From positions 1 through 64,000 of IMG/VR virus record IMGVR_UViG_3300022839_000007: DNA of 64,000 nt; one strand, written 5' to 3'. This document shows, piece by piece, positions 1-64,000 of this stretch; the stretch's first letter is position 1; each line of letters begins with the position of its first letter. Origin of the DNA: a virus. The notes under the pieces were generated by a model. It had not been told where the DNA came from. It worked only from the letters and a program-made list of their open reading frames with translations, and ran no database searches. The translations under genes were made by a program, and so were the position numbers.

Positions 1-2092
1 AAGTAACAGTAAAAGACCCTCCAGAAGTGTTTGCTATAACACCATCAAGATTCGAAGCAGTATAATTAGATGTTTGGGTAGACCAAGATAGAAAGCCATT
101 TATGCCATCTATACCTTCGATACCTTGGATACCTTGGGTTCCTTGAGTACCTTGTATACTTGTTCCTTGGATACCTTGTGCACCTTGTGGACCTACGTTA
201 GCATAAATTTGCCATGTTGCCCCATCATATACGAAATCAACTCTAGTTTGGCTAATGTCCAAAACAAAATCTTCTAATTGGCCTTCAATGGTAGAACCAT
301 TTCTCGCTACAATTAGATTACTGGATTCACTCGCACCCCAATTCGCACCATCAGCAACTACAACAATATCCCCAGCTAACGGGCTATCTGGTAAAGTAAC
401 TGTAAATGAACCACCAGAGGTATTTGATATGATACCTTCATTTCTAGATGCGGTATAATTAGATGTATGGGTAGACCAATTCAAAACTCCCTTAGAACCA
501 GTAATGCCTTGTCTTCCTTGTATACCCTGGGTTCCTTGAGTACCTTGAGTACCTTGAGTACCAGATCCTCCTACAACTCCGGATATTCCTTGTTGTCCGG
601 TAGTTCCTTGTATGCCTTGTATACCTGTACCGGTTATGCCTTGACTGCCAACTGTTCCTTGAATACCTTGTTGTCCGGTAGTTCCTTGTATGCCTTGAGT
701 ACCAGATCCTCCTACAACTCCGGATATTCCTTGCTGTCCGGTAGTTCCTTGTATGCCTTGTATGCCTGTACCGGTTATGCCTTGTATACCCTGAGTACCT
801 TGAGTACCAGATCCTCCTACAACTCCGGATATTCCTTGCTGTCCGGTAGTTCCTTGTATGCCTTGTATGCCTGTACCGGTTATGCCTTGACTGCCAACTG
901 TTCCTTGAATACCTTGTTGTCCGGTAGTTCCTTGTATGCCTTGAGTACCAGATCCTCCTACAACTCCGGATATTCCTTGCTGTCCGGTAGTTCCTTGTAT
1001 GCCTTGTATGCCTGTACCGGTTATGCCTTGTATACCCTGAGTACCCTGAGTACCAGATCCTCCTACAACTCCGGATATTCCTTGTTGTCCGGTAGTTCCT
1101 TGTATGCCTTGTATACCTGTACCGGTTATGCCTTGTATACCTTGTTGTCCGGTAGTTCCTTGTATGCCAACTGTTCCTTGAATTCCTTGTATGCCAATTG
1201 TTCCTTGTATACCTTGACTTCCGACTGTTCCTTGAATACCCTGTTGTCCGGTAGTTCCTTGGAGCCCTTGCGAAGCCTGAATACCTGTTTGTCCTTGAAT
1301 GCCCTGTATGCCCTCGGTACCTTGAATACCTTGGATACCAATTGTACCTTGAATACCTTGGATACCAATTGTACCCTGAATGCCCTGTATGCCCTCGGTA
1401 CCTTGAATACCTTGGATACCAATTGTACCTTGAATACCCTGTATGCCCTCGGTACCTTGAATACCCTGTATGCCCTCGGTACCTTGAATACCCTGTATCC
1501 CGATTGTTCCCTGAATGCCCTGAGTACCTTGAGTACCTTGAATACCCTGTATGCCAATTGTTCCCTGAATGCCCTGAATGCCCTGAGTACCTTGAGGTCC
1601 TTGAAGTTTACCAACATTATTCCATATTGTCCCGTCATACACCCAGAGGTTGCCTTCGAGCGCATCCAATACACCGTTTCCGCTTATAGCATCAGGAAAT
1701 TCTGTATTGAGATAAGTTTGAGGATTTCCTGGAGGCGAAACATTAACATTATCAACCGATCCTATTATAATTAACGACGGTCCAAATGTTCCCTGGATTC
1801 CTTGTCTTCCCTGGATTCCTTGGATTCCCTGTATTCCCTGTATTCCTTGTATGCCCTCGGTACCTTGAATGCCTTGAATGCCTTGTATACCCTGAATGCC
1901 TTGGACACCTTGAAGACCAATTTCAGTTGTCCAAAATCTATTACCTTCGATGTCCGAAGAGAGTGCATAATTATTTCCAATTGGAACACCGAGATCGGGT
2001 TCTGCTTCGGAAAGTTTTAAAAATTTGTACCGTTCTGCTGACACCTCAGTAGATGGTATTTTTTTAACTCTATCCGATAATAACTTTGACAT
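1..2092 (-). CDS. Collagen-like tail fibre protein (3' end outside window)
   Basis: Reads from an ATG at 2092 down to the window edge with no stop, so at least 697 residues are visible and the C-terminus is missing. After a unique N-terminus of about 60 residues there is a short GXY block (about 1915-1784), a globular spacer (about 1783-1606, with VYDGTIWNN), a long run of collagen-like triplets such as GIQG, GTQG and GTTG (about 1605-490), and then globular modules. The module with WST-TSNYTAS and NTSGGSFTVT occurs at about 486-370 and again at about 96-1, separated by a second short collagen stretch. This is typical of trimeric phage fibres or adhesins at the virion surface. It is the last visible gene of a minus-strand operon of virion proteins. 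The plus-strand open frames over it are repeat artefacts. Receptor specificity cannot be deduced. Confidence 0.85.
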   Translation of the reverse strand, partial: MSKLLSDRVKKIPSTEVSAERYKFLKLSEAEPDLGVPIGNNYALSSDIEGNRFWTTEIGLQGVQGIQGIQGIQGIQGTEGIQGIQGIQGIQGIQGRQGIQGTFGPSLIIIGSVDNVNVSPPGNPQTYLNTEFPDAISGNGVLDALEGNLWVYDGTIWNNVGKLQGPQGTQGIQGIQGTIGIQGIQGTQGTQGIQGTIGIQGIQGTEGIQGIQGTEGIQGIQGTIGIQGIQGTEGIQGIQGTIGIQGIQGTIGIQGIQGTEGIQGIQGQTGIQASQGLQGTTGQQGIQGTVGSQGIQGTIGIQGIQGTVGIQGTTGQQGIQGITGTGIQGIQGTTGQQGISGVVGGSGTQGTQGIQGITGTGIQGIQGTTGQQGISGVVGGSGTQGIQGTTGQQGIQGTVGSQGITGTGIQGIQGTTGQQGISGVVGGSGTQGTQGIQGITGTGIQGIQGTTGQQGISGVVGGSGTQGIQGTTGQQGIQGTVGSQGITGTGIQGIQGTTGQQGISGVVGGSGTQGTQGTQGTQGIQGRQGITGSKGVLNWSTHTSNYTASRNEGIISNTSGGSFTVTLPDSPLAGDIVVVADGANWGASESSNLIVARNGSTIEGQLEDFVLDISQTRVDFVYDGATWQIYANVGPQGAQGIQGTSIQGTQGTQGIQGIEGIDGINGFLSWSTQTSNYTASNLDGVIANTSGGSFTVT
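561..1110 (-). repeat. Higher-order tandem repeat inside the collagen-like fibre gene
   Basis: The marker CCAGATCCTCCTACAACTCC (plus strand) recurs at 561, 702, 807, 948 and 1053. The intervals are 141, 105, 141 and 105 bp, so the true period is 246 bp (82 codons), present twice plus a partial copy. All intervals are multiples of three, so the Gly-X-Y frame is kept. Copies are almost identical, which suggests recent duplication or gene conversion and a potential for length variation by recombination. Confidence 0.85.
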
Positions 2093-2095
2093 TTA

Positions 2096-2560
2096 TTATT
2101 CTACTCCCACATGTTCGTTTGAAAGCTTTTCTTCGGCAGCAGTCCATATATCAAACATGTCGGCTACTTCTGCCCTAATTTGAATTCGGTCACCGTATGT
2201 TGAAAACGGATCACGCTTAAATAAACTACGGCCTTGTATCGGTATATATGCTGTATCGCCAGCTGGTACTTCAACTTTTCCAAATTCTATAATTATATTG
2301 TCTTCTGTTAATAATTGCACTTCTATCCACCGAGTAACAGTATCTTTATTTCTTGCCGAGATAGGTGTTAGGAAAAATATTTCTCCAGGTCTAATTGCTC
2401 TTGTAGAGTCTAATGGATCTCTAAAAGTAAATTTATTCGATGCATCCGGTAACGAAAAATCAGGCGATTCTGATATAGTAGTGTATGTTGCACTTACATC
2501 CATTAAACTAATTCTAGTTGCGCGTCCAGTAGAAGGGGTGCGACATGTAATTCTAGGCAT
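2096..2560 (-). CDS. Small virion-associated protein, function unknown
   Basis: 154 residues starting at an ATG two bases after the stop of the preceding 1152-residue gene and ending four bases before the collagen-like fibre start, so it is clearly in the same operon. The protein is rich in beta-type residues (for example YIPIQGRSLF and RWIEVQLLTED) with no signal peptide or membrane segment. Its place between two fibre/adhesin genes suggests a fibre-associated, adaptor or baseplate-attached structural protein. I do not recognise the family; the role is inferred from context only. Confidence 0.75.
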   Translation of the reverse strand: MPRITCRTPSTGRATRISLMDVSATYTTISESPDFSLPDASNKFTFRDPLDSTRAIRPGEIFFLTPISARNKDTVTRWIEVQLLTEDNIIIEFGKVEVPAGDTAYIPIQGRSLFKRDPFSTYGDRIQIRAEVADMFDIWTAAEEKLSNEHVGVE

Positions 2561-2562
2561 TA

Positions 2563-5500
2563 TTAAAAACTCCTTGCAATTGCTGCTCTTGTAGCAATTC
2601 TATTAACTGCTGTATCAAATGGTGGTCCTGAAAGTTCGCCGGTGTCTGCATCTATTTTCATACCGCCGATAAATAACGCCGAGCCCTGATCGTCTTGTCC
2701 GCTTGCTATTACTACTCCGCTATCTAACTCAATAATACTTTCTTCAATTGAAGTTAAATTATTTGCCGGGGGGATTTTAGTAAGTGCTACGCCAGACATA
2801 ATACCAGTCCATGTATGTCCAACTGCTGTAATAACTGACGGAGACACTAATTTATTTGGATTGAAAACTGTTCGTATAAGAGCATCTACCAAAGCATCTA
2901 CTATATCATTAGAATTGCTATTTGGTGTTGGTAAAGATTTAATCTGATCTCTCATATATTCCCAAGCAAATACAAATGCTCCTAACAATGTTTTATTTTC
3001 AATATTTATATAGCGTAATACGTCATTGGCTATAAGGATAGTATTTGTATTAATGTTAGAAAAGGATAATGTAAATTCTGCTGCTGGCCAATCAGTTAGT
3101 GGTAATATTTTTAATGGTGGTACCCCGTCCGAATTTATTGTATTGCTAATGTTGTCAATTCTTGCTTGTGCAAATAGTGTCGCAGACATACTTCCTGCTA
3201 CTCCCGAAACATCTTGACTAGTTGCTGTATATACCGGATTAACTGTAACCGCTTGCAATATGTTACCAAGTATAACCCGAAGTCTTGCATATGCAGCTAG
3301 TGTTGCAGCTTTTTCGCCAGATCCGTATTGGGCTACAGCACCTACAAAGTATGCCATGGCTGCATTGTATGTTTCTAAATTTCCGCCGTATGTTAAGTCG
3401 TATCTTAGTGCATCTACAATAAATCCTACGTCTTTTCTACATGCAACTGCGTCATAAGTAAAACTTCCAGTAAATGGAGCTATAACGTTTGCAACTTGAT
3501 ATGAAATCCATGATTCTATTTCATCTTGGATAAATGTTTTATTTGCAACCAATAGTCTTCTTGCTTGAAAGAATCCCGAATCGTAATTAGTTGGATCTGT
3601 TAGTAAGTATTCGTCTGCAGCAGTCGGTCCGTTTGTAATAATATCAATAACTTCGTCAAATAATGCATTTGATCTAGTTAAAGAAGTGCCAACTAAATAT
3701 GTACCTAATGTTATTTTTTGTCTTGTTAGTGCCTGTAAGGTTATTGCTTTTTGTTCAACAAGAACTTTATTTGCTGTTGCACGGTAATAAGAAAGTGCTG
3801 CATTTATACTTCTATAGTTACTATTAAACATTACATCATAAGCAATTGCACTATTGATTAATAGTGTGTCTCTATAGCATTTATCAAAGTTATATCCAGT
3901 TTCAATTCTGCTTAAATAATCCAACACATCAGTTGATATTTTTGTAATATTAATAGTTAATTGGTTATACGCAGTTGTAGATTCGTTAGAAGGCCAAGTG
4001 AGATCTGGTATTATCCTAGCAAAAGAAACTCCGTCGTTATCAATTGCGTTATATATATCTTGTATACGAGATTGTGCAAATGTTGCAGCAAATACACTGC
4101 CAGCAGTGCCTGATGTTTCTTGCGTATTAGTATTACCAGACGATTGTGATATTAGAATTAATTGTAAGATATCTCCAACAATAGATTTCAGTCTCAAATA
4201 TGTAGCAAGTGTTGCAGCTTTTTCGCCAGATCCGTATTGGGCTACAGCACCTACAAAGTATGCCATGGCTGCATTATATGTTTCTAAATTTCCACCGTAT
4301 GTTAAGTCGTATCTTAATGCGTCAATAATAAATCCTACATCTCGTCGACATGCGACTGCATCATAAGTAAAACTTCCAGTAAATGGTAAAATATTTCCAG
4401 AAACTTGAACTGCAATCCATGCATCTATTTCATCTTGGATAAATGTTTTATTTGCAACCAATAGTCTTCTTGCTTGAAACAAGCCCAAATCGTAATTAGT
4501 TGGATCTGTTAGTAAGTAGTCATCTGCAGCAGATGGTCCGTTTGTAATAATATCAATAACTTCGTCAAATAATGCATTTGAGCTTACTAATCGCTCTCCT
4601 GACAGGTATTTAGCTACTACTTCTTTTTGATAATTTAGTGCTGCCAATGTTCCAAACAATTGCGAAGTTAACACATTGCTTGCTGTTGCACGGTAATAAG
4701 AAAGTGCTGCATTTATACTTCTATAGTTACTATTAAACATTACATCATACGCAATTGCTTCTGTTATCAACCCAGTATCTCTAAAGCATTTATCATAATT
4801 ATACGGTATAGAAGTGAAAGCTCGATTTCCAGTTACATCAAACAATCCCTTTGAAAAATCAAGCATCGGAGTCTCGTTAGAAGTATTTAATACCCAAGAC
4901 ATCGCTTGTAAAAATAGTCCAGCATCTCGGCGTGTGAGTGTTGTGTAACTTTGTGGCCAGTTATCGGTATATCCTTGTAAATTTAATTCTGCAACAAGAT
5001 TATCAATAATGCTATCCGTGCTTGCATCAATTTCGTTACTTACAACTTCTTGTATAGTTAAAGGAAAGTCAACTTCGTAAGGACGAATTATTTGTTTTGA
5101 TCCTTGCGATACTAATGTAAAATCACCAAATTGTGTTGAGCACGACGAGAGAATAATCTGTCCGCCGTCTATTGCTAAAAAGTGCTTGTGGCACCAAAGA
5201 CTAATAGCGTTTACAGCATTTATCAATGCACCGTTCTTTGCACAATATCCAATACCATTATGCGTTACAGGGGTTGCACCCCATGTCATAATATTAGGAA
5301 ACACACTGTCAGGATCTAAGACTGCACCATCTGCTAATACAACTCCAGCGCCCCGTCCTACTAGTGGGTTACCATTTAATCTGTCTAATGGAGGAGCAAT
5401 AGTTGTCCAATAAGGAGGTGTTCTTACAGCTATTTTGTGTACATACGGAACCCGTGTTATAAGCGCACCGGGTCTGAAACAAACAGCAAATCCTTCATTA

Positions 5501-6021
5501 GGATTGTCTAGGTTATCAAGACGGAATCCTTCAAAAATAAAACCTTCAAGAAAACAGCCCGACCCTAATCTAAATACGTTTCTTTCTTCAAATCCAGGTA
5601 CAGGCTTTATAAATACTGTTCTATGAGATGATTGAATAACAGTGTTGTCTGATACATCTATATGACCTTTTGTAAAATATACACCAGGTCCGACTTGAAT
5701 TAATGTCAGTGCGTTTCTTATAGCAGCCGCTTTGACTGCAATCTCTATACTTGCAAAAGCATTACTCCAGGAATTACCAGAATTTTTATCATTGCCGGCT
5801 TTTTGTACATATAATACGTTCTCTACAGGAATATGCGATGTAAATTCTATTACTTCGTCAACAGATACAATTTCTTGAAGATTGTCGTCAAAGTATTCTT
5901 GTTGTCTTTTAAAATATAGAGTACCGTCGTAGGTGTTGATAGCAATTTCACCTAGATCTAACTGATCCACACTCGGTATCTTATTAGGAATGTCGCTTCT
6001 TTTTAATATTATGTTTGACAT
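2563..6021 (-). CDS. Large fibre/adhesin protein with pectin-lyase-like N-terminal part and internal duplication
   Basis: 1152 residues. The N-terminus (MSNIILKRSDIPNKIPS, then DLGEIAINTYDGTLYFK) matches the attachment segment common in phage fibre proteins. Residues of about 65-330 (motifs VQKAGNDKNSGNSW, VGPGVYFTKG, FLEGFIFEGF) look like a right-handed parallel beta-helix of the pectate-lyase-like type, a fold used in phage tailspikes. Residues of about 405-1030 contain two copies of a helical domain of about 300 residues (NYDKC-RDT, AYDVMFNSNYRSINAALSYYRA, LFDEVIDIITNGP). The C-terminus (about 1085-1152) carries ALFIGGMKIDADTGELSGPP. No catalytic residues can be assigned; the function as fibre or tailspike is inferred. 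A late promoter lies about 23 bp upstream. Confidence 0.8.
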   Translation of the reverse strand: MSNIILKRSDIPNKIPSVDQLDLGEIAINTYDGTLYFKRQQEYFDDNLQEIVSVDEVIEFTSHIPVENVLYVQKAGNDKNSGNSWSNAFASIEIAVKAAAIRNALTLIQVGPGVYFTKGHIDVSDNTVIQSSHRTVFIKPVPGFEERNVFRLGSGCFLEGFIFEGFRLDNLDNPNEGFAVCFRPGALITRVPYVHKIAVRTPPYWTTIAPPLDRLNGNPLVGRGAGVVLADGAVLDPDSVFPNIMTWGATPVTHNGIGYCAKNGALINAVNAISLWCHKHFLAIDGGQIILSSCSTQFGDFTLVSQGSKQIIRPYEVDFPLTIQEVVSNEIDASTDSIIDNLVAELNLQGYTDNWPQSYTTLTRRDAGLFLQAMSWVLNTSNETPMLDFSKGLFDVTGNRAFTSIPYNYDKCFRDTGLITEAIAYDVMFNSNYRSINAALSYYRATASNVLTSQLFGTLAALNYQKEVVAKYLSGERLVSSNALFDEVIDIITNGPSAADDYLLTDPTNYDLGLFQARRLLVANKTFIQDEIDAWIAVQVSGNILPFTGSFTYDAVACRRDVGFIIDALRYDLTYGGNLETYNAAMAYFVGAVAQYGSGEKAATLATYLRLKSIVGDILQLILISQSSGNTNTQETSGTAGSVFAATFAQSRIQDIYNAIDNDGVSFARIIPDLTWPSNESTTAYNQLTINITKISTDVLDYLSRIETGYNFDKCYRDTLLINSAIAYDVMFNSNYRSINAALSYYRATANKVLVEQKAITLQALTRQKITLGTYLVGTSLTRSNALFDEVIDIITNGPTAADEYLLTDPTNYDSGFFQARRLLVANKTFIQDEIESWISYQVANVIAPFTGSFTYDAVACRKDVGFIVDALRYDLTYGGNLETYNAAMAYFVGAVAQYGSGEKAATLAAYARLRVILGNILQAVTVNPVYTATSQDVSGVAGSMSATLFAQARIDNISNTINSDGVPPLKILPLTDWPAAEFTLSFSNINTNTILIANDVLRYINIENKTLLGAFVFAWEYMRDQIKSLPTPNSNSNDIVDALVDALIRTVFNPNKLVSPSVITAVGHTWTGIMSGVALTKIPPANNLTSIEESIIELDSGVVIASGQDDQGSALFIGGMKIDADTGELSGPPFDTAVNRIATRAAIARSF
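3241..4805 (-). repeat. Tandem duplication within the 1152-residue fibre gene
   Basis: Two direct copies, about 4805-4150 and about 3896-3241, lie 909 bp (303 codons) apart. The offset was fixed with the shared stretch beginning gttgcagctttttcgccaga, at 4211 and 3302. Long blocks are identical at the DNA level, while the inter-block linkers have diverged. The offset is a multiple of three, so the frame is kept. Confidence 0.85.
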
Positions 6022-6043
6022 TTATCCGCACCTTTGTTGTATC

Positions 6044-6051
6044 TATTTATT
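6044..6051 (-). promoter_or_regulatory. T4-type late promoter (AATAAATA) before the 1152-residue gene
   Basis: The minus strand reads AATAAATA about 23 bp upstream of the ATG at 6021. It matches the NATAAATA late consensus seen elsewhere in this window and lies in a gap of about 50 bp between genes. Confidence 0.6.
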
Positions 6052-6070
6052 AGTAACCAAACTATAATCA

Positions 6071-6874
6071 TTAATACGTTCCGCCATTAATGTTATTAAT
6101 AGAAACTTGACCTAAAACTACTGTAAAGTTAGCAGCGGCAAAGCTTGCTATACCTTTGTTGTTATTACTTGCATCTTCTCCACTAATAGTTAATGTTACA
6201 AAATTATTAACTTTTACAATAGATGTATCAATTCCTTCGCCGGAAATAAGTCTTAACGTATCCGTTGAAACAACCAAATTCAACGGACCGCCGCTGTCTG
6301 CATCAATGGCCAAGCTAAGTTCAGATACTGCTTGAGATATGTTGTTATCAACATACGCCTTGTTAGGAATTACGTCGTCGTCGCCTGCTTGTACCTGAAG
6401 TTCGTAATCTAGTGTTCCAGTAACAGTTAATACACCTACAGTTTGTCCAGCTAATAGATTTAAATCATTACCTTCGCCCGAATTAATGCCCGATACATAT
6501 AATCCACTCAGAGTCTCGTCTGCTTTGCGTAATACAAATGCGCCGTCGTTGCTCTGTATTACTCCGTTTATATAAGTAGTCAACGATTCGTTGTATAAAA
6601 ATTCAGCGTTAGGCAGTGTGCCACGATCAACGACTAATCCCGATACTCCAAGAGAAACTCCGCTACCGGTTTCTCCACGGTTAACTGTTATTATATTATC
6701 AAATACTTCTAACTCAGATGAACTAATAGTAGTAGTATTTCCGGTTACATTTAAATTGCCGTTAATATTGACAGTGCCGAGGCCGTTAGCGAAGTCAAAG
6801 TCAATAACTCCGTTTTCGTTTAATATTATTTTATATAGATCTATACCAAGGTTAGCAATCTTACTAGACGACAT
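6071..6874 (-). CDS. Phage structural/fibre protein with head-of-fibre-like repeats
   Basis: 267 residues. Residues of about 35-75 (NLNVTGNTTTISSSELEVFDN, then IITVNRG) and the NKAYVDNNIS stretch near residue 170 are characteristic of fibre or appendage proteins in marine T4-like phages. The sequence is mostly beta-strand-like, Gly/Asn/Thr-rich and without membrane segments. It sits in the minus-strand adhesin operon, ten bases after the small protein upstream and about 50 bp before the next gene. Probably a short fibre or whisker-type virion protein; the exact T4 equivalent is not identifiable from sequence. Confidence 0.75.
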   Translation of the reverse strand: MSSSKIANLGIDLYKIILNENGVIDFDFANGLGTVNINGNLNVTGNTTTISSSELEVFDNIITVNRGETGSGVSLGVSGLVVDRGTLPNAEFLYNESLTTYINGVIQSNDGAFVLRKADETLSGLYVSGINSGEGNDLNLLAGQTVGVLTVTGTLDYELQVQAGDDDVIPNKAYVDNNISQAVSELSLAIDADSGGPLNLVVSTDTLRLISGEGIDTSIVKVNNFVTLTISGEDASNNNKGIASFAAANFTVVLGQVSINNINGGTY

Positions 6875-6884
6875 AGTCGATTCC

Positions 6885-7289
6885 TTAGATTGCAGTTAAT
6901 ACAATATAGTCGTTAGATGAATCGTTTTCTAATGTCCATGTATAACCGTTGCCTGCAAAGTCAGTTGCTACTCGTTTGGTAATTTTAGCAATATTAACCT
7001 GAGTTCCGGAATTTGTGTCTACAAAACCAAACAATCGCATTTCGCCTGCAACATTTGGTGCGCTATTAGCCAATACACAAGTCAATCTTCCAGTACTGTT
7101 TTTTAGACTAATTGCATCAAGGTCGGCTTCACGTGCAACTACAAAGGTTTTTGCTCCTCGTTGTTTGATAATTGCACCGTCGGTTCGTAGTACTGTGTCA
7201 AAAAATTCAACTCTTATACCAGTTGCAGTACCTTCAGCTTTTCCAATTGCATCAATGCCTAATATATCTTTTTTTAGTGGACGTCCCAT
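6885..7289 (-). CDS. Small virion structural protein, first gene of the minus fibre operon
   Basis: 134 residues beginning MGRPLKKDILG, a start that resembles small structural proteins of marine T4-like phages. The C-terminal part (FVDTNSGTQVNIAKITKRVATDF, a break, then YTWTLENDSS) looks beta-rich. It is preceded by a SD-like GGAG and, about 80 bp upstream, by a late promoter motif. Role unknown; a virion component is inferred from its operon with fibre genes. Confidence 0.7.
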   Translation of the reverse strand: MGRPLKKDILGIDAIGKAEGTATGIRVEFFDTVLRTDGAIIKQRGAKTFVVAREADLDAISLKNSTGRLTCVLANSAPNVAGEMRLFGFVDTNSGTQVNIAKITKRVATDFAGNGYTWTLENDSSNDYIVLTAI

Positions 7290-7370
7290 TGTTTCTCCTT
7301 TGACGTTCTAGGTCATACGCAGCGGGTAACTGCATAAGTCCAGTAATACTGGCTCTCTAAGTGACACAAG

Positions 7371-7378
7371 TATTTATC
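7371..7378 (-). promoter_or_regulatory. T4-type late promoter (GATAAATA) for the minus fibre operon
   Basis: The minus strand reads GATAAATA about 82 bp upstream of the ATG at 7289, in a 179-bp gap between divergent genes. It fits the NATAAATA consensus for gp55-dependent late transcription. A 13-bp palindrome, CCAGTAATACTGG, lies at 7340-7352 within the presumed leader; its role is unknown. Confidence 0.6.
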
Positions 7379-7413
7379 TTTTTTACTAGTTTCGTATTTA
7401 ACTAAACTATCAG

Positions 7414-7442
7414 TTGACTTGATAAATATATTCAGTTATATG
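7414..7442 (+). promoter_or_regulatory. sigma70-like promoter for the homing endonuclease at 7469
   Basis: TTGACT at 7414-7419, a 17-bp spacer, and TATATG at 7437-7442, followed 26 bp later by the ATG at 7469. The spacer also contains GATAAATA (7421-7428), so late transcription is possible as well. The second homing endonuclease has a similar promoter of its own. Confidence 0.55.
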
Positions 7443-7468
7443 TTAAGCTCAAAGGTATACAGAACAAT

Positions 7469-9031
7469 ATGCAACAACGTCTACAAGACTTAATCAACAA
7501 ATATCCGCGGCATTACACACGCATGATCAAAAATGACGATGCATTATACAAGTATGTAATAGGGTTTGCAGGGAAATCAATTGCCGAACAAGCATATAAT
7601 GCATTGTATCAACATGCAACGGTATGTCCACAAGGAAATATGTATAAGTTTAAAGGAATTACTCAAGGATATTCTTTTTGCGGTAAAGCAAGTACATGTA
7701 GTTGTGCAAGAAAATCAGTGTCGGCTTCGATATCTAATGCTAACCAAAACTTCAGCAAAGCAAAAAAGCAACAAATTCAATTAAAGAAAATCTCTAGTTT
7801 AAATAAAAAATACGGAATTGACAATGCTGGAAAATTAAAACAGTCAAAAGAAAATCATCAATTATTTTATAACAATGATATTAGCGTATCAAACGTTATA
7901 ACAAAAATTCAACAAACAAAACTCGATATATACGGTGATGCAAACTATAATAATTCAATGAAAATTAAACAGACTTTCAAAGACAAAGATACTGCATACT
8001 GGCAGCATCGATTTCCTGAAAAGGATATTTCGGCGCTGAGAGATAAAGAAAACATGGAACAAATGTTTGCAACAATGCCTATTGTTGATATTGCAACTAC
8101 ACTAAATGTACATATTCAAACAGTATATAAATATCTCAATGATTACAAAATTAGAAGTCCTTATCAAAGTTCTTACGAACAAGAAATTGTAATCTTCCTC
8201 AAGGACCTCGGTATTACAAATATAATTCGCAACACCAGAAAATTATTACCCAGTCGTAAAGAGATTGACATTTATTTACCAGACTATAATATAGCAATTG
8301 AGTTTAACGGCATATACTGGCATCACGAAGACATCGAACATATTACACGGTCTTATCACAAGAATAAGTTTATCGAAGCCGAACAGCTAGGAATACAACT
8401 AATTACAATATTTTCAAATTTTTGGAATACTAAGAAGGATATTGTCAAACAAACATTAATCAACAAACTCGGCTTAAACTCACAAGCAATATATGCTAGA
8501 CAAACTACTATTAAATCAATCTCTTCAAAGTATACAAAGGATTTTTTAAATTTCAATCACGTACAAGGATATACCCCGGCATCGATATGTTATGGATTAT
8601 TAGATTCCACCGATTCATTAGTTGCAGTGATGACATTTTCGCGTTCTCGCATTGCACTAGGAAAACAAAGTACAGGATACGAATTAGTTCGATATGCAAG
8701 TTCTTGTAGAGTAGTAGGTGGCGCGGGAAAATTATTAGCAGCTTTTTGTAAAGATTTTCCTAATCAAGATGTATACTCTTATAGTAACAACGAATGGAGC
8801 AATGGTAATTTATATAAAACATTGGGGTTTAAATTAGAAAGAGACATTGATGTTAGCTATTGGTATATACACCCAAAGGAAGAAAAATTAATGCATAGAT
8901 TTAATTTTTCAAAACAAAAACTAGTAGCAAAAGGACATGACAAATCTAAAACTGAAAGAGAAATTTGTAAAGAAATTGGATTACTTAAAGTTTGGGATTG
9001 CGGTAAGCGGCGTTGGATTCTTCAATGTTAG
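7469..9031 (+). CDS. Free-standing Vsr-like (EDxHD-type) homing endonuclease
   Basis: 520 residues. The N-terminal part has a cysteine cluster (C53, C71, C77, C79) that is also present in the endonuclease at 24945, suggesting a zinc-binding element. Residues 205-225 look like a helix-turn-helix (IATTLNVHIQTVYKYL). The nuclease core is at about 235-315: YEQEIV, EIDIYLPDYNIAIEFNG (D267, E278) and YWHH (W284, H285), the pattern of very-short-patch-repair-like endonucleases found in phage mobile elements (the I-Bth0305I and fractured-gene endonuclease group). The C-terminal half shares blocks with its paralogue (HVQGYTP, MTFSRSR, WYIHP). It is transcribed opposite to the surrounding late genes, from its own promoter, and ends at a bidirectional terminator facing gp23. 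It probably spreads itself or neighbouring DNA into unoccupied phage genomes. The exact cleavage site is unknown. Confidence 0.85.
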   Translation: MQQRLQDLINKYPRHYTRMIKNDDALYKYVIGFAGKSIAEQAYNALYQHATVCPQGNMYKFKGITQGYSFCGKASTCSCARKSVSASISNANQNFSKAKKQQIQLKKISSLNKKYGIDNAGKLKQSKENHQLFYNNDISVSNVITKIQQTKLDIYGDANYNNSMKIKQTFKDKDTAYWQHRFPEKDISALRDKENMEQMFATMPIVDIATTLNVHIQTVYKYLNDYKIRSPYQSSYEQEIVIFLKDLGITNIIRNTRKLLPSRKEIDIYLPDYNIAIEFNGIYWHHEDIEHITRSYHKNKFIEAEQLGIQLITIFSNFWNTKKDIVKQTLINKLGLNSQAIYARQTTIKSISSKYTKDFLNFNHVQGYTPASICYGLLDSTDSLVAVMTFSRSRIALGKQSTGYELVRYASSCRVVGGAGKLLAAFCKDFPNQDVYSYSNNEWSNGNLYKTLGFKLERDIDVSYWYIHPKEEKLMHRFNFSKQKLVAKGHDKSKTEREICKEIGLLKVWDCGKRRWILQC

Positions 9032-9107
9032 TCGAGTTATTTTACTAAATTCAAAGTACGGCAATAATATCCAGTGATAACACAGTTAACCAATATTAGT
9101 CATGAAA

Positions 9108-9134
9108 ATAGGCCCCGTAGGGCCTATTCTTTTT
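9108..9134. terminator. Bidirectional intrinsic terminator between the endonuclease and gp23
   Basis: ATAGGCCC (9108-9115), loop CGTA, GGGCCTAT (9120-9127), a perfect 8-bp stem followed by TCTTTTT on the plus strand. On the minus strand the same stem is followed by TTTTC. It lies between two convergent genes that end at 9031 (plus) and 9150 (minus), exactly where a shared terminator is expected. Confidence 0.85.
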
Positions 9135-9149
9135 AGGTATAATTCAAAC

Positions 9150-10325
9150 TTAGCTGAAGCTTAGATTAGCAGTAGTAACGCCAACTTTGCCCAAGTAATC
9201 TGCTGCGTTACCGAGTGACGAGGCTGTATTAGTAAGTTCGGTATAACCGTAACGAGTCATAAAGCTAACCACCGGTTCAAAGGTTGCCGGATCAAGTACA
9301 ACGCCTGAGCTCATCAATGGAATGTACGGACAATAGAACGCCGCAGCATCAGATTCGCTAGAACCTTTGTAACCAATAGTTATATCGTCGTTGTTAGCAT
9401 ATGTGTTCACATAGATACGCATACTGTTATTCAAAGTACCTACTAACTTAGTGTTAGTTGGTGATTCAAATGTACCTTCAGTAGTACGAGCAAACGCACT
9501 AGTAGTTGCGCTCTGTAGCAAAGTCAACACAGTTGGCGATACCACAGCCCAGTTACCTGCACCGCGACGTGTACGCTGAGCAATCAAGTTACTTACACGG
9601 TTGATCTGTACAGCCAATGCAGCATGTTCGTCACCAACGAACGTAGCAGTACCGCTTACAGTAGCCTGGTTGTATGTTTCAACTGGTGATCCAGCAAGCG
9701 AAGCCAACGAACGTAGTACTTCTTGGTCGATTTCTGCAGTAATCTCCTGAGCAAGTGCTGCCATGATTTCTGCTTCTACATCGATACCGTGCTGACTCTG
9801 CGCATCTTGAGCAGCTTCAAAAGTCCAACGAGCTGACAGTTTACGCGACTTAGCTTCAACTGTTTGCTTTAGGATCTGAATACTCATACGCTTACCGGCA
9901 GTACCTTCAAGTGCTGCGGTATTACCTGCACGGTCGGTGCCTGCTGCACCCGAATAGCCTTCGGCTATTTTAAACGGGCTCAGTGCTTCTTCACCGGCAG
10001 TTACATTACCACCAAGGTCACCTGTAAAATCATCGCTGTAACGCACACGTAGAGTATGAATCTGAGCAATTGGTCCGGTCATTGGCTGAACGCCTACCAA
10101 TTCGTTAGCAATAACGGTTGGCATTACTCGTCTAATCACAGGAAGGATTACACGGTTTAGTGTTGAAATGTTACCAGCGCCTGTAGCACCAGATGTGGCA
10201 CTTTCAGAAAGATACTTACGTGTATTTTCAAGCGTAGTAGCCATTACAGCTTTTTTGTTGCCTTGCAGGCCTTCAAGGAGGGCGCCCTTGGTCTCCTGCC
10301 AGCGTGATTCTAGTAGTTCTGACAT
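9150..10325 (-). CDS. gp23: Major capsid protein (T4 gp23 family)
   Basis: 391 residues, shorter than T4 gp23 (521) and in the range of divergent marine T4-like phages. Family features include LPVIRRVMPTVIANELVGVQPM (about residues 59-80, broken by no gap), the DAQSQHGIDVEAEIM segment near 190, and the C-terminal FYCPYIPLMSSG and FEPVVSFMTRYGY. It forms the hexameric shell of the head. A candidate gp21 cleavage site, LSE at residues 39-41 followed by SATSG, would remove the scaffold-binding N-terminal peptide; the site is inferred from the (I/L)XE rule for T4. SD AGGAG precedes the ATG. It is the last gene of the head cluster gp20-gp67-gp21-gp22-gp23, in T4 order. Confidence 0.97.
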   Translation of the reverse strand: MSELLESRWQETKGALLEGLQGNKKAVMATTLENTRKYLSESATSGATGAGNISTLNRVILPVIRRVMPTVIANELVGVQPMTGPIAQIHTLRVRYSDDFTGDLGGNVTAGEEALSPFKIAEGYSGAAGTDRAGNTAALEGTAGKRMSIQILKQTVEAKSRKLSARWTFEAAQDAQSQHGIDVEAEIMAALAQEITAEIDQEVLRSLASLAGSPVETYNQATVSGTATFVGDEHAALAVQINRVSNLIAQRTRRGAGNWAVVSPTVLTLLQSATTSAFARTTEGTFESPTNTKLVGTLNNSMRIYVNTYANNDDITIGYKGSSESDAAAFYCPYIPLMSSGVVLDPATFEPVVSFMTRYGYTELTNTASSLGNAADYLGKVGVTTANLSFS

Positions 10326-10334
10326 GTTAATCTC

Positions 10335-11426
10335 CTATTTTAAACCGGCAAGTCGTTTGATGTCAACTACATTGTTGTCCATTACGCTTGCTTCGATCGA
10401 ACTATTACGTCTATTGCCTGTGATTTCTTTTGCCTCTGATAATTGTGCCTTTTGCTTGGCTGGAGATTTACCATCAATAACTGTTGGTAGATATTTGTCA
10501 AATGCAGAACGTAGTTTTGCAGTTGCTACTGATTCCAGTAAGTCTGTCATAATGTCTTTTTGGTCCTTATTTAACGGACCAACTAGTTCGTTCATTGCCT
10601 TACTACGCTGTGTTGATTCTATCAAACGTTTAACTTGTACGTTTTTAGATTCTACCAAAGTACGTGCTTTAACTGCAAAAGTCTTGGCTTCTGCAAGTTG
10701 ACGGTCTTTGACATCGAGAATTTTAAGCAATTTACTTGTTTCTGATTTTTCGTTAAGATGTGAATTCATATACTCTGACGAGAATGCTTCAAATAACTTA
10801 CGTCCAAAATCGTTTTTGCGAGCAATATCAATATCTTCTCTAAGTTGAGTAATTTCGGAACGTAGTCCCTTTTCAACTGTTTCGGTTATTGCTGCTGCGC
10901 TTCTTTGAATAAAGTTAGTTTTAACTTTAGCCAAGTGTGTTTTAGCTTCACGTACAAGACGTACTTTTGTTTCAGCTAAATCTGTTTTATCTTCTTGAAA
11001 TTCTGCAAGTTCCTTGGCAAGTTGTTCCACAATAAAATCTTCAAATACTGCAAATTTACCTGCAATTGATCTTTGATCTTTGTGTAGTTCTGAAACTTCC
11101 TTAACCAGTGACTGTTTTACAAATGTTGCCATTAAGTTTGAACTTTCTCGCATTGCAATTGCATATTTTGCCTTTGCTTCTGCAAGTTGTTTGCGATCCT
11201 CATGAAATTCAGTCATTTCTTCAGCTAGCTTGTCGCTTACCATTGATTCAACTGCTTCTGCCATGATGCTCTTATCATATTCAAATTTTCTAGCAAATTC
11301 TTCACGTAGTTCGCTGGTAACAGCAATACGGTTTTCTTTAACCTTGCTATTCCATGCTTCCTCGAGTTCCGTTCTTATTGCTGCAGGAATTGCGTTATTC
11401 TCAAAAAGGGCTCTTAGTGTGTCCAT
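10335..11426 (-). CDS. gp22: Prohead core scaffolding protein (T4 gp22 family)
   Basis: 363 residues, almost entirely alpha-helical and charged, with heptad-like patterns throughout (for example AEEMTEFHEDRKQLAEAKAK and LAKELAEFQEDK). This is the expected long coiled-coil-like rod of the gp22 assembly core around which gp23 assembles, later degraded by gp21. Several (I/L)XE sites are present. It lies between the protease and the major capsid gene as in T4, with 9-13 bp gaps and SD AGGAG. Identification rests on position, length and composition as much as on motifs. Confidence 0.9.
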   Translation of the reverse strand: MDTLRALFENNAIPAAIRTELEEAWNSKVKENRIAVTSELREEFARKFEYDKSIMAEAVESMVSDKLAEEMTEFHEDRKQLAEAKAKYAIAMRESSNLMATFVKQSLVKEVSELHKDQRSIAGKFAVFEDFIVEQLAKELAEFQEDKTDLAETKVRLVREAKTHLAKVKTNFIQRSAAAITETVEKGLRSEITQLREDIDIARKNDFGRKLFEAFSSEYMNSHLNEKSETSKLLKILDVKDRQLAEAKTFAVKARTLVESKNVQVKRLIESTQRSKAMNELVGPLNKDQKDIMTDLLESVATAKLRSAFDKYLPTVIDGKSPAKQKAQLSEAKEITGNRRNSSIEASVMDNNVVDIKRLAGLK

Positions 11427-11439
11427 ATCATTCTCCTTT

Positions 11440-12057
11440 TTACTTGAGACCGCTTATAATTTTTAATAAGCTTTCTGCAATGTATTGTTGTGCCTTGGGG
11501 TTGCCTTGAACTTCTTTACTAGTAAGAAATGCCTTATATCCGCCTTTTGTATTCATTAGGTGCTCGTATATCGGAGTCGGGTAGGCACCTGGAGCACTTG
11601 GCTGGGCAACTACGTCTACTGTAATAATTTCAAAGCCCGAGACGTCACCGCCGTCATCAACTTCGCCGCTACCACGCGACGAAACTCCTAGTTTAACTCC
11701 GCTTTCCAGCATTGTTTTAACTAAAAGTCCCATCGGCGTTGGTAGGATTTTTAATTTTCCATAACCATTTGCTCCGTCCATCCACATTTTTGTAATCATG
11801 TGACTGACTCGATCTAAGTTTATGTTAAGTCCCTCTGGATGGTCTGCTTCGCCGAGTATAGAATATCCGCCCGTGATCTGATCGTTGAGAGTGTTGACAG
11901 CCCTGCTAATTTCATTTACGGGATAAACACGCTGATTTGCGTTGCGTATGCCGCCTTGAATGACAATGCCCTTCATATAAAGGTGCTTGTCACCTTCAGC
12001 AGACTCTACAACCATCTTTGCTTGGTCGAAACTTATGTGCTCGGTTAGTTTGTGCAT
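11440..12057 (-). CDS. gp21: Prohead maturation protease (T4 gp21 family)
   Basis: 205 residues. It shows the serine-protease signature of the herpes/T4 prohead protease fold: LGEADHPE with H73, and GVSSRGSG with S126/S127 followed by the oxyanion-type Arg-Gly. The strand-rich core FEIITVDVVAQPSAPGA is also typical. It cleaves gp22, gp67-like and gp23 after (I/L)XE-type sites during head maturation. It lies directly upstream of the scaffold gene, as in T4. Length is near that of T4 gp21 (212). Confidence 0.95.
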   Translation of the reverse strand: MHKLTEHISFDQAKMVVESAEGDKHLYMKGIVIQGGIRNANQRVYPVNEISRAVNTLNDQITGGYSILGEADHPEGLNINLDRVSHMITKMWMDGANGYGKLKILPTPMGLLVKTMLESGVKLGVSSRGSGEVDDGGDVSGFEIITVDVVAQPSAPGAYPTPIYEHLMNTKGGYKAFLTSKEVQGNPKAQQYIAESLLKIISGLK

Positions 12058-12071
12058 CAGAGGTCCTTACT

Positions 12072-13121
12072 TTACTTTGCTCTTCGCGGAGCGCCGTTTA
12101 ACATACTGCCGGCACTTTTGTCAGCAGTTTCTGGTTTGCCTTTTTTCTCGGCACCGTGTCCTGGCTCTGATTTCTTGAAACCAGTTTTACCAGCTTTTCC
12201 GCCTGGAACGTTTATGTTCCCTACGTTATCTACTGTAGGGGTTTGCTTGTTTAAAGCAGATCCTTTCAGTTGACCTTTGTTGGCTTCAACACCTACATCA
12301 GTATCGCACTGTGCGATATTAGAAGCTGTTCCGCCCATGTTGTTTGACTTAGCTACGACCGATTTAGTATTTGCACCGTTATCGCCGCCAATTTTTGCAC
12401 CAAAGCCGCCGTTAATCTTTTCAACATACTCGCGCATTTCTTCGCTAGCAGACTTCTTTGTTTTTGCAGTCTTATTATTCTTCATATCATCTTTTTTGTC
12501 TTTTTTGGCTTCAAACGCATAAGATTCTTTTGCTTTTTTGTTGTCCATGTCGTCCATGTCGTCTTCGTCGTCCATGTCGTCCATATCCATATCCATGTCG
12601 CCATCTTCGTCGTCCATGTCCATATCGTCCATGTTGCTATCTTCGTCACTTAGCATATTTTCAAATTCAGCTTGTAATGCTTCTAGAGCGTCTTCTAAGT
12701 CAGTTACTCGATCTAACATATCACTGTCGTCGTCCATGGCGTCCATATTGTCCATGCCGTCCATGTCGTCGGGCATTTCGATATCATTGATCATGTCGTC
12801 GGTTTCGTCTCCGCCCATCATAGGGTTGGATTTAGATTCGTACTCGTCGATACCAAACATTTCGTCAAGATCGTCGTCGGCCGACTCATCAAGATCTTCG
12901 TCGTCGGACTCGTCGATGTCGTCGTCTGAAGCTTCGTCGATTTCATCTTCGTCGTCTTCTTCAGCTTCTTCAGCTTCTTCGGCTTCTTCAGCTTCAAGAA
13001 TACTTTGGTAAATATCACGTGATTTTTGTACCACGATCTCGTGGAAAAGTGCTTCAGCGCCTGCTCTATCTTCATTAATAAGCAGTTCAAGCATTTCCTC
13101 AAATTTATTGCGATCAGTCAT
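12072..13121 (-). CDS. Very acidic prohead core protein, gp67-like but greatly extended
   Basis: 349 residues. The N-terminal 40 residues form an amphipathic helix (FEEMLELLINEDRAGAEALF) followed by runs of Glu/Ala and Asp/Met/Glu (EEAEEAEEAEE, MDDMDMDDEDGD) to about residue 200, then a Lys-rich and Gly/Asn-rich tail. T4 gp67 (PIP) is 80 residues with the same plan, a short helix and an acidic tail, and lies at the same place between gp20 and gp21. A role as an internal core peptide that is degraded by gp21 is inferred from this. The long basic C-terminal tail (about 205-349) has no counterpart in T4 gp67. A residue cluster at about 225-240 (SASEEMREYVEKINGGFG) could be a separate functional element. 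Confidence 0.75.
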   Translation of the reverse strand: MTDRNKFEEMLELLINEDRAGAEALFHEIVVQKSRDIYQSILEAEEAEEAEEAEEDDEDEIDEASDDDIDESDDEDLDESADDDLDEMFGIDEYESKSNPMMGGDETDDMINDIEMPDDMDGMDNMDAMDDDSDMLDRVTDLEDALEALQAEFENMLSDEDSNMDDMDMDDEDGDMDMDMDDMDDEDDMDDMDNKKAKESYAFEAKKDKKDDMKNNKTAKTKKSASEEMREYVEKINGGFGAKIGGDNGANTKSVVAKSNNMGGTASNIAQCDTDVGVEANKGQLKGSALNKQTPTVDNVGNINVPGGKAGKTGFKKSEPGHGAEKKGKPETADKSAGSMLNGAPRRAK

Positions 13122-13206
13122 TGTGTTTCTCCTTTATAGCCAAGGCTGTCAAATATATTTACATCTTTATCAAAATACCCGGGTCAAACGGACTCAAACG
13201 AGTCGA

Positions 13207-13821
13207 TTACGATATATTGAACTGTTTTTTAAAATCTGTTATAGTAAGATGTGTTAAGTTTGATAGCCCTGTTAATGTTTCTGGTATGTAACTCAACGGT
13301 GTGTCAATTACTCTAATGTATTTAACCTTTGTGTTCTTTTTTATACAAGTAGCAGTTTGATTTTGCCAGTTGCCAAAATAAGTAGCAAGGTCGTTGATTT
13401 GTTTATAGTTTTCGGTTCCTGCGTATATATTATTTACTAATTCAAATTTAATTCCTATTCCCACATAATCAAATCCGAGTATGTAAATTATATTATTTTC
13501 GTGTTCACTGGCTAGGTTCAGCGCGCTCGGACCGCTGCTCCATCCTAGTCCAGGATTAAATAAATTTATGTTTAAAATTTCTTTTGTATATTTGTTTGGA
13601 TTAGTCCAAACATTATTTGAAAGATAATAGCCAGTTTGCACTATCTCCTTAACCATTTTAATATCAACCGCAATCAAATGATCAGGAGAAAACGACCTGT
13701 ATAATGCATTACAACCGTATATCATTCCGTATCTCTTTAACGTGTTAGGATCAATAGTTGTTCTACTATTTCCGTTTCCTAAGACAAATGCAACTTTTTT
13801 ATCTAATGATAGTGTTTGCAC
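13207..13821 (-). CDS. Conserved-looking protein with GNGNSR motif; possible glycosyltransferase-like fold
   Basis: 204 residues. Near the N-terminus it has VAFVLGNGNSR (G15-R20), a Gly-rich loop after a hydrophobic strand, followed by YGCNALYRSFSPDHLIAVD. This pattern resembles nucleotide- or sugar-nucleotide-binding Rossmann-type proteins, including sialyltransferase-like families, and similar proteins occur in marine T4-like phages. Later segments include WSSGPSALNLA and IYILGFDYVG. It lies between the acidic core gene and the small pre-portal gene, an unusual place for a metabolic enzyme. No DxD motif is clear. The function is not established. Confidence 0.6.
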   Translation of the reverse strand: MQTLSLDKKVAFVLGNGNSRTTIDPNTLKRYGMIYGCNALYRSFSPDHLIAVDIKMVKEIVQTGYYLSNNVWTNPNKYTKEILNINLFNPGLGWSSGPSALNLASEHENNIIYILGFDYVGIGIKFELVNNIYAGTENYKQINDLATYFGNWQNQTATCIKKNTKVKYIRVIDTPLSYIPETLTGLSNLTHLTITDFKKQFNIS

Positions 13822-13899
13822 TTTTAAAGTCTTTTCTATATAATTATGTAATCTATACTAACAGTCGAGTGAGAACAATTGTGTTATCTAAAAATATCT

Positions 13900-14157
13900 T
13901 TAGATTAATTGATTACCGCCTGGTGCTGCCTGTGCTTGCATTCCGTACATTGCACGTATGTGAGTTAAGTCTTTGGTTTTTTCTTTTCGATGCATGTCGT
14001 CAGCTCGTCTTGCACGATTAATATCTTTTAATGTAAGACGAGTCTTACGAGTATCATCTACATCAATAACACTATTGTCGTTCTCGGAATCGTATCGGTT
14101 GTCTTCAACCGGTACCATTGTTTCTTTATCAAAATAATATAATTCTCTTAGTATCAT
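13900..14157 (-). CDS. Small conserved protein between portal and prohead genes
   Basis: 85 residues beginning MILRELYYFDKETMVPVEDN, with a Arg/Lys/Asp-rich middle (DDTRKTRLTLKDINRARRAD) and a Met/Gln/Ala-rich end. It starts eight bases downstream of the gp20 stop. I recall similar short proteins adjacent to gp20 in marine T4-like phages, where they are annotated only as hypothetical. The position of T4 gene 68 (a prohead core protein) is comparable, but sequence support for that is weak. Confidence 0.75.
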   Translation of the reverse strand: MILRELYYFDKETMVPVEDNRYDSENDNSVIDVDDTRKTRLTLKDINRARRADDMHRKEKTKDLTHIRAMYGMQAQAAPGGNQLI

Positions 14158-14165
14158 AACATTAT

Positions 14166-16340
14166 TTATGCATTTGGTTCAGTTGGCGGGGTCGGAGGAG
14201 GAGCACCTGTGTTACCTAAATCTACCCCGTCGTTGTCAAAATCTTCTAATTCGTCGCCTTCGGCTGCATCAAGATCGCCTGAGATGTCAGCACCGGTGAT
14301 TCCGGCATCTCTCATACTTGCACTTGCGTCTGGATTGCCACCATCAAACATTTCGTCGTTTTCTTCTTTCCATAATCTTTCATTCTCAGCAATTTCTTCC
14401 TTGCATAGTCCAAGGAATCGTGTCATAGCAAACCGATTTGAAATAAACGGAATAGTTTGCATCGTAGTAAATGTGCTGATTCTATTGTTGTCTAATTCAG
14501 CTTGTCGATAACTTGCAAAGTTCTGAGGCGGTTGTAACATTAAGTCAAACATTGATAGATCAATGTTTACACCTTTATTACTGAGATATAGTTTAAATTC
14601 TGCATTAAACACTTCTGCTATCATACTCTGAAGTCTTTCGCAATAGTTGTTAAAACGTAATTCTTGAATATATGCAGTACCTACTCTACCATCATTAAAC
14701 TGACTAGCAGCATCGTCGGCTCCAGTAGGTAGATAACTACTAGGAATACGTAATCCTCTTACTAACTTATTGGTAAAATATCTAAGGTCGTCAATTTCGC
14801 CTAAGTTAGAGCCGCCCGGCAAGGTTTCAACTTTAGATCCGCGTCCTTCGCTATTGTGAACATATATGCCAGCACTTAATCCAAACCAATGGCTATTACT
14901 GTTGCTCGATACTGTAATATCTCCAGTATCGATTGTTTCAGTTAACCATTCTATAGATGCAATTTTACGAGTTTGATCTAAATATTCTTTTTGTAATCCT
15001 ATCGGCATTAGACTATCGTTTGTTTTTAGATGCTGTGCTTCTACTTCGCTGCCGTCTCTTATAATAAATCTATGATCTGGGGTAGCAGTAATACTCTCTC
15101 CGTTGTCAAGTGTTATCTTTAAGACCTGGGCATCTTTTCGAGTAATCCCTGCCCACGTAATTTCAGCCGGTTCCATTTCGTGTGTTACGTTACTCAACCC
15201 ATATGCCCAGTTTTTTTTGCCTGCTGTATATTCTAAGATTATCTGATCTAAGGTAAGTATTCTACCATCAAGCAGCGGAATCTTAGTAAGAAGAGAAAGA
15301 CAAGTTTGTGGAAAGAAATAATCCTCATTAACCGATAGTGGATTATAACTACTATCAATTACAGTTTGCCCGCCGCCTGTCTTTGAAGGAATTCTTCGTT
15401 GATGTATTTCAGTTTTAACACGTTCTACAAACTGCATTGCAAGATGACTAGGCATGTTGCCGACGTCAACGTAAAATACTCTACGTTCAGGTGCACGTTG
15501 CACCCGGTAGATAATAATAGCATCTTCTAATAATTCTTTTTGCTTATATACTTTAAAAATAGTTTCTAGCAAGCTGTTACCAAACGGAAAGTTTTGATCC
15601 ATGCCTTCGTTCATACTAAGATGTACTATGTGTTGGGCATCAACTGCTGTTTCGTTACTTTCATTGCTCCAGCGACTGGTATTTGCATCAGGAGTCTGTC
15701 CGGTCATCTGTCTTTGATCAAGCGTATGATTTGCAGGACTATTACCGCCAGGTCCATATGCCTTGGTTGTGTTTAATCTAGTTGCACTAAGTGTACTATA
15801 AGAGATATTAATGTCTCTTATAACATATTGTTCTGGACGTTTGCCTTCGCTTTCATTAACAATAATTTTTGTCATAAATGAAGGATCCACATGAAACCAT
15901 TTATGAGTTTCGGTGTCTCTAATAAAAAATTGGTCACCATACTTAAATGTGTTGCGAATAACTTTAAATATACGACGTTCAAATTCTTGTATTTTACACC
16001 ATTGCTTGAGATATTGGCCAAGAATTTGTATTTCGCTATTGGTTGCAGATGAACTAAACTTAATTTGGAACGGAGTTCCGTTTTCTTTGTTCTTTTGTGA
16101 ACAAAATTCAGCAAGGATGTCTAACGCAGCATTAACTTCGCTGTCGCTATCCATAGTGTTGTACTGTCCGTATCGTTCTATTCTATTGGGCGATCCTACA
16201 TATACATCCGGAAGGTGACTACTATAATTAGCAGCAGCCGGTCCTAAGCCGCTACCTCTTGCAAAACTAAATGGGCTGTAGCTTCCGGTAGTATTCATGT
16301 TAGTAGTTACCGGGGTAAAGTGCTTTTTCCATCCAGCCAT
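14166..16340 (-). CDS. gp20: Portal vertex protein (T4 gp20 family), interrupted by an intein
   Basis: 724 residues, of which 347-496 are an intein, leaving a 574-residue mature portal (T4 gp20 is 524). Family features include DILAEFCSQKNKENG, FGNSLLETIFKVYKQKELLEDAIIIYRVQRAPERRVFYVDVGNMP (given here as two adjoining motifs: up to KELLEDA, then RAPERRVFY), VNEDYFFPQ and, after the intein, LPGGSNLGEIDD. The protein forms the dodecameric DNA channel at the head-tail vertex. The C-terminus is Asp/Pro-rich. It follows the tape-measure-like gene by 35 bp and has no separate promoter visible, so it is probably transcribed from the divergent late promoter near 18700. Confidence 0.96.
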   Translation of the reverse strand: MAGWKKHFTPVTTNMNTTGSYSPFSFARGSGLGPAAANYSSHLPDVYVGSPNRIERYGQYNTMDSDSEVNAALDILAEFCSQKNKENGTPFQIKFSSSATNSEIQILGQYLKQWCKIQEFERRIFKVIRNTFKYGDQFFIRDTETHKWFHVDPSFMTKIIVNESEGKRPEQYVIRDINISYSTLSATRLNTTKAYGPGGNSPANHTLDQRQMTGQTPDANTSRWSNESNETAVDAQHIVHLSMNEGMDQNFPFGNSLLETIFKVYKQKELLEDAIIIYRVQRAPERRVFYVDVGNMPSHLAMQFVERVKTEIHQRRIPSKTGGGQTVIDSSYNPLSVNEDYFFPQTCLSLLTKIPLLDGRILTLDQIILEYTAGKKNWAYGLSNVTHEMEPAEITWAGITRKDAQVLKITLDNGESITATPDHRFIIRDGSEVEAQHLKTNDSLMPIGLQKEYLDQTRKIASIEWLTETIDTGDITVSSNSNSHWFGLSAGIYVHNSEGRGSKVETLPGGSNLGEIDDLRYFTNKLVRGLRIPSSYLPTGADDAASQFNDGRVGTAYIQELRFNNYCERLQSMIAEVFNAEFKLYLSNKGVNIDLSMFDLMLQPPQNFASYRQAELDNNRISTFTTMQTIPFISNRFAMTRFLGLCKEEIAENERLWKEENDEMFDGGNPDASASMRDAGITGADISGDLDAAEGDELEDFDNDGVDLGNTGAPPPTPPTEPNA
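14853..15302 (-). other. Intein (150 residues, no endonuclease domain) within gp20
   Basis: Residues 347-496 of the gp20 frame. Block A begins with Cys1 (CLSLLTKIPLLDGRILTL). Block B has ITATPDHRFIIRDG with the T-x-x-H motif and EVEAQHLKTNDSLMPIG. Block F is at about 469-489 (TIDTGDITV, SHWFGLSAG), and block G is GIYVHN followed by Ser+1. The penultimate His-Asn and a Ser at +1 complete the splicing residues. The exteins join as FFPQT plus SEGRGSKVETLPGG, restoring a conserved portal stretch. There is no LAGLIDADG, HNH or other nuclease segment between blocks B and F, so this is a mini-intein that could splice but not move by itself. Confidence 0.92.
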
Positions 16341-16375
16341 TATAATTTTCTCCGACTTATTTTATTGTTCATGTA

Positions 16376-18649
16376 TTATCCTCTTGACATATCGGAGCCT
16401 AAGGTACCGATACTTTTCTTCATTCTTCGCTGGACTTCTACACTCTCGCTTAACAACACTGCCACGGTGTTCATCGTATTATTTAACTGATCTAGCTTTG
16501 ACTCTAGCCCAGTTTGGTTATTACTAGAAGGAAGCGACATAGTAGACGAAGATGGAGATTTTTGTGACTTATAAAATTGCGAAAGTATTTCTCCAGCAGG
16601 CGTGTTTCTCGGAACCACTGCTTCTTTTCCATGCAATGTTGTAAATGTTTGTTTTCCAAAATCTTGAAATCCATTAGTTCCAGCAGCAAACCCTTGGTTT
16701 GTAGCGTTTGCTAGCAACGAATCTTGTCTACCAACTAATGACTCAATTTTTGTTAAGTCTCTTAAAAAATTAATAACGCCTGACGTACTAGGATCCAATG
16801 TTTGACGTAAATCTTGTTCTTCGTTTAATGTTAAACTTGTTCCGCCTCTAAGTTTATCAACTAGTGCCTGTGTGTTTGACTTAGATAATGCTGTGCCGCC
16901 AACGCCTCCTAGTAAATCTTTAATTACACTTACGATAGCATCGGTTATACTTGTGCCAACTTTAGTAAAAATTTCATCCATTTTTGTAAAAAATGTATCG
17001 ACATACTTTTGAATTGTAGGATCGTTCCAGAAGTTTGAAAATGTTTTCATCAAAGAATCTGCTGCATTAACAAATTTATCTTCAATGGTCTTCCATAATC
17101 CGTTAGCATCAACTGATTTTACAAATTTTGAAAACCAATCTGCAATAGATGTTGCTTGATTTTGTAACCATATCAACGAACGTGCAAGACCGCCGCTACT
17201 AACAAACTCAGATAACCTTTCTAATGCATTAGTTAAGAATCCGTTTTTGCCCAATAGATTCTCGACTGCCGACTGGAATGATTTACCAGCAGCATTAAAC
17301 GGATTAGATACACTGTTAGGATCAAACATTGACAACAATTGATCTCCAAATTGGGTTAACTTAGTAAAGAATGCACTTTTTATAAAGGTATCTAGGAACG
17401 ATTTTCTCAAATTGATAATAATTTGTTCAAACTTGCCAAGCGCGCCTGTTATTAAATTTCTTTTTCTCTGTTCTTCTATTGCAGACTTTGTGTTTCTGCC
17501 AGCTGCTTGTGTAAGTTCAAAGGATGCATCGTATATTTCAGCTAATGCGCCAAGGTATCCGCCCTTATCTCGCATAACTTGAAGTGTTGCCCCGCTAATT
17601 GTTCCTGATGCCTTTGCTAACGCAGGTGCAAACTTAGTAATACCAGCTTGAAATTCTTCCATGCTCATGTTTTCCATGTTCATTGCAAATTCTTTAATTC
17701 CCGGAACAGTGTTTTGAAGTGCGCGGGCAAGATCGCTTTGTGCTACTCCGTCAGATAAGTCTAGTAATGCGCCGTTGAGACTAGGCATTGTACTTTTTGT
17801 AAAAGCAAGAATAGCTGCTGTTTCTTGTCTAGCTGCTTCGCCGCGTTCTTTTTCTACTCGATTTAGAATATTTCTAGTCAACGTGTCGGTTTCTAATGCT
17901 GTAATTTCTTGTTGAAGTGCAGACTTCTGTTTGCCTGTTAGCTTAGAAAGCAGGTCTAACTGTCTAATATAGTTTGCAGCACTCTCTTGGCTTTCAGCAT
18001 CACTACGCAAATTCCGTCTACCCCGCATAGTTTCAATAGTTATAAATCCAACCAGTCCATCATTTATGTCCTTAATGGTCATTCCCATGGTAAAAAAGTC
18101 GCTGCCAATGCCTAGTCGTATATCTCTACTAAAATCAGCAAAAAACTTTGCACCTTTGGTAGCAGTTCCTCCAAAGTTAGTTAACGCTTCGCTATTATTG
18201 GCAATTAATTGAGTAAAGTCATTTATAGTCATTGATGCAGCAGCACTTGAGCTTACCATATCAAATATACTATTGTTAAAACTTGCTCCTACGCTACTCA
18301 ACGAACGAAAATCATCTACTAACTCGTCAACAAACCCTGCGAGTCTAGCAATTTTGCTAGTGCCTCCGAGTAATGCGCTGGTAAGGTTACTTAATCGTTC
18401 TTTTCCGTATGCTAATTCTTTTCCAAAGTCTTTGAGAGACCCTGTGCTGCCTCGTAAGGCATCATTGTTATTTCTTTGTGACCTAGTGCCATCTCTAAGA
18501 CTTCTGTCATACAACTCTCTAAGACGGTCAGCAGAATTATTACCATTAGCTGCGCCAAGTGTGCGCATTGCCTCGACTAGCGATTGTAGAGTAGCTTCGC
18601 TGGCTACACCACGCATGCCTCCTACATTTTCAATATTAACGTTATCCAC
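16376..18649 (-). CDS. Putative tail tape measure protein (gp29 position equivalent)
   Basis: 757 residues, predominantly helical. The first 130 residues are polar and helical (SLVEAMRTLG, LRELYDRSLRDGTR). The centre has alternating hydrophobic and helical stretches (ASMTINDFTQLIANNSEALTN). The C-terminal part contains FAAGTNGFQDFG-KQTFTTLHGKEAVVP (about 660-690), a motif commonly seen near the end of phage tape measure proteins. It would set tail length and be ejected with DNA. T4 gp29 is 590 residues. The gene is divergent from the gp26-like gene, which carries a tail-chaperone-like frameshift, and that neighbourhood supports the tape measure assignment. Direct homology with gp29 was not tested. 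Confidence 0.65.
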   Translation of the reverse strand: MDNVNIENVGGMRGVASEATLQSLVEAMRTLGAANGNNSADRLRELYDRSLRDGTRSQRNNNDALRGSTGSLKDFGKELAYGKERLSNLTSALLGGTSKIARLAGFVDELVDDFRSLSSVGASFNNSIFDMVSSSAAASMTINDFTQLIANNSEALTNFGGTATKGAKFFADFSRDIRLGIGSDFFTMGMTIKDINDGLVGFITIETMRGRRNLRSDAESQESAANYIRQLDLLSKLTGKQKSALQQEITALETDTLTRNILNRVEKERGEAARQETAAILAFTKSTMPSLNGALLDLSDGVAQSDLARALQNTVPGIKEFAMNMENMSMEEFQAGITKFAPALAKASGTISGATLQVMRDKGGYLGALAEIYDASFELTQAAGRNTKSAIEEQRKRNLITGALGKFEQIIINLRKSFLDTFIKSAFFTKLTQFGDQLLSMFDPNSVSNPFNAAGKSFQSAVENLLGKNGFLTNALERLSEFVSSGGLARSLIWLQNQATSIADWFSKFVKSVDANGLWKTIEDKFVNAADSLMKTFSNFWNDPTIQKYVDTFFTKMDEIFTKVGTSITDAIVSVIKDLLGGVGGTALSKSNTQALVDKLRGGTSLTLNEEQDLRQTLDPSTSGVINFLRDLTKIESLVGRQDSLLANATNQGFAAGTNGFQDFGKQTFTTLHGKEAVVPRNTPAGEILSQFYKSQKSPSSSTMSLPSSNNQTGLESKLDQLNNTMNTVAVLLSESVEVQRRMKKSIGTLGSDMSRG

Positions 18650-18688
18650 TTACCGGTCTTTCAAAATAAATATACGCATATTATTTTT

Positions 18689-18716
18689 GGATAAATATGC
18701 GTATAAGTATTTATCC
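18689..18716. promoter_or_regulatory. Palindromic pair of divergent late promoters
   Basis: GGATAAATA (18689-18697), a 10-bp spacer, and TATTTATCC (18708-18716) form a perfect inverted repeat with 9-bp arms. Each strand therefore presents GATAAATA, one firing toward the gp26-like gene (ATG at 18731) and one toward the tape-measure-like gene (ATG at 18649). A further AATAAATA is on the plus strand at 18665-18672. Confidence 0.75.
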
Positions 18717-18730
18717 GGAGAAAAAAATAC

Positions 18731-19588
18731 ATGAATATTGTTTCGCAAAATCCGCTATCACGACATTTTAGACAGCCTAAACTATTTGTTAAATTGCCTA
18801 GCGGCGGGGTATTTTATCCACAAGGAATGTTAGAAGCAACGGAAAGTGGAGAATTTCCTATATATTCAATGACAGCCAAGGACGAATTGATGTTCAAGAC
18901 TCCTGACGCATTGTTAAACGGCGAGTCAACCGTGAGAGTGATACAAAGCTGTATTCCAAATATTAAAAATGCATGGATTATTCCTAGTATTGATATTGAC
19001 GCTATTCTGATTGCCATAAGATTAGCAACTTATGGCGAAAAAATGGAAATAACTGTTAATGTTCCGGTTATAAATGAAGAGCGCGTATACGATATTGATC
19101 TTAGAACTGTTTTGGATCAATTACAAGCAAATACTTTTGAAAATATTATTCAATTAGACGGATATAGTATTGAAATACATCCCCTTACTTACAAAGAATT
19201 TACAGAAACTGCATTAAAGACGTTTGACGAACAACGTTTGTTTAAAGTTATTAATAACGACGACCTTAGTGAACTAGAAAAGATAGCTAAATTTAACAAA
19301 ACTTTCAACAGACTTACTGATTTAAACATCAGTAGTATAGTTAAGAGTGTAAAGTGTGTGATGTTTGACGGCGAATTACCAGTTACTAATACCGAACATA
19401 TTATTGAGTTTTTTGCAAATGCCGAAAATCAAGTATTCAAGACTGTACTCGACCATATTGCAGTTCAGAGAGACAAATTTAGTATTAAGCCATTCAAGGT
19501 ATCATTACCTCCTGAAGATATTGAACGCGGAGCACCTGCTACGTTGGAAGTTCCTATATCGTTTGATCAATCAAATTTTTTCGCATAA
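18731..19588 (+). CDS. gp26: T4 gp26-like baseplate hub/tail assembly protein, 0-frame product
   Basis: 285 residues. FVKLPSGGVFYPQGM, YSMTAKDELMFKTPDALLNG and IPSIDIDAILIAIRLATYGEKM correspond to the family of T4 baseplate hub proteins represented by gp26 (208 residues in T4). Near its 3' end the frame crosses a slippery run (19573-19582) just before its stop at 19586-19588, and a coding -1 frame continues downstream. It starts 34 bp after the late promoter at 18690. Its neighbours are the tape-measure-like gene (divergent) and head genes. In many phages the pair upstream of the tape measure is a tail assembly chaperone made as a short form and a frameshifted long form, and this gene fits that plan. 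Confidence 0.8.
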   Translation: MNIVSQNPLSRHFRQPKLFVKLPSGGVFYPQGMLEATESGEFPIYSMTAKDELMFKTPDALLNGESTVRVIQSCIPNIKNAWIIPSIDIDAILIAIRLATYGEKMEITVNVPVINEERVYDIDLRTVLDQLQANTFENIIQLDGYSIEIHPLTYKEFTETALKTFDEQRLFKVINNDDLSELEKIAKFNKTFNRLTDLNISSIVKSVKCVMFDGELPVTNTEHIIEFFANAENQVFKTVLDHIAVQRDKFSIKPFKVSLPPEDIERGAPATLEVPISFDQSNFFA

Positions 19589-19638
19589 GGATCTTATCTT
19601 GGACTATTGAGCAAATTCTCAATGAAGTTAAGATCCTT
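19573..19638 (+). promoter_or_regulatory. Programmed -1 ribosomal frameshift signal
   Basis: The 0 frame reads TCA AAT TTT TTC GCA TAA. The heptamer A AAT TTT (19573-19579) and the overlapping T TTT TTC (19576-19582) both fit X XXY YYZ. Downstream, AAGGATCTTA (19587-19596) pairs perfectly with TAAGATCCTT (19629-19638), beginning seven bases after the first heptamer or four after the second. Inside the loop, ATTGAG (19606-19611) pairs with CTCAAT (19618-19623). This is the classical layout of slippery site, spacer and stimulatory stem. Confidence 0.85.
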
Positions 19639-19812
19639 GACAATCAAAGTAAACGTCTAAAATTTGAATTAGCAAAGCTTTGTTGGTACATGAGAGGCGG
19701 GTTGAGTATGAGCGAAGCTTATGAAACATGTCCTGAGGACAGAGAAGTCATGTTCAAACTCATTGAGGAAAATTTAGATACAGCTAAAAAGATTAATCAA
19801 CCATTCTGGTAA
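19579..19812 (+). CDS. -1 frame extension of the gp26-like protein
   Basis: After slippage the ribosome would read 77 more residues from 19579 to the TAA at 19810-19812, giving a 360-residue fusion. The extension begins FRIRILSWTIEQILNEV and contains LAKLCWYMRGGLSMSEAYE and EENLDTAKKINQPFW. It is helical, charged and protein-like, and has no ATG or plausible SD until deep inside (Met at about 19671), so independent initiation would make only a truncated piece. The 0-frame stop leaves only a three-base gap to the convergent gene at 19816, so this stretch has no other explanation. Confidence 0.8.
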   Translation, partial: FRIRILSWTIEQILNEVKILDNQSKRLKFELAKLCWYMRGGLSMSEAYETCPEDREVMFKLIEENLDTAKKINQPFW

Positions 19813-19815
19813 TTA

Positions 19816-20553
19816 TTATGAAAAGCGACTACGCTGGAATCCGGCTCTCTTTTTATAAGCAGCTCTTATAACTTGTATAATAATAGATTTAACTTCTCGA
19901 CGACTTAACTTATCAGAACCGTCGGCTTCGTAAATACTATTGTTTAGTTTTCCTGGTCCTACTTTTCCATAACTACTTAATCGTTGATTTTTATTAAATT
20001 TACTACTAACTATAGTGCTAGGTGCAGACGCTGCTCTACGTGACTTAAATGACGGACTTTGAGCAGCAGACGCTGCTCTACGTGACTTAAATGACGGACT
20101 TTGAGCAGCAGACGCTGCTCTTTGTGCAGACGCTGCTCTTTGTGCAGACGCCGGACTTTGAGCAGCAGACGCCGGACTTTGAGCAGCAGACGCTGCTCCT
20201 TGTGCAGACGCTGCTCCTTGTGCAGACGCTGCTGAAGTTCGTCGACGCAGTAATCCAGAACTATTGTAAGCTGCATTAGATGCTCCACCCTTAGGAGAAA
20301 ATCCAACAAGAATAGACCTAGCAGTGTTGCCTAGACCTTTTTGTCCAAAATAATCCTGTAAATCATCAGCTGTAATAGTTTTAATTCCACTATTCTTCAT
20401 CCATACAATTAATTCAACTTCCATCTGACGTGTTTCATCAGATATGCTAGTTTTTGCTATTCGATTAGCTTTCTTAATATCACGTCCCTTGCGAGTAATC
20501 CCAAGATTCAGTTCTTCAAGGTCTTGTTTTTCAATCAGATCTCGGATTTTCAT
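19816..20553 (-). CDS. Ala/Ser/Gln-repeat protein of unknown function
   Basis: 245 residues. The N-terminal 90 residues are ordinary: LIEKQDLEELNLGITRKG, then EVELIVWMKNSGIKTITADDL with a DYFGQKGLG stretch that suggests a small globular helical domain. Residues of about 108-175 are low-complexity doublets such as AQGAAS twice, AQSPASA twice, AQRAAS twice and SFKSRRAASAAQSP twice. The C-terminal 60 residues are basic (SRREVKSIIIQVIRAAYKKRAG). It is expressed from two adjacent late promoters. Possibly a flexible virion or DNA-associated protein, but no family is recognised. Confidence 0.7.
   Translation of the reverse strand: MKIRDLIEKQDLEELNLGITRKGRDIKKANRIAKTSISDETRQMEVELIVWMKNSGIKTITADDLQDYFGQKGLGNTARSILVGFSPKGGASNAAYNSSGLLRRRTSAASAQGAASAQGAASAAQSPASAAQSPASAQRAASAQRAASAAQSPSFKSRRAASAAQSPSFKSRRAASAPSTIVSSKFNKNQRLSSYGKVGPGKLNNSIYEADGSDKLSRREVKSIIIQVIRAAYKKRAGFQRSRFS
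20024..20233 (-). repeat. In-frame composite tandem repeats (42, 18 and 21 bp units, each doubled)
   Basis: On the plus strand, a 42-bp unit beginning gcagacgctgctctacgtga occurs at 20024 and 20066. An 18-bp unit ending in ctctttgt occurs at 20108 and 20126. A 21-bp unit with gcagacgccggactttgagc occurs at 20144 and 20165. An 18-bp unit ending in ctccttgt occurs at 20186 and 20204. All units share the core gcagacgc and all are multiples of three. The doublet-by-doublet pattern suggests repeated slipped-strand duplication of a single ancestral unit. Confidence 0.85.
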
Positions 20554-20588
20554 AGTTATACTCTCACTTGTTTAACTTGCATTAATAC

Positions 20589-20605
20589 TATTTATACTAT
20601 TTATA
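20589..20605 (-). promoter_or_regulatory. Double T4-type late promoter (TATAAATA x2)
   Basis: The minus strand has two perfect TATAAATA boxes, at 20598-20605 and 20589-20596, nine bases apart, 36-52 bp upstream of the ATG at 20553. TATAAATA is the canonical T4 late -10 sequence. Just upstream is an inverted repeat AGTTGAAC-TAC-GTTCAACT (20612-20630). Confidence 0.75.
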
Positions 20606-21170
20606 CTTATTAGTTGAACTACGTTCAACTGTGTCTTCGCTTTCGCTCGTCACGTATTTCTTCTAGTTAATATAAGTCAGTTTTAATATATGTTTGAATA
20701 ATTATGTGTACTTATAATGTTCTTAACGCCACTCTAATAGATGCTGTAAGCATCTATAATAAGATATCATTCAGATTGTTGAGTCCATAATTCGCCCGTT
20801 GCCGGGCGAATATAACGGTGAACATCATTCGAGTTGCTCTCGCCATTTTGTTAAAAGAGATTCAAACTGTGCTAGGTGCAGCACATAATTAATGTGCTGT
20901 ACGTGGTACAGTTCAGCGGAGGCGGTTGACCGGTATCCCCCTACTCTAGATTCGTCTTATCAACGGAAAGCAGTATATCCCTAACAAACGAAATTACTTG
21001 CCTTGTGGTTGCTTTTTCTCAGAGCCACGATCCTTTGAAGCTTTACGTGTGCTTCTATACGCGGACGATCCACACCACTGGCTACGAGCATTACCTCGGC
21101 TAATTCTTGGATTTTTTACAGAGTCCGATATGATCTTAATAGTTTTGCCTGTAAATTGCCTTAATTTATG
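20606..21170. other. Non-coding region rich in perfect hairpins
   Basis: A gap with no convincing gene. It contains several perfect hairpins with tiny loops: AGTTGAAC-TAC-GTTCAACT (20612-20630), TAGATGCT-GTA-AGCATCTA (20748-20766), ATTCGCCCG-TTGC-CGGGCGAAT (20790-20811), CAGCACAT-AATTA-ATGTGCTG (about 20878-20898) and CTGTAC-GTG-GTACAG (about 20897-20911). None is followed by a T-tract on either strand, so they do not look like ordinary terminators. GC content from about 20790 to 21110 is visibly higher than in neighbouring DNA. Candidates are a structured RNA, a replication or recombination site, or regulatory leader elements. No tRNA T-loop/acceptor pattern was found. Confidence 0.5.
20994..21170 (-). 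other. 58-codon open frame in phase behind the GIY-YIG stop (possible readthrough or remnant)
   Basis: Directly after the TAA of the GIY-YIG-like gene (21171-21173) the same frame stays open for 58 codons to a TAA at 20994-20996. The product is basic and Ser/Gly-rich (VKNPRISRGNARSQW, AYRSTRKASKDRG) and has no Met. It may be a lost C-terminal DNA-binding tail, a rare readthrough extension, or chance. Sequence alone does not decide. Confidence 0.25.
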
Positions 21171-21611
21171 TTAAATTAAATTAGATTTTCGCATTTCCGT
21201 AAGTGTTCTTTTAAGAATATCCGAACTGCCTATTCGTACATTAATAATGCCGTTATAGTATTCGTCTGTTTCTAATACGCGCCTATTGATTTGTTCTAAT
21301 GCTTCGATGTAACTTAATATACCTCTACTAGGACAATAATGTAAGATTTCTCTTGTAAAATTATTTTGTCCTAAGGTTGCAACATCGCTATTTAGATGGT
21401 CCGACGACCCCCAATAAGTTTGCCAATCACTTTCTACTGTGCTATGCCTTTTATTTTTTTTGCCTTTGAGTGGTGGTTTAGTTTTTTTAAATCTAGCTAA
21501 CTTTTTTCCTATATACTTGCGATTGTTAGTAAGATTTGTTATCAAATACACAAACCCTTCGCAGTCTCTAGGAAGCTCTATAACTTCGTTGCCTTGATAC
21601 ATCCAATTCAT
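21171..21611 (-). CDS. GIY-YIG-like endonuclease (Seg-type)
   Basis: 146 residues. The N-terminal motif GFVYLITNLTNNRKYIGKK matches the first two strands of the GIY-YIG nuclease fold (VYL and YIG), followed by a Lys/Arg-rich helix and SDWQTYWGSSDHLNSDV, which is typical of the small phage members of this family. Phage proteins of this group are often annotated as putative Seg-like endonucleases and cut DNA with a single GIY-YIG domain. No separate DNA-binding domain is visible in the annotated frame. It lies downstream of gp46 in the minus strand, separated by 114 bp from the next gene. Confidence 0.75.
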   Translation of the reverse strand: MNWMYQGNEVIELPRDCEGFVYLITNLTNNRKYIGKKLARFKKTKPPLKGKKNKRHSTVESDWQTYWGSSDHLNSDVATLGQNNFTREILHYCPSRGILSYIEALEQINRRVLETDEYYNGIINVRIGSSDILKRTLTEMRKSNLI

Positions 21612-21725
21612 ACTTTATATATGATTAGATTAATATGCCTACATTCAATTTTGGATTAGTTTGCCTTTGTGTATTATATATCGTAGTCGAGGTGTGCCTG
21701 TATTCGGATTTGATTGTTATTTGGA

Positions 21726-22028
21726 TTACTTGTCCGTGTCATTGTCTAAGTTTTTAATTATCTGAGGTTCTAGTTGTTCTGAAATTCTCTTACGAGCAGC
21801 AATTGCCCGCGGAGTGAGATTAAACTGTCGACGATCGACAGCTTTTCTTTCTTTATTTTCAGCAAGTACTTCCTTGCGTCGAAGAAAGCATAGTTCTTTA
21901 ATAACACTAAGGTGTCTGCGAACTACTCTTCTTTTCTTGTCACTAGGATAGTGTTGAAATATCTCATTAGAGGTAAAATAATCAAGAAATGCCTTTACTA
22001 GCTTATCATGAACATCGTCGACTATCAT
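21726..22028 (-). CDS. Small basic helical protein downstream of gp46
   Basis: 100 residues, highly charged, helical (KLVKAFLDYFTSNEIF, KKRRVVRRHLSVIKELCFLRRKEVLAENK). The start codon overlaps the stop of gp46 by one base, so translation is probably coupled. It could bind nucleic acid or be an accessory factor of the gp46-gp47 complex; neither is supported by a recognised motif. Confidence 0.75.
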   Translation of the reverse strand: MIVDDVHDKLVKAFLDYFTSNEIFQHYPSDKKRRVVRRHLSVIKELCFLRRKEVLAENKERKAVDRRQFNLTPRAIAARKRISEQLEPQIIKNLDNDTDK

Positions 22029-23800
22029 TATTGTATCTCTACGTCTGTTTCGTAAGAAGTAAATCCGTTAGATTTAATTACTTTTAATACATTGTTAACT
22101 CTGCCTACTAATTCGTCTTTATGGGAAATTAAAAATATATTTTTATTTCGTTCACGTCCCATTTTTTTAAGAACTTCTAACGCACTTTCAATTCCGGCAG
22201 TATCAAGACCGTTATCAATTAATTCGTCAATAAACAATAGGTTAACTCCTTGATATAAACTTTCCCACACATCTCGAAATGCAAAACTAAGTCCGAGAAT
22301 TAAGCGATTACGTTCACCGCGAGATAAATTATCAAAGTCGAGATCTTGTCCTAGCTGCGTAATTTCTACATTTAGATCATTTTGAAATTGAACCTGATGA
22401 GGAAGACCTAATTTAGTTAGATAATAGGTAAGTCTATTATTAAGATACATTAAGTTTTGATCAATGATCTTTTTACGAATAAAGCTATCTTTGTTGGTTA
22501 ATAATTTAAGTAAGAAATCTTGATGATCTTTTAATAAATTAAGACGGTTTACAGCTTCCCAATTAACTGCCTGCATTGCAGTAGTAGTTAAATCGTCTAC
22601 TTGTGCTTGATACGGGTCTTCTTCTGACTGTCTATTTATTAGTGTTAACTTTAAATTATCTACATTACTACGATGATCGTATGCTTCTTTTGCACTTTCG
22701 TAAAACGTATTAGGTTTATTGACAATCTCGCCTATTTCGTTAAGTTCGGACATAACTAATTCAAGTTTTGTTGCTACTTCTAACTGATAGGAAGTTGTAT
22801 CTTTTAACTCTTTTACGTTTTTAGCAGCAATCTCTATCTTTTTATCTTCATGAAGCGATTGTCCGCATGTATAACACATAGCATCGTCTAAGTTTAAAAT
22901 ATCTGCTTGCACTTTATCTAAAGATTTAGTAGCTCGCATTAATGCAGCCTCAAGTGTGCTTTTTTCTTTGTTTAATGCAGTTGATTTATTGTTTACAGTA
23001 GTCCACTTAGCTAATGTCTCATGAAATGATAATTCTGAGTCGATATCCAATTTCTCTAACTGAGAAATACTATCTTTTAATTTCTGAACATCCTGTACTT
23101 GCTTGCTTTTCCAAGCACGTTGTCTGCTAATCAATGTATTAATACTTTGTTTAATTTTTTCATTACTAGCTTGTATAGCTGCTATCTTTAAAGTTTCTTC
23201 TGTAATTTTATCTTTAGTAAGTTTTGTTTGTTCTTTTAATGCGTCGGCTTTTTCGGACAACAAAGTAATACCTAGAAGCTGTTCAATTATTTCACGTTGC
23301 TCGTTGGTCCTCATACTAAGGAATGGTTCGGTGTATGTGTTAAGTGCAACAATATGCTTGAACATGTTATGACTCATGTCTAGTAATTCGTTTATAGTTT
23401 CTTGAGTCTTTCTGCTTTCGCCTTGACTGTTATCTTCAAGGTCGGCTTGTTCCTGATTGTTTACATAAAATTTTAATAAGTTTGGCGATCTTCCGCGTTC
23501 GATACGGTATTGTTTGCCTCCTTTTTCAAAATTAAGAGAAACTAACATTCCTTTATTATTTGTTTTATTAATCAAGTTGTTACGTTTGATATTTGTAAGA
23601 GCAGTACCAAATAATGCATAGCTTAGTGCATTAATGATAGTAGATTTTCCTGTTCCATTCCTAGAGCCTGCATCCCCGCCGCCTTGATCTAAATTTTCAC
23701 CTAACACAAGGGTTAGTTGGTCGTGATCAAAATTGACTGCTTGTGAAATATTACCAATACTCATAAAGTTTTTTACGGTTAAATCTTGAATCTTTATCAT
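22028..23800 (-). CDS. gp46: Recombination exonuclease subunit, Rad50/SbcC-like (T4 gp46)
   Basis: 590 residues. It has a Walker A motif, NGTGKST (residues 48-54), inside SRNGTGKSTIINALSYALFG, a signature-type LSRGERNRLILGL near 490-505, and Walker B LLFIDELIDNGLD near 525. Two long coiled-coil arms flank a zinc hook CYTCGQ (C309, C312). These define SMC-like ATPases of the Mre11-Rad50 complex. With gp47 it resects DNA ends for recombination-dependent replication and takes part in host DNA breakdown in T4. It follows gp47 by ten bases in one operon. Confidence 0.97.
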   Translation of the reverse strand: MIKIQDLTVKNFMSIGNISQAVNFDHDQLTLVLGENLDQGGGDAGSRNGTGKSTIINALSYALFGTALTNIKRNNLINKTNNKGMLVSLNFEKGGKQYRIERGRSPNLLKFYVNNQEQADLEDNSQGESRKTQETINELLDMSHNMFKHIVALNTYTEPFLSMRTNEQREIIEQLLGITLLSEKADALKEQTKLTKDKITEETLKIAAIQASNEKIKQSINTLISRQRAWKSKQVQDVQKLKDSISQLEKLDIDSELSFHETLAKWTTVNNKSTALNKEKSTLEAALMRATKSLDKVQADILNLDDAMCYTCGQSLHEDKKIEIAAKNVKELKDTTSYQLEVATKLELVMSELNEIGEIVNKPNTFYESAKEAYDHRSNVDNLKLTLINRQSEEDPYQAQVDDLTTTAMQAVNWEAVNRLNLLKDHQDFLLKLLTNKDSFIRKKIIDQNLMYLNNRLTYYLTKLGLPHQVQFQNDLNVEITQLGQDLDFDNLSRGERNRLILGLSFAFRDVWESLYQGVNLLFIDELIDNGLDTAGIESALEVLKKMGRERNKNIFLISHKDELVGRVNNVLKVIKSNGFTSYETDVEIQ

Positions 23801-23810
23801 ATAATTTTCC

Positions 23811-24821
23811 TCATAAGTCTACATAAATTGCTAGCAACGTTTTTTTATCATAATTATCGCTATCAATTGCCATAATTTCGTTACTAACTATCTGATCAAC
23901 ACTTTCAAATCTTGCAATGTCTAATTCAGAGTTAATATCTTCTAATTGCTTTTCAGGCACTAATGTAATTTCTCTACATTTATATTGTTGAATAAAAGTT
24001 TCTTTAACAAAACTAGCTTCTTCGTAACTAATAGGGCAGTCAAGTGATACTCTTAGATACATTTTATTTTTAATAATAGTTTTTGCATCGTCAATTAGCT
24101 GGCTTAATTTAACAGTACGATATTTAGGACAATCGTTCCAATTGATATAGACAGGTGCTACGGAATTTTCTTTATCTAAAATCATCATTCCGCGTTCGTC
24201 ATCCCATGTATCAGCATAGTTGTGAGGAAACGAATTACCAATATAATGAACCTTTCCTACTATTTGACGTTTATGGAAATGTCCACTAAAAACATATTTT
24301 TGATTTACAAAGTGTTCGCTTTTTAACTCTCCGTGATCAGGCATCTGTACCATGGCATTCATATAAAAACTTGGTAATTCAAAATGTCCAAATAGGTATT
24401 TAGATTTTATCTTAGTTACTTTTTTCCATTCGTCGCCTACTAACCAAGGAACTAAAGCTACATTGTCCTGTTCAAATATATCATTGATTACTGTAATTCC
24501 CGGAATGTGCTTGGCAAACTCTGTACTTTTTACATCTCGTTTGTCTTTGTAGTAAAGGTCGTGATTCCCTGCAAACATATAAAACTGTTTAAATGCAGCA
24601 CCGAGCTTTTCTAAGCTACGTAATCCTGCATCCATTGTTGTAAGATTTAAACTATTTCTATTATGATTCCAGTCTCCGCAAAAGATTCCTGTTTCGCAAT
24701 TATTTTCTTTTGCAGTAGCAATAAACCAATCCACAAAGTCTTCGCAATCTTGATTATGAACAGTCGAGTTACCTTTCATTCCAAAATGTAAGTCGGTAAA
24801 TACTGCGGCTTTTTTAAACAT
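23811..24821 (-). CDS. gp47: Recombination nuclease subunit, Mre11/SbcD-like (T4 gp47)
   Basis: 336 residues. Calcineurin-type metallophosphoesterase motifs are in order: FTDLHFG (D10, H12), CGDWNHNR (D50, H53), AGNHDLY (N86, H87), FGHFELP and SGHFHKRQ. It is the nuclease partner of gp46. The C-terminal 80 residues (YEEASFVKETFIQQYKC and following) are the likely gp46-binding and capping region. The gene is first in a gp47-gp46-small protein operon and has a sigma70-like promoter upstream. Confidence 0.97.
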   Translation of the reverse strand: MFKKAAVFTDLHFGMKGNSTVHNQDCEDFVDWFIATAKENNCETGIFCGDWNHNRNSLNLTTMDAGLRSLEKLGAAFKQFYMFAGNHDLYYKDKRDVKSTEFAKHIPGITVINDIFEQDNVALVPWLVGDEWKKVTKIKSKYLFGHFELPSFYMNAMVQMPDHGELKSEHFVNQKYVFSGHFHKRQIVGKVHYIGNSFPHNYADTWDDERGMMILDKENSVAPVYINWNDCPKYRTVKLSQLIDDAKTIIKNKMYLRVSLDCPISYEEASFVKETFIQQYKCREITLVPEKQLEDINSELDIARFESVDQIVSNEIMAIDSDNYDKKTLLAIYVDL

Positions 24822-24842
24822 TATAATTTCCTTATATAAACA

Positions 24843-24871
24843 ATAATAACTTAATTATTAAATAAAGTCAA
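24843..24871 (-). promoter_or_regulatory. sigma70-like promoter for gp47-gp46
   Basis: On the minus strand TTGACT (24871-24866), a 17-bp spacer and TATTAT (24848-24843) lie 22 bp upstream of the ATG at 24821. The -35 box is inside the left arm of the inverted repeat at 24860-24890, so whatever binds or folds there could affect this promoter. Confidence 0.6.
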
Positions 24872-24894
24872 CGATTATTTGACTTTATTTTTTT
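24860..24894. terminator. Perfect 12-bp inverted repeat with T-run in the divergent region
   Basis: AAATAAAGTCAA (24860-24871), loop of 7, TTGACTTTATTT (24879-24890), followed by TTTT on the plus strand. It has the form of an intrinsic terminator for plus-strand transcription, but no gene on the plus strand ends here. It may block antisense transcripts or act as an operator, since it covers the -35 box of the gp47 promoter and touches that of the endonuclease. Confidence 0.5.
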
Positions 24895-24896
24895 AC

Positions 24897-24925
24897 TTGC
24901 ATAGTTAAGCAATATCATATATAAT
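24897..24925 (+). promoter_or_regulatory. sigma70-like promoter for the endonuclease at 24945
   Basis: TTGCAT (24897-24902), a 17-bp spacer and TATAAT (24920-24925) lie 19 bp before the ATG at 24945, with AAAAGGA as ribosome binding site. Confidence 0.75.
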
Positions 24926-24944
24926 ATGTAAAAGGATTTTATAA

Positions 24945-26666
24945 ATGAATTTAGCAAAACTTAAACAGACGTGGACAGAATTTGGAGAACTTCCTGACAA
25001 ACTGTTTAAACTAGCACGCATTCATAGTGACGAATTAAGTAAATTATTTCCTAACGTTACTAGTGATAATGCAAAACTTTGGTTGTATTTAAACAGTTAT
25101 ACTGAATTGACTATTGTCTGTCCGAGGTCTGGCAGAAATAGGAGTTTTCAAGGATTTTCTAAAGGCGTATTAAAATTTTGCGGAAATCAAACAACATGTG
25201 TATGCAATGCCAAAAATTCACAACAAAAACGCCAAGAAAAGACAACTATACAGAAGAATGCTATTCAAAAAAAGAGAAAACAAACAAACGTAGACAAATA
25301 CGGATGTGAGTTTGCTAGTCAGCATCCTGATATTAAACAAGCAGCAGCTAATACTTGTTTACAACGGTACGGTACAATTAGCCCTACTCAAAATTCTGAT
25401 ATACTAGCCAAAGGGCGGAATACTTGTTTTCAAAATCACGGAGTTGAATACCCTCAGCAGAACAAACATGTGTTAAACAAAACTCAAGAAACGTTTTTAG
25501 AAAAGTATTCAGTTTCTCGTCCAGCACAAAATAACACCATTCGTGAAAAAATGAAAACTACAATGCTACAGCGATATGGCGTTGAACATAACATGCAAAT
25601 AGAACATGTTCATCAGCAAGCTATAATAAAATCCAAGGCTACTAAGTTTGATTCTTTTATACACCATCGTCAAGGCTTTACTCCGCTATTTGATAAAGAT
25701 TACTATTCCACATCGACTAGCAAAACCTTACTTCCGTGGAAGTGCAATCAGTGTGACAATCAGTTTGAACAACATATAATACAAGGGAGAATTTTTTGTC
25801 CAGACTGTAATCCGAGCAACGAATCGTGGGGAGAAACATTTATAAGAAATCTTCTTCAGTCTCATGCTATACCGTTTGAACAAAATATTAGATCAATAAT
25901 CAAACCCTACGAATTAGACTTTTATATGCAGGACCTTAACTTAGCAATAGAATTTAATGGAATATATTGGCATAGTCACAACATATTAGGTGACAAAAAT
26001 TACCACCAAAAAAAATATAAAATGTGTAAGGATCAAGATATTAAATTAATTCAAATATTTGAACATGAATTAACTAAAAATCCTCAATTAATCACTGATC
26101 GGTTAGAGTATGCATTACATATTCCACGGCACAGTATTGGTGCAAGATTGTGTAACATTGTAAAACTATCAAATCAACAAATTAAAGAGTTTCTAACTTG
26201 CAATCACATTCAGGGCAACCGTCCTACTAATCTAGTCTGGGGATTAGAATACAATAATGAAATAGTTTCAGCAATGAGTTTTTCAAAAGCTAGGTTCTCT
26301 AAAAAATCCAATACTCAATGGGAATTGTTAAGATTTGCAAACAAGCAAGGTAAAAATATTCCGGGTGCATTCTCTAAGTTATTTAAACATGCTGTTACAC
26401 AGTTAAACGCTATGTCTGTAATTTCGTATGCCAGTCTTAATTGGGGATCCGGGCTGGTATATAAACATGCAGGATTTGAATTTCAAAATTATTCAAATCC
26501 TGCATATTGGTATTTTAAAAATGTCAATCAGGTTTATAATAGATTGCATTTCCAAAAACATAAGCTAGATAATCCACTTGGATTAAGTGAATCCAAGTGG
26601 ACTGAAAGTAATGGATATAATAAATTCTACGATTCAGGAAATGCTGTGTGGATATGGAAAAGATAA
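24945..26666 (+). CDS. Free-standing Vsr-like homing endonuclease with repeat-type DNA-binding arm
   Basis: 573 residues. The N-terminal cysteine cluster (C59, C79, C85, C87) matches that of the endonuclease at 7469. Residues of about 117-225 carry four repeats of about 30 residues with KYG, RYG, NHG, KYS or RYG cores, a pattern seen in DNA-binding arms of phage homing endonucleases. A zinc ribbon follows (CNQC at 267-270, CPDC at 285-288). The nuclease core is at about 293-365: SWGETFIRNLL, YELDFYMQDLNLAIEFNG (D325, E336), YWHS (W342, H343). The C-terminal part is shared with the paralogue (CNHIQGNRPT, MSFSKARFSK, PAYWYF). It sits between gp47 and gp55 on the opposite strand and ends in direct contact with the gp55 stop, as expected of an inserted element. 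Confidence 0.88.
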   Translation: MNLAKLKQTWTEFGELPDKLFKLARIHSDELSKLFPNVTSDNAKLWLYLNSYTELTIVCPRSGRNRSFQGFSKGVLKFCGNQTTCVCNAKNSQQKRQEKTTIQKNAIQKKRKQTNVDKYGCEFASQHPDIKQAAANTCLQRYGTISPTQNSDILAKGRNTCFQNHGVEYPQQNKHVLNKTQETFLEKYSVSRPAQNNTIREKMKTTMLQRYGVEHNMQIEHVHQQAIIKSKATKFDSFIHHRQGFTPLFDKDYYSTSTSKTLLPWKCNQCDNQFEQHIIQGRIFCPDCNPSNESWGETFIRNLLQSHAIPFEQNIRSIIKPYELDFYMQDLNLAIEFNGIYWHSHNILGDKNYHQKKYKMCKDQDIKLIQIFEHELTKNPQLITDRLEYALHIPRHSIGARLCNIVKLSNQQIKEFLTCNHIQGNRPTNLVWGLEYNNEIVSAMSFSKARFSKKSNTQWELLRFANKQGKNIPGAFSKLFKHAVTQLNAMSVISYASLNWGSGLVYKHAGFEFQNYSNPAYWYFKNVNQVYNRLHFQKHKLDNPLGLSESKWTESNGYNKFYDSGNAVWIWKR

Positions 26667-27506
26667 TTATTTATTACGAGCTGCGTTTTCTTCGTCATTC
26701 CTTTTTAATGCAGCTTCCCATTCGCCTGCATGTTGTCGGGTGTAACTAGGATCAAGGTCATTCATTTCTAATATGTCGTCACGTATGTTTTGATTACGCT
26801 TTTCGAGATTAATAACTCTTACAAAACTGTTGGTTACTGTCTGTGTATAGTAAGCAAATGGATTTTGTCCTTTTGATTCGTCAAACTGCAAACCAACTTG
26901 TGATAATTGCAAAATTGCCTGACCTTTCATTTCATCGTTGTAAGTATATGCTCGAACATTGCCTCTTGTAGCATATCGTTCGCACAATTTCATCCACATC
27001 AGTGCTAGTTTTCTAGTAGCAGTGCCGTGATCTTTTGAAAAGTATCCATTTTCCATGCCTCCGACCCAATGACTCTTGCCAACACATACTAAAGCATCAT
27101 TTTCATTAAATTTCCAGTGTTGAAAAGGAGGAAAGTTTAATTTAGATTTAGTATCTGCTATTGTTTTTGGAGTTTTTTTGCGTCCAGGCTCATCAGGAAT
27201 ATGATCAAAAGATGATATTCTAAAAATTAAGTCAGATTTCTTAATAGTTTTATAGTCTACTTCGAACTCTGCAAGTTTGCCCTTTGACCCATTTAGTTTA
27301 GCAGTTTCGTATAATTCCGTCGATGACTTTTTTGAACGATTTCTCTTTGCTTCTGCAATGGTCCTTATATTGATACTAGCAATATCTGGTAAAATAATAT
27401 CGTAAATTGAATAGTTTGGATCTAAGAAACTACAAAATGTACTTTTTGATTTGTGTATTTCGGCTAACATGTCTTTGTTGTTTAAATAATTTATTCTTTT
27501 GGCCAT
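26667..27506 (-). CDS. gp55: Late-transcription sigma factor (T4 gp55 family)
   Basis: 279 residues. The core at about 165-250 (LALMWMKLCERYATRGN, YTYNDEMKGQAILQLSQVGL, FAYYTQTVTNSFVRVINLEKR) matches the sigma region 2-like part of phage T4 gp55, which recognises the late -10 box TATAAATA. T4 gp55 is 185 residues; this protein has an additional N-terminal part of about 120 residues. The many NATAAATA boxes in this window are its expected targets. It is driven by a consensus host-type promoter, consistent with expression before the late phase. Confidence 0.92.
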   Translation of the reverse strand: MAKRINYLNNKDMLAEIHKSKSTFCSFLDPNYSIYDIILPDIASINIRTIAEAKRNRSKKSSTELYETAKLNGSKGKLAEFEVDYKTIKKSDLIFRISSFDHIPDEPGRKKTPKTIADTKSKLNFPPFQHWKFNENDALVCVGKSHWVGGMENGYFSKDHGTATRKLALMWMKLCERYATRGNVRAYTYNDEMKGQAILQLSQVGLQFDESKGQNPFAYYTQTVTNSFVRVINLEKRNQNIRDDILEMNDLDPSYTRQHAGEWEAALKRNDEENAARNK

Positions 27507-27532
27507 TATCTCTCCTAGAGTTATTAACTTAA

Positions 27533-27561
27533 ATTATAATATATGTATTTAATTTTGTCAA
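27533..27561 (-). promoter_or_regulatory. Consensus sigma70 promoter for gp55
   Basis: Minus strand TTGACA (27561-27556), 17-bp spacer, TATAAT (27538-27533): a perfect match to the host housekeeping consensus, 27 bp upstream of the gp55 ATG at 27506. Confidence 0.85.
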
Positions 27562-27568
27562 CTAAATA
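27561..27568 (+). promoter_or_regulatory. Variant late promoter (ACTAAATA) for the plus-strand baseplate cluster
   Basis: ACTAAATA, one base off NATAAATA, lies 18 bp upstream of the ATG at 27586 with GGAG in between. No better match is present in the 79-bp divergent gap. Confidence 0.35.
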
Positions 27569-27585
27569 CTGTTGGAGAACAAAAA

Positions 27586-28458
27586 ATGGTAGCAAGTATA
27601 AACAAGTTTCTAAACACAGTTAGTAGCACAGCGTCCACTGCATCAAACATAATTAGAGCAGGACAAGGATTTGCTAATGCATTAGGAGGGTTAGGTAGTG
27701 CATTAGGCATTTCTTCTCTAACACGGTTAGGCAACTTGCCTGCTGGTGCAGAAGAAAATTACGAAAGTTATACTCCTATTGCTTGGAATAACGGAGCAGA
27801 GTCTTCGGGACAAGATTGGCGGGTTCGTTTGCATTTACCAACTAGTATTGCTAGTTTTGCAAGGTCTCCAATTTTGCAACCGTTGTACGATTCTAGTAAT
27901 AGTATGATATTTCCTACTACTCCTACAGTTATGGTTTCGCATAGTGCAAATTACAACTCAATGTCGCCGACTCACAGTAACTACGCTCATCCAATTTATC
28001 AAAATAGCACAGTTGACGATATGAACATTACTTGTGATTTTCCAGTAGAAAATGAAGCCGATGGCAGATACTGGATTGCAACAGTGCATTTTTTAAGAAG
28101 TGTTACTAAAATGTTTTACGGTAATAGTAGTAATTTAGGTGCACCGCCGCCGCTAGTTCATCTTAGTGGATATGGAGACTTTGTGTTTAACAGGGTTCCG
28201 TGTGTAATTAAAATGTTTACTCTAGAATTACCCGAAAAGGTCGATTATATCCAAGTCCCTATTTCGGTGTCTGCAGAATTAGCACAAACTCCAGAGCTTG
28301 CAAGAATCAACGTGCCAGGAGGCTTTAGTTATGTTCCTACATTAAGCAGATTAACTATTAGCTTATCGCCTGCATACAGCAGAGATACTACACGTCGATT
28401 TAGTCTTGATACTTATGTACAGGGCGGATATATTGGTAAAGGACAGGGAATAATATAA
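27586..28458 (+). CDS. Baseplate tail-tube cap/initiator-like protein (probable gp48 equivalent)
   Basis: 290 residues. After a Ala/Ser/Gly-rich N-terminus (about 1-50) there is a beta-rich domain with DWRVRLHLP, PTVMVSHSANYNSMSPTHSN, MNITCDFPVENEADGRYWIA and HFLRSVTKMFYG. These are reminiscent of tail-tube or tube-cap proteins of marine T4-like phages. It overlaps gp53 and starts the plus-strand baseplate cluster. T4 gp48 (364 residues) caps the baseplate and starts tube growth; assignment to gp48 rather than gp54 is uncertain. Confidence 0.55.
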   Translation: MVASINKFLNTVSSTASTASNIIRAGQGFANALGGLGSALGISSLTRLGNLPAGAEENYESYTPIAWNNGAESSGQDWRVRLHLPTSIASFARSPILQPLYDSSNSMIFPTTPTVMVSHSANYNSMSPTHSNYAHPIYQNSTVDDMNITCDFPVENEADGRYWIATVHFLRSVTKMFYGNSSNLGAPPPLVHLSGYGDFVFNRVPCVIKMFTLELPEKVDYIQVPISVSAELAQTPELARINVPGGFSYVPTLSRLTISLSPAYSRDTTRRFSLDTYVQGGYIGKGQGII

Positions 28459-28760
28459 TGGCAAAATATGCAACTACAAGCCCGTGGTATGAAACAGAAT
28501 TCAATAATTCTCAATATTTAGACTTTATGCAAAAGCGATTTATTCCAGTTAATGCTGATGATATTTTATATGAAATAAAACCTCAATATACGTATCGCCC
28601 GGACTTGCTTGCATACGATTTATACAATAGTTCTAAGTTATGGTGGGTATTTGCAACAAGAAATATGGAAGTACTTAAAGATCCAATATTTGATTTTGTT
28701 GCTGGTAATATTATCTACTTACCTAAAAAATCTACATTAACTGCACTGATGGGAGTTTAG
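28458..28760 (+). CDS. gp53: Baseplate wedge subunit (T4 gp53 family)
   Basis: 100 residues, about half the length of T4 gp53 (196). The family stretch RPDLLAYDLYNSSKLWWVFA followed by RNMEVLKDPIFDFVAGN and IIYLP is clear. gp53 joins neighbouring wedges around the hub. The start ATG overlaps the stop of the previous gene (TAATG), so translation is coupled. Confidence 0.88.
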   Translation: MAKYATTSPWYETEFNNSQYLDFMQKRFIPVNADDILYEIKPQYTYRPDLLAYDLYNSSKLWWVFATRNMEVLKDPIFDFVAGNIIYLPKKSTLTALMGV

Positions 28761-28761
28761 T

Positions 28762-31293
28762 TTGGCATTAGTAAAAAACGAATTGCACGACTTTGCAACA
28801 CACAATTATGTATGGACGTTGAGTGCATTATATCCTGGTGAAATAAATGATCCGCGATTGTACAAAGGAAAAACTGGTAAACTTCCAATTGCTAGCTCAG
28901 GAGGGTTAGGTAATAGAAAAACTATAACCACTGCCGCTGAGGATGCCAGAGGAGTTAATGTTGAGTTTTATATCGAAGATGTCAATATAACCACATCTAT
29001 TGGACCTTCGCCTACTCATCCAGTAAACGACACGGCTGTCTTTGAATTTACTGTACAGGAGCCGTATAGTATGGGACTGTTTATGCAAAGTATTGCAGTT
29101 GCAGCTAGTAAAGCAGGGTTTGGACAATATTATACTCGAGCACCTTTTCTGCTATCAGTAAGCTTCAAAGGACAATTACAGGACGGAACATATCATACAA
29201 CGTCTATAAACAATTGGGTTATTGAAATTGGCGCAATTTCAATGAGATTAAATTCTTCTGGATCATATTATACATGTACTGCTACTTCGTGGAGTCATGC
29301 GTTATTTCGAGATAGTGTAGAAACTGTTAAACAAGAAGTTCGTATAGAAGGAGCAACAGTAGGCGAGATGTTAAGCTTCGGTCCGAGAAGTTTGGCTACT
29401 TTATTAAATTCAGACGAAACTCGAGAAGCAGCTAGAGGAAACCGTTTGGTTCCAAATGTATATCAAATAGACTTTCCATTTCAGATTGGGGAAAACGTTG
29501 ACTCCCAGGGGGAATTTAGCGGTGCTTTGGGGAAAATTCAAGGAGCGTTAAGTAAAGTTAATGAGGTTACTAGCTCATTTAACACAGCTAGCACAGCACT
29601 AGGAAACTTCGGAAAAGCACTTAGTAACATCGGAAATCCTTCAATAACCACTATTGATAAAAACGGTATCAAAGGACGCGGATTTAATGCATCGGAAGGC
29701 CCAGAGTCTACAAGGCCGTTAGCAGTAAACAACACAATAACACAGTTTAGCGAAACTATTAATTCATTTGCACAAAGTATTAGTGTAAGCGGAATTAACC
29801 AGATAGGAAACGAAATATCACAATCGTTAATTGCAGAAAGTTTTGTTGAGTTTGGCGATATTGCATTTGGTGACGAAGACATTATATGGGACAAGGAAAA
29901 GAAAATTCTTACTCGCGGAAATATGACCATGCAAGTAGACAATGCTAATTCTCGTGTATTTGTGTTTAGCGCCGGAACAAAGATTACAGAAATTATTGAA
30001 ACAGTAATATATATGAGTAAATGGGGACAAAATTTTATTCAACAAAAGGCCACTAATGAAGGATTTTATCGAGGATTTAAGATACATCCTCGTAACTTTA
30101 TATTATCTACACAAGAATTAAAAAGAACAGGAAAATTAGCAAGCAGAAATGTATACGAAGTTCATACATACTTTGTGCATAGTTCTACCTTCAGTATGCC
30201 AACTTCTACAAATAATTACGAAGCTAATGTAGCTGATTGTGTAAAAGCATACAACTATATGTACACCGGATTAAATCGAGATGTATTAGATTTTGAACTT
30301 AACCTTGAAACTGCATACACTATGATGGTTCCGGCTGATTACGGGCAACGGGGATTACATGATCTTAGCGTGTACGGCGGAGCAGTCTCTGCTCCGAGAT
30401 CTGTTACAGGGCTTGGTAATTCATTAACAGATTTTGAAAATTCTTTAAATTCAGTTAAGGGTACGCTAACTGAATTAATTGACATTTACCGAATTGCAGG
30501 CGGAACTTTTAATGAAAATAGTAAAACACGAACTGCATTTGCATTTAGGCAAGCGTTGTTATCAAATGCGTCGTCTCTCGAAACAGTTAGTCTTTCTATC
30601 ATTGGGGATCCTTATTATTTTAATGAAAGTGATGCCGGCAACTATGTTGCAAAAGCATTTAATCCTAATATAAATAGTGATCTCAAAGCAGACTTTACTC
30701 GAGGAGAATTGTATGTTCTATTTAGGTTTAACTCTCCTGTTGACTACAAAAATTCTGATAACTTATTATTACCCGATCCAGCTGACGCAATAACCGGTAT
30801 ATACCGAGTTAATGTAGTAGATAGTGTATTTTCAAATGGTAAATTTACACAAAATCTTACAATGCAACGTGCTCCTCGGCAGGATCTTAGTACAGTGTCT
30901 AGCATTAAAAGAATAGTTGACAACTTTTTTAACGTATTAGGCGCAGTTGGTGTATTTTCTCAAGCAGTGGGTGCAAATCAAGTGTCAAAGAATATAGAAA
31001 ACTTTATGTCTGAAGTAGGTCCGGTAGCAAATTCCATATTAGGAATTGTTGCTATTGGTGAAAATATAAGTACACTGATAGACCAAAATCCAGAAGAAAT
31101 TCTCGAAGGACTTAAAAACTTACAATCTGTATTTGGACAAGTTGGTGCATTAGGACAGCAAATTGGTCAACTAAGAGAAAGAGTAGCGCAAATAGATAAT
31201 AATACGTCAACTCCTACTAACTCAATTCGACCTATTCAATCTAGTATAAGAACCCCGTCCTCTCGTTCTTCATCTAGATTTGGACCTCAATAA
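28762..31293 (+). CDS. Large baseplate hub-region structural protein
   Basis: 843 residues with a TTG start at 28762. The TTG is preceded by GGGAG at a good distance and follows the gp53 stop directly; no suitable ATG is nearby. The N-terminal 230 residues are beta-rich (HNYVWTLSALYPGEIND, TTSIGPSPTHPVNDTAVFEF, PFLLSVSFKGQ). The middle (about 255-290, 330-350) is helical. Residues of about 380-620 are again beta-rich, and the C-terminus is Ser/Pro/Arg-rich (SSIRTPSSRSSSRFG). Its place immediately before the gp5 spike suggests a gp27-like or other hub role, but no specific motif proves it. Confidence 0.6.
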   Translation: MALVKNELHDFATHNYVWTLSALYPGEINDPRLYKGKTGKLPIASSGGLGNRKTITTAAEDARGVNVEFYIEDVNITTSIGPSPTHPVNDTAVFEFTVQEPYSMGLFMQSIAVAASKAGFGQYYTRAPFLLSVSFKGQLQDGTYHTTSINNWVIEIGAISMRLNSSGSYYTCTATSWSHALFRDSVETVKQEVRIEGATVGEMLSFGPRSLATLLNSDETREAARGNRLVPNVYQIDFPFQIGENVDSQGEFSGALGKIQGALSKVNEVTSSFNTASTALGNFGKALSNIGNPSITTIDKNGIKGRGFNASEGPESTRPLAVNNTITQFSETINSFAQSISVSGINQIGNEISQSLIAESFVEFGDIAFGDEDIIWDKEKKILTRGNMTMQVDNANSRVFVFSAGTKITEIIETVIYMSKWGQNFIQQKATNEGFYRGFKIHPRNFILSTQELKRTGKLASRNVYEVHTYFVHSSTFSMPTSTNNYEANVADCVKAYNYMYTGLNRDVLDFELNLETAYTMMVPADYGQRGLHDLSVYGGAVSAPRSVTGLGNSLTDFENSLNSVKGTLTELIDIYRIAGGTFNENSKTRTAFAFRQALLSNASSLETVSLSIIGDPYYFNESDAGNYVAKAFNPNINSDLKADFTRGELYVLFRFNSPVDYKNSDNLLLPDPADAITGIYRVNVVDSVFSNGKFTQNLTMQRAPRQDLSTVSSIKRIVDNFFNVLGAVGVFSQAVGANQVSKNIENFMSEVGPVANSILGIVAIGENISTLIDQNPEEILEGLKNLQSVFGQVGALGQQIGQLRERVAQIDNNTSTPTNSIRPIQSSIRTPSSRSSSRFGPQ

Positions 31294-31296
31294 ATA
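31289..31296 (+). promoter_or_regulatory. T4-type late promoter (AATAAATA) for gp5
   Basis: AATAAATA overlaps the stop codon (TAA at 31291-31293) of the preceding gene and lies 11 bp before the gp5 ATG, with AAGGA in between. The short distance would leave a very short leader. Confidence 0.45.
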
Positions 31297-31307
31297 AGGA
31301 TTAATAA

Positions 31308-34300
31308 ATGGTAAAAAATATAGCAGGGTTGTACGGACGTGACGGCAGAACGCGCGGCGATATTGATAATCGAAGTAATCCTGGACCGTATATTGCCACA
31401 GTTGTTTCGCACCTTGATAGTAAGTTTATGGGTTCGTTAAAAGTACGGTTGAATAAAACAATGGCAGCCAACAGCGACGTTGATGATGGTCAAAGTTTAA
31501 TTACAGCATTTTATGCAAGTCCTTTTTACGGAGTAACTAATTATAGCGCGTTAGGACCCAACGACGACTACAGAGAAACTCAACAAAGTTATGGTTTTTG
31601 GGCAATTCCTCCAGATCCAGGAACTCGTGTATTAGTTATGTTTGTTGAAGGGCGTGCAGATATTTGTTTTTGGATTGCATGTATACCGGACGATTACATG
31701 AACTTTATGATTCCAGACGGTCGTCCTGCTACTACACTAGTAACTCCTGGAAAAACTGGATCGGACCAAACTGGAAGAAAATCACCAGTAGGCGAGTATA
31801 ATAAAATTATAACAGATCCAGGAGGAAATCCTGCTCCTACAACCTATCTTAAACCAATTAACAATGACTTTGCAGAAAGACTGACTGAATCGGGGTTGTT
31901 AACTGACGACACTAGAGGGTTAACAACTAGTAGTGCAAGACGCGAAGCACCAAGTGCAGTGTTTGGAATTAATACTCCTGGTCCGCTCGACAAGCGAGAC
32001 GGAGCCCGCCGTATCAGAGCAGGCACCGCCGAACATAATATGGATATCTTTAGTCATCGATTAGGCGGTCATAGCATTGTTATGGACGACGGCGATGCAA
32101 ACATTTTGCGAAGAGGATCGGCTAGAAATTCGCCATCGGAATATTTGGACGTTGAAAATACCAATGAGGACGCAAATGACGAAATGCGAACATTGCCTGC
32201 AAACGAATTATTTAGAATTCGTACAAGAACTGGACATCAAATTTTATTGCACAATACCGAAGACTTAATTTACATCAGTAATAGTCGTGGTACTGCATGG
32301 ATTGAATTAACATCAAATGGTAAAATTGACATATATGCACAAGACAGTATTAGTATGCATACCGAAAACGACTTTAACGTTACTGCTGACGGAAATATTA
32401 ATTTAACAGCAGGAAAGGGAGTTAATATTAATGCTACTGATTCGATTAAACAAAGTGCAGGAAAAAATTTAGACTTACTTGCAGTAGGGTACTTTGCAGC
32501 CAATGCCGCAGAGACTATGAGTTTTCAATCCGGCGAGTTTATTGCGGCAAGTGCAGGTACATCTATTAACATGGTTAGCGCTGGCGGGTCGACAAATATA
32601 CTTTCTTCAGAATCAATTAATATTAATTCTGGAACAGAAACTTCAATTAAATCCGGTACTGCATTTTATGCAGATGCAACTACAAATATAAACCTGAATG
32701 CAGCAGTTACTTTTAATGCGTATGGAGCATACGGGAATATACTAATAGACGGCAGTTTAAAAATTACAGCTAGTGGAGAATTTGATTTAAATTCGTCAGC
32801 GCCGTTGAGAATTGTTGCTACTAATTTAGATATAAAATCCAACGGAATATTAAAACTTCAAGCAAATACCATAAATGAATTATCAACTGGCGAAATATTT
32901 AGAACAGCAACTACTATAAACGACTTATCATCTTCCAAGCATATTCTTGGCTCTACTATAGTATACATAGATTCGGTGTTAAACGTAAAGGAAAACATTA
33001 TTACACCAAAAACTGTAAAAGCGTCGTTTGCAGGACCCGGTCCTTATACTGGCAGTGCTCCTCCGGTTGCTGCCGGTGCCGGATTTGCAATACAAGCAGA
33101 AGCATTTGGAAGCGTGGGAGAATTTGTAACCGCCGATCCAGTAGCACCGTCTCCGGCAGTAGTAGCCGTACGTGTTCCGCAACACGAACCGTGGTTGCAA
33201 CATGAAAATCTCGATCCTGTTGCATATAGTAGAGATGCAGGAGGGTCTGCTGGAGATACGTATGTAGAATCAACTCCTGACCCGTTTTCTCAATATTCAA
33301 TTAGTACAAGTAATAATCCTGGGTTTGAAAATCTTAGAGACGGTAGAAACTCGTTAGATTCTGCCGGCGAAGACGAAGTCGAAGAAAATACAAATGCACA
33401 GTTCAATGATGGTGATCCAATTCCTACTGGATCTTACACCAAAGAAGCAATTCAGGTAATTGACTTCTTTATAGGTAAAGGATACACCATTGCACAAGCT
33501 TGTGGATTTGCAGGAGCAATTCAACAAGAAAGCGGAGTTACAATAGAACCCGGTGCATGGAACAATACTGCCGGAGGAGTAGGTGCTCGAGGTATAGTTC
33601 AGTGGCGCGGTGCTGCCGGTAGGCTACTAACTGTTGAACGGTTTCTCGGAAAACCAATCTTAATTCAGCCAGAAATGAATGTTAATACGCCAGGGTATGC
33701 CGGGCTCAAAACAGCCCGATTACCAACGTCAATTTCAAGAAAGAACGGATTTACAGTTGGTTCTGCAAATGCATCTAGAGAAGAGCAGCTATCAGCAGTA
33801 TGGCAGGAAATACAAAAAGATGACCCACAGACAGCAAGAAATCGTGATCAATTTTTAGTAGATACCGGAAACGGAGTAAACGATGCTCGACAAGTTGCCA
33901 GGTTATTTGATGATATCTATTTAAGATCTCAAGGTGCTGGAATTGGATTCCGTCAAGACTATGCTGAAATTTTGTATAGAAACTACATCGGATCTGCAAC
34001 TCCGTATATTCCGGGCACTGACCAAACTCCTGAATCAAGTATTCCTGCAGATACATTAGCTGCTCCTGCAATTAATTCCAAAGGCGGCGTCCTTAACGTA
34101 ATTCATAATCAATATGCCGGAGCAGTTAGAAGTCTTGATGTCAAAGAAGATTGGAGATTAATGATAAATCGTGCTGCAAGAGACTCAGGAGTGTCTAGAG
34201 TAGATTTAATATCGGCACGACAACCAGAATATCGACAAATCCCACCTGGGTTCATTGATTATAGTCGCTGGTTTTCTAATCCACGAAAAAAATCTCCAGG

Positions 34301-34634
34301 AAAGCGTATTGGATCCGAACGGCACGACACCGGCTTAGCAGGCGACATTGATCTTTATGTAAATAATGGAAGCAACCATGTTATTGTAAGTAGCAACACC
34401 CTTGAAGGTAAACGTATCATGAATCGTTTTTGTGTTGCAGCAGTAAGGTACGGAGCAAGAGGGTTTGGTCATTCTGATAGATATATGGGGCTTACTCGTA
34501 TTCATATCGATATGCTTGGGCAACTAGTAAAAGGAGTTGGATGGAATAGATCACAAATAGGACATTGGAGCGGAACACAGCCATGGTTTTATCAACCGTT
34601 AATAACTACACTAAATGGGTTGTTGAGTAGTTAA
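31308..34634 (+). CDS. gp5: Baseplate central spike (gp5-like) with two cell-wall hydrolase-like domains
   Basis: 1108 residues. Residues 25-130 form an OB-fold-like domain (YIATVVSHLDSKFMGSLKV, AIPPDPGTRVLVMFVEG). Residues of about 235-560 are a VgrG/gp5-type beta-helix (ISNSRGTAWIELTSNGKIDI, INLTAGKGVNINA). Residues of about 707-895 are a phage tail lysozyme-like domain with QQESG (E741) and GIVQW. Residues of about 940-1090 resemble a M15-type D,D-/L,D-peptidase, with S-x-x-H-x6-D (H1006, D1013) and IHID (H1066, D1068) as zinc ligands. T4 gp5 has one lysozyme placed between OB and helix; here hydrolases follow the helix and two activities are fused. It would pierce the envelope and open the peptidoglycan locally during infection. 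Confidence 0.9.
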   Translation: MVKNIAGLYGRDGRTRGDIDNRSNPGPYIATVVSHLDSKFMGSLKVRLNKTMAANSDVDDGQSLITAFYASPFYGVTNYSALGPNDDYRETQQSYGFWAIPPDPGTRVLVMFVEGRADICFWIACIPDDYMNFMIPDGRPATTLVTPGKTGSDQTGRKSPVGEYNKIITDPGGNPAPTTYLKPINNDFAERLTESGLLTDDTRGLTTSSARREAPSAVFGINTPGPLDKRDGARRIRAGTAEHNMDIFSHRLGGHSIVMDDGDANILRRGSARNSPSEYLDVENTNEDANDEMRTLPANELFRIRTRTGHQILLHNTEDLIYISNSRGTAWIELTSNGKIDIYAQDSISMHTENDFNVTADGNINLTAGKGVNINATDSIKQSAGKNLDLLAVGYFAANAAETMSFQSGEFIAASAGTSINMVSAGGSTNILSSESININSGTETSIKSGTAFYADATTNINLNAAVTFNAYGAYGNILIDGSLKITASGEFDLNSSAPLRIVATNLDIKSNGILKLQANTINELSTGEIFRTATTINDLSSSKHILGSTIVYIDSVLNVKENIITPKTVKASFAGPGPYTGSAPPVAAGAGFAIQAEAFGSVGEFVTADPVAPSPAVVAVRVPQHEPWLQHENLDPVAYSRDAGGSAGDTYVESTPDPFSQYSISTSNNPGFENLRDGRNSLDSAGEDEVEENTNAQFNDGDPIPTGSYTKEAIQVIDFFIGKGYTIAQACGFAGAIQQESGVTIEPGAWNNTAGGVGARGIVQWRGAAGRLLTVERFLGKPILIQPEMNVNTPGYAGLKTARLPTSISRKNGFTVGSANASREEQLSAVWQEIQKDDPQTARNRDQFLVDTGNGVNDARQVARLFDDIYLRSQGAGIGFRQDYAEILYRNYIGSATPYIPGTDQTPESSIPADTLAAPAINSKGGVLNVIHNQYAGAVRSLDVKEDWRLMINRAARDSGVSRVDLISARQPEYRQIPPGFIDYSRWFSNPRKKSPGKRIGSERHDTGLAGDIDLYVNNGSNHVIVSSNTLEGKRIMNRFCVAAVRYGARGFGHSDRYMGLTRIHIDMLGQLVKGVGWNRSQIGHWSGTQPWFYQPLITTLNGLLSS

Positions 34635-34636
34635 TT

Positions 34637-35815
34637 ATGACAGCCGATAGCACATTAGCAGATAGCACACTAGCAGATAGTTCAATACAACCTGCTACTC
34701 CTTTTATTTCCGGCGTAAGCAACAGCTTCCAACGTATAGTTACTGCCGCGGTTGCAGTTAGTGAAATTGCACAATTGTTTACAGATGTCTTTCCGCAACC
34801 GTCTATTTCAAATAATTTTATTGTTCCGGACTTGGCAGGGAATGGAGATTTAGGGTACGGTATTGCCAATAGCGGAGGAGGACTACGAAATACCCCTAGT
34901 TTAATTCGCGTTGGAACCAATACCACTCCGGATATGGATATAACATCAGGAAATATCTCTATTGGTTACAACTCAGTTGAATCAATGGTTAATAAAAGTT
35001 TATCAATGGATTGGCAAACAAAGAATGCCGATCCAGGAAACACTAACATTGTAGAAGCATACAAACTAAGTGGAAGAGATTATACAAAGGATGGCAGGAC
35101 AGGGGAATACAGTTGGGCAACAGCATATGTTAACTGGGTACTAAACAAAGCAGGAGTGCCCTACTTAGAAACTATGAGCCCTAGGGGATATGAAAAATAC
35201 GGTGCACCTGTAAACTTTAGAACAATGAAGGAAGTTAGAAAAAACGACATTTTTATTTTTAGAAGCAACGAAGGAATTAGCCATATAGGGTTTGTACAAA
35301 TGTATGATCTCAATACACAAACATTGGATATAGTCGGCGGTAATCAATCCGGAACAGTAAAGAGCACAAAGATGCCCTTTAGTGTATCGGATCCGAGATT
35401 TTATGTAGTACACGTTAGACGAAATTGGACTATACCTGCAACCGCAAATAACCCGTTATGGGAGAATAATATAGATAATAATGTTACAGGAGCACCGTTG
35501 CCTCCGGTAGATGTTTCGTATATTGATTCCCCTGATGTTTTAATAGTAACCGGTGATATAGACACCGACACTATTATTAGTAATAATATTCGAGCAATTG
35601 ACCGTGCAAGGATATCGCCTACTACCCTACAATCTACTATACAGGAAAATATGAGAACATTTGCACCAGAGGCAATTGTAGGAGAAATTGCCTCTGCTTA
35701 TCAAAGTGATATATTAAAGTCGGTAAATTCTAATAATTACCCAATGGCAGGTGAACCGTTAAATCAGCAGGATATATCAATTTTGTCCGGACCACGCCGT
35801 ACTAGCAATAAGTGA
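34637..35815 (+). CDS. NlpC/P60-CHAP superfamily virion protein lacking the usual catalytic Cys
   Basis: 392 residues. Residues of about 145-262 carry the superfamily pattern: SWATAYVNWVLNKAGVPYL, then RKNDIFIFRSNE, SHIGFVQMY (H216), GGNQSGTV (N236) and YVVHVRR. Most members have Cys where this has Ala161 (WCSAFV becomes WATAYV); a related Cys-less group (DUF2272) has WSAAF. Either the domain binds cell wall without cutting, or it uses another nucleophile. The N-terminal 100 residues have TADSTLADSTLADS repeats and a hydrophobic helix. It is three bases downstream of the gp5 spike, so it is likely part of the same penetration device. Confidence 0.7.
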   Translation: MTADSTLADSTLADSSIQPATPFISGVSNSFQRIVTAAVAVSEIAQLFTDVFPQPSISNNFIVPDLAGNGDLGYGIANSGGGLRNTPSLIRVGTNTTPDMDITSGNISIGYNSVESMVNKSLSMDWQTKNADPGNTNIVEAYKLSGRDYTKDGRTGEYSWATAYVNWVLNKAGVPYLETMSPRGYEKYGAPVNFRTMKEVRKNDIFIFRSNEGISHIGFVQMYDLNTQTLDIVGGNQSGTVKSTKMPFSVSDPRFYVVHVRRNWTIPATANNPLWENNIDNNVTGAPLPPVDVSYIDSPDVLIVTGDIDTDTIISNNIRAIDRARISPTTLQSTIQENMRTFAPEAIVGEIASAYQSDILKSVNSNNYPMAGEPLNQQDISILSGPRRTSNK

Positions 35816-35818
35816 TAA

Positions 35819-35826
35819 GATAAATA
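35819..35826 (+). promoter_or_regulatory. NATAAATA motif before gp25
   Basis: GATAAATA ends five bases before the gp25 ATG at 35831, too close to make a leader with a ribosome site. It may be a chance match or yield a near-leaderless message, or serve gp6 further down. Confidence 0.3.
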
Positions 35827-35830
35827 TGTT

Positions 35831-36277
35831 ATGAGTAGCTTAGAAAAAAACCTGTACAAAAATTTAAAATTACAATCTCCTAAAAGAGATGCTCCTTTAG
35901 TAACACAGGGTACTTACAGGGGAATCAGCACAGTTGATCCTAACCGAAAACAATTCAAACTATATGATCTTGATCTTATCAAACAAGACATCGTAAATCA
36001 TTTTCATATACGGCTTGGTGAAAAATTAGAAAATCCAGGATTTGGTACAATTATATGGGACGTGCTGTACGATCCGCTCACTGATAATTTAAAAGATGTA
36101 ATTGTTCAAAATGTAACACAAATTATTACTACTCATGAACGACGTGTAAAAGTTAACAATGTAACAGTTAGTAGTTATGAAAGCGGTATACAAATAGAGT
36201 GTGATCTTACGTATCTAGAATATAGTATTAGCGAAAATTTAAAATTTAGCTTTGACCAAAAGAACGGATTAATTTAA
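35831..36277 (+). CDS. gp25: Baseplate wedge subunit (T4 gp25 family)
   Basis: 148 residues (T4 gp25, 132). The family core is clear: DIVNHFHIRLGEKLENPGFG, IIWDVLYDPLT, then VTVSSYESGIQIECDLTYLE. gp25 is the sheath-initiator wedge protein with a lysozyme-like fold but no lytic activity. It lies directly upstream of gp6, as in T4-like phages. The ribosome site is weak, so translation may depend on coupling with the gene before. Confidence 0.93.
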   Translation: MSSLEKNLYKNLKLQSPKRDAPLVTQGTYRGISTVDPNRKQFKLYDLDLIKQDIVNHFHIRLGEKLENPGFGTIIWDVLYDPLTDNLKDVIVQNVTQIITTHERRVKVNNVTVSSYESGIQIECDLTYLEYSISENLKFSFDQKNGLI

Positions 36278-36296
36278 CCACGCACTTTATAGATGT

Positions 36297-36304
36297 CATA
36301 AATA
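36297..36304 (+). promoter_or_regulatory. T4-type late promoter (CATAAATA) for gp6
   Basis: CATAAATA lies 23 bp before the ATG at 36328, with AAGGA at 36316-36320 as ribosome site. This is the spacing expected for a late promoter followed by a short leader. Confidence 0.65.
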
Positions 36305-36327
36305 TATGATAAACTAAGGAAGTGCAA

Positions 36328-39300
36328 ATGTCATCCACTGATAGACAAAATAGATTATTGTTAGCTGAAGATTGGAAAAAAATCTATCAGAGTTTTAAAT
36401 ATGCAGATTTTAAAAGTTACGACTTTGATAATCTTCGTAGAACAATGATAGAGTATCTACGTACCAATTATCCAGAAGATTTCAATGACTATATTGAATC
36501 TAGCGAATATCTTGCATTAATAGACATGATTGCATTTCTTGGACAAAATATTAGCTTTCGGATCGATTTAAATGCAAGAGAAAATTTTCTTGAATTAGCT
36601 GAGCGTAGAGAAAGTGTACTACGGCTTGCCCGATTGGTTTCGTATAATGTCACAAGAAATCAAGCAGCAAACGGGTTGTTAAAATTCTCAGGTGTCAACA
36701 CTAGCGAACAGCTCATTGATAGCAACGGAGTTAACCTTGCTAATAAAAATATTGCATGGAACGACAATACCAATCCTGACTGGTACGAACAGTTTACTAA
36801 GGTATTAAATGCAGCATTGCCGATTAATAGTAACATTGGTAGACCGTTAAAGTTAGAAAATGTTGCAGGTATAGCAACCGAACAATATCGTTTAAATAAT
36901 TTAACAGCTAATAGTAGTATTTTTACTTTTAACAAACCTGTGAATAGTAAAACATTAAATTTTGAAATTGTAAGTACTGGAATATCTTCTGGTGAAATTA
37001 TAGAAGAGGCACCTCTTCCTGGAAGTCAACTTGGTTTCATATATCGAGATAACGGCGCAGGCGCCGGTAGTGAAAATACGGGCTTCTTTGCCCATTTTAG
37101 ACAAGGTACAATGCAAAAAGGAGATTTTGCAATTGATTCGCCTGTGCCTAATCAAAAAATTGAAATCAACAGTGTTAACATAAACAATAGCGATGTCTGG
37201 TTATACAAGTTAAATTCGTCGGCACAAGAAGAAGAACTTTGGACCAAAGTAGATAGCGTCGAAGGCAACAATATTGTGTACAACAGTATTAGTAAAAATA
37301 TTCGAGATATCTTTAGTGTACTAACTCGTTCTCAAGATCGAATTAGTTTGATATTTAGCGACGGTGTGTTTGGAACATTGCCCAAGGGCAATTTTAGAGT
37401 GTATTATAGAACCAGCGAAAATTCAGATTTTACAATCTCCGCTGCAAGTATGCAAGGAATTTCAATACGGGTACCGTACCTAAGTAAATCTAGCAAAACA
37501 GAAACTCTTACAATCTACATGGATCTAAAAACGCTAGTTGACAATGCAAGTGCAACAGAAACAATCGACAGCATTAAAACAAATGCTCCTAGCACATATT
37601 ACACACAAAACCGTCTTATTACCGCAGAAGATTACAACCTAGGTCCGCTAGGAATAAGCCAGGAAATTATTAAAACTAAAAGCGTTAATAGAACAGCAAG
37701 CGGGATTAGCAGATATTATGATATAATAGATGCCACCGGCAAATATAGTAAAACAAACGTGTTTGGCACCGACGGAGTATTATACAAAGAATACCTCGAT
37801 AAGGTGACTAATTTTAAGTTTATTACTAGAACTGACATATCTAAAACTATCTTTAACACAATATTACCGATATTAGAAGAGACTGGTGTAAAAAACTTTT
37901 ATCTCAGCGAATTTCCAAGTCAAGCATATTTAGAAATTAATTTACGCTGGAAACAAGATACTTCTGATACTAATCGGAGTACAGGGCGTATTTACGACGA
38001 AAACAACATATACTACACGGTAGGAACGTTTACTGAAGGCCCTCTTCGATATCTAGAAGCTGGTGCATTAGTAAAATTTACAGCACCGGCTGGATTTGTA
38101 TTTTTAAATAATAAATTAGTAATACCAAAGGGCGCAAAGTCGGAAACTGCATATATGTGGACAAAGGTAATTGGCGTAAGCGGATCAGGACAAGATCTAA
38201 ATAACGATTCGACCGGTCCTATAATATTTAACGATATTATACCATCAACTGCAATATTAAATTATATTAAACCTAAATTTGTTAGAGACTTGGTAACTAA
38301 TATTCAAACTCAAATAATTAATAATATATTTGCATATAGAAATTTTGGCCTTAGATACGACCGAGATTTAAGACAGTGGGATATTGTTCTTCAAGAAGAC
38401 CTTGATATAAACTCAGAATTTAGTCTAGGATTATCCGGCGATACTACTGGACAGCAATTAGATAGCAGTTGGTTATTAATGTTTGAAACCGACGGAGTAT
38501 CTTATAACATTACCTATAGAACAATTCGATATATTTTTGAAAGTGACTCGGAAATTAGATTCTATTTTGACGGTAATAAAAAAATATATGATAGTAAAAC
38601 TGGAAAAATTGTTAAAGATCGAATTAGTGTGTTAAACATTAATAACGATATCAATACCGGCACTGGCATAATGCCATTTACTGTTGACTTTGATTGGGAA
38701 ATATCAAAAGAATATAAAGATGTCGGAGGATACGTTGACAGTAAAAAAGTTGAAGTGACTTTTTTTGATTCAGACGACGACGGTATTATTGATAATCCTG
38801 ATATATTTAATCAACTAGTAGATTCGTCTAATTATATCTTTACTAAAAAGAATGTACAGAACAATACAGAGAATTATATATATGCAGATCCTATTATTAA
38901 TAATATACAAACTGTATTAACAGGTACGTCTATTAACTTGTTGGCCGAGAATAATCCTGTATTTTATATTGAATCTACTGATAGTTTTAAACAACTAAAT
39001 AGTTTGACACGGACACTAACAGATGTGTTTAATTTTAATGCCTATATTGGAAGAAGCAAAATTAAATTTCAATACGTACATGCCGCAGATGAAAATTCAA
39101 GAATAGACCCTAGTAGTACAAATATAATTGATACATATATTTTAACAAAATCTTATGATACTCGTTATAGACAATTTGCTGCAGGTGCAACACAAATTCT
39201 ACCGTTACCACCAAGCAGCGATCAATTATTTAGATCATACGGTACAGAGATTAATAAAGTTAAAAGTATAAGTGATGAGATAATTTATCACCCGGTAAAG

Positions 39301-39762
39301 TACAAATCGTTATTTGGTAATAGAAGTAGTTTGGAGTTGCAAGCAATGTTTAAAATAGTTAAAAATGAAAACAGAGTAGTAAGTGATAACGATGTTAAAG
39401 CAAGGACTATTACTGCAATTAATGAATATTTTGCACTAGATAACTGGGACTTTGGGGAAATATTCTATTTTAGTGAATTATCGGCTTATATTATGAAACA
39501 GCTTTCTCCGGATATTGTAAGTATTGTTATTGTACCGAGAGATGCCAGACAGAGTTTTGGTAGCTTATTTGAAGTAAAATGTGAAGCGGATGAAATCTTT
39601 TTAAGTTCTGCATCAGTTGACGATATTGAAATTATCACGGCAAATACACAAGAACGATTAAGAGCAACTGGTACAATTGTTTCTACATCGCCGAGTACCG
39701 GAGCAAGCATTCGGAGCTCAACATTTAGTAGCTCGACTACAACTGGAGGAATTATTTACTAA
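36328..39762 (+). CDS. gp6: Baseplate wedge subunit (T4 gp6 family)
   Basis: 1144 residues from the ATG at 36328 (a GTG two codons earlier is less likely because AAGGA lies 7 bp from the ATG). The N-terminal region (KSYDFDNLRRTMIEYLRTNY, DDY- or NDYIESSEYLALIDMIAFLG, FRIDLNARENFLELAERRES) is the strongly conserved opening of T4-like gp6. The middle has YYTQNRLITAEDYN, also typical of gp6/gpJ-like proteins. The C-terminus ends in a Ser/Thr-rich tail. T4 gp6 is 660 residues; this one is much longer because of inserted beta-rich domains. gp6 dimers form the inner ring of the baseplate. Confidence 0.92.
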   Translation: MSSTDRQNRLLLAEDWKKIYQSFKYADFKSYDFDNLRRTMIEYLRTNYPEDFNDYIESSEYLALIDMIAFLGQNISFRIDLNARENFLELAERRESVLRLARLVSYNVTRNQAANGLLKFSGVNTSEQLIDSNGVNLANKNIAWNDNTNPDWYEQFTKVLNAALPINSNIGRPLKLENVAGIATEQYRLNNLTANSSIFTFNKPVNSKTLNFEIVSTGISSGEIIEEAPLPGSQLGFIYRDNGAGAGSENTGFFAHFRQGTMQKGDFAIDSPVPNQKIEINSVNINNSDVWLYKLNSSAQEEELWTKVDSVEGNNIVYNSISKNIRDIFSVLTRSQDRISLIFSDGVFGTLPKGNFRVYYRTSENSDFTISAASMQGISIRVPYLSKSSKTETLTIYMDLKTLVDNASATETIDSIKTNAPSTYYTQNRLITAEDYNLGPLGISQEIIKTKSVNRTASGISRYYDIIDATGKYSKTNVFGTDGVLYKEYLDKVTNFKFITRTDISKTIFNTILPILEETGVKNFYLSEFPSQAYLEINLRWKQDTSDTNRSTGRIYDENNIYYTVGTFTEGPLRYLEAGALVKFTAPAGFVFLNNKLVIPKGAKSETAYMWTKVIGVSGSGQDLNNDSTGPIIFNDIIPSTAILNYIKPKFVRDLVTNIQTQIINNIFAYRNFGLRYDRDLRQWDIVLQEDLDINSEFSLGLSGDTTGQQLDSSWLLMFETDGVSYNITYRTIRYIFESDSEIRFYFDGNKKIYDSKTGKIVKDRISVLNINNDINTGTGIMPFTVDFDWEISKEYKDVGGYVDSKKVEVTFFDSDDDGIIDNPDIFNQLVDSSNYIFTKKNVQNNTENYIYADPIINNIQTVLTGTSINLLAENNPVFYIESTDSFKQLNSLTRTLTDVFNFNAYIGRSKIKFQYVHAADENSRIDPSSTNIIDTYILTKSYDTRYRQFAAGATQILPLPPSSDQLFRSYGTEINKVKSISDEIIYHPVKYKSLFGNRSSLELQAMFKIVKNENRVVSDNDVKARTITAINEYFALDNWDFGEIFYFSELSAYIMKQLSPDIVSIVIVPRDARQSFGSLFEVKCEADEIFLSSASVDDIEIITANTQERLRATGTIVSTSPSTGASIRSSTFSSSTTTGGIIY

Positions 39763-42700
39763 TGGCATTCGAAAAGGATCAAACAGATATTACTTTGCCA
39801 GTAAACGGTACCGGTGATATTAGTGCAGTAAACTTTCTTCCTAAATATTTTAGAACAGATATTAATAGAAAGTTCATTAATTCGACAATCGATCAAATGA
39901 TCAAACCGGGCGTAGTTGAAAAAATAAACAGCTTTACCGGAAGACGATATGCAAGAGCAACAACTGTAAATGATAGCTTTCTAAGCGATGTTACTGCCAC
40001 CCGAGAAAACTATCAGTTTGAACCAGTAATGGTTTACAAAGATACATTAAACAATGTTGAATTTTACAAAGACTACAACGATTATTTGGGGCAGTTGACT
40101 ACTTTCAAAGGTACAACTAGCAATCACAGTATTTTAAATAGTCAAGAGTATTATGCATGGAACCCTCATATTGATTGGGATAAGTTTGCTAATTTTAGAG
40201 AATATTACTGGCTACCAAACGGACCGGATGTTGTCTCGGTTTCCGGGCAATCAACATCTGTGGTTAGTACATATACCGTTGGTATAGTATTTGACGCTGA
40301 CAATTACGCATATGTCTTTACTCCAAACGGCTTTACTAGAAATCCTAAATTAAAGCTTTATAAAGGACAGACATACCGCTTCGACATCGATACTCCGGGA
40401 CATCCCTTTGCATTAGCAATTAGTCGAGTGTTCAACGACCAGGATCCAGGAATTGAATATGCACCTTCTAATCTTAGTACGCTATATAACAAAGGTGTTG
40501 TAAAATATCAATACGATGCAGAAGGAAAGCTAGTCATTTCCAACGAGGAATACATCGAAAAAGGTGTAATAGAATTTACAGTACCCGACGATGTGCCTGA
40601 TACATTATTTTACTTGAGTAAAAATTCAGTTGACACTAGTGGCATTATCGCAACTTATACTATTTTGGCTGCGTCCGAAATAAACGTTAACGAAGAAATA
40701 GTAGGCAAACGATCGTATAAAACGGCCAATGGAATTCAGTTAAGTAACGGAATGAAACTATACTTCCAGGGTACTGTTACTCCAGACGAATATAGCAAGG
40801 GATTTTGGTATGTTGAAGGAGTTGGTAGTGCAATAAAACTAGTATCCGACCAGTCTCTAGAAGTTCCGGCAATTTTTACCAGCAAGTTCAATGTTCCGTT
40901 TGACACCTTTGGGTTTGATCAATATCCATTCGAAGATGCTAGTAGCTTTCCTGGAACTAAGGATTACATAGTAATTAATCGTAGCAGTCCGGATCGAAAT
41001 CCGTGGTCGCGATATAACCGTTGGTTTCACAAAGATGTAATAACCGCTAGTGCCATGGCAAACAACAGAGTAGCTAATATAAATCAAGATGCTCGTGCCA
41101 AGCGTCCTATTATCGAATTTGAAGCTGGATTGAAGCTTTATCAGCACGGTGCAAAAGCAAAGAACAATGTTGATTTAGTTGATACGTTTACTACTGATGT
41201 CTTTAGTACAATCGAAGGCAGCCTTGGCTACAACGTCGACGGAGTAGACTTAGTTGACAGGATGCGAGTATTATTTACAGCCGATACAGATATTCTAGTT
41301 CAAGGAAAGATTTATCAAGTTAAGTTTATTACGCACAACGCACGTAGACAGATTACGTTAATTGAAACAGTTGACACAGATCCAGTTCTTGATGATACCG
41401 TTTTAGTTTTAATGGGTAATACACAAGCCGGTAATATGTTTTATTATACCGGTATTAAATGGAAGATAGCGCAAGATAAAACAAGTATTAATCAGTTTCC
41501 GTTATTTGACTTATTTGATAAAGATGGAATAAGTTATACTGATAATACTACATATCCTTCTAGTAGCTTTAGAGGAAACACATTATTTGGATACCGGTTA
41601 GGAACCGGTACTCCTGACACTGAACTAGGGTTTGCATTAAGTTATCGCAATATTTCAAATGTCGGAGATATTGTATTTGATTTTTCGCTTTTAACTGATA
41701 CATTTGGCTATCAGTCTGAACTTCATCAAACAAGTTTAGTAAACACCGACACTTCGTTTTTAAGAAAGTATAATGCTTTTGGAACCGAGTTTTCCTATGA
41801 AAACGGATGGAAAAAGGCAGTTGCAAAAAGCAGCCAGGCAGTTATTAATTCTCAAATAATTACTAACAAACTAAATAATTTTCCTATTGATGTATACGAC
41901 AATAGCGCAACTGTTACTGATCTTATTATTAAAATATGGGTCAACGGTTCGCGAAAGTATCAAGATATTGATTATATTGTATCAAGTAATAACAATATAG
42001 CATACATCGACTTTAATAGAGAGTTAGCAGAAACTAACTTATTGTTAATAAAAACATACAGCAGTGCAAACAAAAATGCAAACGGATTTTATGAAATACC
42101 TATTAATTTTGAAAAAAATCCACTTAATGACAATATTACAGAAGTTACACTTGGAGAAGTAAACGACCATATAAACAGCATAGCAGACGGACATCCTGAA
42201 TTTATAGGAATATTTCCCGGTGCTAGCAATCTTCGAGATATTAGCAAACTTGCATCGTATGGTACTCGTTTTGTACAACACAGCGGACCTCTTAATCTTG
42301 CATTATACAATTTAACCGACAAAGATGCAAACTTAATTAAATCGTTAAAATTTGCCAGAAGAGAATATGCAAAATTTAAGAGACAATTTATATACGAAGC
42401 CAACAAAACCGGATTTCACGGTAGTGCAAGAGACCATGTAGATTTAATTTTACAGACATTGGCACAAACTAAAACCGAAGCACGTCCTTTCTATTTCAGT
42501 GATATGGTTGCTATCGGAACAGCTTTAAAGACATTGCATTTAGTAGAATATCCTGATGCAGTATTTTTTGCATTAAATCGTTCTTTTAATTTATCTACAT
42601 TATCTATTAATGCAGTAACAGTCTATTTAAATGGTATACAACTACTACACAACAAGGATTATATATTTGTTGATACCTTTGTAAAGATCTTGAACAACTT

Positions 42701-45700
42701 ATCTCGTAATGACGTAGTTGAGGTTTATGAATACGAAAACACAGCAGGATCATTTATTCCTCCGACTCCTACTAAACTAGGCATGTATCCAAAATACCAG
42801 CCGGGTATTATAGTCGATAATACGTATTCTACTACAACTACAATGATACAAGGTCACGACGGCAGCTTAGTAAAGGCGTATAACGATTATCGAGACGACT
42901 TGTTAATTGAATTAGAAATGAGAATTTTTAATAATATTAAATGTGAATACGATACAACTAAAATTGATATATTTGATTTTGTATCTGGTCATGAACGAAA
43001 TACCGGTATTCCTCAAGCCGATGTTGATGCTATATTACTAGCAGACTTTGCTCAATGGTTAGAAATTGCAGGATCGCCCGATTATAGTAGTAATACTAAC
43101 TGGAATGAATTTGACAATTTTACATTAAATTATTCTAATATGGGAGATAAGTCAGGCAACCCGTTAAATGGATACTGGAGAGCAATATACAAGAAGTATT
43201 TTGATACTGACCGTCCGCACACTCATCCGTGGGAAATGATAGGATTTACCATTATGCCTGTGTGGTGGGAACAGGTGTACGGTCCTGCTCCGTATACTAA
43301 AGATAACACCATATTATGGAGCGACTTAGCAAGCGGTATAATAAAGACTCCGGGACTTCCTGCACAAATAAATTCTAAGTTCATTAGAACAACATTGTTG
43401 TCTAATATTCCAGTAGATGAAAGCGGAAACTTGTTAAGCCCGTTGGATTGTGGATTGGCACAAAATTATGCAATACTATTATCTAAAAATAACTTTGTGT
43501 TTGGAGATCAAGCTCCGGTAGAAACTGCTTGGAGACGCAGTAGCGACTATCCGTTTAGTTTAATAACAGCTTGGTCAATTTTGCAGCCTGCTCATATAAT
43601 TGGACTTGGATTCGATTGCTCTCGTGTTAAACGGGATATTGTTGGAAATTTAGTATATTCACCAACTAACAAGCGTATTCAGTTGTCTGAGTTGGTATTT
43701 CCAACAGTTAATACATCTGATACGTTGGTGTTAACCAGCGGGTTAGTTAACTATGTTGTAGATTTTATTGTTAATAACGTCACTATTAAATATCAAACAT
43801 ACAAGACACAGTTAACTAATAGTAAAAATCAATTAGCAGTTAAACTAGCAGGATTTGCAGATAAAAATAAACTAAAACTAGTGTTAGATAGCAGAAGTCC
43901 GTTGAATAAAAGTAGTGTGTTTGTGCCCGACGAAAATTACCAGATTTTCTTCAATGTAAGTAGTCCGCTAGAAACAGCAGTGTTTAGTGGAATAATCATT
44001 GAAAAAAGCAAAACTGGTTACATTATTCTTGGATACGATAAAGAAAGTCCTGTGTTTAATTACACAGCACCGATTCCTCGTCAACGAGATAGCGCAATTA
44101 CAGTTGGAGGAATAAGCGAGTCCTTTGTTAACTGGAATGAAAATACTCAATATATAGCAGGAAACGTTGTTGTTAACAACGGAACATACTATAGAGCAGT
44201 AACTACTCACACAAGCAACACTGTATTTGATGCAATAAAATTTGCAATATTGCCCTCGCTTCCTATCACCGGCGGCGAAACTGTTTTACTTCGTAAGGAT
44301 TTTGAATCTCAAGTAAGTTCACTTCCGTACGGTACGGTATTAGCATCAGTACAAGAAGTTACCGATTTTATGTTAGGATACGAAAATCATCTTGTAGCGC
44401 AAGGATTTGAGTTTAGTTTCTTCAACAACGATACCGAAGCACTCGAAGACATGAAACTTTGTATTAAAGAATTTATGTTTTGGGTCACACAAAATTGGGA
44501 TATAGGAACAGTATTAACTCTTAGCCCAGCTGCTAATCAACTTAAATTTTCTAAAGAATTTTATGTAGTTGACGACATATACGACGGATTCTATGATATA
44601 AGTATACTTAGTGGAATTGGTACAAGAATAAATTCGGAATTTAGCAACATTTTTAGAAATGACCAGAACGAATTTGGTATCAAGCCTCTAAATACAGATG
44701 ACGGCATTTACCTAGCTAGATTGCCGCTTGTACAAAAAGAGCATATTATATTAATTGATAACGTAACAGTATTCAATGACACCATTTATGATGTTGCTCC
44801 TGGGTATAGACAAGAACGTATAAAACTAGTTGGATATAGAACCGATAATTGGACCGGTGGACTCCATATCCCGGGATTCTTTTATGACAATGCAAAAGCC
44901 ACTGAATGGAATTTATGGTCTGACTATGCAATTGGAGATTTGATAAAATATAAAGAATTTTATTACGTCGCTAATAGCAAGCATTCAAGCACCGACGTAT
45001 TTGATCCCGAGTATTGGAATCAATTAAACAAAAAACCAGAACCTTCATTGTATCCAAATTGGGATTATAAAGTTAATCAGTTCACAGACTTTTATGACCT
45101 TGACTCTGATAATTTTGATACCGAACAGCAACGGCTCGGGCAACACTTAATTGGATATCAACGACGTGCATACCTTGAAAATATTATTACAGATAGTGTA
45201 AGTCAATACAAATTCTATCAAGGGTTTATTCAAGACAAAGGTACTAAAAATAGCTTAACAAAGCTATTTGATGCGTTAAGCGGTGCCGACAAAGATAGTC
45301 TTGAATTTTACGAAGAGTGGGCAATCCGAGTAGGACAATATGGTGCAATTGAAAACAAGTATGAAGTTGAATATCAACTTGACGAAACAAAATTTAGACT
45401 CGAGCCACAATTATTTGAATTAACTAATTCTATTAGTAGTCGTACTGATTTGGTTTATGAAATTGCACCTCATGAAGCAATGTTAAAGCCTAGTGATTAT
45501 ACACATAGTATATTTGAGGAAAAATCTGATATCAGTGTATTTGGGTTCGACAGCGGGTATGTTCGAAACCTTGACGTTAACCTTGTTTCTATAGTTAAGG
45601 ATCAACTAACATTGTTGTCAGTTGATGATATACAAGTAGGAGACTTTGTTTGGATTCAGAGAGAACAACAATCCTGGAATGTTTACAGAAATGTAACAGT

Positions 45701-48700
45701 TAACAATATCGTTACAGACGTAGTAATGTCCTTGCCGACTGATAGATCATTTGATAATGCACTAGCAGACTTTAATAACGGATTTACTGTTTACTTTGAA
45801 CATCCGGTTACTGAGTTTAAAGAAGACGACATTATCGGTATACGTTCTGAGTTTATTTCAGCAAATGGATTTTTTAAAGTCAAGGAAGTATTCTTAAATC
45901 AAGTAGTAATATTATCTAACGTTCCTGTTAGTCAAGAAAGTTATAACGATAGTATAGTAAGCGGTGTTAGTAAGTTTGTAAAAAGAAGATTTGCAAATGC
46001 AGCCGATCTAAATTCTACTATTGAAAATATTATTCACAATCCCGACGATAAGGTATGGATTGATAATACAGGCAATGGAAATTTTGGCGTATTTGCTAAC
46101 AATCCGGTATTTTCGCTGCAAGAAGAAACAATTAACTCAACTACAACGGCCGACAACTTTTCGTCAAGTTTTGCAGTTAATAAATCAAACACTGTTGTAG
46201 TGGTAAGCAAAAACAATCAAGCAGAAGTATTTACAAGAAATGCAGAAAGCTTTGCAAAAATATTATTACAAACGTTCTTACCGGACAATGCGATTGCTGC
46301 TAATACAAATTTTGGTGCAGATGTTAGCATCAGTGCAGACTCTCGGTACATAGCAATAGGAGTACCGGATGCAAGCAATGCAGTAACGTATTATAAAGGA
46401 GAATTAGATCCGTTGTCTACTTACAATGTAGGCGATATAGTAAGCGACAGAGGTGCTCTTTGGAGAGCAAATAATACTATAACCGGAGACAATAGCACTA
46501 TTGCTAATTTTTCTCAAGATTGGGAACCAGTGACATTGTTAACAGCAAATGCATTTGGAACTCCTAGTTCGCTAACTAATCAAGGACTAGTTTATATTTA
46601 TAAACTTAATCTTCAAACAAACACGTATTTTTTACAACATGTAATAGTAAGTCCAACTCCTAGGACTAATGAGCAGTTTGGATATAAAGTTGAATTAAGA
46701 CAAACTGCGGCCGGAATCACGCGATTATTTGTCGGAGCACCGGGCGAATCCGGCGTGGATCAAGGACGTATCTACTTCTTTGAAACTGATTATAATGATA
46801 TATGGAGCAATACTAGAAATCGTAATTACAAGGGCGAATGGTCTGCGTTGATATCTTACAACGAAAATGAAATTGTATCGTTTAACGGAATATTAAAGCA
46901 GTCAACTACAAATAATGTTGTTGAAAGTCCGTCAATCAGCAATAAGTGGATAGACATTGACATCGTGGAATACTCTGGATACATTCCTCAAGGTGCATAC
47001 ATATTAGAAGATGCAGATTCAACCGCTGTATACAACCTGGCTACGAATGTAGGTACAACGTTTGATGTAAATGCCACCGGTGATATACTAGTACTTTCCG
47101 CTTCAGCCGACTACGAGTTACTTGCACAGGATGTTAGTATTAAGACTGATCGAGTTTCTATTTTTGAAAATCAAGGAAGATGGAAATTTCTTCAATACAT
47201 AGATGCTGAAGACAGTACAGACGACTTTGGGTATGTGATATCAATAAACGAAACTGGAAACAAAATTGCAATTGGTGCACCTACAAACGACGATCAAGGA
47301 ATTGATCGCGGAGTAGTATACATCTACGAGCGAGCTACTGTCAATTCCGTATCGACATATAGCGTGGTACAAATACTGCAAAGCCCGTTTGCAGAAGAAA
47401 ACGAGGCATTTGGTACAGGAATTGATTTTAGTCATTCTCGTTTGGCAATTAGTGCAAAAAATGCAGACATGATTTTAAGTACTACATTTGACTCGTATAC
47501 TCAATTGGAGTTTGTAATAGTCGGCGAAGACGGGTTTGACAATCCGATTTATTCAAGGTATGTGCTGGATAATAGTAGTAAAGAAAAAGATATTAGCACT
47601 ACTTATGACGGAAACAATACTAAATTTTCCTCTATTATCAAAGATACTGGAAGAATAATTATTTTTCAAGAAATTGGAAATTCATTCATGTTTGCCGAAG
47701 TGTTAAACTATAATAGAAACACTAAATTCAACGACGTGTCAAATTTTAAATTAAACAACAATCACATATATATCGGACTTCCAAAATTAGACCTGTCTGA
47801 CGTTACAGATGTTATATTACCTATTGAATATGCAACGTCGACTACCGATGTTATTGGTCTTTTAGCAGATTTAAGAGCTATTCCGACTACTAATAGTTGG
47901 GAAATAATTTCATCACAGTCTGGAAAAATTAACCTAGCAACTGTTTCAAAAGCGTTCCTATACAGCAAAGAAAGCAATGATATAATTGCCAACTTGGATA
48001 TACTTGACCCGAGACAGGGTAAAATTCCAGGCGTTGCTGATCAGGAAATTAGTTTTAAAACCTTCTACGATCCTGCAATATATAGCGTCAATCAAAATAA
48101 CAAAACAGGAATAACAGTTGATGTTAATGCAAACTGGACTGACAATTATGTAGGAAAACTATGGTGGTCAATTGGAAGTGCAACCTGGATTAATCCGTAT
48201 CAAGGCAGCGTGCATTATCGGTCCGCAAATTGGAATATGCTAGCTGATTCAGGTAGTATTGAAATATACGAATGGGTAAAGACAACATTAACTCCGTTGC
48301 AATACCGTGCTCAATCCGATACAAGTGCAGGATTTGCAAATGGAATAAGCGGTACGCCAAAGTTTGGCGATACTATCTATAGTTCAAGTATTGATATAGA
48401 TTCAATTAGTGGAAAAACTACTGAATTTTATTATTTTTGGGTACGAAATAATAAAATAATTCCAAGAAATGTAAAAAGAAGATTGAGTTCGTTTGACATC
48501 GAACAGTTGATACTAAATCCGTCAACTAATGGTTACCGATACATTGCACCGTTAGGCACTGATCAGTTTGCATTGCATAACATTCAAAGTTTAATTAGTG
48601 GTACAGATACTATATTACATATTGAATTTGAACGTAATGAATTATTAGAAACAAATATTCATAGTGAATATGAACTATTAACCGAAGGATTGGACATATC

Positions 48701-51700
48701 TACACCTAGTTCTGCAATTGAGCAAAAATGGTATGACAGCTTAGTTGGATACGACTTGGCAAATAATCCAGTGCCCGACACAGAACTACCTGCTAAACAA
48801 AAATATGGTATATTAAACTCCCCGCGACAAAGCATGTTTATCAATCGCCTCGAAGCTGTTAAACAATTTGTAGAAAGAGTCAACGACGTACTTGTTAAGA
48901 CGCAGATAGTAGACAATTATGTAATTGATCAGCTAGTTCTAAAAGACGAAATTCCGTTAGCAAGTATCGGTAGATATGATAGTGTAGTTTCTACTGTAGA
49001 CGATCTTCGATTTGTAGGTGTAGCAAAAGTACAACAAGCAATCTTGCTACCTATAATTGTTGATGGTAAGATTTCTGATGTTACTATAATTTCTGCAGGT
49101 CGAGGTTATAAGATTTCTCCGCAAGTTAAGATTAGTTCTAACTCCGGAAAAGGTGCAATTATAAAAACTGAAATTAATAGTATAGGACAAATAATAAAGG
49201 TAACAATCTTAAATCAAGGTAAAAAATATAGCAACGATACTACATTAAATGTAAGAAAATTTAGTGTATTAGTAATTGCAGACGCTGCATTAATTGGAAG
49301 ATGGGCAATATATACTTGGTCCTCGATATCACAAACGTGGGACCGTACTGACAATCAATCATTTAATACTTCTAATTATTGGGAGTACCGGGATTGGTAT
49401 GCAACAGACTACAGTAACTTGACTTCTATTGATTTAACAGTTGATCAGAGTTACGAATTGTTTGCAGCCAACGATGCAATTGGCGACATTGTAAAAATTA
49501 ATACAATTGGCAGCGGCGGCTGGCTGTTGCTAGAAAAAATCAACGATCGGCTAACTGAAGATTACACAATAAACTATAAAACTGTAGGTAGAGAAAATGG
49601 AACTATTCAATTAGCAACAAGGTTGTACGACTATGCAACTGTTACAAGCGGATACGATGCATTAATATACGATAACGCATTTTATGACAGAGAGCCAATT
49701 ATAGAATTAAGAAATATATTAACTGCACTCAGAGACGATATTTTTATTGGAGATTTAGCGGTTGAATATAACAAAACCTTCTTTGCAGGACTACGATATG
49801 CATTTAGCGAACAAGTAAACGTTGACTGGGCATTTAAAACTAGCTTTATACGGGCAAAGCATAACGTAGGCAAATTGTTGCAAAAAGTTACATTTCAAAA
49901 CGATAACCTTGACAATTACGAGGACTACGTAAAAGAAGTAAAACCATTTAGTTCAAAGGTTAGAGAGTATATCAGTTCGTACAACCACGTTGAATCAACT
50001 AGCAGCTTAACTACCGACTTTGATATACCTCCGAGTTATAATGTAGATAATAATACTATTGAAACAATATCAGCACAAGTAAGCAATGGCGAAGTAATTG
50101 GAATAGTTCAAAAATATATGAATTATCCTTACAAAAGTTGGGTAGACAATAACGGGTACGAAGTAGTAGAGATTAAGGTATCTAATTCTGGATCAGGATA
50201 TACGCAAACCCCAACTGTGGTAGTTGAAGGTGATAGCACTACTGCAACTGCATATACAAGCAAAGGAAAAGTTACTTCAATTGAAATTACAAATACCGGA
50301 AACAAGTTTTATAAGGCTCCGTTAGTTACAATTAGCGGAACACAAACTGCTGGCGGACAGGTTGCTACTGCGGTTGCTATCTTAGGTAACGGATTAATAA
50401 GAACTGCTCACTTAACTATTAAGTTTGATAGAACACAAGGCACTTATTCGTTAACCGACTTGAATGTTACTGAAGTATTTTCTGGCACTGGTGCTAAACA
50501 AGAATTTAATCTCAAGTGGCCAATGAATATTAGATCAAATAGTTTTAGCATTTATATTAATAATAGAATACAGCTAAGTAGCAACTTTGAAGTTTCTAAT
50601 AATTTAGATACATCTAAAGGATACGCCCGACAAATAGCAAAAATTAAGTTTATCACTGCTCCGCCGGTGAATAGTGTAGTAACTGTTAATTATAAAAAAG
50701 ATGTTACTATATTAAATGCTGCAGATAGAATTTATTCATTCTATAATCCAACTTCGGGAATGCCAGGTAAAGAACTAGCACAACTAATGACTGGAGTTGA
50801 ATACTCGGGAGCAATATACGATGGTAGCGGATTTGGAAACGCACAAGGGTGGGATCCTGAGTCTCAATTTAGTCAAGGGTTCGGCGCAACTCCATGGGAT
50901 ACATTTGATAAGACGTACGATGACGAGATATTTGTATTAGACGGAAGTACTAGCGTATTAGAACTTGCTACTCCGTTAGAAAACGGAGTAGAATATAATG
51001 TTTATCTAAATAATACTCGGCTCGACGATCCTGAGTTTAGTACAGGCGGCGTAGTTTCAAATCCAAATGCAGTAATGCAAACTATAGTAGGCAACGGAAT
51101 AACAACTGCTGTTAATATTGAAGATATTGGAACTGTTGTAGATGCTGATATTATTATTATTAGAAAATCTACCAGCGATGGTAGTTTTACTCCAAATGAA
51201 ACATTGTATGATACTGCGTTGCAGGGCGGCAATTTGGCATATAATACCGCAACTGGGCTAGCAAGCGAAGATATTGTAGTCGACGGCGACAGTTTTGTTA
51301 CTCAAACTTCGAGTAAAGGTCCAGAAGAATTGGTACCTGGGCAATTATTAGATACTCTTGATATCCAAGTGTACCATAAGCCCAGCAACGGTATTGGAGT
51401 TATCGGAGTTGCAAGTTATCGCGTTATTAGCGAAACATCAACCTTTAAGTTACCACAAGTTCCAAACACTAGCGACAGCTTAATTGTCAAACTCAACGGC
51501 GAAATTCTTGCTCAAAATATGTACACAGTTGATTGGAAAAATAGAACAATAACAACTATTGAACCGTTAGTTTTTGGTAATCTAACTATTACTACTATCG
51601 GTACAAACGGAGTTGGTATTCTTGATAATATAACTGTAGAAGCAGTAGGAAACACTGACACTTACATTAGTAATGTGTTATATAATGACCAACTTTCGGC

Positions 51701-53579
51701 ATTAATAACAGTAAACGGAAAAGTATTGCTTAATATTGATGATTATCAGTTAAGCAGCACCTCAACTGGATGTTTACAAATTATGTTAACTAATGGTACT
51801 ACAGTTAGCGGAGATATAATTCAATATACTGTTTACAATTCAATTTTACAGCAATATAGCACGGTACAAATTGACAATACATTTATACCAGACGGAGTAA
51901 CGGTATATCATACGTTTGATACAGACGGTCCTATTCCGTTTGAGTCAAAGCCGTTTTCTCACAATATATTAATTAAAAATGATAATATCATGTTAAATCC
52001 TGGATATAGCATTTCTCATACTGCAACGCTGGAAAGAGATTATAATATAGAATCGTGGCAATTTGATAATACAATTTCTATTTTATCGTCGGATGTAATC
52101 GTATATGTTAATAACAAGAAGTTAACAGATACCGAAGTTACATACGATCCTGTTAATTTTAAAATACAATTGATACGTGAAGATATTGCTCCGCCGGGTA
52201 GTAGGATAGATATATTTGTTATTACCGATGCTGATTATTATTTTGTTGATACTAAGATTACATTTTCAAATAATAATTTACAAAATATTGCTACAGTAGG
52301 CTCGCCTATAACATTTGAACTAGGTAACTCGACTGTGTATACTGGGGTAGTAAAAACAGTTTCTAATAATAGCATCACACTCGAAGCTTACAGACCCGAT
52401 ATTACAACTGCATTTGTATTTGCGTCAACTGTTATAATAGGCTCAGGAAATACTAGTCTTTCTACTCAAATTAGTAATGTTGAGTATGTAGAGAGCGATA
52501 GTATGACATTTGCAGTTGCTCCTGAAATTAACACTAACATCGAGATCTATACATTTAGTAATCACGATATCAACAACTTTTCGCGCATCACATACGATGT
52601 ATTGATAAAATCTTCAGTAACCGAAGGAACATCTGATTTTATCAAGCGTAATCTATTAACAAGAGGTATTATAAAGTTACCAACATCGTCATACGGAACT
52701 CCTTATGTGTGGGTAATAGTCAATGGAAAGTTACTTACTCCTTACGCTGACTACACTGTAGTTGATTCGTTGGATGCAGTACAATTAAAAATAGTACCGA
52801 TGGAAAACGATACTGTGGATGTATTACAGTTTGGCTCAAATCCTGTTATTCCACAATACGGATATCGCATCTTTAAAGATATGTTAAATAGAACACATTA
52901 CAAACGTCTTAATCAAGACAACAGCTATGTGTTGGCAAATCCACTTAATTACTACGATGCAAGAATAATGTTAACTGATACTACTGGAATTTTTCAACCT
53001 AATAAACAAAAAAATGTCCCAGGTGTATTATTTATTGACGGAGAACGGATCGAATATTTTGAAATTAGCGGAAATGCATTGTTACAATTAAGAAGAGGTA
53101 CACTAGGCACCGGAGTCAAAGCAGTACACCATAATGGATCAATATTATTAGGCCAGGGTCCAGACGAAAATATTTCGTACCAAGATAAAATGCTGCATCA
53201 AATCTTGTTATCTAACGGTACTACTACGTATAACTTAGACTTTGTTGCTGACAATATTAATGAAATTGAGGTATTTTTAGGAGGAACCCGTTTGAGAAAA
53301 TCGGCAATAGAAGTTTATCAGTCCAATATCGATCAAGATAGTAACGAAGGAAATATAACAATTCCGGCCGAGTTTAGTGTGACTGGGTCGTTAATATCAA
53401 TTGAACCAAGAAATGCATTAACTGGAGAAATAATTAATCCGTTATTATGGAATAACCAACGTATTGAGATTATACGAAAGATCGGACAAGTATGGAACAC
53501 TCCAGGAAAGACATTAGCAGATTCGGATAACTTAATAAGTAGATTCTTACGTGGCGCAACAATACGCTTGCCGAAATAA
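39762..53579 (+). CDS. Giant baseplate-associated protein in the gp7 position (4605 residues)
   Basis: The ATG overlaps the gp6 stop (TAATG). The N-terminal part (LPKYFRTDINRKFINSTIDQMIKPG, broken here only for quoting, and YWLPNGPDVV) is typical of the very large gp7-position proteins of marine T4-like phages. Residues of about 2180-2570 contain FG-GAP-like blades (ISADSRYIAIGVPDAS, RLFVGAPGESGVDQGRIYFFE as two parts, TGNKIAIGAPTNDD), suggesting a beta-propeller. Near 3110 and 3470 are GxGY-x-x-x-P-x-V modules (AGRGYKISPQVKI, GSGYTQTPTVVVEG). The C-terminal third is a series of beta-sandwich-like modules. T4 gp7 is 1032 residues. Likely a wedge arm extended with surface-exposed domains; no enzymatic motif was found. 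Confidence 0.8.
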   Translation: MAFEKDQTDITLPVNGTGDISAVNFLPKYFRTDINRKFINSTIDQMIKPGVVEKINSFTGRRYARATTVNDSFLSDVTATRENYQFEPVMVYKDTLNNVEFYKDYNDYLGQLTTFKGTTSNHSILNSQEYYAWNPHIDWDKFANFREYYWLPNGPDVVSVSGQSTSVVSTYTVGIVFDADNYAYVFTPNGFTRNPKLKLYKGQTYRFDIDTPGHPFALAISRVFNDQDPGIEYAPSNLSTLYNKGVVKYQYDAEGKLVISNEEYIEKGVIEFTVPDDVPDTLFYLSKNSVDTSGIIATYTILAASEINVNEEIVGKRSYKTANGIQLSNGMKLYFQGTVTPDEYSKGFWYVEGVGSAIKLVSDQSLEVPAIFTSKFNVPFDTFGFDQYPFEDASSFPGTKDYIVINRSSPDRNPWSRYNRWFHKDVITASAMANNRVANINQDARAKRPIIEFEAGLKLYQHGAKAKNNVDLVDTFTTDVFSTIEGSLGYNVDGVDLVDRMRVLFTADTDILVQGKIYQVKFITHNARRQITLIETVDTDPVLDDTVLVLMGNTQAGNMFYYTGIKWKIAQDKTSINQFPLFDLFDKDGISYTDNTTYPSSSFRGNTLFGYRLGTGTPDTELGFALSYRNISNVGDIVFDFSLLTDTFGYQSELHQTSLVNTDTSFLRKYNAFGTEFSYENGWKKAVAKSSQAVINSQIITNKLNNFPIDVYDNSATVTDLIIKIWVNGSRKYQDIDYIVSSNNNIAYIDFNRELAETNLLLIKTYSSANKNANGFYEIPINFEKNPLNDNITEVTLGEVNDHINSIADGHPEFIGIFPGASNLRDISKLASYGTRFVQHSGPLNLALYNLTDKDANLIKSLKFARREYAKFKRQFIYEANKTGFHGSARDHVDLILQTLAQTKTEARPFYFSDMVAIGTALKTLHLVEYPDAVFFALNRSFNLSTLSINAVTVYLNGIQLLHNKDYIFVDTFVKILNNLSRNDVVEVYEYENTAGSFIPPTPTKLGMYPKYQPGIIVDNTYSTTTTMIQGHDGSLVKAYNDYRDDLLIELEMRIFNNIKCEYDTTKIDIFDFVSGHERNTGIPQADVDAILLADFAQWLEIAGSPDYSSNTNWNEFDNFTLNYSNMGDKSGNPLNGYWRAIYKKYFDTDRPHTHPWEMIGFTIMPVWWEQVYGPAPYTKDNTILWSDLASGIIKTPGLPAQINSKFIRTTLLSNIPVDESGNLLSPLDCGLAQNYAILLSKNNFVFGDQAPVETAWRRSSDYPFSLITAWSILQPAHIIGLGFDCSRVKRDIVGNLVYSPTNKRIQLSELVFPTVNTSDTLVLTSGLVNYVVDFIVNNVTIKYQTYKTQLTNSKNQLAVKLAGFADKNKLKLVLDSRSPLNKSSVFVPDENYQIFFNVSSPLETAVFSGIIIEKSKTGYIILGYDKESPVFNYTAPIPRQRDSAITVGGISESFVNWNENTQYIAGNVVVNNGTYYRAVTTHTSNTVFDAIKFAILPSLPITGGETVLLRKDFESQVSSLPYGTVLASVQEVTDFMLGYENHLVAQGFEFSFFNNDTEALEDMKLCIKEFMFWVTQNWDIGTVLTLSPAANQLKFSKEFYVVDDIYDGFYDISILSGIGTRINSEFSNIFRNDQNEFGIKPLNTDDGIYLARLPLVQKEHIILIDNVTVFNDTIYDVAPGYRQERIKLVGYRTDNWTGGLHIPGFFYDNAKATEWNLWSDYAIGDLIKYKEFYYVANSKHSSTDVFDPEYWNQLNKKPEPSLYPNWDYKVNQFTDFYDLDSDNFDTEQQRLGQHLIGYQRRAYLENIITDSVSQYKFYQGFIQDKGTKNSLTKLFDALSGADKDSLEFYEEWAIRVGQYGAIENKYEVEYQLDETKFRLEPQLFELTNSISSRTDLVYEIAPHEAMLKPSDYTHSIFEEKSDISVFGFDSGYVRNLDVNLVSIVKDQLTLLSVDDIQVGDFVWIQREQQSWNVYRNVTVNNIVTDVVMSLPTDRSFDNALADFNNGFTVYFEHPVTEFKEDDIIGIRSEFISANGFFKVKEVFLNQVVILSNVPVSQESYNDSIVSGVSKFVKRRFANAADLNSTIENIIHNPDDKVWIDNTGNGNFGVFANNPVFSLQEETINSTTTADNFSSSFAVNKSNTVVVVSKNNQAEVFTRNAESFAKILLQTFLPDNAIAANTNFGADVSISADSRYIAIGVPDASNAVTYYKGELDPLSTYNVGDIVSDRGALWRANNTITGDNSTIANFSQDWEPVTLLTANAFGTPSSLTNQGLVYIYKLNLQTNTYFLQHVIVSPTPRTNEQFGYKVELRQTAAGITRLFVGAPGESGVDQGRIYFFETDYNDIWSNTRNRNYKGEWSALISYNENEIVSFNGILKQSTTNNVVESPSISNKWIDIDIVEYSGYIPQGAYILEDADSTAVYNLATNVGTTFDVNATGDILVLSASADYELLAQDVSIKTDRVSIFENQGRWKFLQYIDAEDSTDDFGYVISINETGNKIAIGAPTNDDQGIDRGVVYIYERATVNSVSTYSVVQILQSPFAEENEAFGTGIDFSHSRLAISAKNADMILSTTFDSYTQLEFVIVGEDGFDNPIYSRYVLDNSSKEKDISTTYDGNNTKFSSIIKDTGRIIIFQEIGNSFMFAEVLNYNRNTKFNDVSNFKLNNNHIYIGLPKLDLSDVTDVILPIEYATSTTDVIGLLADLRAIPTTNSWEIISSQSGKINLATVSKAFLYSKESNDIIANLDILDPRQGKIPGVADQEISFKTFYDPAIYSVNQNNKTGITVDVNANWTDNYVGKLWWSIGSATWINPYQGSVHYRSANWNMLADSGSIEIYEWVKTTLTPLQYRAQSDTSAGFANGISGTPKFGDTIYSSSIDIDSISGKTTEFYYFWVRNNKIIPRNVKRRLSSFDIEQLILNPSTNGYRYIAPLGTDQFALHNIQSLISGTDTILHIEFERNELLETNIHSEYELLTEGLDISTPSSAIEQKWYDSLVGYDLANNPVPDTELPAKQKYGILNSPRQSMFINRLEAVKQFVERVNDVLVKTQIVDNYVIDQLVLKDEIPLASIGRYDSVVSTVDDLRFVGVAKVQQAILLPIIVDGKISDVTIISAGRGYKISPQVKISSNSGKGAIIKTEINSIGQIIKVTILNQGKKYSNDTTLNVRKFSVLVIADAALIGRWAIYTWSSISQTWDRTDNQSFNTSNYWEYRDWYATDYSNLTSIDLTVDQSYELFAANDAIGDIVKINTIGSGGWLLLEKINDRLTEDYTINYKTVGRENGTIQLATRLYDYATVTSGYDALIYDNAFYDREPIIELRNILTALRDDIFIGDLAVEYNKTFFAGLRYAFSEQVNVDWAFKTSFIRAKHNVGKLLQKVTFQNDNLDNYEDYVKEVKPFSSKVREYISSYNHVESTSSLTTDFDIPPSYNVDNNTIETISAQVSNGEVIGIVQKYMNYPYKSWVDNNGYEVVEIKVSNSGSGYTQTPTVVVEGDSTTATAYTSKGKVTSIEITNTGNKFYKAPLVTISGTQTAGGQVATAVAILGNGLIRTAHLTIKFDRTQGTYSLTDLNVTEVFSGTGAKQEFNLKWPMNIRSNSFSIYINNRIQLSSNFEVSNNLDTSKGYARQIAKIKFITAPPVNSVVTVNYKKDVTILNAADRIYSFYNPTSGMPGKELAQLMTGVEYSGAIYDGSGFGNAQGWDPESQFSQGFGATPWDTFDKTYDDEIFVLDGSTSVLELATPLENGVEYNVYLNNTRLDDPEFSTGGVVSNPNAVMQTIVGNGITTAVNIEDIGTVVDADIIIIRKSTSDGSFTPNETLYDTALQGGNLAYNTATGLASEDIVVDGDSFVTQTSSKGPEELVPGQLLDTLDIQVYHKPSNGIGVIGVASYRVISETSTFKLPQVPNTSDSLIVKLNGEILAQNMYTVDWKNRTITTIEPLVFGNLTITTIGTNGVGILDNITVEAVGNTDTYISNVLYNDQLSALITVNGKVLLNIDDYQLSSTSTGCLQIMLTNGTTVSGDIIQYTVYNSILQQYSTVQIDNTFIPDGVTVYHTFDTDGPIPFESKPFSHNILIKNDNIMLNPGYSISHTATLERDYNIESWQFDNTISILSSDVIVYVNNKKLTDTEVTYDPVNFKIQLIREDIAPPGSRIDIFVITDADYYFVDTKITFSNNNLQNIATVGSPITFELGNSTVYTGVVKTVSNNSITLEAYRPDITTAFVFASTVIIGSGNTSLSTQISNVEYVESDSMTFAVAPEINTNIEIYTFSNHDINNFSRITYDVLIKSSVTEGTSDFIKRNLLTRGIIKLPTSSYGTPYVWVIVNGKLLTPYADYTVVDSLDAVQLKIVPMENDTVDVLQFGSNPVIPQYGYRIFKDMLNRTHYKRLNQDNSYVLANPLNYYDARIMLTDTTGIFQPNKQKNVPGVLFIDGERIEYFEISGNALLQLRRGTLGTGVKAVHHNGSILLGQGPDENISYQDKMLHQILLSNGTTTYNLDFVADNINEIEVFLGGTRLRKSAIEVYQSNIDQDSNEGNITIPAEFSVTGSLISIEPRNALTGEIINPLLWNNQRIEIIRKIGQVWNTPGKTLADSDNLISRFLRGATIRLPK

Positions 53580-53582
53580 ATA
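53575..53582 (+). promoter_or_regulatory. T4-type late promoter (AATAAATA) overlapping the giant gene's stop
   Basis: AATAAATA includes the TAA stop at 53577-53579. It lies 17 bp before the ATG at 53600, with TATAAGG as ribosome site. Confidence 0.6.
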
Positions 53583-53599
53583 CAGTATAAGGTGTAACA

Positions 53600-54211
53600 A
53601 TGACAGAAATAAATGAACTAAACGGCATACACGTAGCAGGTCATATAAAAATATTTGATCCGTCAAATGGTGAAGTTTTTATTAATAAAAGAAACGCAAT
53701 ACATTATGAAAATATGAGTATTGCACTAGCAGAAAGTCTTGCTAATCAAGGTAGTGGATATATTCATGAAATGAGTTTTGGCAATGGCGGCACTAGTGTT
53801 GATCCTACAGGAATTATTACATACCTCACTCCTAATACAACCGGAACAAACGCAAGTCTTTACAACCAAACTTATACAAAAATAGTTGATAATTCTAGCG
53901 TTAATAATTTAGATCCAACTCGAAATAAAACCGAAGTTAGACATGTTTCTGGTACAAATTATACTGACATTGTAGTAAGTTGTTTGTTAGATTACGGCGA
54001 GCCAGACGGCCAGTCGGCGTTTGACACAGCCGGTGATACCAATCAACTATATGTGTTTGACGAATTAGGATTACGTAGTTACAGTAGCAACGGTCCAGGT
54101 AGACTAATTACTCATGTAATTTTTCACCCGGTTCAGAAAAGTTTAAACCGCTTGATACAAATTGATTACACAGTACGAGTACAAAGTCTAAGTGGATTCA
54201 ACGAGGTATAA
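53600..54211 (+). CDS. Virion structural protein after the giant baseplate gene
   Basis: 203 residues. GHIKIFDPSNGEVFINKRNA followed by IHYENMSIALAESLANQGSG and IHEMSFGNGGTSV suggests a beta-rich domain with one helix, and the end (ITHVIFHPVQKSLNR, IDYTVRVQ) is beta-rich. I recall similar proteins near gp7 in marine phages. The position fits gp8 or a fibre-attachment protein, but no similarity with T4 gp8 is apparent. Confidence 0.65.
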   Translation: MTEINELNGIHVAGHIKIFDPSNGEVFINKRNAIHYENMSIALAESLANQGSGYIHEMSFGNGGTSVDPTGIITYLTPNTTGTNASLYNQTYTKIVDNSSVNNLDPTRNKTEVRHVSGTNYTDIVVSCLLDYGEPDGQSAFDTAGDTNQLYVFDELGLRSYSSNGPGRLITHVIFHPVQKSLNRLIQIDYTVRVQSLSGFNEV

Positions 54212-54214
54212 AGA

Positions 54215-56257
54215 ATGGCATATGAAGTAAGATTTACCGACTCTGTTAACAAAGGAAGTATAACAGTCGAAGAACAAACAATAAACGTTGAAACTAGTTT
54301 ATCTCTTCCTGGACGTAATCTTACTGACTACGGACCTAGGGTATTAGAAAACTTTTTACACTTGTTAGAAAATTTTGCTAATTCTACTAGTCCAGTGAGA
54401 CCGGTAGAAGGACAGCTATGGTATGACAACACTACCGGAACTGACCAATTAAAACTATACGACGGTGCAAATTGGGTAAGTGCAGGCGGCATTAAAAAGG
54501 CTAGCAGTGCCCCTGCTGCGGAACAAAGTTTATTAGGAGATTTGTGGGTAGATACTAGTAATCAACAAGTATATTTATATAGCGGATCTGGGTGGACGTT
54601 GATCGGACCTGATTACGCCGAAGGTGCAGGAACCGGTGCCAAATACGAATCTATTATTAGTACAGTTAATGCGGCAGTTCCGTGTATTATTAACTATGTT
54701 GATAATATCGTAATAAGTATTATTAGTGCTCGGCAATTTACACCCAAATTAACTATTTCTGGATTTGGAACTATTAATCCAGGACATAACATTTCCAGCA
54801 ATATAAGCGGATTACCAGGCAAATACTATGGTATGTCGCAAAAAGCAGAAACATTGTACGTTAATGAAACAGTAGGAGCAGTTCCTGGCAGTCAGTTTGC
54901 ACGATTAAATGCAACAAACATATTCCTTCAACCGTTACGTATACGAAATAATAACGGAATTGATATCGGAGAAACGCAAACGTTAGTAGTTAGCGTCACT
55001 GGTAGTAATGCATTAATTACAAATAAATCTACCGACGGGTATATTGGATTTAAAGTTCAAAATAATATTACTGCTCTTAGAATTAGAAATGACGGCAAAA
55101 TAGGAATCTTAAACGAGTCTCCGCAAGAAGCATTGGATGTAACTGGTTCAATTTTAGCATCCGGCAAGATTACCAACAATGATGTTACTCAAAGTTCTAG
55201 TGCAAATACCGGTGCGTTAGTTACGTTCGGCGGCGCAGGCATTGCAAAAAATTTAAACGTAGGCGGAAACATTTTAACAGCCGGGTCGATAACTGCTACA
55301 AATATTATACCAGATAGCACAAATACTCGGAATATAGGATCTGTTACACAAAAATACAACAACATTTATGCAAATACCTTTAACGGTAATTTAACCGGAG
55401 ATGTAGTTGGAAATTTAACCGGAACATCTGCTAGCACCGGCAAATTGAATAGTGCAACTACATTTACAATTGCAGGCGATGTAACAACTTCTGTTCCGGT
55501 AACGTTTGACGGACAAATTGGCGGGTTAACCAAGGTGTTCGACGTTGTTTTAAACGACTCTTATTTTACCGGTAAACCAGTTTATAGTGATCCTGTATCA
55601 GGAACTGAGCAGGTTCTTATCCGTAAAACTGCATTGTTACCAGGAGACACTCAATCTATAACTGAATTTTATGTTAGTACACTAGCTGCAATTGTATCAT
55701 TGGTTCCTACCTTTACTCCCGGAATGCTAATGATGTGTGCAGCAATATCTCCGCCTCCTGGCTGGAGATTTTGTCATGGAGATAATATTCCGCTAACCGG
55801 TACTTATGCAGCTCTATACGACGAAATTAAATTTACATATGGCGGCAGTCTTGCATTAGGATATTTTAAACTTCCGGATTTCAGAGGAAGAGTTTCGGTT
55901 GGAGCATTAAATAATGCAGTTAGACCTAGTGCTAATTCCGAAGACAGAATATACGACGATGGCGCTGCTTCAATTCTCGGAGCAGTTGGCGGCAACCAGA
56001 GAAATACCATTTTATTGTCAAATTTACCCGACCACGGGCATTCGTTAATGGGCGACGATGGTACCCAGTTTTATTCTACTACCGGAGTTACCGGCGGAAG
56101 TGATTCAAATACTGCTAATATTACAATAGTTGGAAGTACCTCGGGTACTGGACTTACTGCAACCGGAAACATAGATGGATGGACATCTCAGGATAAGATT
56201 GCAACAGTGCCTCCGTTTTTGACAACTAACTATATCATTTATACTGGAGTAATTTAA
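54215..56257 (+). CDS. Short tail fibre with collar domain (gp12-like C-terminus)
   Basis: 680 residues. The N-terminal module (about 1-130: LPGRNLTDYGPRVLENFLHL, EGQLWYDNTTG, LYDGANW) recurs in the next two genes. The middle has repeated fibre strands (SGNILASG-like LDVTGSILASGKITN, NLNVGGNILTAG). Residues of about 495-570 are a phage tail collar domain (PGMLMMCAAISPPPGWRFCHG, YFKLPDFRGRVSVG), as in T4 gp12. The C-terminus has NLPDHGHSLMGDD. It likely forms trimeric short fibres attached to the baseplate that bind the cell irreversibly. Stop and next start overlap (TAATG). Confidence 0.85.
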   Translation: MAYEVRFTDSVNKGSITVEEQTINVETSLSLPGRNLTDYGPRVLENFLHLLENFANSTSPVRPVEGQLWYDNTTGTDQLKLYDGANWVSAGGIKKASSAPAAEQSLLGDLWVDTSNQQVYLYSGSGWTLIGPDYAEGAGTGAKYESIISTVNAAVPCIINYVDNIVISIISARQFTPKLTISGFGTINPGHNISSNISGLPGKYYGMSQKAETLYVNETVGAVPGSQFARLNATNIFLQPLRIRNNNGIDIGETQTLVVSVTGSNALITNKSTDGYIGFKVQNNITALRIRNDGKIGILNESPQEALDVTGSILASGKITNNDVTQSSSANTGALVTFGGAGIAKNLNVGGNILTAGSITATNIIPDSTNTRNIGSVTQKYNNIYANTFNGNLTGDVVGNLTGTSASTGKLNSATTFTIAGDVTTSVPVTFDGQIGGLTKVFDVVLNDSYFTGKPVYSDPVSGTEQVLIRKTALLPGDTQSITEFYVSTLAAIVSLVPTFTPGMLMMCAAISPPPGWRFCHGDNIPLTGTYAALYDEIKFTYGGSLALGYFKLPDFRGRVSVGALNNAVRPSANSEDRIYDDGAASILGAVGGNQRNTILLSNLPDHGHSLMGDDGTQFYSTTGVTGGSDSNTANITIVGSTSGTGLTATGNIDGWTSQDKIATVPPFLTTNYIIYTGVI

Positions 56258-58077
56258 TGAGTTATAAGATTAATACCACAGACGGAACTTTATTAGTCGA
56301 CTTAGTAGATGGTAGAATAGATAGCAATACCACTGATCTTACTTTGATAGGAAGAAATTACACAGGGTATGGTGAATTTTTTAATGAGAATTTTGTAAGA
56401 TTATTAGAAAATTTTAAAAACACAGCACCGCCACCTAGTCCGTTGATAGGGCAACTCTGGTTTGACACAAGCGAAGGCAGACTACGAGTGTATAATGGTG
56501 AGGAGTGGAAGTCCACAGATACTACTATAGTGTCAGCAACTCAGCCGACGTTATTAGCCGGTGATGTATGGATAAGTACTGCTCAAAAACAGATATATTT
56601 TAGCGACGGAGCAGATGTTATTTTGGCTGGTCCAATTTATACCGCAGATCAAGGAAAATCAGGATGGGATGTTATTACCTTAATTGACAGGTTTGGTGTG
56701 AATAAAACCGTAACTCAGCTAATGATAGGCGGAATATCAGTTGCAATATTTTCAAAAGAAACATTTACTGCTGCTAGTATTTCAGAAAACTTATCATTGT
56801 TAGAAGGCTTTCCGGTGTCTATAAAAACTGGAATTAATGTTAATAGTAATTATAGCGACTTCTCGTTCTATGGACCTGCAGACTTTACTTATCGACTATT
56901 AGATAGCAGCAATAATTCTTATACTCCTGACAATTTTATAAAAGTTACAGGCAATAACACACTTACCGGAACATTTCATATTAAAAACGACAGCGGTATA
57001 ACAGTTGGCGACGACAGCGATTTTATAATAAGAGTCCAGGGTACTAATACTATCTTACGTAATCAATTAAATAACAACAATCTTGCATTACAAGTTACTC
57101 GCGGCGGCGCATTACAAGACGCAATTACAATAAAAACGTTTGACGGTAAAATTGGATTTTGGCAACCAGATCCGCAATACGACTTAGATCTCAACGGCGA
57201 TGTTAGGATTTCAGGAAATTTAATTGTAGACGGCGATACGATTAGCTTAAATGTCTCAAATCTCAGAGTTGAAGACAAATTAATCGAGCTTGCGTTGACT
57301 GCTGATGGTATGCTATTATCTGATGCCCAAGTCGACGGAGCCGGAATTTCGGTCAGAGCAATTAATAATGATAAAACAATTACTTGGAATAATACTTATA
57401 ATAGCTGGAATCATAGTTGCAACGTCAACATTCCAGCTGGATTTGCGTTTAAGATTGCGAATCTTGATGTTTTATCCACAACTTCATTAGGAGCAACTGT
57501 TTCTAGCGCAGTTGGCCTTACTCAGATTGGAACATTAATTAATCTTGATGTCGATTCTATTAATCTCAATGGATCTACAATTACTACTACTAATTCGTTG
57601 ATAATTTCAGCCGGTGGCGATATTAACATTGCTAATAATAGAAAGATCACTGGAGTAAAATCTCCAGTGGACAGTGACACAGCCGATGTTGTTGCAACTA
57701 AAGGGTATGTAGACAACGTACAACAGTTGCAAAACGAGCATCTTGCACTCGACATTACTGGATTAAGTAATGCACAAATTTCCGCAGTAATTAATGATGT
57801 TATACCGTCGTTGTCAAAGGATATTGGCATAACCTGTAAAGTGCATTGTACAATTTATACAGGAACTTATGCATATAACGCAAACAACGGCTTAACAAAA
57901 AACTTTATAGCAGTAGATAAAGATGGAGTCGAAAATCAATCAGTAGTGCAAAATTTTAGTTTTGTTGCTCAAACTGCGCAACCAGTTACGTTGACTGTAA
58001 TACGAAGTCTTAAGCAGTTTGTAATAAACGGCGCAGGTAATTGGGAATTTGATGCTGATCTAGTATCCAGCGTCTAA
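56257..58077 (+). CDS. Tail fibre protein, paralogue sharing the N-terminal attachment module
   Basis: 606 residues. The first 130 residues match the preceding gene (LIGRNYTGYGEFFNENFVRL, GQLWFDTSEGRLRVYNGEEW). The middle has LDLNGDVRISGNLIVDGDTI and LRVEDKLIELAL, known from head-fibre and appendage proteins. An ATKGYVDNVQQLQNEHLALD segment near residue 485 suggests a coiled coil before a beta-rich tip. No collar domain is present, so its receptor-binding part differs from that of its neighbour. Confidence 0.8.
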   Translation: MSYKINTTDGTLLVDLVDGRIDSNTTDLTLIGRNYTGYGEFFNENFVRLLENFKNTAPPPSPLIGQLWFDTSEGRLRVYNGEEWKSTDTTIVSATQPTLLAGDVWISTAQKQIYFSDGADVILAGPIYTADQGKSGWDVITLIDRFGVNKTVTQLMIGGISVAIFSKETFTAASISENLSLLEGFPVSIKTGINVNSNYSDFSFYGPADFTYRLLDSSNNSYTPDNFIKVTGNNTLTGTFHIKNDSGITVGDDSDFIIRVQGTNTILRNQLNNNNLALQVTRGGALQDAITIKTFDGKIGFWQPDPQYDLDLNGDVRISGNLIVDGDTISLNVSNLRVEDKLIELALTADGMLLSDAQVDGAGISVRAINNDKTITWNNTYNSWNHSCNVNIPAGFAFKIANLDVLSTTSLGATVSSAVGLTQIGTLINLDVDSINLNGSTITTTNSLIISAGGDINIANNRKITGVKSPVDSDTADVVATKGYVDNVQQLQNEHLALDITGLSNAQISAVINDVIPSLSKDIGITCKVHCTIYTGTYAYNANNGLTKNFIAVDKDGVENQSVVQNFSFVAQTAQPVTLTVIRSLKQFVINGAGNWEFDADLVSSV

Positions 58078-58079
58078 AC

Positions 58080-58087
58080 GATAAATA
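58080..58087 (+). promoter_or_regulatory. T4-type late promoter (GATAAATA) for the 58113 gene
   Basis: GATAAATA lies three bases after the stop at 58077 and 25 bp before the ATG at 58113, with TATAAGGG between. Confidence 0.65.
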
Positions 58088-58112
58088 TTACAATATATAA
58101 GGGTACTGACAC

Positions 58113-59576
58113 ATGGCATACATTATTAACAGATACAACGGAACTGTATTAACAACAGTTGAAGACGGTACTGTAAACACAACTACTGAATTAAAACTTA
58201 TAGGAAAAAACTTTGCAGGGTACGGCGAAGCACAGAATGAAAATTACTTATTTTTATTAGAAAGTTTCTCAAATACTTCGGCACCAACTAGACCGTTAAG
58301 CGGGATGTTGTGGTATGATAGCGGCAATGCAAAACTAAGATTTTATAACGGTAATGCATGGAAGACCACAGGCGGCGCCGAAACTTCAACTAGTCCTCCG
58401 AGCACCGGAGTTGAAGGAGACTTTTGGTGGGATACTACATCTAATCAATTAAAGGCAAAAAATGCAAATGGCGACTGGGTACTAATTGGACCACAACGTG
58501 CCGGAACCGGGATTACTCAAATGACTAGTATTGTCCTTACCGACACGCTAGGCGGTACTCAGTCTGTGATATCAGCTACCGTAAACGATATTGTTATATA
58601 TATAATTAGTGCTAATGAATTTACTATTGCAGCAGTTGATGCAATTCCCGGATTTGATACAATTAAACCCGGGCTGACACTAGTAAATACAACCTCGTCG
58701 ACTAACGGAATTACAACCGGCGATTTTTATTACTGGGGAACAGCAAGCAATTCTCTTAAACTAAACGGAATAGACGCAAGTGTATACGACATTGATAACA
58801 ATTTTGCAAACAGACTAACTCCGGTATTATTTAATGACTACGGATATACAGTAGGCAATGACGTTGATTTCACAGTAAAGATTGACAGTGATACCGAAAC
58901 TCCGATGATAAAACTTCATCGAAATCTATTACGTATTAAAAACAGTACAGACATTGTTATCGCCACAGTTGAAAATACAGGTATTCATCCCGGAGCAAGT
59001 AACGCATTTGATCTCGGAACTCCGTCAAAAGTATGGGCAACAATATATGCTAACAGCTTCAACGGTACAGTCACCAAAGCTAATCAATTGCGTCTTGGCG
59101 GATCTGGTACAACATACGTATCCTCAGCAACGTCGGCATTACCGGATACTATTGCAGCAAGAGATTCTGTTGGTAATTTAACAGCCGTGTTATTTCAGGG
59201 TACTGCAACAAAGGCACGTTACGCAGATCTTGCAGAAAAATATACCACCTCTAACGAATTACCGCCCGGGACCGCAGTTTCGGTTTGTACATGTAACACA
59301 CACGAAGTAGAACCTTCTAGCGCAACTCAGCTATGTATCGGGGTAGTTTCGACTAATCCGGCAGTTATGATGAACAGCGACGCTGACGGACAATACATAG
59401 GACTTAAAGGACGGTTGCCTGTAAGAGTCAAAGGAGCAGTTCGTAAAGGTCAAGCAGTATACGCAATAGCAGGCGGAGTAAGCACAATTGTAGCAACATC
59501 TGCATTAGTAGGTATTGCATTAGAAACTAATCTTAGTCCAGACGAAAAACTTGTCGAGTGTGTTCTCAAGGTATAA
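58113..59576 (+). CDS. Tail fibre protein, third copy of the N-terminal module
   Basis: 487 residues. It has the shared N-terminal module (LIGKNFAGYGEAQNENYLFL, SGMLWYDSGNAKLRFYNG). The centre has IHPGASNAFDLGTPSKVWAT, often found before fibre tips. The C-terminal 110 residues (ADLAEKYTTSNELPPGTAVS, then GLKGRLPVRVKGAVRKGQAV) resemble the self-assembly or intramolecular-chaperone-like ends of phage fibre proteins; cleavage is not demonstrated. Cys-x-Cys (VCTCNT) occurs in this end. Confidence 0.8.
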   Translation: MAYIINRYNGTVLTTVEDGTVNTTTELKLIGKNFAGYGEAQNENYLFLLESFSNTSAPTRPLSGMLWYDSGNAKLRFYNGNAWKTTGGAETSTSPPSTGVEGDFWWDTTSNQLKAKNANGDWVLIGPQRAGTGITQMTSIVLTDTLGGTQSVISATVNDIVIYIISANEFTIAAVDAIPGFDTIKPGLTLVNTTSSTNGITTGDFYYWGTASNSLKLNGIDASVYDIDNNFANRLTPVLFNDYGYTVGNDVDFTVKIDSDTETPMIKLHRNLLRIKNSTDIVIATVENTGIHPGASNAFDLGTPSKVWATIYANSFNGTVTKANQLRLGGSGTTYVSSATSALPDTIAARDSVGNLTAVLFQGTATKARYADLAEKYTTSNELPPGTAVSVCTCNTHEVEPSSATQLCIGVVSTNPAVMMNSDADGQYIGLKGRLPVRVKGAVRKGQAVYAIAGGVSTIVATSALVGIALETNLSPDEKLVECVLKV

Positions 59577-59579
59577 ATA
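59572..59579 (+). promoter_or_regulatory. T4-type late promoter (TATAAATA) overlapping a stop codon
   Basis: TATAAATA contains the TAA stop (59574-59576) of the preceding fibre gene and lies 23 bp before the ATG at 59603, with TATAAGGA as ribosome site. It is an exact match to the T4 consensus. Confidence 0.7.
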
Positions 59580-59602
59580 CTAGCATATTATAAGGAACAA
59601 AC

Positions 59603-60487
59603 ATGGCAGTTGGCGAAATCATATCTGTTGCACGATACAATGCGATGCAAATAAAAATTAAGAATGTATTAGCCGGTATAGGTACAACTGGGCAGTTTGG
59701 ATACGGACAAGATCCTATACTAAGCAGCCCAGTTAGTAATTCAACTACGGTAAATGCAGTTCATATGCAGCAACTTAATACTGATTTAATTAAAGCTTAT
59801 GTACATCAAACAGGGTCAGATCCTGGATTGCCTAATGTTGTAACAGACAACGAAATTACCAATGCAGTATATAACAGTTATGAAACAATTGTAAATTCTA
59901 CTTATAATAATAGAAATATTATATTTGAAAGCACCCAGGCTAGTGTAGAAGCTAAGTTAAATAGTCAACGTACTAGTTCGTGGGGCGGAAATTTACAACC
60001 CCAGACTGTTACACACGAATTTTCATTAACATTTAATAATGCAAATGATCGCAGATATTTTTTTAATGCAGGCAGCGAAATAAGATTTTCCGCAAGCTTA
60101 ACTAGTAGCAGCGGCGCCAAATATAACGACTGGAAAAACATGTTAACTGCCTTAGGCACAGTTAAGTTTAATTACGATACTACAACCGGAAATAGCGGTA
60201 CATCTCCTAACGGAATTGGAAACTTTGAATTAACAACAACTTATCAAGTAATATGGATTAAATCCGGGAGTGGAGTATACAGCAATAACGACTTAATTGC
60301 TTATGCAAAAACAAATACACTCGGTAATGTTATAATGTTTAAGATAGCGTTCAATGACGGCAGTATCGGCGGCGCCGACGAGCCAGTAACTGGTAATTTA
60401 ACTAGCATTATTACTCAATTACGTGCAACCGGAGTATATGTCGAAGTACTTACTCCTGTCTATCAGAATATTACAGATTTGGCTTGA
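59603..60487 (+). CDS. Virion structural protein, paralogue of the 60536 gene
   Basis: 294 residues. The N-terminal part is helical (VARYNAMQIKIKNVLAG, MQQLNTDLIKAYVHQTG). From about 125 it is beta-rich with RTSSWGGNLQPQTVTHEFSL, RRYFFNAGSEIRFSASL and KNMLTALGTVKFNYDTTTGN. The same three blocks appear in the next gene, so the two arose by duplication. The context points to a fibre or distal tail component. No domain name can be given. Confidence 0.75.
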   Translation: MAVGEIISVARYNAMQIKIKNVLAGIGTTGQFGYGQDPILSSPVSNSTTVNAVHMQQLNTDLIKAYVHQTGSDPGLPNVVTDNEITNAVYNSYETIVNSTYNNRNIIFESTQASVEAKLNSQRTSSWGGNLQPQTVTHEFSLTFNNANDRRYFFNAGSEIRFSASLTSSSGAKYNDWKNMLTALGTVKFNYDTTTGNSGTSPNGIGNFELTTTYQVIWIKSGSGVYSNNDLIAYAKTNTLGNVIMFKIAFNDGSIGGADEPVTGNLTSIITQLRATGVYVEVLTPVYQNITDLA

Positions 60488-60512
60488 CATCTGCTTGTAT
60501 ATTTGTTATAAT
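60484..60512 (+). promoter_or_regulatory. Consensus sigma70 promoter for the 60536 gene
   Basis: TTGACA (60484-60489), 17-bp spacer, TATAAT (60507-60512), then GTAGGAG and the ATG at 60536. The -35 box overlaps the stop of the preceding gene (60485-60487). It matches the host consensus exactly, and no NATAAATA box is present here. Confidence 0.8.
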
Positions 60513-60535
60513 AAAGATCATGTAGGAGTAAACAA

Positions 60536-61552
60536 ATGGTAAATGTATCGGGTAACATATTTGCCAGTGATTATAACAGTATTAGATCCACAGTTGATCA
60601 AATTTTAAATGCGCAATGGGGACAACCATTGGTTAGCAACACTGTAATTGCTAGTGTAAACACGGTCTCTGCGCAACAATTGCAAGATTTATATATTGAT
60701 TTACAAATAGTACATGTACATCAAAACGGAACACTTAATGAATTAGTCGCAGTTCCGCAAACTGGATTTCGTATCGGTGCCGACACAGTAGTTGATTATA
60801 ATGATGTAACTGGTGCAACAACCGCAGTTACTGGTGGCAACCAAATGGGAGTCAACGATTACTCGGACGCGGCATCAACGATTTCAAATTTTAATCCCGA
60901 ACTCACAGGGTTTCCAGTTGCAAATTTGCTTCCTACAGGGTCAACTACTAGCCAACGTACTACTACATGGGGCGGAGCAGGACAAGTACAACAACTTTAT
61001 CATGTAGTAACAATAACCTTTGCATCGGGCGAGCAGGCGGATTATTTCTTCAACGCCGGTGGCGAGTTAAGAGTTTCTGCTAATGTTGTTGACGGCAGCG
61101 GTGCAAAAACAAACGATTGGCGCAACTTGTTAACTGCTTTAGGTACGGTTAAGTTTAATAAATTCAATACCACCGGTGACAGCGGAGTTGGCACTTCCGT
61201 TGGATATGCTAACCTAACCGGAGTGTACCAACAATTATTTCTTAAAGTTGGAAGCGGAGTTTATGCCGATAATGATTATAAAATTGAAGGTCAAAAAGCG
61301 TCGCCTACTGTATTAAGATTTAGAATTACGTTCAACGACGGCGATACTGGTCAGACAGGAGGTACCGCTCCTTTGTTTATTAACAACCCAATTGACGAGC
61401 AAGTTAACGGAACTTTAACTAGTAATATTCAATCTGCCCGCCCGGCTAGTAATTTTACATACAATTCACAGTCTTACGGAGTTGATCTAGATTCTCCGGT
61501 AATTTCTAATATTGCCACAGTTGATGTAAACTACGGCGCTGTTCCGAGTTAA
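60536..61552 (+). CDS. Virion structural protein, paralogue of the 59603 gene
   Basis: 338 residues. Shared blocks are SAQQLQDLYIDLQIVHVHQN, RTTTWGGAGQVQQLYH, DYFFNAGGELRVSANV and RNLLTALGTVKFNKFNTTGD. It has an insert at about 80-130 relative to its paralogue and a longer C-terminus. Unlike its paralogue it has a host-type promoter, so the two may be made at different times. Confidence 0.75.
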   Translation: MVNVSGNIFASDYNSIRSTVDQILNAQWGQPLVSNTVIASVNTVSAQQLQDLYIDLQIVHVHQNGTLNELVAVPQTGFRIGADTVVDYNDVTGATTAVTGGNQMGVNDYSDAASTISNFNPELTGFPVANLLPTGSTTSQRTTTWGGAGQVQQLYHVVTITFASGEQADYFFNAGGELRVSANVVDGSGAKTNDWRNLLTALGTVKFNKFNTTGDSGVGTSVGYANLTGVYQQLFLKVGSGVYADNDYKIEGQKASPTVLRFRITFNDGDTGQTGGTAPLFINNPIDEQVNGTLTSNIQSARPASNFTYNSQSYGVDLDSPVISNIATVDVNYGAVPS

Positions 61553-61555
61553 CAC

Positions 61556-61584
61556 TTGACAATATTAAAATAATATTATATACT
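61556..61584 (+). promoter_or_regulatory. sigma70-type promoter for the 61607 gene cluster
   Basis: TTGACA (61556-61561), 17-bp spacer, TATACT (61579-61584), then AGTAGGAG and the ATG at 61607. The spacer holds an AT-rich inverted repeat AATATTA-AAA-TAATATT. It would drive the small protein and both glycosyltransferase-like genes. Confidence 0.75.
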
Positions 61585-61606
61585 TTGAATAGAGTAGGAG
61601 TATTAG

Positions 61607-61954
61607 ATGGACGAACGTTTAGAAAAAGCATTAGAGTTTAGTAATTATATGATTACGTTAAGTAATCAAAAACGAATACTCGGTGAACAATTTAATGAAA
61701 ATGTAATATATTATTTTAACGGTGGCGAATTCACAGCATCTCCTGAACTTATGAGTTTTTGTCAATGCCTGTTATTTCGTTCTCAAACAGATACAATCCT
61801 AATTGATAATAACGGATTGCCTGTTGAAATTGAAAATTTACAATTATTCTCTGATAACATCGCTAGCATATATTACACAGCATCAAATAAATATTTAACT
61901 GAATATAACAAGTTAAAAAAGAATCGAACAGTTAGTGGTATTATAGATTTATGA
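61607..61954 (+). CDS. Small helical protein before the glycosyltransferase-like genes
   Basis: 115 residues, helical at both ends (MDERLEKALEFSNYMITLSN and YYTASNKYLTEYNKLKKNR) with a strand-rich middle (DTILIDNNGLPVEIENL). I recall similar small proteins in the tail gene region of marine phages; a tail-fibre assembly chaperone is one possibility but has no motif support. Its stop overlaps the next start (ATGA). Confidence 0.65.
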   Translation: MDERLEKALEFSNYMITLSNQKRILGEQFNENVIYYFNGGEFTASPELMSFCQCLLFRSQTDTILIDNNGLPVEIENLQLFSDNIASIYYTASNKYLTEYNKLKKNRTVSGIIDL

Positions 61955-62781
61955 CTAAAGGCGCGGTGCTAATTGCATGTAATAATGCTCAGATTGACTA
62001 TGTTAAACAAGCTGTATTTTGTGCTCAACGAATTATAAAGTTTTTAAATATACCAGTTACATTAATTACTGATAATATTGCGTATGTCAATACTTCCTAC
62101 CCGGATCATCCATTTGATCAAATAATATTATCATCAGATAATAACTACACTCACAAAAAATACAATGATGGTAATTTTATAAGATGTAATTTAGAGTTTA
62201 AAAATACATCTAGATCGGATGTTTATGATCTAACACCGTACGACGAAACCATTCTGATGGATACCGATTTTTTGTTAGGCAACGATGTTTTTCTAAATTG
62301 CTTTTTACAATCTAGTAATTTTATGATTTATAAGAATGGGGTTGAGTTGTCAGGATGGAGAAACTTACAGGAATTTGAATATATTAGCGATTCCGGTATA
62401 GACTTCTATTGGGCAACCGTTATATTTTTTAGAAAAAATTCTACAAACAAGATCTTCTTTGATTTATTAAAACATATTAAAGAAAATTGGACTCATTATA
62501 AAAGACTATATAGTCTAACTACTAGCACGTTTAGGAATGATCATGCATTTAGTATTGCATTACATATCATGAATAATTATCAACCAGGAAACTTTTCTAA
62601 GTCGCTTCCTGGTAAAATGTTTTACACTACTGATAATGATATTTTAATAGCACTTACGGATAATACGTTTAAATTTCTAATAGAAAATAAAAATTCGCAG
62701 TATTTTCCAGCAAGTATTACGGATAGCAATATCCATATAATGAATAAGTTTAGCCTGAATAGGATTATTGACTGTGGCTAA
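61951..62781 (+). CDS. Glycosyltransferase-like protein (GT-A fold) 1
   Basis: 276 residues. The N-terminus GAVLIACNNAQIDYVKQAVF is followed by a Rossmann-type strand and IPVTLITDN. The DxD motif is at D104-T105-D106 (ETILMDTDFLLG), which binds a metal and nucleotide sugar in GT-A enzymes. Later, SDSGIDFYWATVIFFRK and NDHAFSIALHI fit the acceptor-side region. It could modify phage or host surface glycans or DNA. Translation is coupled to the previous gene by ATGA, and the following paralogue overlaps its 3' end by 14 bp. Confidence 0.7.
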   Translation: MTKGAVLIACNNAQIDYVKQAVFCAQRIIKFLNIPVTLITDNIAYVNTSYPDHPFDQIILSSDNNYTHKKYNDGNFIRCNLEFKNTSRSDVYDLTPYDETILMDTDFLLGNDVFLNCFLQSSNFMIYKNGVELSGWRNLQEFEYISDSGIDFYWATVIFFRKNSTNKIFFDLLKHIKENWTHYKRLYSLTTSTFRNDHAFSIALHIMNNYQPGNFSKSLPGKMFYTTDNDILIALTDNTFKFLIENKNSQYFPASITDSNIHIMNKFSLNRIIDCG

Positions 62782-63619
62782 TTTTACAATGTTAGCACAG
62801 AACAGCAAACATAATTATGTGCAGCAAGCCTACTTATGCGCTCTGAGTATTCGTGCAACTAATCCAAATAGCAAAATATGTTTAATTACCAACGACATTG
62901 TAGATGCAATCACTTCTGCAGTGTTCGACGATATAGTAGCAATTCCATGGAACGATCATGCAGCTAATAGTGAATGGAAAGTAGAAAATAGATGGAAACT
63001 TTATCATGCCACTCCTTACGATCGTACTATAGTACTTGATACCGATATGTTGGTATTAGAAAATATCGAGCATTGGTGGAACTTTTTGCAAACCAAGGAT
63101 ATCTTTTTTACTTCAACTGTATTAACATATAGAAATACTCCAGTAACTAGCACATATTATAGGACTGCATTTGCTGTTCATAATTTACCCAACATATATG
63201 CTGGCTTGTATTATTTTAAAAAGTCAGCCGCGTCTCACAAATTTTTTAAGTGGCTAGAAATTGTAATGAACAATTGGCAATTGTTTTATTACCATTATGC
63301 CGGAGGTAGTCATTTTCAAAAATGGCCAAGTATAGATGTTAGTGCAGCAATTGTAATTAAGATATTGGATATCAAAAATGCAGTTACTAGTAACACATAT
63401 TTTCCTAATTTTGTGCATATGAAAACACATTGTCAAGATTGGAAGGACCAGGTGTCTGATAGATGGCAAGACACTGTTTCCACTTATTTAGATCAAAATC
63501 TAACTTTAAAAATTGGTAATTATACACAACGTGGCATTTTTCATTATACTGAAAAAGATTTTATTACCAATGAACTAATAACCATTTACGAAGATTACAT
63601 AAAGAAACACAATGAATAA
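62768..63619 (+). CDS. Glycosyltransferase-like protein (GT-A fold) 2
   Basis: 283 residues from a TTG at 62768; GTG at 62774 and ATG at 62789 are alternatives, and the exact start is uncertain because all lie over the end of the preceding gene. FTMLAQNSKHNYVQQAYLCAL, SKICLITND and YDRTIVLDTDMLVLENI (D91, D93) match its neighbour. HMKTHCQDWKDQVSDRWQD near the C-terminus may contribute to the active site. Overlap and similarity indicate tandem duplication with later divergence. Confidence 0.7.
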   Translation: MTVANFTMLAQNSKHNYVQQAYLCALSIRATNPNSKICLITNDIVDAITSAVFDDIVAIPWNDHAANSEWKVENRWKLYHATPYDRTIVLDTDMLVLENIEHWWNFLQTKDIFFTSTVLTYRNTPVTSTYYRTAFAVHNLPNIYAGLYYFKKSAASHKFFKWLEIVMNNWQLFYYHYAGGSHFQKWPSIDVSAAIVIKILDIKNAVTSNTYFPNFVHMKTHCQDWKDQVSDRWQDTVSTYLDQNLTLKIGNYTQRGIFHYTEKDFITNELITIYEDYIKKHNE

Positions 63620-64000
63620 TTCAATAATTTATATTACTACACAGCGTTACATATACTTTGACGCTACCGGAAATATACTTAGTGTTTCTAACAATAATAA
63701 TACTCTCGGTAATAATATTAAAGTTGAATTTAACCAGGTCGAATCTCTTATATCGGGCAAAGAACACTTTCATCATTATCGAGTTATATTTGATACTATT
63801 ACCAACACTTATGTTTTATTTAACGTGTGCAACGAAGGCAATTTAATTTTTTCTATTGATTTGGCCATACACAAAATTTCACAAACACTGACCAAAATAC
63901 CCGATTTAATCATCACGCAGGACACTGTCACTCGTGTTTGGAAATTTGAATTAAATAAGGCAATTAGAGAAAATTTTCAAACACTAAATGTCGAACCGTT
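63612..64000 (+). CDS. Protein of unknown function (3' end outside window)
   Basis: Begins at an ATG overlapping the end of the preceding gene (frame +1) and stays open for 129 codons to the window edge. It starts MNNSIIYITTQRYIYFDATG, then FHHYRVIFDTITNTYVLFNV, and shows a strand-rich pattern in the visible part. No family is recognised. The overlap of eight bases suggests coupling to the glycosyltransferase-like genes. Confidence 0.65.
   Translation, partial: MNNSIIYITTQRYIYFDATGNILSVSNNNNTLGNNIKVEFNQVESLISGKEHFHHYRVIFDTITNTYVLFNVCNEGNLIFSIDLAIHKISQTLTKIPDLIITQDTVTRVWKFELNKAIRENFQTLNVEP

Follow-up and report, generated by a model that had tools for sequence, protein, structure and literature searches.

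In phage lambda (gpG/gpGT) and in P2 (E/E+E′), two tail assembly chaperones, one short and one long, come from the same gene, the long one through a −1 frameshift close to the 3′ end; the locus described here is alike in this predicted arrangement, and its slippery sequence differs from theirs. Among T4-like phages, frameshifting is reportedly conserved in several groups, and T4 is said to use genes 26 and 51. Identification of the tail assembly chaperone (TAC) genes of T4-like phages is credited to Vladimirov, Gautam and Davidson (Virology 2022, 566:9), as cited in two later papers, of which one refers to poly-T −1 slippery sequences in T4-like TAC-N genes (PMC12846349) and the other to T4-like phages that possess separate short and long genes instead of frameshifting (PMC10885494). 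As far as these citations go, the frameshift arrangement itself has been on record for T4-like phages since 2022, and the original prediction, which knew of no documented case in a T4-like gp26, was outdated on this point; added here are the comparative breadth, the jumbo-phage cases and the lineages that lost the heptamer.

In T4, two separate genes are used. The proteins gp26 and gp51 each match the PF12322 profile along its entire length and are hence paralogs; gp51 combines a gp26-like domain with a C-terminal piece which matches phrog_634, and the end of gene 26, unlike the gene described below, carries no slippery run. Matches that cover 80% or more of T4 gp51 are found in 1,334 phage records, and in the Pseudotevenvirus EC-F2 a long gp51-like gene lies beside a short gp26-like gene. 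In cyanophages, gp51 was described as lacking about 200 N-terminal residues, at about 20% of the usual length, and it was listed as 'missing' in Aeh1 (Sullivan et al., 2010; PMC3037559).

A gp26-family gene with a conserved slippery heptamer

The locus is part of a stretch of 64,000 nucleotides of viral DNA, called the window in the following, and its features are collected in Table 1; the coordinates given in the original prediction were right. The product of the 0-frame ORF reaches 38.4 bits with PF12322 (T4_baseplate, the gp26/gp51 family) over residues 56–242, above the gathering cut-off of 24.5 bits, and also matches phrog_150. A second PF12322 gene, as in the two-gene solution of T4, was not found in the same contig (157,788 bases, possibly incomplete). 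Searches of the PDB with gp26, by sequence and by fold, gave nothing convincing, and the predicted structure model (pLDDT 83.7) has no significant match to a solved chaperone fold in the PDB.

Table 1. Coordinates of features at the gp26 locus, in positions of the window
Feature	Position	Strand	Basis or remark
757-aa gene, divergent, lying between portal and gp26 where RaK2-type phages have their tape-measure-like gene	16376..18649	−	synteny
Two facing T4-late-promoter-like GATAAATA motifs between the divergent genes	18690..18715	18690 on +, 18715 on −	motif scan; putative function
gp26-family ORF, 285-aa 0-frame product (candidate short chaperone, TAC-N)	18731..19588	+	PF12322 1.4e-9; phrog_150 4.1e-13; 80 IMG/VR relatives kept
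Overlapping heptamer A AAT TTT, fits X XXY YYZ, not conserved	19573..19579	+	first codon varies
Slippery heptamer T TTT TTC, conserved; P-site TTT 19577–19579, A-site TTC 19580–19582	19576..19582	+	47/47 distinct clade members
−1 extension: F284 + 76 aa, FRIRILSW...ENLDTAKKINQPFW, then stop; candidate C-terminal domain of the long chaperone (TAC-NC)	19579..19812	+	open in all relatives; hhalign; model
0-frame stop codon TAA	19586..19588	+	at the base of the hairpin stem
Putative stimulatory hairpin, 5′ arm	19586..19596	+	RNAfold −19.6 kcal/mol, z = −4.0; covariation in 10 close relatives
Inner stem-loop, 7 bp, 19605–19611 with 19618–19624	19605..19624	+	RNAfold; not clearly conserved among relatives
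Putative stimulatory hairpin, 3′ arm	19629..19639	+	RNAfold; covariation in relatives

The ORF ends in AAT TTT TTC GCA TAA, and AAATTTTTTC at 19573–19582 holds both of the overlapping heptamers that had been proposed. Both are present, but only T TTT TTC is conserved. A AAT TTT was dropped as the main slip site, as it is broken where the preceding codon, which among relatives is AAT, GAT, AGT, GCT or others, is GAT, AGT or GCT. When all stop-to-stop frames of the 64 kb that reach 150 codons are considered, the in-frame T TTT TTC at 19576 has no second copy; it lies one codon ahead of the 0-frame stop and is more than a chance occurrence.

A scan of viral contigs (IMG/VR) found 242 relatives, 80 of which were kept, and after removal of near-duplicates 47 distinct members of the window's clade and 20 other sequences, 67 in total, were compared. 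As these sequences are related, the counts that follow are not numbers of independent events: U UUU UUC is present in 47 of 47 distinct clade members, and TTTTTTC or TTTTTTT in 63 of the 67 overall, with U UUU UUU in three. In every kept locus that reaches the end of the gene, TTTTTTC precedes the 0-frame stop by one to six codons, and the −1 frame is open. Among 52 conserved columns of the 47 clade sequences, the two slip codons are the sole columns with a single codon, their Phe codons being always TTT TTC, and the other Phe codons in the clade's genes are TTT in 79% and TTC in 21%.

A programmed −1 frameshift yielding the tail assembly chaperone in two lengths, short (TAC-N) and long (TAC-NC), is the preferred reading, with a probability of roughly 0.93. 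Most ribosomes would stop at the TAA at 19586 and release the 285-aa short form (gp26, TAC-N), while a fraction, aided by the hairpin, would move back by one base at U UUU UUC and read on in the −1 frame, giving a predicted fusion of 360 aa (TAC-NC) composed of residues 1–284 and a helical C-terminal domain of 76 residues. We infer this slippage and its efficiency, as well as a chaperone function and binding of the tape measure protein; in the simplest account, modelled on lambda gpG/gpGT, gp26 would serve as the short chaperone and the frameshift product as the long one, and both forms may coat or fold the tape measure protein before assembly of the tail tube. The original prediction had already drawn this analogy to frameshifted tail assembly chaperones, which is supported by the present comparison.

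The gene was also said to be divergent from a tape-measure-like gene. A divergent neighbour on the minus strand does exist, but no profile library confirmed its tape-measure identity: the 757-aa product has no family hit in any of them and BLASTP to the RaK2 gene is weak. The neighbour is of the right size, in the right position and transcribed divergently, and its RaK2 counterpart is annotated as tape-measure-like, so that it is presumed, on position and on this annotation, to be the tape measure gene. The T4-like TACs of Vladimirov et al. (2022), as described where that study is cited, are alike in their TAC-N and TAC-NC forms and, in some groups, in a poly-T slippery site; the present gene differs in its divergence from the presumed tape measure gene. 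In the gap between the two genes, the facing GATAAATA motifs lie in an inverted repeat, GGATAAATA...TATTTATCC. Farther out, the portal gene (gp20, PF07230; 14166–16340, minus strand) carries an intein (PF14890 Intein_splicing, residues 356–554, 2.3e-10). On the other side, the 245-aa product of the next gene, 19816–20553 (minus strand), contains a low-complexity array of Ala/Ser/Gln repeats (AASAAQS-type units) and has no convincing family match, and 21171–21611 (minus strand) is a GIY-YIG-like endonuclease gene of the group I intron type (TIGR01453, 1.3e-5, below the cut-off).

The −1 frame beyond the slip site

In agreement with the original prediction, the −1 frame of the window is open from the slip site up to 19812 without a usable start near its 5′ end, the first ATG, GTG or TTG coming 36 codons past the slip. 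The 44 complete clade copies of this frame contain no premature stop, and the other two frames have 6–9 per copy. In the clade, most change falls on the third position of −1 codons, beginning at the slip site, and this excess is already seen in the first eight codons, ahead of most common starts. Conservation of the frame, as FFR.., sets in at the slip site itself, and the extensions of the clade share the motif W(Y/F)MRG...R...N(L)..T. Judged by this pattern, the −1 frame from the slip site onward evolves as a protein under selection. The window's own extension matches nothing among the family profiles of Pfam, PHROGs or NCBIfam; its structure model consists of four helices (pLDDT 88.6), and PDB sequence and fold searches gave nothing convincing, the model having no match to a solved fold.

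The long product could alternatively be dispensed with by translational coupling, in which ribosomes would terminate in the 0 frame and start again close by in the −1 frame, so that the extension would be a separate small protein. Such a product matches the annotation of 'gp51' in cyanophages as a separate protein, an ATG overlaps the stop or lies within a few codons of it in part of the set (for example in L007, L024, Phosso, 121Q and S-ShM2), and in Vibrio K357 the heptamer is absent and TAATG present. However, 33 of the 63 heptamer-bearing sequences, the window included, have no ATG, GTG or TTG in the −1 frame, neither upstream nor among its first 10 codons, so that re-initiation cannot be the general route, and the conservation of the frame begins right at the slip site. 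The synonymous positions of the heptamer are moreover invariant even in sequences with an ATG nearby. The third-position pattern together with the absence of stops and of starts is what a frameshift predicts and re-initiation does not, and coupling is regarded as an improbable explanation of the locus; re-initiation could add a free C-terminal domain in those relatives that have an ATG at or just past the stop.

The downstream hairpin

The perfect 10-bp stem originally predicted, 19587–19596 with 19629–19638, was found exact, and RNAfold extends it to 11 bp, enclosing the inner stem of 7 bp. The hairpin starts about 4–6 nt 3′ of the heptamer; a stimulatory RNA structure in this place is frequent, though not universal, in frameshifted chaperones of the G/GT type. 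In ten close relatives, 97% of the stem cells are paired, against 27–56% in slid controls, and two stem positions have changed on both sides with pairing retained; the comparison of gp26 loci, proposed beforehand as a check, thereby found the slippery site conserved and some compensatory changes in the stem. Since the shuffle control for both-side changes was moderate, with 6 of 500 shuffles reaching the observed cell count and 108 of 500 the observed pair count, the covariation is to be taken as supportive rather than decisive. The mean folding z over the 63 sequences is −1.91 downstream of the heptamer versus −0.47 in a control stretch. The hairpin is borne out by the sequence of the window. 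Its long form is confined to near relatives; elsewhere the corresponding stretch forms a shorter stem or is little structured, many distant members having a shorter stem at similar spacing and often a weak z, and the 3′ arm differs between subclades.

This spacing also bears on transcriptional slippage, by which the polymerase would add or drop bases on the T6 run and a mixed mRNA pool would encode both forms. A conserved homopolymer run would suit such a mechanism. Six Ts are short for polymerase slippage, however, and the run is not longer but held at T6 followed by C in 60 of the 63 heptamer-bearing sequences; its phase is right for a tandem-slip heptamer, with the hairpin at ribosomal spacing. 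Slippage during transcription is considered even less probable than coupling.

Distribution and the paralogy of T4 gp26 and gp51

The same junction is present in the cultured jumbo phages Atu_ph07, Phosso, PA5oct, RaK2, 121Q and GAP32, whose gp26 proteins share about 30–35% identity with that of the window, in Pelagibacter phage HTVC008M, in the cyanophages S-ShM2, ACG-2014f and MED4-213, and in Sinorhizobium phiN3, Stenotrophomonas Marzo, Vibrio D481 and Aeromonas phiAS5. The T TTT TTC site is likewise found in Aeh1, Aeromonas 65 and Cronobacter S13, which together with phiAS5 represent the frameshift form among Straboviridae. With slippery site and −1 frame conserved in every relative of the clade and in distant cultured phages, the predicted mechanism at the end of this gp26-like gene is supported. 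No relative was found in which a single frame runs intact through this site, the nearest case being T4 gp51, a separate paralogous gene; a sequencing or assembly error or the decay of a single ORF, as a frame broken at a homopolymer in one contig might suggest, is ruled out by the identical split in all relatives, from dozens of independent metagenomes and many isolate genomes.

The extensions of the window's clade and of the jumbo phages are clearly homologous by hhalign (99.4%, E 1e-21), whereas either of them matches the C-terminus of T4 gp51 or of the cyanophages weakly (hhalign probability 5–27%), and phrog_634 is not matched by the extension of the window's clade. The −1 extension of HTVC008M matches phrog_634, the C-terminal domain of T4 gp51, at 2.4e-19.

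The short cyanophage gp51 ('baseplate hub assembly catalyst') corresponds to the −1 extension beside gp26, with T TTT TTC at the junction, and is annotated as a free short protein, unlike the fusion predicted for the window. A frameshift would explain both its truncated look and the gp51 reported as 'missing' in Aeh1, where the extension is present and unannotated. In Aeh1 (L118, 2277–2444) as in Cronobacter S13 (L120, 2229–2393), the conserved extension lies in a stretch without an annotated gene.

Four sampled phages, Vibrio K357 and the Ackermannviridae T751, 3M and Sajous1, have an open extension without U UUU UUC. K357 has TAATG in place of the heptamer, and no ATG was found in the first 12 codons of the −1 frame of the three Ackermannviridae. 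One possible history, which we hold at somewhat less than even odds, is that the U UUU UUC frameshift is ancestral for the whole T4-like superfamily, with the jumbo phages RaK2, PA5oct and Atu_ph07 among its members, that T4-type Straboviridae replaced it with the duplication into genes 26 and 51, and that Ackermannviridae and Vibrio K357-like phages kept the −1 frame and lost the heptamer. The direction, frameshift first and duplication later, is suggested by the distribution of the forms. If this history is true, the phages without the heptamer imply at least one further, undescribed route to the long form or to a free C-terminal domain.

The preferred reading, a programmed −1 frameshift, would mean that the long tail chaperone has been missed in the annotation of many T4-like and jumbo phage genomes, in which the extension is currently unannotated or named as a free 'gp51' or a hypothetical protein. 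T4 gp26 and gp51 have for a long time been catalogued as hub proteins whose function is unclear; the same reading would connect them with the G/GT chaperones known from other tailed phages, in agreement with the published TAC identification as it is cited (Vladimirov et al., 2022).
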